The notes beneath the pieces are model-generated. The model was not told where the DNA came from, made no database searches, and saw nothing but the letters and a program-made list of their open reading frames with translations. Below, one piece after another: positions 1-64,000 of a DNA stretch of 64,000 nt. The position numbers were made by a program, and so were the translations under genes. The stretch comes from Rhizophagus irregularis (lineage: Eukaryota > Glomeromycota > Glomeromycetes > Glomerales > Glomeraceae). The stretch spans positions 682,001 to 746,000 of the forward strand of contig NC_089459.1 in assembly GCF_026210795.1 (NCBI RefSeq), given 5' to 3'. Within the stretch, counting starts at the first letter, position 1; each line of letters starts with the position of its first letter.

Positions 1-1743
1 TGAATTTATTATTTTATATTTATTATTTTGTATTTTGTATTTATTATTTTGAATTTATTATTTTATATTTATTATTTTGTATTTATTATTATATTTTGTA
101 TTTACATATAATTAATTAGCATATTCAGTATATATTTAGATATATTTTATCATTATTAGCATACTCTTTATTATTACCGTAAAAGTTTGTTCTGTATAGT
201 AAGTACTTATACCAAGATACAGTACGCAAAATTTCAGGGGTACTTCTATATGAGCTATACTACCCAATACAAGGGGCAATTATATTCTAGGGGGTGGGTT
301 ATCATGGTTATCATGCAGGGGAGGGTTATCCGTTATCATGTACTTTTATACAGAACGATTTATCGGTATACTTACATCTTATTATAAATCAATTAATTTA
401 ATAAATCTCTTTATACTTCTGAGAACCTTTAATTAAGTAATAGTAGTATAACAAAATTTTTAGTTAAAATTTACTAATTGATCTTGAACGTTTTACAAAC
501 CATTCAAGCAGGTTCAATATTGTTTAATAATTTTTTTAAACAATATTTGATATAATTTATATCTGATATAATTTTTATAATCTTATAATATTTATAATTT
601 TTAATCTTTATAATCTTTATAATTTTTATAATTTTTCCAACTTTATAATCTTTCTAATTTTTCCAATTTTTCCAATTTTTCCAATTTTTACCAATTTTTC
701 TAATTTCTCTAATCTTTAACGAGAAAATCATTTAATCTATTATAAGGATACAATATTTAAGATTCCCTTCTAAATCTTGCGTTAAAATTTGGCGGAATTT
801 TTAATATGATTTTTTTAATATTAGTTTTTGGCAATACTACTTTAGTAATTTTGCGGCATTCGAATTTTCGGCGTTTCAAACTATATTTTTTGGGGGGTAA
901 AATTTTTTGATTTTTGGCGTTTTCGGCAAAACCTTGGTAATCTTTACCATTCAAAGATTTTCGGCCTTTCGGCAAAAATTTCGCCAAAAAAATTTCTTTT
1001 TTATTCATTCCTATCATCCTTAAACGGTAAATCATGAATTGTGGGCAAATTTGTCCATCAAATGAGTTAAATGAGTTTTACTAAGGAAGTTTTTGAACTT
1101 TAAATTACTTTAATTACATTTATCATTTTTTATTCGTTATTTAATGGTTAAAAATTCTTTTATTTAATGGGGTATCGGAATGATATCCCAAATAAGTTAT
1201 TGTAGGAAATATTGTGGTAACCAATAAAAGTTAATGCTACCAATACTGATTTTTTTTTCCATATTAGATGACATTGGGATGTCTCGGAGTAGTAAGTACC
1301 ACTTATCTGAACAATTATCATTTAGAGTTCCCACAATTATATTATAAAGTTCCCTGGAATAAAGAACTCGCTCAGAAACCGGTGAAATTTTTTTTTCTAA
1401 TATCGAAAAAATTTTATTTTATTTTTCTTTTTTTTTCTTTTTTTTTTAATTTGAAAAAATTAACTGTTAAATAATGTAAAAAATAAAATCTAAACTAAAA
1501 ATAAAATAAAAAAATAAAATAAAATAAATTATATTGTTTTGAAAATATTACAAAGCGAGATAGTGAGATAATAATTGTCTATAATGTCACTATTTCATTA
1601 TAAAATATTAATAATTTACATATATAAATAATTTTTAAATGATCCTTTGAAAAAAAAAAATATATATATATACATGCATACACATATATATATATTTTTT
1701 TAGAAAGAAAGGAACATTCTTTTTTTCTAAAAAAAAATCTTAA
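1..1743. other. AT-rich intergenic sequence with simple repeats
   Basis: No gene is seen. Positions 1-110 are a degenerate tandem of TTTATTATTTTGTA-like units. Positions 590-715 are a run of TTTTTCCAATT-like units of about 11 bp. Around 760-1000 there are many short TTTCGGC/GCCGAAA stretches that could pair, but no clear element ends were found. The stretch from 1480 to 1740 is A/T-only low complexity and probably serves as 3' flank of the methyltransferase gene. Confidence 0.6.
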
Positions 1744-2840
1744 TTAAATATATCTATATGGTTCATATTTTTGTGCATAAATAACATGAAGATTACAATA
1801 AGTTTTTCCATTTTCAAATTCTTTTGCTGATTCATTTGTAAATTCTTCATATTGCCTTGCTCCAATACCCCATAATGGTGTAAGAACTGGACCCATTGCT
1901 TTTGTTATTAAAAGTAAATCTTCGGCCATAATTCTACCAGCTTTATCTCCCCATTTACCAACAGGTGCAATTCTAACTTGATGTTCAATGTTTGTTAAAG
2001 TTGTACATGTTGCAAACATTTCTTCCAGTCGGGGTGCTATAGTTATATCAATATTTTTTGTACGCATTATTTGAACATCTATTAAATTTTTTAAAAAATT
2101 TTATTAGGAATTTATAATTAAAACATATGTACTGTATAAAAAATTTTTTATAAAAAATACTTACATGCTTCTGTCACTCGTTTTGAGACTTTTCCGAGAT
2201 GAACTGCTGGAATTTGAAATTCTAAACATTCAACAAATCCTCCTGGTTTACAAACTCTTTCTAATTCTTTTAAAGAAAATACCCAATCATCAACACTCAA
2301 AGCATTCACCATATTTCTCATTACAACAAAATCAAAGGTATCATCAGCGAAAGGAAGTCCATCAGTTAAATCGGCTTCTTCAAAATTCACATTAGAAGGT
2401 TTAATTTCTTTAGGGTACATTGGAGATATATCAATACCAGTAAAATGAGCATCTGGATAATCAAATGCCATCTCTAATATCCAAGTTCCAGGACCACATC
2501 CAACATCCAAAACTCTAGCACCAGGTTTTGTCAAACTTCTATGTACAGGAGCGCAAAAATTTCCTTGCCAAACATATCTTTGTAAATAATGTTGTAATTG
2601 TAATCTATCAACTTCAGCATCATCATTTGGTAATGCATACTTTGCGTTTTCATTAAATCTTCTACCGTCAATATAACGATATGTTGATTCTGACGAACGT
2701 GTTGTCGTTGAAGTCATTGCTGTTGATATTGAAGAACGTCTTTGTATTCTTTTTATTCGTCTTTTATTGCCTAAATTTAATTTCGATTTCGGTGATTTTG
2801 ATAATGATTTTAGAGAATTTTCACTAATGATATTACCCAT
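1744..2840 (-). CDS. SAM-dependent methyltransferase (class I)
   Basis: Two exons on the minus strand (2840-2165 and 2078-1744) joined across an 86-nt GTAAGT...TAATAG intron give 336 residues. The Rossmann methyltransferase signature is clear: motif I VLDVGCGPG at about residues 110-118, an acidic motif II (FTGIDIS, 133-139), and motif III/post-I around LPFADDTFDFVV (about 163-174), followed by KPGG. This binds S-adenosylmethionine; the methyl acceptor cannot be told. The family resembles the fungal UMTA/LaeA-like methyltransferases that are numerous in Rhizophagus. An upstream TTG would add five residues, but the ATG at 2840 is chosen because it is the first ATG and gives MGNIIS, which fits an N-myristoylation motif (Gly2, Ser6); membrane attachment is therefore possible but unproven. 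The N-terminal 60 residues are basic and Ser-rich, probably disordered. The frame stays open across the splice. Confidence 0.88.
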
Positions 2841-5800
2841 TTTTTTTTTTTTCAAGAGTAATAATATGTGGTTATAAGCGTGTGTAACTTGAATGGGTTT
2901 CGTTTTTTTTTTTAAAAAAAGAAAAAATATATATAAGAAAAAAAGAATGCAAGGACTGTAAAGTTTTTTTTTTAAAAAAAAGCAGTTTGAAAAATTTGGT
3001 TTTTAAATTATTTTTTTGAAAAATAAGAATCTCTTTGTTTACCGAAAGATTTCTTGACGTGTTATATATATATAACAAAATCAACTAATCAACCCAAATT
3101 AGGCGCAATTTACAACGGCCGAAAGGTAATTTAAAGTTGATTGGTTGGGAGTTATTTTTTTTTTTTGTTATAACAAAATTGGTCTTACCGAAAAAATATG
3201 TAACTTGTATATATATATATATGTATAGAATATAGAATATTTGATATTACGTATTATACATATATTTTATATATATATATATAATTTTTCTTTTTCTTTA
3301 CAAAAAAATGAAAAAGTATTCAACATGTGAATGTTTAGTTATGTAAGGCGTTTTTTAGTTTGAAAAAAAAAAATTTAATAATAATATATAAATAAGTTTA
3401 AGTTAACTTTAAAATATAGTTAACAAGTGAAACAAGTGAAAATTAAGAAAAAAGGAGTGAAAAAAAAGAAAGTGAAAAAGAAAGGAAAGGGAAAGTTAAA
3501 AATATGGGAAGAAGAAGAAAAACTTCAACAATTTATTTAATTATTTGATTGAATAAAATGGATATAATCTACGAAAGAAAGATTTGATTGTTGTCTCATT
3601 GTTTTCTTATTATGTAAATATATATGAAATAAAACCTTTTTTCCCCATTGTTATTGATGATGATAAAAAAAAAAAACTTGTAAAAATTCCAGTTTTTACC
3701 AGTTTATTACTAATGATAATTCTTATAATTTGTTGAAAATTTTGTGAAATTTGTGAACCGATTAACCACATTTTCAAATCATTGAAATCATTTAAAAAAA
3801 TCACCGAAAGTATTGATTATTATTAATAGAATTGCTTGAAAAACCCCTAAAAATATAACAATGAAAAAATAATATTGACTGTATAAATTGTATAAATTAA
3901 GATAATGACTTTATTTTATGTATTATGATGACAAAAAATACTATAAATAAATTAAATAAATAAAAACGTGACTGTTGTGGCTGATTGTGGCTATTGTGGC
4001 AATACGCACTAATGGAGTTAATGGAGTTTAATGGAGTTAATGAAGATTCCAACTTTTCCGTATTACAGACTTACTAGTAAGTATTACACGGTATTATACG
4101 GTATTACGCGTATTACACGTGTTACATCACTCGTATCACACGAAAAATTAACCTAAACTATATTGATATAATGGGTTTTGACATTACCATATGGCACAAA
4201 AAATTTCCCTTTTTCGAATAATGAATAAAGTTAAAAAGATGGTCAATTGTTCCTTTTCTTTATTCTTTAAGTTCAAGTCCAAATAAAGGTAATTTCAATG
4301 AAACTCCCATTAAATACCATTGAAAATTCTATTAAATTTTACTAAAAAAATTTCATCTTTACTAATAAATCAATGAGGAATAATTAATTACTTTCTGATT
4401 TTCGTTCGGTAACATTTTCCGATTGATAATAGATAGAAATAATGCATATAAATATATTAAATTTATTTTAATATCATTGAAAGTATCACATAATTTCTTA
4501 AATGTTTATCTTTCTTACTTTATTTAAACATCTAGTAAACTTTTTTTTTTATTTCTTGATTAGGTAACATAAAGTTTTATTTATTTATTGTTTTATAATC
4601 AAAATCGATTCGATATATGAAATAGGGTGTGGGGCTTTTTTTCATGTAATGTTTTTAATATGCAAGATGTTATTTTTTTAAAATGAACAAAATTTGCCAA
4701 GATTCCTCTTGTTTACTTAAAATATGATATCGTATGATGATAGTAATTTTTTATGGAAATATTGAACATATCACGTGATCGGAGAGTAATCGGAGTATGC
4801 CGTTTGTTTAATTACTTTAGTTAGTACTTGATAAGATTTATACTAGTAATAAGATTCTAATTTCTTTTTATTACATTAAAATTTCTTTTAATTAATCTTT
4901 TACTGATGAATTACGTAATTTCTTAATAATAATGGTAAAAAAAAAATCAATTTTGCGACAAGTTTATGATTCATTTAAAAATTGATTTTTCGCCTAATTT
5001 ATACAATAAGTAATAATTGTTACGCATTAGCCTTAACCTTATTGATTTTAAACTTGGACCTGTAAAATTTCGGTTCTTTCCATCACGACGTTTAAGTACA
5101 CTAATATATTTTGAAAATCTATCAGTCACGTGATATTCAACCAATCAAATATGTTATTTATCTCGTTACCGCGGTGGCGCGGTCAACTTGCAAAATATAA
5201 AAAAATCAAATAAATTAATATTTGTCAACTTCGCCAATTCCACTTTGATATATAATTCTTTTTTATTATAAAAATAATAAAAATAGTAGTTATAAATTAC
5301 AAAATTTTTAATATGCAATTGGTCCTTGTTTGTAATTGTCGTACTTAGATTATCGTGATTAAGTTGTATTGATGCTATTGAATATTGGATATTTAGTCTA
5401 ACCAATAATTCAAAGTTCCCTTTTTTAAATAGTATTATTGTATTTAAATTTTATATGTAAATCTTATGTAATTTAACAAAAACAGGCTACACAATAGGCT
5501 GCGGTCTGAATTTAATTTGATTTCATGTATAGTCAATTAGTATGATTCGTATTTTTTGTTTCACATATCACCATTTCCTCCAGAACACTGGAATATTCGT
5601 GAACATCATAGGAAAAGAATGAAATATTCCTTCTTAATGGAGGTGGATTGGCAAAAGGACGGGGAGGTCTATAACTTATTATTGGTCCACTTCTTGACAT
5701 TTTTAAATGTAAAAAATTAATCTTGTAAAAATACATCATTAAATCGCAAAAAATGTAAAAAATGTAAAAAATGTAGTAAATATTTCTTTAATATGATCAC

Positions 5801-6225
5801 ATGCAAATAGTCTATATCTCATTTGAATTTGATTGGCTAAAATTGTTCAAGAATTGATCACGGGAGTCCTATCAACGGTACTAATACAAATTATACAATA
5901 TAACCGATTTTTAAATATAAAAACCGAATTTTTCTTATTTATTATTATTTAAGTAAAATAATCATTTAAAAGAAAATCTCGTATTACAAATGTATTTTTC
6001 TTTTTTCTGTACAACATATTTTGTATAGCTGTATATGATGATTGTATGATAACTATGTTAATCATGGGTGTTATTCTAGTGGATTTAATAGCATAGTCAA
6101 CTTTACCTTGTTTGAGATATAACTCAGGGGAGTAGCCATAATTATTTATATAGAGAGAGCAGGATTAAATAATCTAGCTTTTTCTTTATTTGTAATTTTT
6201 GGAAGATTATTTGTTCTTGTATTAG
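2841..6225. other. Intergenic, no gene recognised
   Basis: The first 600 bp form the 5' flank of the methyltransferase gene, with A/T homopolymer runs and AT microsatellites near 3060, 3210 and 3270. At 4070-4140 there is a short tandem of TATTACACGG-like units. The remaining open frames are short, AT-driven and have no family features, so they are not called. Confidence 0.55.
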
Positions 6226-7290
6226 TTAGTTCTGCACTTTGTTGTGGTTCTTTCTTGAATACCTGGTATTCTTTAAAGTAACTTTATGGCAAAAATTAAT
6301 AAAATTCAAGGGCATGCCTTTTACGAACGAACTAAAAGTGTAACTTATGACCTGTTTTAGATAATATGTCTGGGGTCCTGAGTTACCCTTCTTCTTCGGT
6401 AGTTGATCACTAGCTTTTTTTAATGTGTCCCTAACTACATTCCAAACTCTTTTGACCAAGATGTCTACATTATCCATTATATCCTTTTCTTTTTTAAGCA
6501 GCTTTGTTATATTATCCATGAATTTTTTCTATACTTGATTATCTACTTTTTATAATCAACTTGCATATTATTTTTGTTATGTCTTTTTTTTTAACGAAAT
6601 TTGTTTTGCATGAAATAAATCATTAATATGAAAATACACTGTTACTGTTAAATGATCTGTCTCGAATATGTGTACTTAATTTATTTGTTGATGTGTATAT
6701 AGTGTCTGGTACTAAATCTTCTGTTATCCATATATAATCAATACGTGATTTTTTATCTGATCTATTCCATGTGTTTAACAGTTTGTCATGATAAATTAAA
6801 CTAATATCTAACATAATATTCTTTTTTAAAGCTTGAAAGATACAATCTTTCCAAGAAATTTTTTGTTCACTCATTCATATAACTTCATAGTGTTGTAGCT
6901 TGCATTAAATCTCCTATACATACTAATTTAGCTTATAACTTTTTCTCATATAAAATAATTTCATCTAATTTTTTATAAAACTCTAATATTTCATCTTTAT
7001 AAATATTATTCGCAAAATTATAAATGACGACAATTGTGAAATGAATTTTTCCTTTTTAAAGTAACATGAGTTTTAATGCACGTCCATCTATTATATTTTT
7101 TTTAATAATGTATTTTGTGTATTCATTATCCATAATGATTCCCACTCCAGTTGCAAAATGATGATCATCATTACATGACCACCACCATGTTGTTAAATTC
7201 TTATTATTTTTATAAATCATTTTCACACTAGCAGTTTGAAGTTTTGTTTTTGTAATTATTAAACAATTAATCTTATTAATTTTCATAAAA
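6226..7290 (-). pseudogene. Decayed non-LTR retrotransposon endonuclease (EEP domain)
   Basis: On the minus strand three broken frames read consecutively as an endonuclease/exonuclease/phosphatase domain of the LINE type. 7286-7056 has ITKTKL followed by the GVGIIMDNEY segment. The stretch between holds VVIYNFANN and a degenerate LVCMGD-like motif. 6874-6623 ends with SRIDYIWI, the characteristic C-terminal strand of LINE endonucleases. A further frame at 6519-6226 looks like the linker before a reverse transcriptase, but no RT domain follows. Several stops and frameshifts separate the pieces, so the copy is dead and truncated. The alternative, a cellular EEP nuclease, is less likely given the decay and the family context. 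Confidence 0.7.
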
Positions 7291-7749
7291 TTTAAAACTT
7301 GTTTTTGCTTAAGTATTATGTTTAATCCTGATATGTTAATTGTTATTATGATGCCAGAAGTCTATAATAGACAATAAAATTGTAGTACTTCAAAAGTTTT
7401 TAAAGTTTTATAAAAATATGATTTTAGAAAAAATAAACTGATAACTTTATTCTTTATAATGAATACTATTAAATTACTGGTCAAATTTTCAAAAAAATGT
7501 CTATATAAAAAGTTATAAGCATTTAAAGTCAGACAATTTTCATATTATCGGCCTAAAATTGAAACAATCACATCACATGAATACAATTTTATTGGCTAAA
7601 ATTTTTCATAATTTAAGCTGAAATTATGATAATTTAGTGCCAGCCTGAACTATCATCACAAGAAAAAGAAATAATCATAAGAAAATCTTTAAATTTTTAC
7701 ATGTAAATGAGAAATTTTTATTTAAACAGCCACTGATTGTTTATTAAAA

Positions 7750-8241
7750 ATGTCACGTAAAATAAAAAGGCAATTACAGATTAGCAAGTTACCTAGGAAA
7801 AAAGGATGTTACATATCAAAAGATCAAGCAGAAACTGAGTTAAAGGCTGTTGAAAAAAGGACAGAAAGTAAAATTAACAGAAATTAGATAGAAGTTATAA
7901 AAGATGAGATTATTAATGATTGGGCAGAAGAAAATTTGAAAGAGTTTCAAAAAGTAGAAAAGAAGCTTATTACTGAAATTCTTTGTTGGCATGAAAATGC
8001 TATGAGTATTAGAATAGCTTATAATGGAACTTCAAAAACTACAACTTGGAAAAATAAAAAAAAAGAAGAATTAACACATAATGCAAAGGAAATGAGGATG
8101 CTTGATACATTATTTAGAAATACAAAATTACAATCCTTGCAACCGCAATTTTCATTTCCATTCCCACCTTTATTTTTTGAAACACAAAATCCTTCTTTAA
8201 TTACTAAAGAGGCCACAAGTAAAGATGGTCATCGGTCCTAA
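7750..8241 (+). pseudogene. Broken ORF of unknown function, probably repeat-derived
   Basis: An ATG at 7750 opens a lysine-rich frame that meets a TAG at 7887 and then continues in the same frame through 8241 (motifs WAEENLKEF, ITEILCWHE, TSKTTTWKNKK). The composition is protein-like, with charged helices, so it looks like one interrupted gene of roughly 160 codons. I do not recognise a domain. It runs directly into the palindromic repeats at 8225, which may have cut off its 3' end. Confidence 0.4.
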
Positions 8242-8338
8242 AAGACTGTGATTCTATGGTCCTACACTATAAAAAAATGGACTGGTCTGTCTTAGTGTAG
8301 GACTGCGGTCTTTCAGTCCTATATCACATATTAGATGT
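8225..8338. repeat. GGTCCTA/TAGGACT interspersed repeat, copy 1
   Basis: This stretch is dense in self-complementary GGTCCTA/TAGGAC and AAGACC/GGTCTT words. It shares GTCCTAC, then an A-run with ATG and GACYGGTCTG, with the copy at 9967-10120, and AAGACCG-type words with 18300-18412. It behaves as a dispersed palindromic repeat; no clear terminal inverted repeats or target duplication were resolved. Confidence 0.5.
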
Positions 8339-8340
8339 GT

Positions 8341-9330
8341 GCTCTGGATAAGAATGGCAACGGTCGATCATGGTCAGTTATCGGTTGGTCATAACCGGTT
8401 AAGGGCCTTTGACTGACTGACCGTTTTGGCTGACCATTTTTCTGACCGTTTAACCGACCATTTAACCGACTATTTAACTGACCGTTTAACCGATCACTGT
8501 TTTCTTTTTAACGAATTTTAATCAAGAAAAAAATGTTAAAAAGTGTAATTTAATCAAAAAAATGTTATTTAACTTTTTTTATTGATTAAGTTCGTAAAAA
8601 AGGTGTTATTTGGCTAAATAATCGGTTAAACGGTCAGTTAAATGGTCAGTCAAACTGGTCGGTTAAATGGTCGGTCGGAGCCTGACTTGACGATATCGGT
8701 CACGATCATAACCGGTCGCTGACCGGTTAATAACCATGACCGTTGCCATCCCTAGCTCCGAATGAATCTGGTCAATCCATCATCCGGATGATCATGTGAC
8801 AGATCAATCCGGATTAAAAAAATCAGATCATCAGATTATCCGCAGATTGATCGGATTGATTATAATTCCAGCCGAAATTAAGTAATCGGCATGGAATTAT
8901 CCTTTTTAGGGCATGAGTAACGTTACACAAATCCAAAAAAGGCAATTTTGTTTCTCGGCAAAAAATGAAATTTTGGGTTTCACAAGAATCCTAAAAAGGA
9001 AATTTTCACCAATCATTTAATTTCAGCCGGAATTTATGATTAGGTATTTAATTGATATCATGTGACGCATAGGTATATCGATCATTTCCATTTTTGTGAT
9101 ACCCGTTCCACAAAAAACCAGTTTTTCTAAATTTAATTTCTGGTCGTGTAATATAAAATTTCCTAAAAAGAATTTTTTTTGTCGATCCCTTATAGGACTG
9201 ATCAGATATCCGGTCATCTATCCGGTCTAGTATTTAACAGATTCATCTAATCAATATTCATCTGATCAATCCGAATCTGTCTATTTGACAGATTGATCCT
9301 AGAATAACTGGATTGACCAGATCCAGAGCC
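8341..9330. mobile_element. Foldback element with GCTCTGGAT ends
   Basis: The left end GCTCTGGAT (8341) and, after the nested insertion, CTGGTCAATCCA (8768) match the reverse complement of the right end near 9309-9330. The arms carry further inverted GATC/CCGGAT-rich stretches around a centre near 9000. The element has no coding capacity. The sequence TATCACATAT lies just outside both ends and might be the target duplication, but spacing is imperfect. Its left end is interrupted by the element at 8349-8754. Confidence 0.55.
8349..8754. mobile_element. Non-autonomous foldback element, hAT-like, nested
   Basis: This is a 406-bp near-palindrome. The left end TAAGAATGGCAACGG and the right end (reverse complement TAGGGATGGCAACGG) form terminal repeats, and the arms are built of alternating GACCGTTTAACC/GGTTAAACGGTC words. 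It is flanked by GCTCTGGA (8341-8348) and GCTCCGAA (8755-8762), an 8-bp duplication with two mismatches. TIR shape and duplication length fit the hAT superfamily. It sits inside the first bases of the larger foldback at 8341-9330, so it is the younger insertion. Confidence 0.65.
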
Positions 9331-9966
9331 TACCTCTATCACATATAATAAGATCATCAGTTTTTTTAAGGACACAGCCTTTTTTAAGACCAATCAGTTT
9401 TTTTCTTTTTTTTTACAAATAAAAAAATTTTTTCTCTAAACTTTATTAGAAAATCATTTTCAGTTTAATTCTAGTTATATTTATGCAAAAATATTTTTTT
9501 TATAATCATGATATTGCATTTTAGTTTTTTTCCAAAGTCCTTCGAAACTATAATTTTGAAAATTTAAAGTTTTGAGACAAAAAACTTTAAAACACAATAT
9601 CTTGTCATCCAGTGATTATAAAAAGATGTAATTACTAACTACTACTATTTGAATCATTTCAATGAGATGCATTAAATGATATTAAAATCATAGTTTTAGA
9701 TTTAATAGAAAAAATATTACGTCAGCAAAACTATTTAATAATAAATTCAATAATTACTGGCTATCTATCAATTCTGAAATATAATTTAGCCACCATTTGA
9801 CGCGTCTCATTAAGATGATTTGAATGGTAGTGTATTGACAGACAACTCTACAAGTAGGAAGAAGTAATTGTCATTATTAATTAGTTTGGAATTGATCAGT
9901 CTTCATATTATTTTATAAAGACCTTAATCAGATTAATAGATTTATTTAATATAAAAATCATTTATT

Positions 9967-10120
9967 ATATGAAGACCAGTATGAGGACTGGTCGGTCCTC
10001 AGGACTAGTCCTACTGCACTACAAAAAAATGCAAGACCACGGTCTGTTCTTACAAATCCCAGGACTGATCAGTCTAGAACTGAGTAAAACCGGTAGGACT
10101 AATGTCCTTAGCCACAAAAG
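9967..10120. repeat. GGTCCTA/TAGGACT interspersed repeat, copy 2
   Basis: Same word family as 8225-8338: GAAGACCAGT, GGTCCTCAGGACTAGTCC, and CACTACAAAAAAATG followed by AAGACCACGGTCTG. It contains an ORF on the plus strand that I regard as a by-product of the repeat. The rest of 9331-10250 is AT-rich with no gene. Confidence 0.45.
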
Positions 10121-10277
10121 ATCTAGAAATACAATTAAAAGAAATAAATCAACAATGTTCAATAACAAAATTAGCAAAAACGAATAAAAATATTTTTACC
10201 TATAATTATTTATGCCATTTAAGTATACGTAAATATATACAATTGTTATTAGATGGTTGGATAAAAATAAAGTTCTG

Positions 10278-10880
10278 AATGGGTCAGGTCAGGTCAGGTT
10301 AATTGATAAACCTGACCTGAAGTTTTTTTTAGGTCAGGTCAGGTCAGGTTATATCAAATTATCTGTTTGATCTGATCTGAACTGAAACCTGAAAATTTTC
10401 AGGATTTTTATTAAAATATCAAAAAAAAAATGGTGCAAACCATTTTTTTAAAATATTGCGATTCAGTTTTTATATTAAAATCATATAAAAAGGTGAATCG
10501 CAATACTGCAACTAACTTTTTAAATATAAAATCAATATTAAAAAAGTGAATTCTGATACTGCAATTCACTTTTTATATATAAAATTGATATAAAAAAGTG
10601 AATTCTGATACTGCAATTCACTTTTTATATATAAAATCGATATAAAAAAGTGCATTCCAATATCGCAACTCACTTTTATTATATAAAATCAGTATAAAAT
10701 AGTGAATTCCAATATCACAACTCACTTTTATTATATAAAATCAATATAAAAAGTGAATTATAATACCATAACTCACTTATTATATAAAATCATAGTTTCA
10801 GGTCAACAGGTCATTCAGGTTTTATTGATGTTACAACTTGAACTGATGCTGAATTGCAATTGCTAAACCTGATCTGGCGA
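10278..10880. repeat. 52-bp hairpin tandem array flanked by GGTCA repeats
   Basis: At 10278-10345, GGTCA units (GGTCAGGTCAGGTCAGGTT) and their complements CCTGACCTGA form palindromic clusters. Then from about 10430 to 10790 a unit repeats 6-7 times with a 52-bp period (for example GTGAATTCTGATACTGC at 10546 and 10598). Each unit can fold, because GTGAATT pairs with AATTCAC 17 bp further on. Related CAGGT words resume at 10799-10880. The whole may be a foldback element with tandem arms; target duplications were not found. Confidence 0.6.
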
Positions 10881-11407
10881 CTTATATAAATTATAAGACA
10901 TTTAGTAAAAATCTAACAATAATTATACTATTGCTAACTCACCATAGTGCAATTCTTTTATAAAATGTGACTAAACTTTGTTTTAAGTGCAACTATTTAT
11001 AAAGATTTGTACAAGACTACTTTTTATAATATTTCTTGATTTTGTTAATTTCAAAATGAAACTGATCTAAAACTGATCTGAACTTGCGGTTATTAGATTT
11101 CTTTTTTTTCATGCGTTTTTGGTAGGAGTTTTTTTTATCACACATTTTTAGGTAATACACCAGTGGTACAACTCACGATCTTGGGTGGTACAACTCGTCA
11201 ACATCACATAAACTTATTTAGTGAGATGAGCATGATCAGCCCATATGATGAAGTATTGTAAGGCATGATTTTTGTGATCTTGTGTGACAGATATCTGTAT
11301 TTAGTCATTGAGTCAGATCAATCTGTGCAAATCAGTTCTAAAATTTCCTTTCTTTTTCTTTCGTACAAGTTGTGAAACCAATTATTGCACAAAAAATCAC
11401 AAATAGT
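10881..11407. other. 5' flank of the Crinkler-type gene
   Basis: AT-rich, no gene. It contains two direct copies of GTGGTACAACTC (around 11165 and 11187) and pyrimidine-rich tracts (TTTCCTTTCTTTTTCTTTC at 11346) just before the start codon. Transcription signals cannot be fixed from sequence alone. Confidence 0.4.
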
Positions 11408-13420
11408 ATGTTTTCGACATCGACTTCTACCTCTGCTTCAACTAATGTTCGTCGAGAATTTAACCGCCTCTTCCTCGTGGAATCTGGAATCACAGAGGAT
11501 GAATTTGCTGAATTAATGGCTTATGTCACAAACAATCCCAACAAGATACCTGATATTGAAGAAAGCCTCAAGTACGGCACTGATAGCTTTAAGGTTAAAT
11601 ATCTGAGGAAGTTATTAGCTGGTATGTTTTACATAATCTAACTTCGTTATTTTTGTGCTCGTCTTCTGTCATATTCGCCAGTAATACCGAATACTTACTT
11701 ATTCTTGTGCTTTTCTTTCCTGCTTTCCTGCTTCTTATCGTCAAACCTGCCCAAAAAACACATTCATGTTATCGTAGGGAAACCCGTTGATGGTAAGCGA
11801 GTCGTAATAAATTTAATCAATGCAAACTTTTTATTTCGTTCCTTGTGTCTCATTTTTATTTATTCTATTTACACAGAGCCTGATAGCAAACGTATAAAAT
11901 TAGATAATGATAAAAATCTGATTAAATTTTGGCGAGCTCTAAAAAATGCAACTTGTGAAAATGAAACTCTTAAATTATCCAAAAATACCCACTTTTTGGG
12001 AAAAGGATATGTATCTATTTTATTAATCCGTAAATGTTATCATGATCTGCAAAAGATCGTCTTTGATGATACAATAGACAAACTGCGCATAACCGGAAAT
12101 CCGGGTATTGGAAAAACCTATTTCGGATATTATTTACTTTATCTACTTGCACAAAAAGATGTAACTATTGTATATGATAACCATCATGAAACCAAGCCGA
12201 TCATCTTTGAAGGAAATAATGCTTACGTTAGCAACAGTGATGGTATAGATGTATACCTGAGAAAACCGGCCGTTTGGTATATTGTAGACGGCAAAGAACC
12301 AAAAGATGTTAAAGCCAAAACAATTCTAATCTGTTCGCCCAAAAAGAATCACTATAAGAACTTTGATAAGTATGAGGGGGTAGTTACAATAAGATATATG
12401 CCGACATGGAAATGGGAAGAGATCGCTCGGTGCAGGAAAGAACTCTATGAAAAAAAAGTAAGCAATAAAAAAGCTAGGGACTGTTTTAGAAAGTGGGGAG
12501 GAATTCCCAGATTTGTATTAGAAAGGGCCAATTATAAGACTCATCAAGACAAGCTTAATAGTGCAATTAAAAGAAGCAAAATGGATATTTTTGATTATAT
12601 TGGTGAAAGCATAGGAGATGATAACGTTAGTCACATGCTTGTTCATATCCATGTGAACCTTCCGGCTGAAGATGACGTTAGCAATGATGACGATGATGAC
12701 GATGATGTTGACAACAATGACAATAGTGATTCCAATGACGGGGATGTCAATGTTAAAAGTGGCTCTTCTGCTTCGCAAGTTCAGCTGGATAAATATGGTG
12801 AAATTGCTTATACAGAGACAGTTTTAAAATTTGCGTCTAATAAGGTAATGAAATTGGTTACTCAAAAACTTGAATCACGTATAAGACAAAGACTTCTTGA
12901 AAAAACTAAAGCGGACACAGGTAATACACTCTTGGGTACTTCATTTGAGTATCTAGCTCATAGGATACTTCGAAATGGAGGAAAATTTGATATTCGTCCT
13001 TTAGATAAGTACTCTGGAGAAGTTTCTTCTGATCCAGATGCAGTAGTCGATTTACATACACAAGATGAACAATTGTATTTTTCTAAAAATAACATTGATG
13101 TAATTGAGAATAAGATGTATTATCAACCAACGGAAAAGAATTTTCCGTCAATAGATTCAATAATTGCTCCTAATAAGGTCTTTCAGATGACCCTGGCAGA
13201 AAATCATCCAATTAAGACGAGCGGTTTAAAACTTCTTTATAAAAAATTTGGTGGCGACTCAGCACAACATTTAGTTTATTTTTATTTTGTCGTACCAGAA
13301 CATTTATATGAAGTTTATAAATTGCAGAAATTTGTTAACTCCGATGATGATGATGCTCAGAGAATACCAAAATGGATTGATAAACGTATTTTTCAATACG
13401 TTTTGAAAATTAAGCTGTAA
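11408..13420 (+). CDS. Crinkler (CRN)-type protein: P-loop NTPase plus nuclease-like domain
   Basis: Three exons (11408-11621, 11778-11792, 11877-13420) with GT-AG introns give 590 residues in one open frame. The middle exon is only 15 nt (codes KPVD plus split codons). A Ser/Thr-rich start leads to a small helical header. Walker A GNPGIGKT lies at about residues 150-157, with a Walker B-like hydrophobic strand (WYIVDG) downstream. A long Asp/Asn/Ser linker sits near residues 345-370. The C-terminus carries FEYLAHRIL (about 433-441) and DVIENKMY (E-x-K near 487-489), matching the PD-(D/E)XK nuclease-like domain of eukaryotic CRN effectors. CRNs are known from oomycetes and Rhizophagus and are thought to act in the host or own nucleus; here that role is inference. 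The canonical CRN ubiquitin-like header is not obvious. A GTG at 11372 would add 12 residues, but the ATG at 11408 is preferred. Confidence 0.82.
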
Positions 13421-14203
13421 AGAACGCATTTCGAGAATTTGGATTTATTCTGCGGTAGTGAAGCGGGTGATGGAGAGTTATTGTTGGGTTATTAAATAAA
13501 AGGGTGAAGCTAGCAGTAAAAAAGCAACAATTTCAAAATAATAATCATGTATAATTAGCATAGAAAAAAGCAATTTGCATTTATTGTTATCTCTGTATTA
13601 ATAAAATTAATAAAAGCAAAATCTTTACATTTATCTCCTAATATTGAATAATTCTCTTCGTGTATAAAAAATCTTTATAAATCATATCATCTAAGCTTGA
13701 ATTATTGAGGCAATATACCACCAAGCTTGAGTTGAGCTTAGAGAAAGGGTCATGAAGCTGGGAGAGAAGCAGTTGCAAAACGAATTAGTAAAAAGCTTAT
13801 TATCTGTATGCATTGTATAGGGAAATTGTATGAGCCACGAAGTCATGAACGCTAAATTTTTTGTTCTTCGTAGGAATATAAAATATTATTTATTGCAAGT
13901 ATAACGGTAGAGGAGTGATCATGTCACCTGAAATCATGCTGTGCGACGTAATGACATGTACCACCTTTCTGACTGAGATACTCCACATTTAATTTTTTTG
14001 AGGAAGAAAGATTTGTGACTTGACGAAAATTGAGTTTTGAGGAATGTGTATACTAATCGCCGCGATTTATAAGAGGCAATAGTGAAATGACGAAATGCAG
14101 TGCGTATAAAATTTTGACCCAGTGAATCGCTTTCTCTTGCGGAATTCACAAGTGCTATAAAAACAAGTTAATTTTTTCGAGACAGAAAGCAGGTAAATTC
14201 AAA
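13421..14203. other. Intergenic, 3' flank of the CRN gene
   Basis: Less AT-rich than most of the window. Around 13690-13760 there are several AAGCTTGA/AGCTTGAGTT copies. A minus-strand open frame at 14149-13934 has no recognisable feature and is not called. Nothing else is seen. Confidence 0.4.
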
Positions 14204-14700
14204 ATGTCGAACTCAGAACAATTCAGTGTACTGAGAGAGATTGCGCCCTGCAAGCGTATTGTGATTGCATCAATAATCTACGAAAGTCGTACCCTATATG
14301 CCAACTGATGCTTTGGAAACAATTCCGGAAGAATCTTCTTCGCAGGAAGAGAAAACGTTGGAGGTACTGTAACGGATCAAGAAATGGATATTAATAAGGA
14401 TGTGGATGAGGATGATACAGAAGTTCAAGTCCAACCCAATACCAGCAGTAAGAGGCGAGTTAATGAAGTTACGGATGCGTCCACTGCGAAAAAATCTTAG
14501 AAATGGGTTAAGGGAGATGGCACTTTCGTATTAGAAGGCTTATCCGGGGTTGACTTCTGATATCACTCAATTTTCGGAAATTAAGGACTCACAGAGAATC
14601 TGTGCGAGAGGTTGAAGATTCCTGAACTTTTTTCGATCTATTACAGAGGGGAAACAGCATCAGATCGGTTGGCTTCGCTCACGGTATAGGTGTAGTTTAT
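14204..14700 (+). pseudogene. Decayed gene of unknown family
   Basis: Starting at an ATG (14204) the translation shows protein-like blocks in changing frames: LREIAPCKRIV, then ALETIPEESSSQEEKTLE one frame over, then an acidic linker DINKDVDEDDTEV and SSKRRVNEVTDAS, then KGDGTFVLEGL and later RGETASDRLAS. At least two frameshifts and several stops interrupt it. The acidic/Ser linker resembles those in CRN-type and similar multi-domain proteins of this fungus, and the intact CRN gene is upstream, but no domain can be named. Confidence 0.45.
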
Positions 14701-17090
14701 CTCGGCTTGAGCTCTTAATAACGAGCTTTTATTTCCACCCTGTAGAATGTCATACAATGCGAAAGTACTTACCAAACCAATAGAGGAAACGAAAGGCTGA
14801 TGACGTTATTGGAAGGAATATGACTATTTTTATGGAATCATTATCACAACCACGGAGTGGTACTTTCTCCTTTATACCTAGGAAGGTATTTCATGTACAA
14901 GTGAACCAAATACTATATCAATCTTACTAAGTCCATTGTTAAAGAAGAAAACGAAGCCAAATTACGCAAAAATGAGTATAAGTCATTGGGATATTAAAGG
15001 ATAGGGTAGACGTGGAGAAAAAGCTGAAGAATAAAAAAGAACAATGTCCAAAAAGAATAATGTCCAAACTTTTGATTGTTGTTTATCAAAGTACTGTATA
15101 TAGAAAAGTCTGTGTCCGATGCACAAGTATTTATTATAATCAATGAAAAGTGTATGTAAAGTTTGCGTCTCATGCAAAAGTATAAATCAGTTCCATTCAA
15201 AAGTTGAAGTTACTCTCTCTTTGCTTCCCTTTGTGGAAGCTCTTCCGTGAAAGCTACTCTCCTTTCGCTTCCTTTGTCCCTTCGCTTCTTTAGAAGCATT
15301 CTTTTGTTTTCTACAGATACTCTTGCTGTGACAAGGCCGGCCATCCAGACTCTTAACTTTATCGAGATATAAGACCGGATTAAAACTATTTCCTCATTTC
15401 CGTTTGCGCATGCAAAAAAAGGTTATTATATTTAATAAAAAAATTCAATTTTGATAAATCTAATCAATTATTAATAAATAAATTTGATGAATATTAGTTA
15501 CGCGTACATTCACTTTTGATACACATAAAGATGCTATTTGTTTTTTTAATGGTATGAAAGGAAAACAATTTGATGATCCAAAAGGTTCCATTAAATTTAA
15601 AGAGAAATAAAGTTAATTACCTCATTGAGGTAGGTTTTTTCATGGTATTTCCACTTTTGACCTTTTGACCTTATGTTATACATTATGCACATTATGTAAT
15701 TCGACCACTTTTTTACTTTATCAGATTTGGGACGTGCTTAACGAAGAAGCTCAGGATCATGAGTCTACCAAAAAATAGATGCAACAAAATCTCTGAATTC
15801 CTAAACTTACTGGAAAACCTGAGCAACAAAACCAAAATCTTCAACCTACCCAAACCTACCAAAGAACGGGTTGGATTTCAAAATGTCTAACCGTCCGGAC
15901 ATCACGTACGAATTCAACACTTATCAAACCGAATTCAAAACTTAGAAAAGATTTTGTCGATAATGTTCGGTCGCGCAAACTGCAGAACCGCCCGGTGAGG
16001 AAATTTCTAATCCATTTATCACCACGCACTCCCTCATTGCATCGAATTTTATACCACGACTACCCTTTCGCTTTCCCTTAAAAAAACAGGACAAATCATC
16101 TTAATTACACTTTAGGTATAAATTGTCGATTTCGTAATATTTATTGGTTAAATAAATTAATCAATATTTATATTATTAGAAACACTTTGAGGAACTTGAA
16201 GTAGAACTATATATTCAGAATTCAGATCAGGGAAAAGAACATAAATCATAGATATAAATTTGTGCTATAGAATATCAATAAATCCTTGAATTGAAATTTA
16301 AATTTGAAATTTTATATAAAATTTCGGCCAGATTTATAGCCAAATGCAATATATAATTATTGAAAACTTTTCAAAAAGATTAGAAAGATTGCAATTATTA
16401 AAAATTTTTACGTTAAATATGAGTTAACTTATGACCAGAAGATGATGATAGAATTGTCCTGGTTATCTGTAAATCCAGGTTAGGTTTCAGTGAACTATCT
16501 ATAATCCTTTGGATTTCTTTAGTAAACTTTGAAATGGAGTTCTCACTGTATGATTCTTCAAATAACTTGTAAAATTCTGCGCAATAATAAAATCATAAAT
16601 AGACCTTTGGCTTTTCGTGCCTACCTTATCTTTACTCATGATTCATTAATGCTTTTATCAAATGCTATAATAAAATTACACCAGCATAAAATCTTCACTT
16701 GATTGGCCTTTATCTATTCTTCTTCCGCATTACATGCTTTTTCATATGCTGTAAGTTGACTATATTTTGCAAGACATCTGACTTTTTCTGAACTGAGATC
16801 AGTCAAATGTGAAGTCACGATCCGATCCTGGATATATCATTAAATAGATATTTCTCGAATCATGAATTGTCTCCCTGTTCATGCGAGGTAAAATTCGTGT
16901 CTTGGCTAGCAAGTAATAGAAGTGGCATTTTGGAAAATTGGAGATGCCTCCTGGACCTTTGTTACAAATGCGTTATCTCACGCTGAAGTTTTTCTTTCGC
17001 TCCCTCTGCCTGATAACCCTTTTGCCTCTTCGCACTAGGTTTTTTGTTTAATTTCATCAATATCATGCCTCAATCTTGAGCTCAGAATTC
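14701..17090. other. Intergenic with gene fragments too decayed to name
   Basis: Positions 14700-15060 may continue the decayed gene before (RSGTFSFIPRKVFHVQVNQ in one frame, with stops around it). Positions 15725-15990 hold short protein-like frames (WDVLNEEAQDHESTK, RTSRTNSTLIKPNSKLRKDF) without a recognisable family. At 15200-15300 there is a cluster of CTTTCGCTTCC/GCTTCTTTAGAAGC words. The remainder, 16000-17090, shows nothing. Confidence 0.35.
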
Positions 17091-17288
17091 TCAGCAGCAG
17101 TATCTGCTCTTTTTCTTGGTTATGCTCTTAAGTTTGGCTCTTAGCTTTGCATTTTGCTCCCTAAGTTCAGCAATTTCAGCTAAGAGCTTGGGATTCAGTT
17201 CTTTCAACGAATCAACGGATGCATGATTGATATTATTTTTCTTTTTATACAAGATGGAATAATCGCCTTTCTCAATCATAAACTTCAC
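17091..17288 (-). pseudogene. Coiled-coil protein fragment
   Basis: A minus-strand frame contains a clear heptad-rich stretch: SLKELNPKLLAEIAELREQ, then NAKLRAKLKSITKKK. The LLAEIAELR core resembles a very abundant Rhizophagus family of hypothetical coiled-coil proteins. The frame ends soon after the coil, and related sequence continues with stops down to about 17030 (RHDIDEIKQK). It is best read as a broken copy; the function is unknown. Confidence 0.45.
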
Positions 17289-18230
17289 AAGACAAGCAGA
17301 ACAACAAAAAAAAAAATTCGGTCAGTTATATAACATATTCTTCGAACATAAAATGTGGGAATGCAGAATAAAATGTCACAACCAGAATTATTGTTAAATT
17401 TTGACTTTATTGATATAGAAAAATGATTCGGTGATACATGGGTTTGTTTTACAAAGTGAGATGGCGTTTCTATACTAATGCCCGTGACAACACATGTTTT
17501 TCATTACCTGTATAAATTATTCTATCATTAACTCTAATCCAGTTTCATTAAAACAGAAACGGACATCAGTTATATTAAATATAAGATATGCAGTATTGGA
17601 AAGTAAACCAACATCAACCTTAGTAAAAGCCTGCTAAAATTTATCTTGTGCTTTCAGCCACTAACCAATTTCTCGGAAGTCCTGGAAGAGTTTGTAAGCT
17701 CTGAAATCGTTTTCTTGTAAATGCACAATAATAACCAAAAATATATATTTCATTTATACTATTCATACATTAATTGTGTAATGTCTCGACCAAGAACCTC
17801 GATAATTTCTTTGTCAACGCTTTAATAAGTTCAGGTGAAAGAAAGAAAAAATCTTAACATCGCACAGGGGATTTCCGCATACCCTACAAAAATGTCACAA
17901 TATAAAAGCACGTGACTGTTTTTTGTCACATCCGTCACACCCTTCCTTGTTTCCATTTTTCATAAGTATCTGAGGGACTTAGTTAAGTAAAAACGTATTC
18001 GTCACACCCTTATTTGTCACTGTTTATTTTCACGTGTTAGTGCATAATGAGACTGACCTGGTTTCGGTCTTTATATGAAAGTTATTACATGCATATTGAA
18101 ACTTGTAGAAAAGACTGTCTCCCTGTCCCCAAGGAAAAAAAGAAAATTAACGTTAATAAAGTATAGTAAGTCCATCTTTATACATGTTATTTGCTTATAA
18201 TATACGTCTGGAATGGTTCCTATAAATTTA
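17289..18230. other. Intergenic with a dispersed repeat block
   Basis: No gene is seen. Positions about 17986-18048 (TAAGTAAAAACGTATTCGTC through TTTTCACGTGTTAGTGCATAA) are nearly identical to about 21089-21157 inside the element at 20743-21573, so this is a fragment of the same repeat family. CACGTGAC and GTCACACCC words recur in the 17900-18030 stretch. Confidence 0.5.
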
Positions 18231-18299
18231 TACAATTAGTGTTCATTTATAAAGGAAGACTGTTCCAAGTAAAATAATAGAAAATTTTTTATTTGCAGA

Positions 18300-18412
18300 A
18301 AAAAGAAAAAAGAAAAAAGACTGATTGGTCTTAAAAAGACTGCAGTCCTTAAAAAGACCGTCAGTCTTATTGTATGTGTACTGAAAGACCGTGGTCCTAC
18401 ATCAAGACTAAA
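18300..18412. repeat. AAGACTG/CAGTCTT palindromic repeat
   Basis: Dense alternation of AAAAAGACTG, CAGTCCTTAAAAAGACCG and CAGTCTT, followed by AAAGACCGTGGTCCTAC. It is related in word content to the repeats at 8225 and 9967. The only open frame here (minus strand) is a by-product of the repeat. Confidence 0.45.
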
Positions 18413-18529
18413 CATTTCGCCCATTTACAATTTCATATTCGCCCAAAATTAATTCCTAAATTATGGGCGAATGTTTAAATAATTGTATATCAAAATTATG
18501 GACGATAATTGAAATGGCGAAATGGCGAA

Positions 18530-18780
18530 ACTATATTTGCTTGTAGCTGAAACCTTTTCACGTGATTTTTGGCCACGTCTTTAAATTAAAATTAAGTTAA
18601 AAAATGATAAAAATTAATCTCTACATCCAGCCGAAACTATAATATAAAGTCTTTGGAGTTTCGGATGGATTTCTGGATAGTTTTTAATAATTTATTATAA
18701 TTAATTACTGAAAGTCTGAAACCCTATTCAACTTCATAGAGGTTTCAGCTATATGTATAGGCGAAACTATTACGCCTATT
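18530..18780. mobile_element. Foldback-like repeat (GCGAAACTA ... TTTCGC words)
   Basis: GTAGCTGAAACC at 18544 pairs with GGTTTCAGCTAT at about 18747, and GCGAAACTAT occurs at both outer ends (18535 and about 18770). In the centre CCGAAACTATAATA faces TTTCGGATGG. This is consistent with a small non-autonomous foldback element; no target duplication was found. It lies just upstream of the hAT remnant and could be part of that element's end. Confidence 0.45.
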
Positions 18781-19269
18781 ACTAAATCCATAATTCTGTA
18801 ATATATTTATAGATAATTGGTTGATCATCACGTGATATTAGATTAATGATTAACCCAAAATTTTGATTGAACCTTCAGTTTAAAGTAATTCTATTTTTAA
18901 AATTCCTTTTCGACATAATAGTGCGTTATATTAAACTGCACTTGATACATTTTTTTATCCTATTTCAATATTATCAATTTTTTTGTGTTATCAGTTTAAT
19001 AATTTTTCATTAATTACAACCAGAATTTTTTTTTAAAATGTCCACTTGCTTTTAAAAATTTTACCGTTCAGAATTTTCAACAAAAGCAAACACCTGCAAG
19101 TACTTCACGAAACGCAGGACAATATTTTATCAATGACACGGAACTTTCACATGATTCATATAAAAATACAAATGATAGTTATTCAGACACATCATTTGAA
19201 AATCAAAGACATCTTTTCAGACCACAAGCATCACAGGTAAAGCCTAATAATTGTAAAGCACAAGGAGGG

Positions 19270-22200
19270 TGACTAAGAACAGAGATATGGGATTATTTTT
19301 AAAGTGGAAGACTAGAATCAGCAGGATATTATAGGGCGAGGTGTTACTATTGTTCTAGAGAATGGTCAAAGAGAGAACCAACTAAATTAGAAATTCATTT
19401 GGAATATGAATGCGCAAAGTATCCAGAGAATATCAGAGAATATTAGATTACGAAGATTATTGATAAACAAAATAATTATCAACGAACTCCAACAACTAAG
19501 AGGAAAAAAATGGATTCCATACAAATAAATATAACAAACCATTTTAAAAGTGATGAGCCACTTCCTTTTGCTGAACAGAATTCTTTAGATCAGGCTGTAC
19601 TGAAAGCATAAGTTGCAGCTGGAATACCATTCTCTGTAATCAAAAATCCATTTGTTATTGATCTTTTTATGAGATTAAATTCAGGTTATATTCCTCCATC
19701 CTGAATAACATTATCAGGTCGTATTCTAAATGAAGAAGCTGTTAAGATCAAAACAAAGATCAACCGAATTTTTGAACAAACTGAAAATCTAACTTTGTGT
19801 AAGTAATTATTTATATTTATTATTTAAAAATATTTATTTTTATTTTTATTTATTTACTTTTTAATTGATATTTTGTTAATAATGTTATATACTTTCAAAC
19901 TTATTTTTTTGTAATTTTACTTAGCAATAGATGGATGGATAAGTCCAACCTATATAATTCAATTTATAATTTTATCATAACAACTCCAGATCAGCATGAA
20001 TTTCTTTTAAAATTAAAGGATTTCTCACAAAATTCTACTACTGGAGATTTTTTAGCTGATCAAGTATCTTCTATAATTGAAAAAGTTGGTTTAGAAACAT
20101 TTGCTGCTTTTGTAACTGATTCAGGAAGTAATTGTCATCAAGCCAGGGAGATAATTGAACATACTTATCCACATATAATAGATATGAGATGTATTGCACA
20201 TGCAATTAATTTAATTGCATCTAATTTTACTAAAATTTTAAGTGTGGGCGCATTCATTAGTGAATTAAATAAGGTGATTGAATTTTTTAATAGATTACAT
20301 GCAGCCAATAAGAAATTAGAGGAAGGGCTAAGAAATATGAAAATCAGTGGAGACGGGTTACATACTTATATAAAAACATGATGGGGATTTTTATTTGGTT
20401 CGGTTGACTCTATTTTACGTGCACGACCAGTTTTTGATTGGGTACTTATTTTATTTATTTATAAATAATTTTTAAATATTATATTAACTGTTTTCTATTT
20501 ATATAGATTATGCGGAAAAAGCCAGAAATTATATCAAATACTCAAGTTAAAAATCTGTTAAAAAATGATGAATTCTTTTTTATGAGTCAAACTATTTCTC
20601 ATATTATAAACCCAATTAAGGATTGTATATTAAAACTAGAAGCAAGAACAGCCTTAGCAGATGGCTATATTCAAATGCTAAAATTAGCTGCCACTATTAA
20701 TTGCCTTCCTTCAAGTAATACTTTAAAACTAGCTATTATAGGTAAAGCTGCCGCCCAAAATTATTTCCTAATTCCGAAATAATTTCGGCCAGAATTTTAT
20801 TTCCGAAACTAATTCCGAAATCCTGAAATTCTTCCGAAATCCCGAAATCTTTCCGAAACTCCTGAAATTGTTCAAAACTTCTGATTGGTCTATTATAAAA
20901 TCACATGACTTTATAAATTTGCTAAAATTTTATCTGTATTCTAATTCCATAATTCTGGCTCCGTAGCGATCAACTACTCCAAGAACACCACCAAAAATCC
21001 TTTGGTAACGTGACTTCATTTTATTCATCGCAACCGTCACCCCTACTAGCGTTTTACTTTTTATATTTATACGAGGACTTAGGTTTATTCGAGTAAGTAA
21101 AAACATATTTGTCACACCCTTATTCGTCACTGTTTATTTTCACGTGTTAGTGCATAACGCCGTAATGTGGGCTAAAAGTCACGTTACCAGAGATTTTTTG
21201 GTGGTGTTCTTAGGGTAGTTGTAGCGATCTTTCGACAACGTATGAAGCTTCATTTTAAGCCTATGTTCACTTGTGTAACATTAGTGCATAAAGATGCATA
21301 ATTTCCTTATATAGTATATACATTACACAAAGTGAACATGAAGGCTTAAATCAAAAGACGCGTGTCAGGAAGATCGCTACGAGCCAGAATTATGGTATTA
21401 AAATACAGTTATAATTTGGTAAAAATTTTAATTTTGGTCACGTGATTTAATAACAGCCAATCAGAATTTCAGAATAGTTTTGGCATTTCAGAATTAAGTA
21501 TTTTTCCTAAATTAATTTTACCATTTCGGTTTCAGCAAATGGTAAAATTCCCTAATTTCAGGCGGCAGCTTTAATTATAGGTATCTAGCTACAATCACCG
21601 TTATCAAGAATTTGATCATGAAGCATATTTACTTTCATATTATTTACATCCAGAATATCATGGTATGATTAATTTAATTTATCCTAATTTAATTTATTAT
21701 AAATTCAGTTACTAATTAATTTTAAATAATTTTAGGATATGGATTAAATGATAAAGTTTTCAAGTTGCATGTCATGCTGCAGCTAAATACTGGCAAGCAC
21801 ATGAATATGGAGAAAATATGTCTCATCATTTATTAACTTAATTGAGACAATTTAAACAAAATAATCATCCATTTAATTTAGATTATGATTCAAAACCTGA
21901 AATACCATTTGCTTGGTAGTTAACATATGAAAAGTCAGAGGAAATGCCTTTAGTTTCTCTTGCAATAAAGTTATTTTCTATTACATCTAGTGAGGTAGGA
22001 TGCAAAAGGAATTTTTCAGTTCTTAAATGGTTTTATGGTAATCGTCGTACCTGTTTAAATATTAATTGAATTGAATCAATGTCAATGATGCATTTATTTT
22101 GGATAATAAATATTAAAAAAGAGATGGCTTTTCATGAAAAGAAAATTACAGCTAATGATTTGTGACAATGTACTCGAATTTCAACTGTTATAGATGAATT

Positions 22201-22276
22201 GGATGAATATGATTTTGATGATGATATATCTGAAGATCCTGAATCATCTGATTATGCGATTGGGTCTACATTGTAA
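19270..22276 (+). pseudogene. hAT-type transposase (BED finger, DUF659-like core, C-terminal dimerisation), decayed
   Basis: The plus strand carries a complete but dead hAT transposase. A BED zinc finger (CYYCSREW ... HLEYEC) is at about 19345-19410. The SIDGW start of the catalytic core follows an intron (19801-19924). A DUF659/RNase-H-like block has VTDSGSNCHQAREI and MRCIAHAINLIAS (20110-20220). YQEFDHEAYLLSYYLHP is at about 21613, and the C-terminal block SEVGCKRNFSVLKWFYGNRR (22000-22050) is the hAT dimerisation domain. An acidic tail ends at the TAA near 22274. Eight in-frame stops, a small deletion near 19935 and the 831-bp insertion at 20743 inactivate it. Each stop can be reached from a Trp, Arg or Gln codon by C-to-T or G-to-A changes. 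No element ends were identified. Confidence 0.8.
20743..21573. mobile_element. Non-autonomous element with 8-bp duplication inside the hAT gene
   Basis: Perfect 13-bp terminal inverted repeats TAAAGCTGCCGCC (20743-20755) and GGCGGCAGCTTTA (21561-21573) are flanked by identical ATTATAGG (20735-20742 and 21574-21581). The 8-bp duplication fits a hAT-type insertion. Removing one duplication plus the element brings the two halves of the transposase gene back together. Inside are at least two further palindromes: ATTCTGGCTCCGTAGCGATC (20951) pairs with 21374-21393, and CCAAGAACACCACC (20977) pairs with GGTGGTGTTCTTAGG (about 21200). This looks like foldbacks nested in foldbacks. No coding capacity; a minus-strand open frame here is a by-product. 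Confidence 0.85.
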
Positions 22277-23730
22277 TAACTGAGAATATAATAAAATAGA
22301 ATATGGATAAATAATTAGCCAACGGATAAATATTTATAGTTTAGTTTAGTTACGAGATAGTTATAAGATAATATATCTTTTATTTTTCTTAAATTTTTAT
22401 TAGAAAAAGATAATAGATAGTAGAAATATTTTTCTTAAAATGTATAAATACAAGTGGTGGATTTCGTTAGAAATTCTGCAGTTCGACTTTTTAAAAAAAA
22501 ATTAAAATTTTAATTCGTTATTCTAATCTCAACACATTCTTTAGCCTTTTCTTATGAGCGAAAGTGCGTAATTGGAAAAATAAACTATTATTAAAAAAAT
22601 AATTATTAAATTTGGAGAAACTATCGCAAATTAAAATTTGGATAAGAAATAATGTTTTGTAATTAATTTTATTTTTTTTATTATAAATCAAGCAGAGATA
22701 TTATTCGAACTCAACACGTCGGTAGCAATATATGATAATTAATTATTATCCTATAGGTGGCGTGTCACATTATGGTGCATGTTCCGAGAAGTTAAAAGAT
22801 TGTTGTCTTCATACAAAATCTGAATAAAAAAATAAAAAAGAAAGTTTATGAAATTATAAGAAGAAATTGAGAAAAATGTTACTATATATGAAAAAGGATA
22901 TAGTAAAAGAAAATATATAAGAAATATTAAAATATTATTGAAAAATGAAATTAAATGAAAATATGTAATATATTGAAAAAGTATATATCAGAAAGACTAA
23001 TGAGATATTCAAGATAATAATGAAAATAAAATTTATAATGAGAAAGAATTTTACATATTATAAAAAAGTTAATAAATGATTAAAAAAAAAAATTAAAATA
23101 TTATGAGAAAAGAAAATTATTAGTAACAAACCCGTAAACTACTATACTTCTATGAAGAGGGTAAAGGCAAGCCCGGTATAGGTTACTAAATGAAAAAGAA
23201 AATTTAATAATATTAGTAAATATAAGAAATATTATTATTTGATATATGAGAAATAATTTTATTACAATAAAAAAATTATAAAATGATGTGAAATATTATA
23301 AAAGATAATAATGAATTATATGAAATAAAATAATGTAATAATAATGTAATATAGAATAAAAAGAAAATTGCATAAGCATATTGCATAAACAGTATAAAAC
23401 GTAATAAAAAGATAATAAAAATATTAAATCAGAAAGAGAGAACATGAGTTCAATTACAGAAATGAATAAATAAAATAAGAATTATACTGTGGCAAATCAT
23501 GTGTTAAGGCATAGTAAAAATCACGTAATTAAAACATAGTAGAAAATGAAATGTTATATAAGTCACATGAGTAGTATAAGACACGTGAGGCGCAGTAAAA
23601 GAAAAGAGAAAATAAAATTAAGAAAATATAAGTCACGTGATTAAGACGCAGTAAAAAGTCACAAGTTGAGGCACAGTAAAGATCTTGTCATTTTGACAAA
23701 ATCATAGATTTAAAAAAATTAAAAATTTTT
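22277..23730. repeat. LTR-like dispersed repeat and AT-rich flank
   Basis: Starting just after the hAT stop codon, 22280-22480 (GGATAAATAATTAGCC, TTTATAGTTTAGTTTAGT, TGTATAAATACAAGTGG) matches 26245-26272 plus 27413-27615, and a weaker match continues (22745-22810 against 27935-28010). The conserved TATAAATA would suit an LTR or element promoter, but terminal TG...CA and target duplications were not found. At 23128-23190 the 8-bp stem TTAGTAAC/GTTACTAA encloses a relatively GC-rich hairpin. 23190-23730 is A-rich with repeated CACGTGA words and no gene. Confidence 0.45.
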
Positions 23731-23899
23731 ATATATGGGGACACGCACAGCAAAACAAGGGGATAGGATTTAAAAAATTTTTTTTGAGACTTTATTACAA
23801 CTGTAATTTTTGGATAAATTGGAGCATAATTATCATATAAACTTAAGAAATTTTTTTTTGAGGCTATCCCCTTGTTTTGCTGTGCTTATCCCCATATAT
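23731..23899. mobile_element. 169-bp palindromic MITE
   Basis: Two 36-bp arms, 23731-23766 and 23864-23899, are inverted copies (ATATATGGGGA, a 4-bp mismatched gap, then CACAGCAAAACAAGGGGATAG, and the reverse complement), separated by about 97 bp of AT-rich spacer. Pairing is near perfect apart from the 4-bp ACGC/CTTA gap. It has no coding capacity. No clear target duplication is visible, so the superfamily is unknown. Confidence 0.7.
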
Positions 23900-24084
23900 G
23901 AAAATAGTTGTGTCACTATAGGCGTTATGTTAACAGAAATTTTAGTATGTTGATCGCTTAAAAATCTGTGGCTAGCCAATTATAATAAGAGAATATTAAT
24001 GTATTATAAAATAATAAATAAAAAATAAAATAATATGAAATAAATTTGAATAAAAATCTTTGAAAGTTAATATAAGAAAAAGAT

Positions 24085-24540
24085 TAAAAGTTATTAAAAG
24101 TTTAATTTTGTATATAAAACTGGGAGAACCCCAGTATAAATAAGAGCATACTGGGAGGACCCAGTATAAATAAGCCTTTATTTTATTAGTGATCATATTA
24201 GTCTGACACTAGGCGGTCCCAGTATAAATAATCCCTAGCTTTGATCATAGTTACATCGGAAAATTTTTTGAGATGCAGAACTGTGGAGATCTGCGAAATT
24301 AGCAGATCTCTGCTTTTTTTTATCATTTTTTGTGTATTTCTACGAAGTTCTGCAAACTTTGCAACTTCACAGATAATTGAATATTTTTATCTATAAAATC
24401 AGCAAAATTCTGCAATTTTGCAGAATTTCATTTAACAGAAAATTTAAAACATGCCAGTTTTGCAAAGTTCTGCGAAATAGCAGATCTTCGCTTTTTGTCC
24501 TTTTTTTTGTGAAACTTTGCGAAATTCTTTAACGGTTTAT
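24085..24540. repeat. CCCAGTATAAATAA direct repeats and TGCAGAA/GCAGATC repeat
   Basis: Between 24085 and 24235 the word CCAGTATAAATAA occurs three times (near 24132, 24160 and 24210), spaced 28-50 bp. From 24267 to 24540 a second repeat contains GATCTGCGAAATTAGCAGATC, TTCTGCAA and TTTGCGAAATTC words in both orientations and can fold on itself. No gene is seen. 24541-24770 is AT-rich (AAGTTTTT/ACTTTCGTTAAAG repeats) without further structure. Confidence 0.45.
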
Positions 24541-24769
24541 AATTGCGTTTAAACTTTGAGTAACTAACTAATTAAACTTTTCGATTTCAATTAGTAATTA
24601 AGCTTAATTAAGCTTTTCGATTATTTCCGTTGATAATTTATTTTCGCTAAAGTTTTTTAATAGTTTTTTTTAATACTTTCGTTAAAGTTTTTCAACAAAT
24701 TTACAAATTTTATTTTTTAAACTTTCTGATTTTACTTTCGTTAAAGTTTTTCAGTAATTTTTAAAACAT

Positions 24770-26200
24770 GTATTTATTTAACAAATAATGATTTACTTTG
24801 CCAAATCTTGGAACTATATGAACTTCTTGGTTAATTGAACTAATTGGTATTGTGTTGTATTCTTTGGTGTAATACAACTGCGGACACCCGCACAGTTCAG
24901 ATTCTTCCGTAATAATATCAAACCAACGAACTAAAGCAAGTTCATATGGCTCTTTGAAAAACCCTCAGAAGAATTTAAATAATAACAACTGAACACCTTA
25001 TAAAGAAAATTGATTAATGACATACAAGCAACAAATTGCACTTTATCAATCTTAATCATTCACTTACTTTTCCATACCAAGCTCCCTCATCCAAATTGTA
25101 TTGCTCTTGATTTTCCGCAATATTACCGAACTATTCTTTACCTTGGAATTCTCCTGTCGTTTTTAAAATATGTCTATCTTCCAGGTGTACTGAATTATAA
25201 ATTTTAATGTAAAATTCGTCACTTTCAGACTCCTGTGAAGATGTGTCCAGAAAGGTATCTAAAGTTGAAATTAATTGTGATGACCCTTCAATGAAGTTTG
25301 AATGTGATGGATTTTCAGATTTTTTCAACGATTTTATTTTTTGGTCGATATTATCGAATAACTTTTTTAGCAGAAGATGCCAATTTTTTGTGTTTTACCT
25401 ATAAAAAATATTAGAATTTATAATTAAATGTATGTATATTTGAAAGAAATTGATTTCAGTCATGTCAAATTCAACTAACAGCGTTTACCAATTGTCTCAT
25501 TACATCTTTTTTGTTTGATAACCGATATGGGATTTTGACATATGATTTGTGGGGGGTTTTATACGTTTCCGTTGACAACCTATTCAATGCACCATATTTT
25601 CTAATAGCAGGCACTGAAAACAATCAAAATAAATTAGGATAAAATCATATACTGTATGTTTACTAGCGTCCTACCTGCGTGATACTGCCAACTGTGTAAC
25701 TTCAGAAAATTGCAGTTAGTAGTGAACAATGGAGAGAAGATCTTTTTGAAATCAATGCACCAATCAATAATTGCTGACTATAATTGATAATCTTTAGTGT
25801 GTTGATGATTTCCAACGTGACTTTATGAACTTTGATTTACTTCAAAAATTTTCAGATCTTCTTCAGTGTACATTTCTTTCCTGCTTATTATGTACATCTT
25901 ACTAAACTTTACGTAAAGTTCACAAAGTTCTTTACAGGTTATTTCGTTCCTTTCAAAAATTTCATCTAAGGCAAAAAGGGCAATTTTTATTATGTTACGA
26001 TAGTCTGACGCAGTAAGTATGTTTAAATGTCCTAATTTATGTAAAAGTTTAAAATCCAGGAAGCGAGGAATCTGATGAAATCGATTATCAAATTTTTTTG
26101 TAGTTCTGTTCCTCTGACTGCCTTCAAAATATCTTGTGTAAATTCCAATTGGTATTTGAAGAGTCCAAGATCGATATGGTGCATATGCTATAACCAAAGA
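24770..26200 (-). pseudogene. Plavaka-like transposase remnant (C-terminal half)
   Basis: Read on the minus strand, 26197-25823 gives IPRFLDFKLLHKLGHLNILT and CELYVKFSKMYIISRKEMYT, which parallel the better preserved copy at 37534-37962 (AIPRF, LTANEYRSLMKVMIFVIDN, LYEYWNEMYILSRYEEFSE). Frames at 25380-25130 (FIEGSSQLISTLDTFL) and 24960-24770 (LVRWFD, then VHIVPRFGK) match the downstream end of the same protein (compare VVHIVRFDKQNEYF at 38920). Stops and frameshifts separate these pieces and the N-terminal zinc finger is absent, so this is a truncated dead copy of a Plavaka (CACTA-like) DNA transposase. Confidence 0.65.
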
Positions 26201-26272
26201 TATGAAATGGATTATACAGAAATTAATGTTAGTAGATAGTGATAATTAGTTAACTGAAAATATAATCTGGAT

Positions 26273-27412
26273 AGGACCCGCTTACTTCTAATAAAGGTCT
26301 CTTCACAAAATTTCAGATTTACTAGTAATTTTACCAACCCTTTCTGTCTCATAATTTTACCTTATATATAGTGTAACCTTTTAAAATTATATTGAATTTT
26401 ACCTTAAATTTTTAGAGACTTAAATTTTCTTTAAAAACATTTAATTATTAAATAAAGTATTTTACAATAGTTTAAAATTTTTTTAAACATTTATTAATTA
26501 ATACAAAATTTTATTATTTTTATTACTATAAATAAATTTTAATATAAAAAAATACAAAATATAAATTTGCAAATTATTAAAAATCCAGTAATCCGATTTT
26601 AATAAATTTTATACCATTAGAATCATCTCATTAAGACAATTCTAATGGTAGTAAAATCATCTTTCTAGGTTTAATATTGACTGAGATAAGGGTTAATAAA
26701 TTTTATTAATTAATTAAAAAATTATTAAAAAATTTTCTATGCTAAAATGAAGTAAAATTAGTTATTTAATATAAAAATAATACTGAGAAATTACAAAATT
26801 TTTAAAAAAATTTATGGACTTATAATTTTCTCTTCCCTTACCCCACCACCACCCTTTTGTTCTAAAGTTCTTTATATAAATTTTGGCTATCACGTCTAAA
26901 ATAATTCTATTTTATACAAATTTGTTTATATTTTTAATATTTAAATTTGTTACACCGTCACGTCTAAAATTTGTTACACTGTCACGTCTAAATCTTATTG
27001 TAATTTCATTACACTATCACATCTAATTCTTATTGTAATTTCATTACACCGTCACGTCTAATCCTTTTTATAATTTCATTTCACCGTCACGTCTTCTTTT
27101 TATAATTTCGTTACACCGTCACGTCTAATTCTTTTTATAATTTCATTACACCGTCACGACATGTTATTTATTACAATTAAGGGGTAAATTTTCGTGTTGT
27201 ATTTATTTATAAAATTAAGGACCTATACAAATTATTAATTAATTTTACCTTATAAACCGGAAACCTATTTTAACTTTACCTTACATACCCAGAGACCTTT
27301 ATTTGTTATATATATAATTTTACCCTTAACTATTAAGAGACCTAAAATTTAATTTTACTATAAATTTTACCACAGATTTTTGGACACCTATATTAGAAGT
27401 AAGCGGGGTCCT
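26273..27412. mobile_element. 1.14-kb non-autonomous element, AGGACCCCGCTTACTT ends, 8-bp duplication
   Basis: The left end AGGACCCGCTTACTTCTAAT and the right end (reverse complement AGGACCCCGCTTACTTCTAA) are inverted repeats of about 26 bp. ATCTGGAT precedes (26265-26272) and follows (27413-27420) exactly, an 8-bp target duplication. The body holds no gene. An imperfect palindrome around CCATTAGAATCATCTCATTA (26613) and a tandem block at 26950-27165 of CACCGTCACGTCTAATTCTT-like units (about six copies) are its landmarks. It interrupts the LTR-like repeat shared with 22280. Related pieces are at 28408-28835 and 51139-52032. Confidence 0.85.
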
Positions 27413-27420
27413 ATCTGGAT

Positions 27421-28115
27421 AAATAATTATCCAACACATAAATGATTAACCGATGGGTAACAATAAATAATATTTATAGTTTAGTTTAGTCACGAGATAG
27501 TCATATGATAATGTATTTCTATTTTCTTTTATTTTCTTAAAATTTTTATTAGAAAAAAGATAGTAGATATTAGAAATAATTTTCTTAAAATGTATAAATA
27601 CAAGTGGAATTCATTAGGAATTCCACAGTCATGAATTTGACTCAAAATAATAAAAGAAATATTAATTATTAAAAGTTATTCAAATATGAATATGCTTATT
27701 ATACGCTTGAGAATTAATTAATATTATATTATTAAGTTTAGAGAGAAGTAAAGTAAGGGGAATTATCCCAGTTTAATTATTATATGAATTGTATTCAAAG
27801 ATTAAAAGAACTCTCACATTTAAAAAGGAAATTTATGAGATTATAAGAGATAAATGAAAGAGAGCGAGAAGTTAAGAGATTATAAAAATTTAACCAAGTA
27901 TAATATTGAACTGAATATGAATTTTAGTCTACCGATATGTGGCAGATATCAGTGACAATTTGGTGCAATGCTTACCGAGAAAGAAAATGATTGACTGTGT
28001 GTTATCATTCTGACTATCTTCATATAGTCAGGTACCTGTGTGGTATTCCTGAGAATCTGGACTCGAGTATATAAAAGAAATGTTATTAAAAGTACAATGA
28101 GAAAATAAATGAAAT
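27421..28115. repeat. Second copy of the LTR-like repeat
   Basis: This continues the repeat begun at 26245 after the inserted element. It shares AATAATATTTATAGTTTAGT, TTTTCTTAAAATGTATAAAT and ACAAGTGG with 22300-22460. The later part (GGTGCAATGCTTACCGAGAA near 27961) resembles GGTGCATGTTCCGAGAAG near 22770. No gene. Confidence 0.45.
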
Positions 28116-28319
28116 ATGGATCGAATAGGGTTTATAGGAGAGATGTCTGTGTACTATAAACCAAGAAAACAAGTTATTAATAAATATGGTATAGGGCTAC
28201 AGTTACTTGCACATAAAGATAATCTACCTGCCAATCAAAGACGTAAAATCAAGGATGTAAACCTACCTACTGACTTACTTGTTGACTTAGTTTGCTGTTT
28301 TATTGACTCATACAGATGA
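28116..28319 (+). CDS. Hypothetical 67-residue ORF
   Basis: An ATG-initiated frame with protein-like composition (MSVYYKPRKQVINKYGIGLQ, later NLPANQRRKIKDVNLPTDLL) lies directly after the LTR-like repeat and before the truncated element at 28408. I recognise no domain. It could be the start of an element-encoded gene, or chance; there is no supporting splice site or neighbour. Confidence 0.25.
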   Translation: MDRIGFIGEMSVYYKPRKQVINKYGIGLQLLAHKDNLPANQRRKIKDVNLPTDLLVDLVCCFIDSYR

Positions 28320-28407
28320 TCAGACCGAATCCTGAAAAAGTTTCAGATATTTCGAATGTGGCAGATCTGGAGGGTAAAAAAAAAGTTTTTCTGGAGGTAT
28401 TCTAGGA

Positions 28408-28835
28408 TCCCGTTTACTTCTAATATAGGTGTCCAAAAATCTGTGGTAAAATTCATAATAAAATTTAATTTTAGGTTTCTTAATAGTTAAAAGTAAAATT
28501 ATATATATAACAAATAAAGGTCTCCAGATATATAAGGTAAAGTTAAAATAGATTTCCGGTTTATAAGGTAAAATTAATTAATAATTTGTATAGATTTCAG
28601 TATTATAATAAGGTAAAATTGATTATATATTATATTATAAATTAGACCCTTAATTTTATAAATAAATATAATATGAAAATTTACCCCTTAATTGTAATAA
28701 ATAACACGCAATAATTTAGACGGTATGGTGTAACAAGTTTATAAAAAGAATTAGACGTGACGGTATAACAAAATTATAATAAGATTTAGACGTGACAGTA
28801 TAACAAATTTTAGACGTGACGGTGTAACAAATTTA
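28408..28835. mobile_element. Truncated copy of the AGGACCCC-ended element
   Basis: The end AGGATCCCGTTTACTTCTAA (28409) and about 420 bp after it are the reverse complement of about 26950-27412, including the repeated GACGTGACGGT units at 28720-28830. The other end is missing. The flank outside the end (GGCAGATCTGGAGGG, GGAGGTATTCT) resembles the flank of the copy ending at 52032. Confidence 0.7.
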
Positions 28836-28849
28836 ATTCGTGATTCAGA

Positions 28850-29407
28850 TGTTGATCAGTGAAAATCCATAGATAATCAATATACATTTGGGAATAAGTG
28901 ATCTTATACAATACAACGCGTTTTAGAATCTTTCACTTCCTCATATAAACTTATGCCTAAACATAAAGAATACACAGTTACATTAATTTCTTCAGGCCTA
29001 ATAGTGGGCGCTCTACATTATGGCCTTTTTGTTATAATTGGTGGATTTCTAGGCTTTCTGAAAAACGTAAAAATCCAATATTTCTTCATCCTATTAGATT
29101 ATGTATGAAAACTTTAGTTAATTTAAAAGACTGGAACTTTTTTATTGAGGTTGTTGAAACCTTTTCAAATTATGGTCAAATACCTGGATATATTTGTAAA
29201 TGTGATGGTATTCAAAGTGAACTCTGCAAATCACTTACAGCTGCAGTTAATAGCATTTATAAAGAGATCTTTTAAACAAATGCCAAATATTCGGGGCCTG
29301 CAATAATGGGGTTTGACATACCAATTATTTCTGAAGCATTACTAAAGGATTTACCATTTCGTGCTTTTCTATTTCCTTTAGGAAAATTAAATTTATGGGT
29401 AATATAG
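28850..29407 (+). pseudogene. Decayed gene of unknown family upstream of the intron array
   Basis: One frame carries well-formed protein sequence: LSEKRKNPIFLHPIRLCMKT, LVNLKDWNFFIEVVETFSNY, GQIPGYICKCDGIQSELCKS, then AKYSGPAIMGFDIPIISEAL and PFRAFLFPLGKLNLW. An earlier block in another frame reads MPKHKEYTVTLISSGLIVGA. Stops (for example TAA at about 29273) and a frame change show decay. I do not recognise the family. The frame runs up to the first GTAAGT of the tandem intron array, so it may be the 5' exon of the gene that hosts the array, with the kinase at 44266 as the 3' part; this is inference. Confidence 0.45.
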
Positions 29408-29410
29408 TTC

Positions 29411-29995
29411 GTAAGTTATTTATTCAATTCTACTATATTTATATAATATTTACATATAATTTAAACCAACTAAATTCTTTATTTAAAAAATTATTCAAAT
29501 ATTTTAGATAGTAAGTAATTCTTTTATATTTTATAACATTTACATATAATTTAAACTAACTAAATTCTTCATTTAAAAATTATTCAAATATTTTAGATAG
29601 TAAGTAATTCTATTATATTTATATAATATTTACATATAATTTGAACTAACTAAATTCTTTATTTAAAAAAATTATTTATTAATAATATAGGGAGTATGTT
29701 ATTTATTTAATTCTATTATATTTATATAATATTTTCATATAATTTGAACTAACTAAATTCTTTATTTAAAAAATTATTCAAATATTTTAGATCATAAGTA
29801 ATTCTATTATATTAATATAATATTTACATATAATTTAAATTAACTAAATTCTTTATTTAAAAAATTATTCAAATATTTTAGATCGTAAGTAATTCTATTA
29901 TATTTATATAATATTTACATATACTAATTTAAACTAAATAAATTCTTAATTTAAAAAATTATTCAAATATTTTAGATTGTAAGTAATTATATTAT
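29411..29995 (+). repeat. Tandem intron array, left part (6 units plus start of a 7th)
   Basis: Six consecutive units of 86-97 nt each begin GTAAGT (one GTATGT, one decayed ATAAGT), contain TTTAAACTAAC-like branch sites, and end TTTTAG or TATAG. A 3-nt spacer follows each (ATA, ATA, GGA, ATC, ATC, ATT) and then the next GT. Intron spans: 29411-29507, 29511-29596, 29600-29690, 29694-29790, 29794-29881, 29885-29975. The seventh starts at 29979 and is cut by the retroposed insertion; it resumes at 42647. Confidence 0.85.
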
Positions 29996-30810
29996 TTTTT
30001 TTTTTTATTTTTAAAAACTTTATTATAGATGCGATCATGTCCTATTATAATCACGCTTACTTACATATATAAACTTACAAAATATAAGATAAATAAATAC
30101 ATATAAGAATTAAGCATTATGAAACAAGACTACTTTTCAAAAAGAACAAGTCGACCTGTCACCTAAACGATCCCATCATTGTTAAAAACCATGATGCGAC
30201 CTCAAATTCAAAGGTGACTGTCATGATCTACCTAAAAATTTGCCCAATGACTGCCTCGATGGAATGCCAAATCATTCCATTTATTCCAATTACTTTCTAA
30301 CATCTTACAGCCAACATTTTTAACACTCACTTCAGTGCGATTACTATGTGACTTAGCTTTTTTATCTTTACCGCTAATACCGCACTGCTTTTTTTCCTTT
30401 ACTACACGTTATAAATAACGTGCATGTATGATTCTTTCTTTATTAAAAAAGCTGTATGTATATACTATCGGATACAGAATGATGAAATAAACGAAAACAT
30501 TTCCAAATAATTCGATAAAACTCTGGAAAGTCTATATATTTTTCTTTCAAATAAAATTTGCCATATGTAAATATAATCAAATATGGAATGATGTGAAACT
30601 AAAAATAAATTCAATAGACAAAACTGACTATATATTTTTCTTTCTAACCAAATAGCCTTATGTAAATATTATCAGATAAGGAATAATCTAAAATCCTAAA
30701 ATAATTATTCATTTTTTCACTTTTGATAATTTGTTTCTTAATAATTAGCCATCCCACAAAAGAAAATAGAAAAACAAAACAAGAATAACTAATTATATAT
30801 TTTTGTCTCC

Positions 30811-31577
30811 TTAATATAACATACCTTGCTTTAATTTACAAGCTTTAATTGCACACTGATTAACCACGTAGTCATGAGTAATACCACGTCCACGCCTTCC
30901 TCTTCTAACCCCATTACAATATGTCGTTAAAAGACTTTTATCTCTAATACTATTCAAACCCTGATGAAATTCTGCCCTTGTAATAGGTTCTCGTCTATTG
31001 AGTATTTCTTGCCAAGGAGCGACATTATTCTGTCCACTAATTTCCATTTCTTGAAGGTCCGTAATAATATTGTCTATCGTAGTACTTTAACCAGCACTAC
31101 TCGACTGTTCTGCTAACTTACTATCTTTTCGTTTAAAAGAATCATCTTTTTTCTTTCTTAATTCAAAAAAATGTTCTTCGTTAAAAGAATGATTAATAAA
31201 AATATCATCTATTAACATTTTGTATCCAACTTCACTTGTAACTTGATCTACCAGAAACTCCATTTCTTTTTCTGATATGTATTGTTTCTTAAGAATATCA
31301 TGTCTACGTTTCAATTTATGTTTGGAAATAAGTACTTTTGATCCAATTTCATTATTTGTGACCTGCCATTTATTTTTATTACTCTTGAGGCTATTTTTAA
31401 ACCTCTTTTTATACTTTTCTTGTTCTTTTGATGTCTTAAATTGCTTGTTTATCTGCAAATTTGAATACGTAACTGCATATTTACGTGCTCCACTATCTAT
31501 CAAAACTTTTTTTGTATAAGACACGCCAACGCGTTTACTTATTACTTGTTTAACTTTACTAAAATCCTTGAACACAT
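30811..31577 (-). pseudogene. Unrecognised retrocopy gene, 3' part
   Basis: This is the downstream part of the ORF that begins at 42353, separated from it by the DNA element. It is lysine-rich (VFKDFSKVKQVISKRVGVSY, later KKRFKNSLKSNKNKW), highly charged, then Ser-rich. After a TAA at 31089-31087 the same frame continues (TDLQEMEISGQNNVAPWQEI) and ends with VRRGRRGRG and KACKLKQGMLY. The TAA is thus probably a premature stop in one longer protein. The Arg-Gly stretch suggests nucleic-acid binding. I do not recognise the family. 30012-30810 holds no other gene and looks like the 3' untranslated tail. Confidence 0.6.
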
Positions 31578-31879
31578 TTTCACAGGTCGAAAAGTGAAAA
31601 ATCAGGCACCAATCGGTCACCAATCAGGTAGCTGATTGGTATCTGATTAGTAACCAATTGGTGCCTGATTGGCATTTTCGCCAAATACCGTCACCAATCA
31701 GGCAGTTTGCTAATTTTTGATCCAGTAATCAGAAAAGGATGAAATATAGCTCATTGAAATCGTCTCAACATGACGAATCTAATGGTAGTAAAATCTCATT
31801 TCCAGAATTAATACTTGATGAGAAATTAAGTACATCAGGAAATTATATAGTGCGAAAAGTTGCGCAAGTTTACACATCA

Positions 31880-32330
31880 TAATATTTCGTAAGCTTCCAG
31901 ACCCGCCGCAAGTTTGCGTAAGCGTAATATTTTGTAACTTTTTTAAAATATTTCGAAATATTACGATATGCAAAGCTTCGTAATTTTACGATTTGTAATA
32001 TTCCGTAATTTTGCGGTTCGCAATATTTCGTAATTTTACATAATATTTCGTAAGTTTTCAGACCCGCCGCAAGTTTGCGTAAGCGTAATATTTTGTAACT
32101 TTTTAAAATATTTCGAAATATTACTGTATGCAAGGCTTCGTAATTTTACGATTCGTAATATTCCGTAATTTTACTGCGTAATACTTCGCAACTTTTTAAA
32201 ATATTTCGAAATTCTATGATGCGTAATGTTCCATAATTTGACGATTCGTAATATTCTGTGATTTTACACAACTTAATATTTCGTAATATTTCAAAATATT
32301 TCGATAAATAATACTTCATTTTCTGTACTA
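31880..32330. repeat. Subterminal CGTAATATTTCG repeats, left arm
   Basis: A higher-order unit of about 161 bp is seen twice (CAGACCCGCCGCAAGTTTGC at 31898 and 32059), made of shorter CGTAATATTT/AAATATTACG words in both orientations. Minus-strand open frames here are by-products of the repeat. Such subterminal arrays are typical transposase-binding regions in CACTA-like elements; here that is inference. Confidence 0.65.
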
Positions 32331-32339
32331 TAAGTTTAT

Positions 32340-33180
32340 ATAATGTATGTTTTATTAGATATAATCATAAAAAATTACAAGTATTTATTAATATATACAG
32401 AATACATAAAAGTAAAAAAAAGAAAGAGTAGAGTAACAATATTATTAGACGTAAAAAGAAGAGAAACAGCTATAGTAACGTTAGTATTAGATATAAAGAT
32501 AAAAGAAATATTGTTATTATTGTTAGTATTAAGGTAAAAAGAGTTAAAGAAACAGTAAAAGGAGTAAAAGAAACATGGATATTATCGTTAGTATTAAAGT
32601 ACAAGTAAAAAGAAATAAAGGAAACGTAGATAGTATTGTTAGTATTACGACATAAAGTAACAAAGAGGTAAAAAAAAACGCGTTAATATTAAAATAATTA
32701 GTATTAATAAATAAATATTTCTATACCTGCAAAGTAATTGAACAAAAGAATAAAGAAATAAAGAGAAAGGAAAAAATAAACATGTTGTTAGTATTGTTAG
32801 TATCGTTAGTATTAAAGTACAAGTAAAAAGGAATAAAGGAAACATGGATATTATTGTTAGTATTACGATACAAAATAACAAAGAGGTAAAAAAAAATGAA
32901 AATAATTAGTATTAATAAACAAATATTTCTATACCTGCAAAGCAATAAATTATGAAATATATGTAAATATATTGTATATAATTAAAGAAATATAAATAGA
33001 AAGAAGAGACAAAAAAATTAAAAATATTGAACAAAAGAATAAAGAAATAAGAAACAAAAATAAATAAGACAAAAACGCGTGCATGATTAAATGATTAAAT
33101 GATTAAATCACATGCAAGGATCAGCCTAATTTTGATTGGCCAGAAAATACGATATCGTAAAATTACGGAAATCCGCATTT
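32340..33180. repeat. GTTAGTATTA-type tandem repeats
   Basis: Between the left subterminal array and the nested element there are repeated blocks such as GTTAGTATTAAAGTACAAGT and AAAGAAATAAAGGAAACGTA (around 32590, 32810), AAACAAATATTTCTATACCT (32703 and 32918) and runs of AAAGAAATAAGAAA. No gene is recognised. Confidence 0.5.
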
Positions 33181-33480
33181 TAAAAAATCACAGAAATTGT
33201 ATATGCACAATTACTAAATATTATCCCCTCGTGATAAATTAAAAATTATCAACACAAATTCAACACAAATTTAACAAATTTAACGAAATTTGGCCAAAAT
33301 TAACAAATTTTTACCAGAATTATCAACACAAATTGAACACAAATTGAACACAAATTTCAGCCACGATTTATTTATGTCACACCCGTGTTGTTAAGAATTA
33401 ATAACCATTTTATTTATTAAAACTATATTAATTATGGTAAAAAAAATGCTATTACGTGTGATATATATAAAAAATAATAT

Positions 33481-34905
33481 TTATTTTTTATGCAACCCAT
33501 AATTCTCTAATAAACTATTTACATACCGACCTTCCTCCTCCGTGTTATAAGAGTCAATAGAAAGTATATCATCGTCAGCTATGCCATCGTTGGCATATGC
33601 GTCGTTGGCCCGCATCGTTAACCCGCCACCATCGTTAGCCGCACCATCGTTAGGCCTACCATCGTTAGTCACACCATTATCAGCCGCACCTGCTCTATCG
33701 TCAGCTGCTCTATCACCACCATCGTCTACATCATTACCATCATGAGAATCATCGTCCGAATGTGTAAATTTATCCCTATTTTCCAACTTTTGCTAAAAAT
33801 CAATAAATAAATAAATAAACTGTAATTCAAATAATTCACATTTTGCAAATTGTAAATTAAAAACTTACTAAGTTGTTGATTATCTTCGACTTCATTATAC
33901 TTTCGCTCATTTGAATGTTTTGATTATTAGGATTTAAGTACGTTTCGCATATGCTAATCGCATACGTTATTTGTGTTTTTGAGGGATTTTTATTTTCTTT
34001 TCGCAACTTATCGATTATCGCGACATATATGTCGTAGGTTGCCCATCTTTAACCTTTTTAAATAGGTTGTTGTAACATCTTTTCACCTCCGCCTTACTCT
34101 TCCATTCCTGAATCTTTGACGGACTAGCCTCGAGTGTTAATAGACGGTAATTTATGCCCAGTCCGCTTCGAAAACAGAATACATAACGTCTTTAACTCTG
34201 GACGTGAACGTCCCTCGTATGCTTCTATGTTGTTGTACTAACTATTAAAAAAAAATGTTAGTATGAAATTTAATAAAATTCATAATTGCTTTAACTTACA
34301 GTCGGGGCAATTTTTTTTTCGAAAAAAATAATCCATTGATTTTTTTGAACTGGCGCGCATAAATTCCGGATTTTCGTCTTTTAAATATTTTTCGGTAGCG
34401 AGTTTGTACTCGTCTTGCGAAGGATAAACAAAATTTTCAAATAAAATTTTCGACACCTTCTTAACGAGCTCCTAATCAAACGAGGTTAGCATTTCAGGTT
34501 TACATTAAATAATATTCATCTTTATTACCTTTACATACTCCGGATCTATTGTATTATTATTATTTTTGTTATTATCGTTGAGCTTTTTTTCTATGCTCGA
34601 GAGACGGGTTTCGAGATTTTTTTTGTCCGGTGATAAGAACTTCAAGCTTAGAAATTATCTGCGAATTGGTTCTTAATAGTTTTTCTATTGTTTTTTTATT
34701 AACTTTAACAATAAAATATAATTTAACTATATATTATATAATTTCTTTTATAAAGAATATGATACATATTATGTCATATATACCATCAACACTATCATCG
34801 GATATTCTCACTCGCTTCTCAGCTTCGCTACCCTCAGTACTACGTTTTGAAAATCTTTCATTATCGTCAATTCTTCGTTTTCGCCACGCTTTGTAGCCAT
34901 TATGA
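33481..34905 (-). pseudogene. Second gene of the Plavaka-like element, broken
   Basis: On the minus strand, blocks in neighbouring frames suggest one damaged gene. Near 34900-34790 there is a basic start (KAWRKRRIDDNERFSKR, then SEAEKRVRISDDS). A coiled-coil block follows (NLETRLSSIEKKLNDN), then NFVYPSQDEYKLATEKYL and MDYFFRKKNCPDC near 34320-34480, then EAYEGRSRPELKTLCIL near 34220 and YAISICETYLNPNNQ near 33940. The last block, 33786-33481, is a very acidic Asp/Asn/Ala/Gly tail. Several stops and shifts are present. No known domain is recognised; a DNA-binding or transposase-partner role is only a guess from position. Confidence 0.5.
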
Positions 34906-35545
34906 TAATAAATTTGAAACGAAAATATGAGAAAAAGGAGGAAATATATGAGAAAAAAGAGGAAATATATGAGAAAAAAAGAGGAAATATATGAGAAAAA
35001 GGTGAACTAGAAAATTCGAAAAGGATGAGGAAAAAGGGGGAAATACATGAATCAGAAATTCAGAAAAAGGAGGCAAGCTGTCATAAGGTAATTTCCGCCA
35101 TTCTATACTAAAAAAGAAAAAAAACTTGCGAAATATTGCGAAAAATGGATGAACTAATGCGAAATATTACGAAAAATGAATGTACTAATGCAAAAATTTT
35201 GCATCGTGATATTACGAAAAAATATTGTAACACTTTCATAAGAGAACTTTAAAAAAAATCTCGTAAAAGCACATACATAGTACAATCGAAATATTAATCA
35301 AATCCAATTTATAAAAAAATAACATGTTACACATGTTGGGGCTTTTATGCATGGAAAAAAAAGTTGCAGCCAGTGAACTCATTTGGCTGATCAGATTGAT
35401 AGCGCTTATAACCTGATTATCGCATAAATTTGTGGCTGATCATCCGTCCATTATTGTAAAAGTGATTTGCCGTGTTAAGCCAATAAATTTGCGGCTGATT
35501 ATCAGATGATTAGCCGGCCATCCGAACTCTTACAGCCCGTTACAG

Positions 35546-35757
35546 CAAATTCAAAATATGCGAAACACTCAGCACTTTTGCTGTCAGATTCACTTGGCAG
35601 GTTGCCGGCAAATTGAAATAGTAAATAAAATAATAAACAATATTTATATGGTACATCATAGACTTGTTACATTTATTTTTAGATTTGCCAACCCACGAAC
35701 TCGGCAAGTTCCCGACAGCAAAATTGCTGAGTGTTTCGCATATTTTAAATTTTGCTA
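35546..35757. mobile_element. Small foldback element
   Basis: Two arms of about 42 bp pair: AATATGCGAAACACTCAGCA (35555) with TGCTGAGTGTTTCGCATATT (about 35724-35743), and TTGCTGTC with GACAGCAA. The loop of about 130 bp has a second short inversion (CTTGGCAGGTTGCCGG against ACTCGGCAAGTTCCC). No genes. The rest of 34906-36005 is intergenic, with a tandem of GAGGAAATATATGAGAAAAA units at 34935-34995. Confidence 0.65.
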
Positions 35758-36005
35758 TAATGCGTAAAATTGCGAATGATTCCGCGATATTAGCCACCAG
35801 ATTCTTACAGCCAGTTCCATTCATTAATGCGTAAATTTGCGTAGTCGTGTCTATTCAAATAACTCAATCAATTGTAATCCATTCAATTAATTCATTAAAT
35901 TTTTACAATGAATTTGCAATATAATTTTATTAGCACACATAATCTCATATAAATTAAATAGTGAATTGATACTTTTCATCAAATTTGACGCGTTAATTTA
36001 GTAAC

Positions 36006-38984
36006 ATGAGTTTCAAATGCCCCCTTTGTATGCGAATATTCAGTCAACGCTTTGCATATACTCAACACGCCCAAAAATGCTTAAAAAATGTAGAAGTAGA
36101 AGTAGAAGATGATGATGATAATAATGATAGTGAAAAATATAGCAGTGAAATGGATACAAGAAGTAATCTAAGTAGTGAATATGAAAATGATAAAGTTGAG
36201 GTAATTATGTTATTCCAGATTATTCTTTTTAAAGAAAAAGCTCAAATTATACTAACTCATTTTGGTTTATAATTTTAGGTGGATGATGATAATAATGTAC
36301 AAAATATGTCATTTGACAGTATTGGAAGTGCAATATCAGAGATGAGCCTTGAAGATAGTAACTTTGAAAATATATTAGATTCATCTGAAGAGCCTGAAAT
36401 TTTTGAAGAACCCAAAAATCTCAATACCAAAACTTGCACAGAATTTCCTAATGATGCTTATAAAGATCTAATGTTATTAGTAACGAAATATAAAATAAAC
36501 AATAAAGGTGGTAATGAAATAATACGTTTTTTTAATAAACATTCAAATCTTACAGAATCACCATTACCAAAAAATATTGAACAGGGACGAGCATTTATGA
36601 ATAATATGAAGTTTTCTAATTTAGAATTTAGTAAAGTTCTTATAACAAAACATAAGGATAAAGATTATTTTCTTTATTATCAAAACTTAATACAGTGCAT
36701 CAAAAATATCTTAACTGTTCCCTGACATAACACAAAATTTTGCGCTATCTTACGAAAACTATGAGGTAAATAGTAAATATTAGTTAATTCAATAATTTAA
36801 ATAATATTTATTTTAATTTATTTATATTATTTTATAGTATAATAGAGAAAGTATTTACAGTGAACAAAACACTGGAAAATGGTGGAAAACTACGCAAGAA
36901 TCCTTACCTACTGGTTCCAAATTATTATCAATTATTTTATATTCAGATGCAACAACTACAGATACATTAGGAAAAAGTCAATTGCATCCAATATATATTT
37001 CATTAGGCAATATTCCAATATGGCGTCGTAATAAACAGGATGCAAAGCAACTTTTGGGATATTTACCAATTTTAGAAGCTGCAAATAAAGATCTGGTTCG
37101 TGATACCTTTCATAAATCTTTACGTCATTTACTAGAACCAATTATTTTATTAAAAGATGGTATAGACCTTTTTATAAATAATGAAAATACCTGGTTTTAT
37201 CCTAGAGTTTCAACTATTATTGCAGATTGGCCAGAAGCCGCAAGTTTTTGTTTAGTTTATAAATCCTCCAATTCAAGCCTTCCATGTCACTCCTGTTTAA
37301 TTAAAAGGGACAATCTTGCAAATATAAACTTATCGGTTAATGATGTAATACTAAGAACTCATGATGAAATGCGTAAATATTTTGAAAATGATACACAAAA
37401 ATCTGTTTGCATAGAATCTGTACCTAATTTTTTTTGGGATTTGCCGTAAGTATGCAAAAGTAGAAATAATTATAATAACATATATATATATTAATTATAA
37501 ATATTTATATTATCAAGGAATATAAATATCTACTTGGCTACTGTTCCTGACAGAATGCATCATTTAGATTTGGGTTTATTTCGTTATCAAATTATCTTCA
37601 CGTGCGATATCTTAAAATTGCAACATGTTAATGGTAATAAATTAGTTGAAGAAGTAGATCGCCGTCTAGCAGCAATTCCACGTTTTCCCGCCATTAAAAT
37701 TTTTTCCAATGGACTGCAGTCAATTGCAAGATTAACTGCTAATGAATATCGAAGTTTGATGAAAGTCATGATATTTGTTATTGATAATTTATATGATGAA
37801 AATAATAACGAAGTAGATAATTTTGTAAATAATGATGATCTTGTGAAATTGTACGAATATTGGAATGAAATGTATATTTTAAGTAGATATGAAGAATTTA
37901 GTGAAAGTGACTTGGAGAAATTTAATGTATGTATTAAAATTTTAGTAAAATCGAAAATTTAAATTAAATAAATTAAATTAACATTTAAATTTTAGGATGC
38001 AATACATAGATGGGCGCGGATGTTTGTCAAGGCTTTTAAATTTGTTTCTCCTTCCAATTTGAAGTTGCCTAAATTGCATTCATGGTTTACTGCTATCATT
38101 GACTCAATACGATCTTATGGCGCAATAAACGGCTATACCACATAAACTTACGAAAGTCTCCACAAATATTTCGTTAAAATACCCTACCGAATTAGCAATA
38201 AAAAAGATGTCGAACCTCAGCTTTTACGAACTGTAAGTATTTGGAAATTTATTTATTGTATATATTTATTATATAACTTAAGATGGAAATTAAATTAATA
38301 GATAAAACGTCAAGCAATATCTATTAGAATGTCTCAACATTCAGTGAATCCGGCAAAAACACCTCGCACTTGTAAATTTTCTGCAAGACTCTTTGATTTC
38401 TCTTTACAAGATGCAAATACATTTTTTAATGAAAAAAAAGATTCCGTAGACAATAAAATGCAGACCGGTTTTGCTAGATTTATAAGTTGTCGGATTCATA
38501 TCTAGATTTACTTGATGGGTTCACAATTATTGGTGAAACCCGAATAAACATATACGGATCGGTAACGCTGGAAAATGGTGCCATAATGCGTGCCACAAAC
38601 AGGTATCATAATAAAGTATGGTTTAGCGGACATAGCTATTTCAATGGATTCTGAAGAATCAAATGATTATATATCAGACAAAGGACTTTGTTATGGACAG
38701 GTATTTTTCCAATTTATGTAATAATTTATTATAAAGTATTAATAAATATTTATTATTTATAGGCCTTATTGTTAGCAGAAGTATTAACAGACCCACCGCT
38801 AAATCTCGCATTAATTCAATGGTACGATTTTAAATCTAAAAGGAACCCATATTTATATGGATGTTCTCACGCAAAATTGATAGAATTATATAACTTTGTA
38901 GCTATAGAGTCTATACGTGGTGTCGTTCACATAGTCCGATTTGATAAACAAAATGAATATTTCGTAAATAAATATATTTTTTAG
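36006..38984 (+). pseudogene. Plavaka-like transposase with N-terminal C2H2 finger
   Basis: Exon 1 (36006-36200) begins with a C2H2 finger (CPLCMRIFSQRFAYTQHAQKC), as in fungal Plavaka transposases, then an acidic linker. Exon 2 starts at 36279. After a 1-nt frameshift at about 36722 (VP then DITQNFALSYENYE) exon 3 (about 36839-37446) carries the core: KWWKTTQESLPTGSKLLSII, LYSDATTTDTLGKSQLHPIY, ISLGNIPIWRR, and the CHSC motif. Exon 4 has PDRMHHLDLGLFRYQ. The next exon reads PKLHSWFTAIIDSIRSYGAI, then TYESLHKYFVKIPYR with one TAA. The last exon (38769-38984) ends in the conserved WYDFKSKRNPYLYG and VVHIVRF. The protein is nearly full length with one shift and one stop, so it is a relatively young casualty. 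Confidence 0.78.
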
Positions 38985-39860
38985 TCACTTGATATAGGAG
39001 TTTTGATTTATTTTAATAAAATTATATCCTTAAAGAATTTATGGTCACGTTTCCCATATCATAAATAAAATGCAGATTTATTTATTTATTATTATTAACA
39101 ACACGGGTGTGACGTAAATAAATCGTGACTGAAATTTGTGTTCAATTTGTGTTCAATTTGTGTTGATAATTCTGGTAAAAAATTATTAATTTTGGCCAAA
39201 TTTCGTTAAATTTGTTAAATTTGTGTTGAGTTTGTGTTGAATTTGTGTTGCGTAATTTTTTATTTATCACAAGGGGATGATATTTAGTAATTGCATGTAC
39301 GACGTACAAGATTTTTTTTTATGATTTTTTTAAGAAATGTACGCAAAATATTTAATCAGAATATAATTGTTTTATTTTTAAATATGATATATTGATGATT
39401 TTTTTTAAAAAAAAAATTGATTTTTTTAAAATTCAATAGAATGTGCTAATAATAAATTGGTTTATTTTTAAATATAATATATTGATATTTATATTTAAAT
39501 AACCAAAACATGTACATGATTTTTAATTATTTTTAATTGAAATCATGTACATGATTTTTAATTATTTTTAATTGAAATCAAACTAAGATTTTTTTTTAAA
39601 AAAAAATTAAAATAAATTAAGTGATTTATATTTATATTTAGAATCATGATATTTATATTTAGATAATCCATATCCGCATGAGATTTAATTAATATGTTTA
39701 ATGATGAAAAGTCTAATAAATTAAATTTTAATTGAAACGAGAAATAAAATCAAACCAAAGAGGTATTGTTCAAATTTTATTTAAAGTGACATTTTACGAC
39801 TTTCTTTCAAATTTTTACTCATCCCAAAATCAAATTATAAAAATCAAATCAAATCTAATA

Positions 39861-40480
39861 ATGCCTCGCCAAACACGTCGTCGTTCCTATAACGTCCATT
39901 GGAACTGGGCTATGATGGACGAACTTGTCGACATACGCCGCGACAGAAACCGTGCCTACCATAATATTAATGGTAGAAGCCGCCAAGATTTTTTGGGACT
40001 CTGTTGCCAATAGGTTCATATGACTAATATCTATAATTTCTTTAAGAAAGAATTTAAATTCAAATTAACCAATCCATTTAATTGAATCAGAATAAATAGA
40101 ATATTTCGAATGAGGGTTTCCGGGCAACAGTGCAGCCAAAAGTGGAGGAACCTCGTCAGGGATTACCATGTAAGTAAATAAATAACATTACATTCATATA
40201 AATTAAATGTATTTACCGAATATTCAAACTGATTTTGATATTTAGAACTATGTCCTTTATCGTAATGGTAACCCTGGGCGGCGGCTGTGGACGCGTACCG
40301 GCGCAAGATATTATCGCGAATTTAGAACGAGATTTTGGGAGAGGCCGGGTAATTATACTATAATAAAATTTATAATTAATATTTACGTTCATGTTTTAAA
40401 TTTGATAAATTTGATCAATTTTAGTCGCGCGTGACGATCGTAGCAGGAGAAACTTACCTACGTATCGTAGAAGAAGATAA
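39861..40480 (+). pseudogene. Myb/SANT-like (trihelix) DNA-binding protein gene
   Basis: Three exons (39861-40169, 40246-40348, 40425-40480) with GT-AG introns encode a Myb/SANT-like domain: WNWAMMDELVDIRRDRNRAY, SRQDF followed after a 1-nt insertion by DSVANRF, then CSQKWRNLVRDYH spliced to NYVLYRNGNPGRRLW and REFRTRFWERPG, and a basic tail RDDRSRRNLPTYRRRR. The single frameshift (T-run at about 39990) breaks the reading frame. Such genes occur as partners of PIF/Harbinger-type and other fungal transposases. It lies inside the 10.2-kb element but outside the nested Plavaka-like one, so it probably belongs to the outer element. A functional copy elsewhere is possible. Confidence 0.65.
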
Positions 40481-40830
40481 TTATTTTTATTTTTTTATTA
40501 TTTATTAAGTGAGTAGTATTGATCGTCTGGAATAGAGCTCAGTTTTTTGCATGCGTACTGACCATCGTGCCATAAAAATACGCGTCTTATTTTATAAAAT
40601 AGTAGCGAACAAGTATCAAATGTGTATTTTTTTTATTAAGTTATAATAAAAATTAGAATTTACTTTAATTTTTAACATAAAAATTGTAAATAATAAAAAA
40701 TTCGTAAATAAAAATAAATTTGCTTTCCCAAACTTAAAAAAAAAGGTGTTTATATAAAAGAAAAGGTGTTTATATTATTTTTGATTATTCAATAGTATCA
40801 CATGCCCCTTGTATACGTTCTACTGCATAT

Positions 40831-41335
40831 GCAGTTTACAATCTCGTAAATTTTCGAAATATTTCAACCGTAATATTACGCAGGTTTACAGTTTCGTAAA
40901 TTTTCGAAATATTTCAACCGTAATATTACGCAGGTTTACAGTTTCGTAAATTTGCAGAATATTTTGACCGTAATATTACGCAGGTTTACAGTTTCGTAAA
41001 TTTTCGAAATATTTTAACCGTAATATTACGCAGGTTTACAGTTTCGTAAATTTTCGAAATATTTCAACCGTAATATTACGCAGGTTTACAGTTTTGTAAA
41101 TTTTCGAAATATTTTAACCGTAATATTACGCAGGTTTACAGTTTCGTAAATTTTCGAAATATTTCAACCGTAATATTACGCAGGTTTACAGTTTCGTAAA
41201 TTTTCGAAATATTTCAACCGTAATATTACGCAGGTTTACAGTTTCGTAAATTTTCGAAATATTTCAACCGTAATATTACGCAGGTTTACAGTTTCGTAAA
41301 TTTGCAGAATATTTTGACCGTAATATTGCGTAAAT
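40831..41335. repeat. 50-bp tandem array, right subterminal region
   Basis: Ten copies of a 50-bp unit (GCAGGTTTACAGTTTCGTAA, TTTTCGAAATATTTCAACCG, TAATATTAC) stand at exact 50-bp spacing (CAGGTTTACA at 40881, 40931, 40981 and so on). The copies at 40931 and 41281 share a variant (TTTGCAGAATATTTTGACCG), suggesting unequal exchange or gene-conversion within the array. It corresponds to the left array at 31880-32330. 41336-41480 continues with less regular copies. Confidence 0.85.
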
Positions 41336-41793
41336 CTTACGATATTGAAAACTTACGTAATATTTTAACCGTAATATCACATAAATCTTACGAAATTGTA
41401 AACTTACGTAATATTTTGAAATTTTTCGAAATATTATGCCATAAACTTTCGTAAACTTACAAAATCGTAAACTTACGCAATTCTTCGCACTATAAAATTT
41501 CCTGATGTAAAATATAAAAATAAAAATGTATTATTTATATTTTATTTAATTTTTTATTAACTATTAATCCTAGAGATGCGATTTTACCACCATTAGATTC
41601 GTCTTGTTGAGACGATTCCAATGAGCTATATTTCATTCTTTTCTGATCACTGGATCAAAAGTTAGCAAACTGCCTGATTGGCGAGTATTTGGCGAAAATG
41701 CCAATCATCGCAATCGGTCACCAATCAGGTATCTGATTGGTGACCGATTGGTGACTGATTGATGCCTGATTTTTCACTTTTCGACCTGTGTTT

Positions 41794-42353
41794 GCAATGG
41801 AGGTGTAGGAGTTACTATCACCTTTGAACGACAATTTTGACAAACTTTTCTATTTCTTAACATTATATAAAGACAGACATTCATTACAAAACGAGCATGG
41901 GATGTAAAACCCCAAATACCATGTTCGTCTACCATGACTAAATTTAATATAAGTTGTAGTTTGTCTGTTCTTTTCTTGTTTCTTCAATTTATTTTCAATA
42001 ATTACAAGTTTATCCAATAATAATTGACATATTCTTAAAAAATACTTGTTTCTAGTTTCTATATCAATAGGTAACCCACAAAATACACTCGTCAAGTATT
42101 TTAAAATCCTGTATTTAGTATTCATCATAGGCCGATCCGAATTAATCAAATAAGGCTTATTATATTTCTTTATTATATGTCTATTGTTAGTAACAATCGT
42201 CAACATATCTTTTTCTTTCTGTAATGAATCTACATGTAAAAGGATGTAGGACTTTCCTTTTCGGGTGGAGTATATCGTATCAGCCCCCGTATACCATTTC
42301 ACTTTTTCTGGACAGAAAAAAGTATAGCCGATAAAACTTTCTTTATTCGGCAT
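41794..42353 (-). pseudogene. Unrecognised retrocopy gene, 5' part (zinc-ribbon)
   Basis: The ATG at 42353 opens a 167-codon frame (MPNKESFIGYTFFCPEKVKW, later SVFCGLPIDIETRNKYFLRI, then KKQEKNRQTTTYIKFSHGRR). It ends in CSFCNECLSLYN; a 1-nt shift later the sequence continues NRKVCQNCRSKVIVTPTPP up to the insertion site. The cysteines (C-x2-C-x2-C and C-x2-C) look like a zinc ribbon. Removing the 10.2-kb element and one TTT joins ...PPLQ directly and in frame to NVFKDF of the downstream part (31577-30811). The whole protein would be about 440 residues. The family is not recognised: it could be a retroposed cellular gene or a transposon/virus-derived one. Confidence 0.6.
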
Positions 42354-42629
42354 CTTTTATCTGATTGGTACACCGTATTTACGGTATTTACGCCTTCTTT
42401 TGAAAAAATTTCGCAAGAAAATAAAACTTTTATGTCTTTAAAGGACTATTAAGCCTTGTGAACTTGTTCGAACTGAAAAGAGTGATAATAAAAAGTGTGT
42501 TGTTTAAACTAAGGAACACTTTTGTCTTAATACTGAAGTGCTATTTTTCTAGTAATTTAACGAGAAAAAAGCGTAATATTTCTTGTATGAAAAATGGACG
42601 TGAACGGTACAGGAAAGAGTTTTATGTTT

Positions 42630-43963
42630 GTAAGTAATTATATTATATTTATATAATATTTATAATATTTACATATAATTTAAACTAATTAAATTCTTTA
42701 TTTAAAAAATTATTCAAATATTTTAGATCGTGAGTAATTCCATTATATTTATATAACATTCACATATAATTTAAACTAACTAAATTCTTTATTTAAAAAA
42801 TTATTCAAATATTTTAGATTGTAAGTAATTATATTATATTTATATAATATTTATAATATTTATATATAATTTAAACTAACTAAATTCTTTTATTTAAAAA
42901 ATTATTCAAATATTTAGATCGTAAGTAATTCTATTATATTTATATAACATTTACATATATATAATTTAAACTAACTCTTTATTTAAAAATTATTTTGTAA
43001 TTTCTTATAGTTAGTAAGTTATAAGTTATTTATTTAATTCTATTATATATTTATATTTATATAATATTTACATATAATTTAAACTAACTAAATTCTTTAT
43101 TTAAAAAATTATTCAAATATTTTAGATAGTATGTAATTCTTTTATATTTATATAACATTTACATATAATTTAAACTAACTAATTCTTTATTTAAAAAATT
43201 ATTCAAATATTTTAGATCGTAAGTAATTCTATTATATTTATATAATATTTACATATAATTTAAACTAACTAATTCTTTATTAAAAAAATTATTCAAATAT
43301 TTTAGATCGTAAGTAATTCTATTATATTTATATAATTTCTATATAATATTTACATATAATTTAAACTAACTAAATTCTTTATTTAAAAAATTATTCAAAT
43401 ATTTTAGATAGTAAGTAATTCTATTATATTTGTATAACATTTACATATAATTTAAACTAGCTAAATTCTTTATTTAAAAAATTATTCAAATATTTTAGAT
43501 CGTAAGTAATTCTATTATATTTATATAATATTTACATATAATTTAAACTAACTAAATTCTTTTATTTAAAAAATTATTCAAATATTTTAAATCGTAAGTA
43601 ATTCTTTTACATTTATATAACATTTACATATAATTTAAATTAACTAAATTCTTTATTTAAAAAATTATTCAAATATTTTAGATGGTAAGTAATTCTATTA
43701 TTTATATAATAACATCTACATATAATTCATTAAACTAAATTCTTTATTTAAAAATTATTCAAATATTTTAGATCGTAAGTAATTCTATTATATTTATATA
43801 ATATTTACATATAATTTAAACTAACTAAATTCTTTATTTAAAAAATTATTTATTAATAATATAGGGAGTATGTTATTTATTTAATCCTATTATATTTATA
43901 TAATATTTACATAATTTAAACTAACTAAATTCTTTATTTAAAAAATCATTTAAAATATTTTAG
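42630..43963 (+). repeat. Tandem intron array, right part (about 14 units)
   Basis: The interrupted seventh unit resumes here and thirteen more follow, each GT(A/G)(A/T)GT...CTAAC...AG and then 3 nt: ATC, ATT, ATC, TTA, ATA, ATC, ATC, ATA, ATC, ATC, ATG, ATC, GGA, CCT. Acceptors end near 42726, 42817, 42917, 43010, 43125, 43215, 43305, 43407, 43498, 43590, 43681, 43771, 43864 and 43963. One acceptor is decayed (TTTTAA at 43590). Spacing varies from 90 to 115 nt through indels. The GGA variant unit (TATTAATAATATAGGGAGTA) occurs once in each half of the array, at 29680 and 43855. Confidence 0.85.
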
Positions 43964-44265
43964 CCTGTAAGTATTGCATTTTTTTAATTATAATAATCCA
44001 ATATTTTTTATATTAATTTATTATAATTGTATAATATTTACTAAATCTTTTTAAAAATTTTGGTAATTTATTTTAGTTGGTAAGTTATACTAACTGAAGT
44101 TATTGTATACTATTTATTTAAAATTTAATTAATTAATTAGTTATATTAAAATCTTATAATTTTATTTAGAGTAAGTATAATTAATATTGTTTAATATTTA
44201 AAATTTTAATTGTAAATTTTATTTTAATTTTAATTTTTAATATAATTTCATTTTTATATTTAAAG
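43964..44265 (+). other. Diverged continuation of the intron array
   Basis: The pattern goes on with sequence no longer alike in the body: GTAAGTATTG...TTTTAG|TTG|GTAAGTTATACTAAC...ATTTAG|A|GTAAGTATAATT...TTTAAAG, after which the kinase frame begins at 44266. The splice signals are kept although the intron bodies have diverged, which is what a real intron series would show. Confidence 0.55.
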
Positions 44266-45188
44266 ATTTGGCACTAGTGGAAGTAAAATTGTAAATCAAT
44301 GTATTTCTAAAAATAAATTAAAATGGGTTTGTTATGGTAAATTTGAAAATATTGAATATCATGATAAAGGAGAATTTGGTACTATATATATAGCTAAATA
44401 TATTAGTATTGAAGTAATTCTTAAATATTTTGATTATCTTAATAATTCAGATGAAAGTTTAAATGAATTGTTAAATGAAGTATGATTAAATATTTTTTTT
44501 TTTTAATATTATAATTTATTTATATTAATTAGTTAAATATTATTTTTTTATAGTGGAAAATTATTAATTCAGATGAAATTATTAACATATATGGATTTAC
44601 AAACAAGAATAGTTTAAAAAGATATTTAACAGAAATAACAAAAAGTTGGGAACAAAAATTATTTTATTTATTTCAAATTATTAATAAGGGTCTTAATGAT
44701 ATTCATAAAAAAGATCTTATTCATTATAACTTTCATAATGGTAATATTTTATGTAACAAGTATGAAGAAGATATATATGGAATTTTTATTAGTGATTATT
44801 TAGGATTATATCAACTTGCAAAATCTTTTTTAAAAGAAAATGATATCTATGGAGTTTTATCATTTATAGCACCTGAAATTTTAAGATTATATTCAAGCTA
44901 GTGATATATATAGTTTTTCTATAATTATGTGGGAATTTACATCTGAAATTCCACCATTTAATGATAAAGCGCATGATCTTCAACTTGCCTTAAGTATTTG
45001 TAAAGGTGAACGTCCTGAAATTATTGAAAATACTCCACAATGTTATATAGATTTAATGAAAAAATACTGGGATGAAGATTCATTAAAAAGGCCATCTTCT
45101 AAAGAAGTTTGAATTATCATTGAAGATTAGATTTTTCGTCCCAAAAATGAGAAAATTGAAGGTATTAATGAAGAATTAAAAAGCAATA
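44266..45188 (+). pseudogene. Decayed TKL-like pseudokinase domain, first of two
   Basis: Exon 44266-44479 has a glycine loop (KGEFGTIY) and a VILK-like lysine. After an intron (44480-44553) come LFQIINKGLNDIHKKDLIH, then YNFHNGNIL where HRDFHSGNIL is expected: the catalytic Asp is lost. DFG is replaced by DYLGL. SFIAPEIL (APE motif) is kept. A frameshift near 44895 precedes DIYSFSIIMWEFTSEIPPFN and MKKYWDEDSLKRPSS (44927-45109). TGA (45110) and TAG (45128) interrupt the join to the second kinase, both at sites where Trp would fit. It resembles the expanded TKL kinases of Rhizophagus. Its 5' side is the intron array; no start codon can be assigned. Confidence 0.65.
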
Positions 45189-46751
45189 TTATGGAATTTA
45201 TAAATGCACCAATTGAGCATAATAATCTTATTGTAAAATCTCATCCAAAAGCATGTTATACAAGTCATTTACTTGATTTTACCAGTGAAGAAATAAATGA
45301 AATTGAAATTCTAGGAGATTCTCAAAGATTTCTTAATTTTTTGAATGAATTTAATTATCACTCTATAAAACTGAAAATAAAATTGGTTCCATATTCACAA
45401 ATTAAAATTTTAAAAAAAATAGCAGAAGGAGGATTTGGTATTATTTATAAAGCTTTAATTAATGGAGAAGTTGTTGCTATTAAAAAAGTTTTAAATTCTC
45501 AAGAACTAAATAAATATTTTTTAAATGAGGTAATTAATTTTCAAAATTTGTTTTTTTTAAAAAAGATTTAATATACTAATTTAAACTATAAAATTTTAGT
45601 TAAAATCACTTTATCAATGTTATGATAGTAAATTTGAATATATTATTAAATATCATGGTATCACAAAAGATCCTATAACAAAAGAATTTATGTTTATAAT
45701 GAAATATGCAAATGGAGGGGATTTACATAATTATTTACGAAAGAATTTTGCAAAGATTACATGAAAGAAAAAATTGCACATTTTGTGGCGAATTTCATCA
45801 GATGGGTATTTATAACTTAACGTTATTTAATAATGATTTTAAAATTATTTAAATAAAATTTTATTAATAATCAATTTTTATTTTTAGACTTCAAACTATT
45901 TATGAAAAAGATTTTGTACATCGAGATTTTCATAGTGGAAATATATTAGTTGAAATAATTGAAAATGGCTCATGTAAAATAGATCAATATCTAATTGGAA
46001 ATTTAGGATTATCACAGCCTGCAAATGAAATTCCACATGATAGCAGTATATATGGAGTAATACCTTATATTGCACCAGAAATATTTAAAGGCGCCAAATT
46101 TTCTAAATCATCTGATATTTATTGTATAGGCATGATTATGTGGGAATTAACAACTGGTTGTAAACCTCTTGATAATGTTGAACATGATGTTGATTTAATT
46201 TATAAAATTATTGATGGAAAACGGCCTAATATTACTGATGACACTCCCGAAGATTTTGCTAATTTAATGAAAAGATGTTGGAATCCTAATCCTAAAAAGA
46301 GACCTTTAGCAACGGATGTTTGTGAAATTTTTAATTCTTGGTCAAATATGGGAATGGATGCCGAATATTTTAATCAAGCTGAAGAATTAAGATTAGAATT
46401 AATAAAATCAAAAATGCTTGGACCAGATTTTAATGAAAAACCTCATCCAAAAGCAATTTATACAAGCAGATCATTAAGTTCTTTAACTGGTTCACCTTCA
46501 ATTATAACGTTTAATACGAAATCAAGTATGTAAACATTATTTTTTATATAAATTTGGACAATATTTACAACATTTTAACATTCAATAATTATTATCATCT
46601 TAGATAATAAACTTATTGAAGAATCAATCAACAATAAAGGTATTAAGTTATTTGTTTTAATCAGTACGTAAAGAAATTTTATTAATTACTTGATTCTTTT
46701 TCTTTAGAATATATTACAAAAGAATATGAGTTTGATATAAATGAAATTTAA
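45189..46751 (+). pseudogene. Decayed TKL-like kinase domain, second of two
   Basis: The frame from about 45190 reads a linker (HPKACYTSHLLDF) and the kinase start: IAEGGFGIIYKA, VVAIKKV (lysine present). After an intron comes YIIKYHGITKDPITKEFMFI, a TGA at 45762 (Trp expected), and after another intron FVHRDFHSGNIL with HRD intact. DFG is changed to GNLGL (metal-binding Asp to Asn), then IPYIAPEIF, SSDIYCIGMIMWELTTGCKP and MKRCWNPNPKKRP. The C-terminal tail repeats the HPKAIYTSRSLSS motif, and two small exons (46604-46638, 46708-46751) finish with EYEFDINEI and TAA. Because both domains end in the same tail motif, they probably arose by tandem duplication within one gene. The DFG change and stop argue that it is dead. 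Confidence 0.68.
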
Positions 46752-49135
46752 AGGTACAATTAAAAGTTTTCTATTATTGCCTTTAATAATTGTTTTGATC
46801 AATTCAGTATCAAGATAAAATTTCAGAAGTAAATCCAATAAATCCAATAAATCCAAGGAAACAAGATGCAATTGAAGATTTTTATCATTTTTATTTTTTA
46901 TTCTATTTTATTTTATTTTCTTTTCTTTAAAAAAAAAAGGAATGCATATTAAAGTTAGTAACAATGTTAACACAGAATATTATGAATAGAAACTTTTGTA
47001 ATCATGTTCTGCTTTCATTAAGTTTTTTCTTTTTTTATAGTAAATTTATTTATTATACAATTACTATTTGTTGAAATAAAGATTATAATTGTAAATCTTA
47101 AAATTCTCACTGGTAGCTATAATTTTAACATCATAATTATTTACGTTTTTTTTAAATCAAGAACGCGACACAAGATGCATTGCTGCAATTTATTGATTTA
47201 ACTTAAACAAATCAATACACAACTAACATTCCATTACATCAGAAATGAATATCCTGCCACACCTTCCCGATGCTATTCTTCTCCCTCCACGAATACCGTT
47301 ACTGACCCTCGTTAAATCCTTTAGTTCGGTTATTGTAACAACTGTAGCTATCACCTTTATGCTAACAGCTTTCTAACCCCTCCAAAATTAAATAAATGGT
47401 AATGGCTATGTCTACTACAATTCAACGTCGTGGTATACTAGATACGATTTTTATAAAATTAAACTAACTACGACAAGGCAGAAATGCCACATACATGAAA
47501 ACTAGTCTAAAAATTTACAAAAGTGAAATATTAGTATACTATTTATTTTCCAAATGGGCTATCCTGGGAACGTATAAAGGAAAATGAATTCCTTTATTCG
47601 TCCCGATCATCATCCTGCCCTCTTCTTAAAACAAATTCTCGTGGCAAAATTTCAACACCCTGCATGCCATTTTTTCCATCTCTTATGAGACTTCAGCAAA
47701 GAGCCCAGCTATCTGCCTAATTTAAACGTCCACTTTGGTCCGATCTTCTTTCTTAAACACGTGATTGCGTAAATGAGTGTGGCGACCTAAATACCAAAAC
47801 ATCTCTCACCCTCCCTAACAACCTTTTTTGAGCCGCTACAACATGGTTTGTCACCTCGTCCACCCATTGGAATTTTAAGACCATGGACTCCGCCTAAGCA
47901 ACTTAATATGGCAACGAGCTCGGTTATTCTGTGATGACCACCTTGTTTCGCATTCAGTTATCAGTTAAAAGATTTCCCGTAATCTGCTTTAGTTTAGCCG
48001 CATTTTGTACCACTCTCAAATACCTCTCTATCATTAAATTCTCTAGGCTCTAGGCACATGTGTTGTGTTTATACTGTGCCCATTTTTTCAAAAAATTCCC
48101 CCGAGACTCGAATTTCCAAAAAATATATCCAACGTCCAAAAGTCAAAAGAAATAATATTTCAAACAAAACTCCCAACCGTCTTTAATAGAGGCTCCTACT
48201 CTGACTCTCTATACCAAACCCAGGTGCTACATGGCCATCCAAACTTTAGTAGGGTCATTAAAGAGATAGAGTTTTGGTTGTCAGAAAGTCAACTTTAGCG
48301 AAATATTATATAGGCTAATATTAAAATGTTCCTCAAAGAATGACAAAACAGTTGGTAATAAGTAGTGTAAGTAAAGATCCTTAACATAAGGAGGGTACTA
48401 ATGTTCCGAAAATCGAGCCAACATTAAGAAGTTTCATTGTGGCTCGAAATTAGGAGCACTATAAGGTACATAGCCGATTCCTCCTTCAGAATCAGTGGTC
48501 CTTAATCAAAGAATCTCATAGTAAGACATAACCGCCACGGCACTAATTAATGACTGGACGCTCTTTCCCGTAGCACGTAGGGTACAGGACGTATTACACT
48601 TACTATGCTCGTTAATGTCTCTTCATAACCATAAGAACACTATCCTTTAGTTCTTTAAGTTGCCGTTTTAATATTCGGACTTTTTGTCCCTCCTTAGATT
48701 TTGGTTTAAGATTTTTGAACAAAACTCTTAATTCAGTCCCCAGGGCGCTGTATGCCCTCCGTTCCTCTTTTGTATCGTTTGAATATTTCTTCAAGTACGA
48801 AATCACGTCCCATTGTGTATACGACTGTCTCCAATATTCCGTATTTGCAAGTTTATTAAGGACTTTTTCCATTAACATCTTTTAACACAGGTTCTTTAAA
48901 AGACACGTTTATACACACTATTTATGGAATTATGTACGCGTCTAAAGAGTTTGAATGATCTTACCACACCACCTCGGAAAGGTGTGATGCCTAACCGTCA
49001 CAGACACGTGACCGCCGCGTTCGCGTTGTTTATAGCAACTTGTGATCTGATCTCTATTTGTCACCTGCATAATATGTCACTTGTGTTACCATATACATAT
49101 AGCCGAGGTGGTAAGATGATCCATCTAGTTTAATC
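46752..49135. other. GC-richer segment of unknown origin
   Basis: 46752-47160 is ordinary AT-rich flank. From about 47160 to 49135 the base composition is visibly less AT-rich than either side. Long stretches of the minus strand translate into protein-like pieces (for example SLENLMIERYLRVV near 47990 and RDGKNGMQGVEILPREF near 47650), but stops occur about as often as expected by chance, so I do not call a gene. It may be a decayed gene or foreign insert. No inverted ends, poly(A) or target duplication were found. Confidence 0.35.
48612..48878 (-). CDS. Hypothetical 88-residue ORF
   Basis: The ATG at 48878 opens a charged, helical protein (LNKLANTEYWRQSYTQWDVI, later EGQKVRILKRQLKELKDSVL), the C-terminal third with coiled-coil spacing. 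Composition is more protein-like than chance. No domain recognised and no splice partners seen; it lies at one end of the GC-richer segment and may be the start of the decayed sequence that follows on the minus strand. Confidence 0.3.
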   Translation of the reverse strand: MLMEKVLNKLANTEYWRQSYTQWDVISYLKKYSNDTKEERRAYSALGTELRVLFKNLKPKSKEGQKVRILKRQLKELKDSVLMVMKRH

Positions 49136-51138
49136 ACCGAAAAATTTATGCATGATCAATTTTTTGCCAATAGTTCAGTTTACGTAACGTAACATATCGA
49201 ATCGTTTACATAAAACTTTGTCCTTGACCGGTAAACCGGTTTCCTTTTTAGGATACCGGTCCACTATTTTTGGTTAATTATTTACTAATTATGTAATGCA
49301 TTTCGTATTCACATCAATTAATCAGCGATTAAATTAATCACATTAGTTAATATTTGAATATAATATTTTTTTCGATTTTATTACCAATAAATAAAATAAA
49401 TATTTTTAATTTTATATAAAATAAATTTCTAATTTTTGTTAAATTTGTTATAAATTATCTCTGTCGACTAACTTTATTAAATTCTCGAAACAATATTATT
49501 ATTTAGTTATTATTTGTCCCTTTTTTTTAATAAGATAATTGAGAAAAACTCTTGCTTCCGGAATAATCTATAAATAAATAACAATAAATATTGTGTCTTA
49601 AACAGAAGAAAATTTTACAATTTTCACTTTTACATAGCGTCAGAATACCAATTAACAAAAAGATTTATTGAAAATATCATATCAGATATTGAATATATTA
49701 TTATAATACATGATAATTATTTTGAATTTCATTCATTTGTTTTTCCTTGTAAGGTTTATTATATTATCATTAGATGTATCGTGACAATGAATGTAGGCAA
49801 AAAATATTTAGTTTCAAATTATGCAACGAACAAAATTGAATTTAAAATATTATTCTAACCAAAAAATATTAATTTGTGCTTGTATAGGAAGGAATATGGC
49901 TGATGTAACGCATGAAAATATTATTATTATATAAGTATTGATATATTTATACCAATCTTTAGGATATGCCCGAAGGATATTCATAATAAATGAAGTTTGT
50001 GAGTAGTTTATCGTTAAATTTAAAATTTTGCATTGTTTACATATTATGTGTTGAATATTTTTCTAAAATTTTTTATGCATTATCTCCTTTATATCCCCTT
50101 AATGTTACAAGTATGATAAGTCATTTTAGAAGTTTGATTTGCTGTTTTATATGACAAAGTCGTGCATAATACGATAGTGCATATGCCACATCGTGCTTTT
50201 ATTTCGTAAATGGATGAATTTTGGAGAAACAACAGAAGAATGGGTAAAGTAACCAAACATACAAAACATAATAATTGAGAGAAATACATGCTTTGTTTAA
50301 TGCTGGCTCAACTTCTCAATCCTATAGATCAATGTTCTATAATGACTTTTAATAAAAAAGGGGGGACTATGTTTGCTATCATGAAGATTAAAATCCTCTT
50401 CAAACGATGTGACTATATTATATGTTTAACATAACTTATTTAAAATTTATTATATTTGTATATCTTCTCGATAATCAAATAAAAACAATTGATATTTCAA
50501 GTAATAATAATATATTTCCTAAAAATATATATATATCGATGCATAGCAGCGTATGTTCAATTTTGATATGTTGATAATATGAATGTTTCCCATGCGGCAA
50601 GTTAGTACAAAGAATAATTACATCATAAATAATCATATTACATAATCACAAACAATTAAACTATTACGCAATTTTAATTCCGACACAGCGACACTACATT
50701 CTAATATTCAAGAATGTACAGTAATTAGTTATTGTATTCTGTGCAACATCACAAAGTTACATTTTATAGCACGCGACTAAATTTGATACCTTCCGTGTTA
50801 TTTTTTTTTACTAAATATTCTGGCATGAATTAAATATTTAAACTATAATGATAATTTAGAAAGAATCACGTTTTTGCCTTTTAACCAGTCTTGCCATTCG
50901 ACATTTTACAATTCAAGGATTGCTATTGTCACAACATATGATATCTTGGGTTACAAACAAATAACTTTATACATTTTTTATTTATTAGATGATAGTCATA
51001 CTATGAATTATATTGATTCACACTAAATGCAGTGATATCTTATCCACAAAAATGCTGATTAAATGAATTTTGTTAATTGATCTACAAAATTTCACCCCAT
51101 TTTTAGATAGTAATTTTCACTGATTTATAGTCGGATCT
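49136..51138. other. Intergenic, no gene recognised
   Basis: AT-rich sequence with short palindromes (ACCGGTAAACCGGTTTCC at 49229). The open frames are short and without family features. Nothing further is seen. Confidence 0.5.
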
Positions 51139-52032
51139 CAAATTAAATATTAAAATAGGACCCCGCTTACTTATAAGATAGGTCACCCCCAGGCCTAAGG
51201 TAAAAATCATATATAAAATTCTTTGCAGATCCTACTATAAAAGGAAATTTTATGTTACATTGTTATGATTTTTTTCTTTTTTAGCTAATTAACCAATAGA
51301 ATTTAAGAAAAAAGTAAGGTAAAAACTATTAGTAAAGAGCCAATTTTCTACAGTGACCTTTATTATAAGTAAGCGGGGTCCTATTAAAATATAAACAAAT
51401 TTAGATAAAATAGAAATTTTTTTAGACGTGATAGCGTAATGACAAAAATTTATATAAAGAACTTTAGAACAAAAGGGTGGTGGTAGGGTAAGGGAAGAGA
51501 AAATTATAAGTCCATAAATTTTTTTAAAAATTTTGTAATTTCTCAGTATTATTTTTATATTAAATAACTAATTTTACTTCATTTTAGCATAGAAAATTTT
51601 TTAATAATTTTTTAATTAATTAATAAAATTTATTAAAACTTATCTCAGTCAATATTAAACCTAGAAAGATGATTTTACTACCATTAGAATTGTCTTAATG
51701 AGATGATTCTAATGGTATAAAATTTATCAAAATCTGATTACTGGATTTTTAATAATTTGCAAATTTATATTTTGTATTTTTTATATTAAAATTTATTTAT
51801 AGTAATAAAAATAATAAAATTTTATATTAATAAGAATTTAATGAATGTTTAAAAAAATTTTAAACTATTGTAAAATACTTTATTTAATAATTAAAGAAAA
51901 TTTAGATCTTTAAAAATTTAAGGTAAAATTCAATATAATTTTAAAAGGTCATACTATATATAAGGGTTGGTAAAATTACTAGTAAATTTGAAATTTTGTG
52001 AGGAGACCTCTATTAGAAGTAAGCGGGATCCT
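51139..52032. mobile_element. Partial copy of the AGGACCCC-ended element, itself interrupted
   Basis: 51391-52032 is the reverse complement of about 26273-26925 (shared landmarks TTTAGACGTGATAGCG, GTGGTGGTAGGGTAAGGGAA and the palindrome near CCATTAGAATTGTCTTAATG), ending in AAGCGGGATCCT. 51139-51156 (AAATTAAATATTAAAAT) matches the next bases of the full copy, so the small element at 51157 split it. The left part of the family consensus is missing. Confidence 0.75.
51157..51382. mobile_element. 226-bp element of the same TIR family, nested, with 8-bp duplication
   Basis: The left end AGGACCCCGCTTACTTATAA and the right end TTATAAGTAAGCGGGGTCCT are perfect inverse copies. ATTAAAAT flanks both sides (51149-51156 and 51383-51390). 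It shares the terminal AGGACCCCGCTTACTT with the 1.14-kb element but has an unrelated interior, so both were probably moved by the same transposase. It lies inside a partial copy of the larger relative. Confidence 0.88.
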
Positions 52033-53302
52033 GGTATCCTCTCCTATTTTTCTAAAATATCTGCCACATCTGACACATCCAGGATACCCCTCTTATTACA
52101 TCCATTTTTGCTTTCTTTTCCTTTGTTTTCTGGTTTTTTGGTTATATATTTATGTTCCAGATATTGTCCCAGATTGTGGCAGATATAGGGGGATGACTCC
52201 CACGAGGGGGGATGTAAGTACTGCAAGGCCAGTGACCGAAGTAGGCGGAGTACAGCAACATACACACTCAGACTGACGACTCATATGGCATAAGTCTATT
52301 TTATTGGTTTATGGTTTGGAAACTTTACTTCAAGGTTCTGTATATGAAATTAAACAATTTTATTATTGCAAGCAAATTTTGTTATCATTTAAGAAATACT
52401 AAGGTTTTTTTAAAATGTATTTTAAATTTATAAAAGTTAAAAATTTAAATTTAAAAAGTAAAAAATTTGGTAAAATACTTTCAAAAATTCTATATAAAAT
52501 TTAAACTTGGTTAAAATGATTTACTTGAAATTTGTCTAAAAATTTTAAACTATTATATATTAGATTTTAATTATTGAAATTATTATAAAAAAAATATTAT
52601 CAAGTTCTAAATATAAAATATAATTAATAATTATTAAAGAAAACGCCATTTAATGTATTTAGTTGCTTTCTTAATATTTACTATATAAAGTTTAAAATAC
52701 AAAAATTTAATTTGTAAATTAACAATTTCCCTATTAATTAAATAACGTTTTGTAAAAAAGGTTTTGACATACCTAATCATATCTTCAAATATACCTTGTT
52801 AAAATAGTCCATTTCGGATGGCAGGTAGAATCCTTGGCGGGACATCAGCTCGTTAAAATTCAATTAAATGAAATATAATTTTCAGTCAAATAACCTAAAT
52901 AATTTTTAGCAAATTAAATTTAATTATATTAATAAAGGAATATACAGTTTTAATACTTTTTTAACATTTTTATATTCATCTTTATAAAATTAGGTTTCGC
53001 CATCTCAATCGTAAATCGCTTACCTAATCACAATTAAGAATGAACAATTGTACTAGATATACAATAAAGTAGTTATTTTGTAACATGCCAGATAATTGAT
53101 CAGATGATTATCCAAAACTTCTTGTGCCAAATTTGAATGTACATGCAGGTAATATAATTAAAAAAAAAAAATTTACATATGAATTAAAAGTATCTAATCA
53201 CCATAAAAAAATCTACATATAAACATATAAAACAAAAAATAAATAAAAATTCTTTACAACTATATAATAAAATAAAATGTACAAATGTCATTTGAATATA
53301 TA
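52033..53302. other. Intergenic, 3' flank of the kinase-ankyrin gene
   Basis: 52033-52270 is less AT-rich; two overlapping frames there show no family features. 52380-52620 is rich in TAAAATTTA words. Nothing else is seen. Confidence 0.5.
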
Positions 53303-55750
53303 CTAAGTAGTAATGTTAAATCTACGTTTACCAAAAGACTTTTCATGTTTAATATTATAAGATCTAGCAGAATACCTTATAGTATTAAAAATATTTTTTT
53401 TTCCAAAATAATTCTTGTTATCAGTTAAATATTTAAGAGCACGAATGTTATTAACTTTTGCGGCAAAATCCAATAAATATAATCCGCGAAAAGAAGTTGA
53501 ATTAACGTCACCACCTTTTTTTACCATTAATTCAATAATATCTAAAGGTAAATCCAAATAAACAGCAGCAAATAAAGAATTTGGAAAAGGAGCTCCAGAT
53601 AATGTTAAAGTAAAATCCGGCAGAGATATATTTGGATTAGCACCATGAGATAAAAGTAATTTTATACAACCATATAAGTGTAATTTTTCTGAATCTATTG
53701 TTGTCGTTCTCAAGAGATTTAAACATTGATGAAGTGAAGTCGAGCCATAATTGTCTGTTATATTTGGATTTGCATTATAATCTAATAATGCTGATATAAT
53801 TCCAGGTTCTCTTCTTTTCCATATTGCTTCATGTAAAGGAGTCCATCCAAATTCATCTTTTGAATTAATATCAACATCATTTGAACATAACCATTTTAAT
53901 GCCATCCTAAAATGATTATGTCTTGGATGTTTTGTTGATGAAAGTCCAATGTCCATCTCAAATAAATCGTTATTCCAAATTAATCTATGTATTGCTGTTT
54001 TCATTCTTATATCTCTACTTTTTAGATTTTCTCCTTTTTTCTTTAACGTTTCAAAAGCCGATATTATTTTCTTTTTTGGAGCATATCTTGCTATTAATGT
54101 TACTTGGGGTTGTTGAATGTCACTTATTGAAAGATTTTCAAATGCTATTTCATCACAATCAGTATTTTCTTGTTGCATATCCGAACTACCTTCTCCATAT
54201 GATGTTCGACTTATGCGAGAACTTTTAAATTTATCAAAACTCAAACTTCTTCCTTTTTCACGTCTCCTTTTTGGCAAGTCACCATCCGACAAACGCTTTT
54301 TTTTTCAGAAAAAGATATAGAAAAATTTCGTTAAGAAAAGTATGATTGGAATATAAAATTCGAGAAATACTAACATGGTTTGATTGTAGTTTTATATATT
54401 CTGCTAACTCCTCTTTATCAATTACAACATAATCCCCCGTATCATTTGCAGTATCTTTTAAAAAAACCATATTTATAGTTAGTTTAATAAATAAATAAAT
54501 ATATATATATATATTTTTTAAAAAAAAAGATCTATTCACCTGCGGAGTCTAGCATAATAGGGGGAACCATTCTTGGAGACATTGTAGGTGATGATGATGG
54601 TGATATATTAGGGTGAGAATACCTTTTAATTAATGTTTTACTATTATTATTTGATAAATATAAATTTTCATCCTTGTTTTTTGAAGGAAGAGGATCTAGT
54701 TTAAAACGAACTTCTCCAGGTTTAACAAAAGAAGAATATAACCTCGTTTTATCTAACTTATGTAAAACATCTTGTATGTTAGGACGAGAAATTGGGTCAC
54801 CATCCCAACAATGTCGATAAAGTTGTACATATTGTAATGGAGCTCCTGGTACTATAGATGATTCTCTTTCTCCATTCATTATAATTCTCAATAATAAATG
54901 AAAATTTGATGCTGTAGATTCAAAAGGAGGTCTTCCGCTTGATACTTCACACATTACTACTCCTAAACTATAAATGTCCGATCTTTTATCTCTTTGATAA
55001 GAATTATTTTGTAAAAACAATGGTTCTAAAAATGGTATCATTTCATCATGATATGGTTTTGATAAATCATGCCATGTATCTGAAAATCCCAAGTCTGCTA
55101 TCATCATTCTTCCATCATGAACCAACACATTATTTGGATGCTATAAATGACAAACAAAAGTCAATGATCAATTAAAAATAACTTGAAATAAATTCAGATT
55201 AACATACCAGATTCTTATGCGACATTCCTTCATTATGTATACATTGTAAACCTGTTGCTATTTCTTTGATGAATCGGATTTTATCATGCCATGTTAATTG
55301 GTGAAAATTACGCTGTAAATGTTGGCGTAACGTACCACCGTTAGCATACTGCATCACAAGAAAATATGTATCACTTGAAGAATGTTGACTCATTCCAAAA
55401 AATCTAACTACATTAGCATGAAAGTTTACTTTTGATAATAATGTCAACTAAAGGAGAGAGAAAGAGTTAATTTTATAATTTAAATATTGAAAAAAAGATG
55501 AATTTTTATTAGATACCTCATTAACAAATCTTTCTATAGCATTATGATCTATATTATTACAATCTGATTTCCAAGTCTTCAAAGCGACAGGGATTTTATT
55601 ATCTTTACCCCAAATAGCCCAAAATAAATTACTCGATGATGATGCTCTACGTTGAGCTGGTAAAGGTGTTATTTGTTGAAATGAATCATAATCTATAAAT
55701 TTAATATGACCATTCTTAAGAGTAGCTTCAAGCCACACTTTTGTTGCCAT
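53303..55750 (-). CDS. Predicted pseudokinase with C-terminal ankyrin repeats
   Basis: Five exons on the minus strand (55750-55517, 55447-55208, 55140-54540, 54454-54375, 54295-53303), all GT-AG and in phase, give 715 residues. The kinase fold is clear: PVALKTWK with the ATP-binding Lys58, FLVMQYANGGTLRQHLQ, IADLGFSD (DFG-like, Asp174), SDIYSLGVVMCEVSSGRPPF, and HCWDGDPISRPNI. The glycine loop is not recognisable, and the catalytic loop reads SHKNLHPNNVL (about 154-164) where HRDLHPNN is expected, so the catalytic Asp157 is Asn. It probably binds but does not phosphorylate, or only weakly. A Ser/Pro-rich linker follows, then about four ankyrin repeats (for example GWTPLHEAIWKRREPGIISA; about residues 495-640), which mediate protein binding. 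The family is TKL-like. The frame is intact, so loss of the Asp is not simple decay. Confidence 0.85.
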
Positions 55751-57527
55751 ATCGTATATGGTATATTTTCGAACTTTTTTTAAGAGAAAATTTAAGGAAT
55801 AAGGAGAAAGAAAAATTTTATTATTTATTCAGTATTTATTTGTTTATAAGTTAGACACGTGTTCCTAATTTTAAAAAGGAATTTAAGTTATACTTTTAGT
55901 TGTAGGGGTGTAATACAAAAGGATGATCTCATTTTATATTTAAATTTATATTTTTAGCAATATAAGATCTTTTTTAATCGATAAAAAAAACATTTTCCTA
56001 TAATTAACGTAAATGGGAACAATGAAATACACAAGATATACAAGATATACAAACGAGACTAAAAAAAAAAACGATTAAACATTTTTACGTCACTCCTTTA
56101 TTTCAGGATTCAGGATTATATTGATTAATATTGTGTTCGTACAATAAGTAATTTGATTGGATCAAATTTATATTTTTTATTGTATCTCGTTAAATTGGTA
56201 ATTAATTTATTACAATAAGCACAATAGCATAAATATTAATATTAGTAATCTATTACTGTAATTACAAAAAATCATACAAATCACGTGCTAAATAGACCTG
56301 GCGCAGTAATCATTACCAGACTATACCAGTCACCAAAAAAGTTTCTCTCAAACAACGGGAAAATACTCAAGAATTATTCATCGATTATCTTTAAAGGTTA
56401 ATCTTAAAACTATAAATAGATTATCCTCGTATTTTTACATTGACTTTATTGGGTAAAGCCGCTTCATTTTTTCTTTCTTTTTTTTTCTTTCATTACGAAA
56501 TATCATCTGATTATAAACAATCTCTTCTAAACAGAATTAATCGTTTTTTTTAATCGAATATTATAATCGGATTAATGTAAATAGAATTTCGATTTATACC
56601 AATTTATACCTAAACACCTGAAAGTTGATGAATAAATTTTTTTAATAATGTAACGTAAATAATAATTTGATTGAAAAAATTGAAAAAGGATTCGTTCAGA
56701 TACTGTATGATAGATGTGATACAGTTATGCAAAGATCTTTACTTTTATCACATGATAAAAGATAATACATAATCTTTGCGGGACGTTTGTCTCATAATTA
56801 CACGAATCTGCAGAAATTGAACTTTATCCTTCTTTGATATTATATCAGATATTAGATTTACTTTTATTTTACTATATTAAATTTAAATAAATTATTTATT
56901 ATAATTACTGTATTTACTTTTATTATAATCTTGTTTCAAAAAAAAATTTTTTTTTTTACGTTTCTGAATAAATAAAAATTATTTATTTATAGTAAAAAGT
57001 ATATTTTATTATTATCTAACTATCTCCAATATAAAGTTTGATCAAAAGAAAATTTTTGTGTAACTGCGGATAATGCGAAGTTCGATCATTTGGTCGATCA
57101 TTTTAATGATGTATCATAATATATACTGTAAATAGTTATATAAAGAGATTAGTATATTACATTTATATTTTTAGGCAATTTTTCCCATGTTATATATATT
57201 TTTTTTTAATTAATTAATTTAAAATAAATAAATAAATAAATAAATAACAAATTATCGAAGGAAATTAAAAAGTTGATCATGAATCTTCAGTCACGTTTTT
57301 TTTTGATATCAAAAGGTGATGCTATAGCATTGTATTCGATCCATTGTTTTAAAATCATTTCGTCATCCAAGAAAACTTTTGCAATGCTGTGCCACAATTT
57401 TTTTCTTTCCAGCTCAAGATCAGAGTGAGTCTGCTGCGCCGATAGTCATACAAGGGAGTTTTTTTTCAATTAGAAAAAAAACACCCCACACTCCAACGAA
57501 AATTTTACTCATATACTACTGAAAAGC
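55751..57527. other. Intergenic between two divergently transcribed genes
   Basis: Promoter side of both the kinase-ankyrin gene (minus) and the SAM-domain gene (plus). AT-rich; contains ACAAGATATACAAGATATAC direct repeats (56030) and TAAATAAATAAATAAATAAA (57226). From about 57410 the sequence is protein-like (AQDQSESVCCADS) and may be a broken earlier exon of the SAM-domain gene. Confidence 0.45.
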
Positions 57528-58869
57528 ATGTACGTGAGAGAAAAATTTTCACAACTCAGAAAATTGATCAAGCGAGAATCTGATGAACCATCTGGTATGA
57601 TATATTGATAATTGTTTCAGTTCATAGTAATCCATAGTCATTTCTAATACTTGGAAAAAATATAGGTCGCACAGAAGTTCTGAAAACTCGTAATGTTATT
57701 CAAGTGGAAGAACCTATTCAAGTGAAAACTGCGGAGGATCCTGTTCAAATGGAAATTGAGGAAGATGAAAGTGATGATGATGATGAACCTGAAACTTCGA
57801 AAAAAGATAAGGGAAAACTTAAAGCGAAAGAAACGCCAAGCATTGAAGAAATTAAAAAATGGGATACCGGGACCCTAATCACTTTTTTGCAAGAACAAGA
57901 CTTAGAGCTTGATAACAAATACTTTGATACTTTTCATTTACAAGAGATCAACGGAAAAATCTTTCTCGAATTAACCAAAAAAGAACTTCAAAGTTGTGGG
58001 TTTAAATTAGGACCAGCGAAAATAATTGCGGATCTGATTAAGGAACTTAAAAAGAGATCATTCTCATCTTATTATAACTTGAGAGACGTGTTAAATAAGT
58101 ATGGAATTGAAGGAAGTAGCATAGGAAATATTTCACAGTTTAGTCCAGGTAAGATTTAATGAGAATTAGTATTTCACATTCACTATAACTTACTATGAAT
58201 TCTGAAAAAAAAGAACCTTATAGTATCGATGACAACGATGAAGAGTTAGAATATTGTATAAAAGATATAAAACGCAAAATGAGTATTATGGGAACTCTAC
58301 TTATTGATAGCAATGATACAGATCGTTGTGAATACATTGTCACAATTCTACATGCAGCAATTTATATCGTCAGAAGAATTACCGGTAAAAATGTCACAAT
58401 CTCTTCCCTTAAAGTCATTGAGAGAGAAAACACTGACAGTGTCGATTACACGATCAGGGAGACTGAGGAACTTATTTGCATTACGAAAGGTAAACAACAT
58501 AAAATAGCAACAAGTTTCGCGCAGAATCTTGTGCAACTCGAAAGCTTATACCAGACGAACAAGAGAAAATGTAAAGCTGATGTCGCCGGTTCAGGCTTCG
58601 ATTACCTTTACGGTATCGTATCTACAGCTACAGATTGGTATTTTCTTTTATATAGTACAGGTAGAATATCATGCACGAGTAAAAGACCATACAACATTGT
58701 GTTTTCCGAGACATCTTTAAAAAAGGATTCAGTAGATGAGCAAGAGTTGCGCAGAAATGTGAAAAGGGTTATTGAAGTAATCGTAGGTATATTGATTGAT
58801 AGAATAAACATAGAAAAGACGCCGGATAGTAAGAAAGCGAGAATCGAAAAATATTTCAAAAAAGAGTAA
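57528..58869 (+). CDS. SAM-domain protein with nuclease-like C-terminal domain
   Basis: Exons 57528-57594, 57666-58148 and 58214-58869, joined by two GT-AG introns, give one open frame of about 401 residues. The order is a short basic start; a repetitive acidic linker (VEEPIQVKTAEDPVQMEIEE, then poly-Asp); a SAM domain (IEEIKKWDTGTLITFLQEQD through LGPAKIIADLIKELKKR) for protein-protein contact; and a C-terminal domain with CEYIVTILHAAIYIVRRITG, DSVDYTIRETEELICITKGK, QNLVQLESLYQTNKRK and DYLYGIVSTATDWYFLLYS. The VDY...ICITxGK pattern resembles a PD-(D/E)XK nuclease fold; the expected Glu of ExK is Lys here, so activity is doubtful. Similar SAM plus nuclease-like proteins are numerous in Rhizophagus and close to CRN effectors. 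The 5' end may be damaged: another frame before 57590 (FYSYTTEKHVRERKIFTT) looks like the genuine family start, implying a 1-nt shift. Confidence 0.7.
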
Positions 58870-59723
58870 AATAGATATTGATTTTTGTATGATACAGTCA
58901 TATTATTGTAAACATAATAACATCTAAACGAAGTTTACGGCGAACCAAACGAAGAAATACTGTATCAACATAATAACATTTGATTTAAGATTTTTGCATA
59001 ATCCTACGATCCACCGTTAAATTACGAATTTGCAACTCCGCAAGTGCATTCCTATTATCATCTAAATTTTTTTTTCCTAAACTCAAAGTTATATATACCA
59101 TTTGCTTTATATTTTCATTGATAAATTTCTATTATCTTCTTGAAATTACGATTCGTATTATACGAAGTTATCGAAATTATTGATGGTTCGTGTCGACTAT
59201 ACATGGGGCGTAATTATGCGTATTTAAGTATTAAGACGGATTATACCAAAATAGCTAAAAAGGTAAAACAGTACTTCGCCGATGTAGTTTCGAAATATAT
59301 TTTCTGATTTAATGAACCGGAAAATAAAGTAAAAAAGAAGGGCTAAACTTAAACCAGTGAGTTCCACTTTAAATTAGCGAAATTTTAATTTGGTTATTTC
59401 CTGTCGCTTTAAGAATGAAAATTAGCTTATGAAATCACTATAAGTCTCGAATTTCTAAGTTAATCCCAGGTAATCATAGTTACATATTTTAATGGAAATT
59501 CTCAAAACAAAAAAAAAACGACAATTCTACAAATTAACAAATTTTTTTTTTTAGTAATATTATTACGAGAAAATGTTTATTAAAAATGTCCTCTTTTTCT
59601 TGTGAATTATAAGGAAAGTTAAATTTAAATTTAAATTTAGAAAAGTTGAAAAAAAAAATCTATATTATACAAAAATTTAAAAGACATTAAATTTTCAAAT
59701 AGAAATATTAGTTAATTATCTTA
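58870..59723. other. Intergenic between convergent genes
   Basis: 3' flanks of the SAM-domain gene and the K+ channel gene. AT-rich with A-runs; no gene, repeat or RNA is recognised. Confidence 0.5.
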
Positions 59724-62341
59724 TCAAAAATTTTCATTATTCGAATTATTCGATGTGACAATAACTTCAATTTCTCCTGTTTCGGTATTTTGATTATTTC
59801 GAGATGAATTATTTACTAAATTATAATCATTTTTTTCGATGGTAATGTCCTGATTGTTCTGAGTTGTTTTAGTAAAATTGTTTTCATTTTCGATATTTTC
59901 AGCTGATAAGTCTTTATCTATATTCTTAGCAGTGTTATCCTCACTAGGTAACGTGGTTTGTGATTTCACATTAGATGCACTTGAAGACCTAGGGCGACCA
60001 ACTAATTTTGGTTTTTCCGGATCTACAATCGGAGTGAATGAATATCGTAACTCTATAGGAGAACTTATTAATTCTTTTGTAAACTGCGGTTTTCCATCGT
60101 TTTTATTGTTTTTAGGTAAAGTTAACGTTTTTCCTAGTTTTGTTAAAGTCTTAAAAGGCGAAAGTAAAGAATGTTTGGATAGATTATTATTGTCGGATTC
60201 CACACTTGCAAATCTGGTAACATCTCTGTTTGAGGCCGTGTTAAAGTGCCGAAAGGGTAGATTCTTCCATTTCCGTCCAATTTTTTTATTATCTTCTTCT
60301 CCAATAGAAATATTACTGCCATCACCGGCATCTGAATCACTGTAGCCTTTTCGATGAAATTTATGGTTATGAAATGTGTCAAGATTTTGAGCTATTTTCT
60401 TCCATCTTTCTAATTTTCCCTCTAATTCTGTAATTCTATCCAATGCATCCAAATGTTTTAACTCAAGTTTCTTATATTTTCGGTAATACCTCGGTGGATT
60501 AATATCTGCTAATCTTTCTTGAATCTCTGCCAATGCTTCAAGCATAGTCTGATTTTGATTTTGAAGAATTCTTATTCTTCTAGTCTTAGTCGTAAACTCT
60601 GAAAGTGATTCTCGTGTTTTTTGCAATCTCATTTGAGCGCGAATTCGACGATGAAGAGCCCATTCGTTATTAAAATTTGATCCGATAATAGAAGTTGGAA
60701 GTGCGATAACCAGAATACCACATGTCATTGTTAATGCGGCGACTAATTTTCCGGGACCAGTGACTGGAACAGCATCACCATAACCTGTGGTAGTGAGAGT
60801 AACTATTGACCACCAAAAACTATGAACAATAGATTGGAAAGGACTGGCTTCAAGCTTTCCATCCTTTCCAGTACGGTACCAAGTCATATCATTTTTGTGA
60901 AAATCACCACGTTCTATAAAATACATTATAGCTGAAGATGCTAATAATATCACCATCAAATATACAGAAATCATAACAATTTGATAGGCAGAACGTTGAA
61001 ATACTCTTGCAGTGATCTAAATTTAAAATAAATTAATAATGATGATGAAAATGGGAGATAATGATGAAAGTGAAGATACTTTACATTAAAGCCAACTGTG
61101 TATTTTGCAACATTGAATAGTCTTAGAACCCTTAATAAGAGCAACACTCTAATAAATTTCAAATGGGACTAAAAATTATAATAGTAAGTAACGTGATCAT
61201 AAATCATTCAATTCACCATTAATAATCTGATATACCTCTGATTTACTTATTAATTGAACGTAAAAAGGTATGATCGAAATTAAGTCAATCAAGCTCATAG
61301 GTTCTAAACAAAATTAATAAATCTTAGTTACCATTATAAAATAAATCAAAGATAATAATTAGGTATACATACTAAAAAAGAACCTCCACTTATTTACTGA
61401 AGCATAAAATCTTCCAAAGTATTCAATAGTAAAAATAATAACAGCAACAACATCAAAGGGGACCCTACACAAATTAAAGAAAATGAATAAATGATTGATA
61501 ATAAAAAATTTATGATGAACATTATATACCAGTAAGTTTGATAAATTTCTTTTTCACGTAAGTAAATGGTCGGCCAAGAAACAACACAAATGATTACAAC
61601 AGTGATAATTGTACATGTAATCGATAATACTTCGTATGCTTTTGCCCATTTAGACTTGGGCTCTTCAAAAAAGTAATAAAATTTACGCTGAAGAGGTGAC
61701 CTTAATGAATCCTCATAATTGATATTTTTGTTATTATATTTCTATTAAATAAACCAATACGAATGTTAATATTTTGACCTAGTATTATAAAAAAAATATA
61801 AAATTATTAATTTACACTAATATCATCATCATCACTTATGGTTTCGCCTTCTTCACCGTTTAGGTTATCGTCACGTGAGCCTTCATCGTCATTGTCGTCA
61901 TCGTATAGATGACTTCCAAATCGATCATCCTTATTATTTGTGCTGTTAATAAATAAAAAATCAATATATTGGAAATAATAATTCGAAATGACTTATAAGT
62001 TATTAATCCTTTATTGCTCTGCAATTATGTAAAAGATACATTGCCTTAATTGACCTGTGTACCGACATTTTTGCAGAAGAATTACTCATGATACTCTTTC
62101 TTCTATTTTCCAGTAAATTTTGTGGTTGAAATTCGATAGAATGTGAATCTGAATTTGTTTGCATGTTTAAAATAGAAGAAGTTGCAAAATCACTGTCAGG
62201 AGGCAAAGTTAAAGTTGAATTCGTTCGCTTATGAAGTAAAATAGTTGTAGGCGGCAAATCATTACTATTGTTATTAAAATTACGTAATAGGGGTAGTGGT
62301 GTTGATTTTGTACTATTTTCTTTTTCATTATTTTCAGACAT
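59724..62341 (-). CDS. Voltage-gated potassium channel (Kv-like, six transmembrane segments)
   Basis: Seven exons on the minus strand (62341-62040, 61942-61816, 61741-61530, 61464-61373, 61303-61236, 61168-61085, 61016-59724) give about 725 residues. S1 is LSITCTIITVVIICVVSW. S2/S2-S3 is FDVVAVIIFTIEYFGRFYAS. S3 is MSLIDLISIIPFYVQLI. S4 is IRVLLLLRVLRLFNVAKY, with only three Arg and one Lys and two of the usual charge positions neutral. S5 begins VMISVYLMVILLASSAIMYF; the pore helix and filter are WWSIVTLTTTGYGD (filter at about 370-376); S6 ends LPTSIIGSNF. It would move K+ across the plasma membrane. The 145-residue N-terminus is Ser/Asn/Asp-rich without an obvious T1/BTB domain. The long C-terminus has a coiled coil (LAEIQERL ... 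ITELEGKLERWKKI) and a low-complexity tail. The exon 1 donor could instead be 15 nt earlier (GTCAAT). Confidence 0.88.
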
Positions 62342-62772
62342 ATTTATAAAATAAAAAGGATGAATGGATGAATTGAACAGAATTTGAAATGTCTTATGTC
62401 TTATATATATATATATATATAAGAAAATTGCAATCATTTATTATTGGCCTGTCAACAAGTGATACACTTGGCGTTTTAAACAACTGACGCCAATCGCAGA
62501 TCCAAACCTTACTCCTGACAGCGTGACGCAAAATTAATTAAGCGTTTTTACTTATTTGGACTGAGATAGAGTAAATATATTTATTAACACATGATTCTTC
62601 CATGATTTTTTAAATTTTTAAAGACGTTTGAGAGAGAAAATTCTTTAGATTATAAAACAAAAATAGAAGTTTTCGTTATAGAGTTTTCCATATTACAGCA
62701 TAAATGTATACTAACCATTAAACCTTTGTATAACGATTCACGAAGATCGACACGATTTAATTTTTTTAAAAA
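62342..62772. promoter_or_regulatory. Shared upstream region of the K+ channel and F-BAR genes
   Basis: 431 bp separates the two divergent start codons. It contains a (TA)n tract at 62402-62420 on the channel side and otherwise no recognisable motif. A bidirectional promoter is likely from the layout, but the start sites cannot be fixed. Confidence 0.45.
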
Positions 62773-64000
62773 ATGAGTTTTGGAACGGAATTAAAGGTAA
62801 TTCTTCATAAAGTATTAATTGTTATATTTACAATTTCGTGAGAAACTAAATGAACATTCCCATTTAGGATCAAGTGTCTTCAGTAAACCAATTTGTCCAA
62901 AGTGGGATCCATTTTTTAAACGATTTTAGGGATTTTATTAAAGAGCGTGCTCAAATAGAAAAGGAGTATGCACAGAAAATTGAAGCACTTGTCAAAAAAT
63001 ATTCAAGTAAAAAGGATAAGAAAGCATTGGCCATGACGGTTGGCGACTTCCCAAAAGAGAACGATACTGAAGTCGATGTTGAATCTAGGTAAGTATCGAA
63101 TATTTATTTGAATTATATTGTAACTAATTATTATATTCATAGATCATTGATTCCTTTTACACTCAAAGTACTTTCTTAAAGGCATGGTCAGTTATTCTGG
63201 AAGAAACAGATAATATTGCGAAAGAGCGAGCAAAATTTTCAGAAACATTATCAACAAATGTTATGGAGAAAGTAAAGACAGTTGCGACAAGAAAGGAAGA
63301 AATTAGAAAAAAGGTAATAATATCATCGATTAGTCTATGATTAAACTCTGGTAATTATTAACATGATATTTTTATTTTTAGCATATGGAATTTGCGCAGA
63401 AATTAGTTACTGACAGAGATAAAATTTATTCGGAAAGGAAAAAGGTAATAGAAGTATACCAAGAATATAAAATTTATTTTTTCTTTTATTAAGTATAATT
63501 CATTTAATAGGTTAAAACTCGTTATGATGAATGTTGCGTAGAAGTTCAAAGTTCACAACAAAGACTTGATCGATCGACGGATGATAAAGTATTGGAAAAA
63601 GTAATTCTCACTTATTATTTCTTAGAAAAGTAATTCATTATTGTGGTTACAATTACTAATGTTAATTTTTTTTAAAAAAAAGTTAAAAAATCAGAAAATA
63701 CAGGATATTATCGAAATGAATAATAACAAAGTAATGTTTATATATTGGATTGAATTGTTATAATTTGATTAGAAAAATACGTATTTACTCTTTTTTGATA
63801 ATTTTAGAATCTTTATATTTTGTCTATACGTGTATCTAATAATCTCAAAAAGAAATATTACCATTCGGATATACCTGCTCTTATCGACGTAATTTAAAAT
63901 TTTAATCTTTTATATCGTTTTTTATTTCTTTGATTATTTATTAATTTTAGTTTTTATAACAGCAATTGCAAGAACTCAATGAAAGTAGGATAGTGGCCTT
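62773..64000 (+). CDS. bzz1: F-BAR protein, Bzz1/TOCA type (5' part, runs off the window)
   Basis: Eight exons are visible (62773-62796, 62868-63088, 63169-63313, 63382-63444, 63511-63600, 63683-63730, 63808-63888, 63963 to the window edge), all GT-AG and phase-consistent. The start MSFGTELKDQ, then GIHFLNDFRDFIKERAQIEK and EYAQKIEALVKKYSSKK, is the FCH/F-BAR signature shared by yeast Bzz1 and animal TOCA/FBP17 proteins. Coiled-coil helices follow (WSVILEETDNIAKERAKFSE, KYYHSDIPALID). Members bend membranes and, through C-terminal SH3 domains, recruit WASP/Las17 for actin assembly in endocytosis. The SH3 part is outside the window, so the Bzz1 assignment is by the N-terminus only. The short first exon (24 nt) and small exon sizes match the fungal gene style here. 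Confidence 0.85.

What the first reader, a model, noticed from the sequence alone, without database searches (positions are those of the whole stretch)
29411..44265. Tandem array of about 20 near-identical spliceosomal introns separated by 3-nt spacers
Each repeat unit of about 90 bp is itself a well-formed intron (GTAAGT, CTAAC branch-like site, TTTTAG), and the base between AG and the next GT is always followed by two more: ATA, ATC, ATT, ATG, GGA, TTA, CCT, TTG. None is a stop codon and each keeps the frame. After the similar units, three diverged ones keep only the splice signals. Possible readings: a minisatellite grown from one intron and removed as a single large intron; stepwise (recursive) splicing; or a run of 3-nt microexons. 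I know of introner elements that scatter introns, but not of head-to-tail intron arrays of this size, so this may be undescribed.
Basis: partly seen in the sequence, partly recalled or inferred. Interest (0 to 1): 0.9.

Follow-up and report, generated by a model that had tools for sequence, protein, structure and literature searches.

The report
Fungal genes with single-codon exon arrays
In a plant-symbiotic fungus, a family of kinase-like genes appears to spell out part of each protein one amino acid at a time, from long rows of three-letter exons each set apart by its own ~90-base intron; the copy in this window looks like a decayed member.

Summary
The genome (taken to be Rhizophagus irregularis, from contig lengths) holds many such arrays; I read 19 more loci besides the window. 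With exon length left free (1-15 nt), 770 of 792 exons are exactly 3 nt. Introns (median 92 nt) carry GTAAGT, ACTAAC and AG. 18 of the 19 arrays lie just before a kinase exon. Exon 1 leaves phase 1, 3-nt exons keep it, a 1-nt exon 'A' shifts to phase 2, and the kinase exon is open only then (12 of 12). Decisive test: NNT followed by AAN, AGN or GAN would make a phase-1 stop. This occurs in 0 of 763 adjacent pairs, against 39 of 763 in reversed order and 32.4 expected by shuffling; pairs two apart show no avoidance (33 of 723). So neighbouring 3-nt exons are most likely joined and translated. This rests on DNA alone; I had no RNA. Of 12 public proteins read, seven start inside the kinase exon. 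The window copy is decayed: no 5' exons found, nested transposons inside, two broken splice sites, a frame change. I know of no described gene with tens to 120 consecutive single-codon exons.

The parts
29408..29978 (+). First block: 3-nt exons TTC, ATA, ATA, GGA, ATC (donor GT changed to AT at 29794), ATC, ATT with their introns
29978..29995 (.). Left copy of an 18-nt target-site-like duplication TGTAAGTAATTATATTAT
29996..42628 (-). Insertion inside one intron of the array: poly-T at its left edge (LINE-like on the minus strand, inferred from poly-T and duplication only; no reverse transcriptase was sought), with two nested inverted-repeat elements
42629..42646 (.). Right copy of the 18-nt duplication; the array's intron resumes at 42630
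42727..43867 (+). Second block: 3-nt exons ATC, ATT, ATC, TTA, ATA, ATC, ATC, ATA, ATC, ATC (acceptor AG changed to AA at 43590), ATG, ATC, GGA with ~90-nt introns
43964..44079 (+). Two 3' microexons CCT (43964-43966) and TTG (44077-44079); CCT or CTT, then TTG, then A recurs at the 3' end of many family arrays
44170..44170 (+). 1-nt exon A (AG-A-GTAAGT), which brings the frame from phase 1 to phase 2 in the intact relatives
44266..44479 (+). First kinase exon of the family (FGTSGSKIVNQCISKNKLKW...), free of stops only when two bases are carried in
44554..46531 (+). Rest of the kinase region, broken in this copy: reading frame changes near 44885-44899, and a stop follows the stretch that ends at 45110

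Best explanation
The window holds a decayed member of a gene family in which the N-terminal linker of a kinase-like protein is encoded by a tandem array of single-codon (3-nt) exons, each followed by its own ~90-nt intron (U2-type by its signals, inferred). Typical members run: exon 1 (ATGGCTCAAAGTAACGATAAAG or variants, phase 1); exon 2 (usually 24 nt); microexons CTC, TTG, AAA, ATT, GGT; a variable run of 3-nt exons, 11 to 120 3-nt exons per fetched array in all; CCT or CTT; TTG; a 1-nt exon A; then the kinase exon in phase 2. Shown from DNA: the architecture, the frame closure and the absence of stops at neighbouring-exon junctions. Inferred: introns are recognised by intron definition and removed one at a time, probably in order as they are transcribed, because a 3-nt exon has no room for both splice-site complexes at once; each removal leaves three bases behind and exposes the next donor. 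The DNA unit, intron plus 3 nt, duplicates like a minisatellite. Each gain or loss changes the protein by one residue and keeps the frame, so the linker drifts or is selected in length and composition at single-residue resolution.
For: Adjacent stops in phase 1: 0 of 763, against 39 of 763 in reversed order, 32.4 expected by shuffling within loci, and 33 of 723 at lag 2. Stricter segmentation without hand-placed exons: 0 of 683, mean of 5,000 shuffles 28.3, minimum 16. Each pair type counted once per locus: 0 forward against 33 reversed of 481 types, p 2e-10. Phase 2 would give 132 stops. Exon length free from 1 to 15 nt, 770 of 792 came out as 3 nt; a looser first pass gave 815 of 889. Kinase exon free of stops only with two carried bases, 12 of 12. 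All seven loci whose outer exons were found give one open frame (six, L041 corrected); dropping the array or only the 1-nt exon gives 4-5 stops in each. Splice dinucleotides differ from consensus in 3 of 980 cells against 2.53% at other intron sites; ACTAAC in none of 245. Two of the three changes are in the decayed window copy, 2 of 15 junctions against 1 of 230, p 0.01. Four more diverged loci show a similar plan with no adjacent stops in the exons called. Annotated proteins P0029 and P0079 start MAQSNDK-VSSS, as exon 1 joined to exon 2 predicts.
Against: No transcript was seen. No protein of fitting length among about 5.8 billion matched residues 1-50 of one predicted N-terminus: 3 candidates, none at E 10 or better. 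Tandem duplication makes units non-independent, which reversed order and distinct-type counts reduce but do not abolish. Of the 809 3-nt exons of the completed models, 34 were placed with relaxed rules that allowed only 3 nt, two rest on GC donors and three mis-called exons were re-read by hand; two last calls of L048 (a TAA and a G) were dropped. The looser first pass also called one TAA and one TGA exon. The splice-site profiles were trained on 3-nt exons. Merged introns of 133-372 nt remain where a site is damaged or an insertion sits. P0029 and P0079 carry segments after exon 2 that do not match the ALENW pattern, and P0001, P0002 and P0011 carry other starts.
Confidence: 0.9

Rival explanations
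1. The array is a minisatellite inside one large intron and is removed whole; the GT and AG sites inside it are unused relics.
For: The unit is a tandem repeat by DNA criteria. Seven of 12 public proteins read start at MDQF inside the kinase exon and so ignore the array.
Against: Whole-array skipping is out of frame with 4-5 stops in the seven loci that assemble. Stops at neighbouring-exon junctions are absent: 0 of 763 against 39 of 763 reversed. Splice dinucleotides and branch site are better kept than the rest of the intron.
Confidence: 0.04
2. Alternative splicing (a variant of the best explanation, not exclusive of it): the microexons are optional and many are skipped, so that one gene yields many linker lengths.
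For: Near-identical donors and acceptors should mispair easily, and skipping multiples of 3 nt keeps the frame. Damaged units exist.
Against: If skipping were a main product, pairs two or three apart should avoid stops too; they do not (33 of 723 at lag 2, 37 of 688 at lag 3). This does not exclude frequent harmless skipping.
Confidence: 0.3
3. Intron transposition: a mobile intron (introner-like) inserted again and again into a pre-existing coding exon.
For: Introns with identical 40-nt flanks on both sides sit next to different exons in different loci: of 566 such pairs between loci only 29% share the exon.
Against: Independent insertions would not all fall in one phase exactly 3 nt apart (770 of 792 exons are 3 nt). 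Unit duplication explains this simply. Point changes between near-identical units also explain part of the exon variety.
Confidence: 0.06

Closest known systems
Micro-exon genes (MEGs) of Schistosoma mansoni
   Same: Many consecutive very short exons, mostly multiples of three, hard for automatic annotation, in a gene family.
   Different: MEG exons run from 6 bp (the abstract says 3) to 81 bp, mostly 15 bp, with introns of 100 to almost 5,000 bp, and the products are secreted (PMC10526429; two passages, start of abstract). Here nearly every exon is 3 nt, introns are near-identical tandem copies of about 92 nt, and the gene is kinase-like.
Single-nucleotide exons: Arabidopsis (PMC4674806) and Fusarium CYP621A (PMC12940212)
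   Same: A 1-nt exon that must be included for the frame; the Fusarium abstract argues from phase compatibility, as I do, and adds RNA reads.
   Different: Those are isolated cases. Here a 1-nt exon recurs across a family at the end of a 3-nt exon array, and I have no RNA. The Fusarium abstract calls its case the second example and the first in a fungal gene (abstract and outline; Arabidopsis: start of abstract only).
3-bp micro-exon of Drosophila homothorax (PMC7392893)
   Same: A 3-nt exon.
   Different: One alternatively spliced exon, not an array (start of abstract only).
RPS24 consecutive microexons (PMC12686416, PMC11162997)
   Same: Microexons in a row.
   Different: Three of them (starts of abstracts only).
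Introner elements; stwintrons of Hypoxylaceae (PMC8469720, PMC9024468)
   Same: Near-identical introns in many copies in a genome.
   Different: Stwintrons are nested introns (starts of abstracts only); introners are recalled as scattered. Here copies are head to tail inside one gene with 3-nt exons between.
Coding minisatellites (recalled)
   Same: Tandem units that change protein length in frame.
   Different: Here each DNA unit of roughly 94 bp adds one residue, the rest of the unit being intron.

Membership tests
Micro-exon gene (MEG-like architecture) | Series of very short, frame-preserving exons between introns within one gene | tested here: met
   770 of 792 exons are 3 nt; frame closes in seven loci
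Micro-exon gene (Schistosoma MEG family) | Secreted product, schistosome lineage | tested here: not met
   Kinase domain (Pfam PF07714, PF00069) in a genome taken to be Rhizophagus; secretion and sequence kinship to MEG proteins were not tested
Micro-exon gene | Microexons present in mature mRNA | not testable with these tools
   No RNA data; the indirect test by stop avoidance was passed
U2-type spliceosomal introns | GT-AG ends with conserved donor and branch site | tested here: met
   3 changes in 980 splice-dinucleotide cells and none in ACTAAC of 245 junctions; two GC donors in L041. The type is inferred from the signals only
Introner elements | Insertion into new sites with the flanking coding sequence older than the intron | not tested
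   No empty sites available; strict 3-nt spacing argues against independent insertion
Satellite or minisatellite outside genes | Arrays lie without regard to genes or frame | tested here: not met
   18 of 19 fetched arrays lie before the kinase exon (one of them, L057, a partial match), one before a coiled-coil frame; stops avoided in phase 1 and not in phase 2. Arrays not fetched were not tested
Protein kinase family | Protein kinase domain | tested here: met
   Predicted L042 protein, residues 80-326, PF07714 E 4e-33; the 72-aa window piece alone gave no Pfam match

The most novel reading that the evidence does not exclude
A codon-resolution diversity generator: the array lets the linker of a receptor-like kinase change one residue at a time by unit duplication, loss and point change, without breaking the frame, under selection for variety (for instance in self/non-self or partner recognition), with the spliceosome stitching up to 120 single-codon exons in strict order as the gene is transcribed.
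Probability: 0.25. Interest if true: 0.97.

Novelty: new variant of a known kind. Interest (0 to 1): 0.92.

Why it matters
If confirmed by RNA, these would be the most extreme exon-intron structures I know of: tens to 120 consecutive exons of one codon each, with 1-nt exons as well. They would force a test of how a spliceosome keeps order among near-identical introns without exon definition, show a way for genes to evolve one residue at a time by intron duplication, and mean that the N-termini of some kinases of an arbuscular mycorrhizal fungus, whose kinase repertoire is given as 2,533 genes (PMC10234402, passages), are missing from public gene models.

Tried and rejected
Single large intron: rejected by frame and by stop avoidance. 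Plain satellite: rejected for the 19 loci read, because the arrays sit at one place of one gene family, L048 apart. Phase 2 reading: 132 adjacent stops. Phase 0 reading: no exon is a stop codon, so it is not excluded by stops, but it disagrees with exon 1, exon 2 and the kinase exon, and it would not explain the missing pairs. Random 3-nt spacing: rejected.

Exon hypervariability as proof of positive selection: not claimed. Exon sites differ at 4.9, 50.2 and 40.0% against 2.53% for intron sites, but on distinct haplotypes the excess is smaller: 59 changes at 3 exon sites against 382 at 80 flank sites, per-site ratio 4.1; single-step pairs 11 of 134 against 4.8 expected; exon window 15 extra states against a control maximum of 12 and median 6. 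Recombination and C-G decay at the exon/donor border could contribute. A first splice-site conservation count was spoilt by misalignment of longer unit types: AG 4.24% and GT 2.83% mismatches against 7.27% elsewhere in 778 hits. It was replaced by 245 ungapped junctions. A first gene-model script failed on its patterns. Protein searches gave no protein shown to hold the array.

Literature: nine searches of the open PMC set (53 sought the genome papers). Some lists were capped: 25 of 109 papers, 25 of 38, 15 of 209, 12 of 84 in 86. None of the titles or abstract starts listed describes runs of 3-nt exons; the one paper holding both 'microexon' and 'Rhizophagus' is on Rhizoctonia. Subscription papers and preprints are largely missing.
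Full report
What was checked. The window is contig C31:682001-746000 of a 146.7-Mb, 32-contig genome. The lengths of C1, C13 and C16 equal those of contigs that carry Rhizophagus irregularis proteins with OCT59 names (P0012, P0007, P0050), so I take it to be that fungus. The claimed array exists: 22 spacers of exactly 3 nt, donor-to-donor 89-115 nt, then a 1-nt spacer A. It is cut in two by a 12.6-kb insertion, 29996-42628, with an identical 18-nt duplication at its edges, which holds inverted-repeat pairs spanning 31581-41790 and 33208-39293 and a Plavaka transposase fragment.

The same unit elsewhere. A DNA search with one unit gave 563 matches in the genome, a lower bound because 40 of 221 candidates were scored. 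I fetched 20 stretches, 19 distinct loci because L046 and L047 adjoin. The order of the first microexons, CTC, TTG, AAA, ATT, GGT or close variants, and of the last, CCT or CTT, TTG, A, recurs in many, while the middle varies in number and kind. Not all are complete: L055 and L058 show no 5' exons in view, and L048 is cut at its 5' side. Upstream, in most, lie exon 1, ATGGCTCAAAGTAACGATAAAG or variants, and exon 2. Downstream lies a kinase exon in 18 of 19, of which L057 matches only in part; L048 reads into a coiled-coil frame. A search with the 5' exons listed 41 matches, 40 of 77 candidates scored. A search with the kinase exon scored 150 of 3,342 candidates. So the family is larger than what I read, and many kinase hits were not examined for arrays. 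TTTTAGNNNGTAAGT occurs 1,153 times in the genome against 96 for its reverse.

Exon length. GTAAGT in array stretches has its nearest AG exactly 3 nt upstream in 595 of 645 cases; 37 are 1 nt away, which I take to be AGN exons or the terminal A; control 2 of 39. A first segmentation gave 815 of 889 exons of 3 nt. A second, with splice-site profiles trained on 3-nt exons but exon length free from 1 to 15, gave 770 of 792, with 18 of 1 nt. I then completed the models: 34 exons were added by relaxed rules that allow only 3 nt, two with GC donors, three mis-called exons (L041, L050, L044) were re-read, and two doubtful final calls in L048 dropped. This gave 809 of 3 nt, 17 of 1 nt and one of 12 nt, and 806 introns of median 92 nt. 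Of the 17, 16 are the A (15 fetched loci and the window); the other, a C in L040, is probably an AGC exon. L039 has the A; in L055 it looks damaged and in L040 a G stands in its place (sequence).

Frame. Exon 1, where found, is 13, 19 or 22 nt, exon 2 is 24 or 33 nt, so phase 1 enters the array. The kinase exon, found by script in 12 loci with the window's, is free of stops only when two bases are carried in (12 of 12; 4-6 or 19-23 stops otherwise). The 1-nt exon A supplies the shift. Seven loci had all outer exons found. Six gave a single open frame at once (L044 after its re-read exon); L041 did so once a 10-nt call at a duplicated donor was read as TTG. In all seven, leaving out the whole array, or only the A, gives 4-5 stops.

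The stop test. In phase 1 a stop needs an exon ending in T followed by one starting AA, AG or GA. On the strict segmentation this happens in 0 of 683 adjacent pairs; shuffling within loci gives a mean of 28.3, sd 4.0, minimum 16 of 5,000. On the completed set it is 0 of 763; the same exons in reversed order give 39; shuffling gives 32.4; pairs two, three and four apart give 33 of 723, 37 of 688 and 35 of 654. The window itself adds little: 15 pairs, none expected. Counting each ordered pair type once per locus, 0 forward against 33 reversed. No link between the last base of one exon and the first two of the next is expected unless they are joined and read. The lack of avoidance at lag 2 says that skipping is not the product under selection. 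In L041 one apparent skip would make TAA, but the bypassed unit has a GC donor, GCAAGT, and with it the frame stays open.

Selection on splicing signals. With a junction-centred query that does not require GT or AG, 245 ungapped junctions show 3 changes in 980 dinucleotide cells, none in ACTAAC, and 2.53% at other intron sites. Two of the three are in the window, 2 of 15 junctions against 1 of 230 elsewhere, which fits a copy no longer under selection. The window copy also lacks the 5' exons (none of the 41 matches lies near C31:711,000) and has a frame change near 44885-44899 and a stop after 45110.

Diverged members. Four further loci (L059-L062) were read. Three keep CTC, TTA or TTG, a third, ATT, GGT at the start; L059 differs. 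All four show AG-A-GTAAGT before the kinase exon in the sequence, though the scan did not list it for L060. No adjacent stops were found among the 63 exons called, with gaps left in L060 and L061. Three exons there were read as 6 nt.

What the array encodes. Read in phase 1, peptides often begin ALENW or close to it and continue as polar, charged, E/R/Q/L/N-rich strings, for example ERKRIELELE in L046/L047. The protein goes on as a kinase (PF07714, PF00069 in the L042 prediction) and, in L042, L043 and L044, a long Q/E/L-rich stretch that looks like a coiled coil (not scored).

Annotation and print. Of 12 public proteins read, seven start MDQF inside the kinase exon: P0003, P0006 to P0010 and P0012; P0001, P0002 and P0011 start otherwise; P0029 (R. 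diaphanus) and P0079 (R. irregularis) start with exon 1 joined to exon 2, but what follows cannot be assigned to microexons here. P0012 corresponds to L045 by sequence. P0007 lies on a contig of the length of C13 and was not placed. No database protein of fitting length matched residues 1-50 of the L044 prediction. The 2023 assembly paper refined gene models with nanopore reads and counts 2,533 kinase genes (PMC10234402; passages). I did not see that gene set, and whether it is this assembly is not known to me. Nine paper searches, some with capped lists, showed no description of runs of 3-nt exons. Closest are schistosome micro-exon genes (PMC10526429) and single-nucleotide exons (PMC4674806, PMC12940212).

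Mechanism. Shown: architecture, frame, stop avoidance, conservation of splice signals. Inferred: one-at-a-time removal under intron definition, likely in transcription order; growth by unit duplication; length and residue changes of one amino acid per event. Not shown: RNA, protein, function, selection for variety.

Verdict. I rate it a new variant of a known kind (micro-exon genes), at a far extreme.

Noticed in passing
window 29996-42628: Nesting of mobile elements inside the array: an outer insertion with poly-T edge and 18-nt duplication, inverted repeats spanning 31581-41790 inside it, and further ones spanning 33208-39293 with a Plavaka transposase piece.
   Followed up: partly
L048 (C13:288101-298000): An array of about 75 3-nt exons that reads in phase 1 into a coiled-coil-like frame instead of the kinase exon, apparently without a 1-nt exon; its 5' side was not fetched.
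   Followed up: partly
L041, L058: Some introns seem to begin with GC instead of GT (GCAAGT): two in L041, one in L058 seen by eye.
   Followed up: partly
array introns of L040, L043, L049, L054, L057, L058: Insertions, several of them palindromic, sit inside individual introns of the arrays and leave GT and AG in place.
   Followed up: no
C1:1865828-1867808, C2:648476-652507, C2:701758-704870: Further clusters of TTTTAG-NNN-GTAAGT; the C1 one lies beside a more distant kinase exon. Not fetched.
   Followed up: no
window 10452-10786, 40834-41377, 26974-27158: Other tandem repeats (52-, 50- and 35-nt units) with consensus units unlike the intron array by eye.
   Followed up: no
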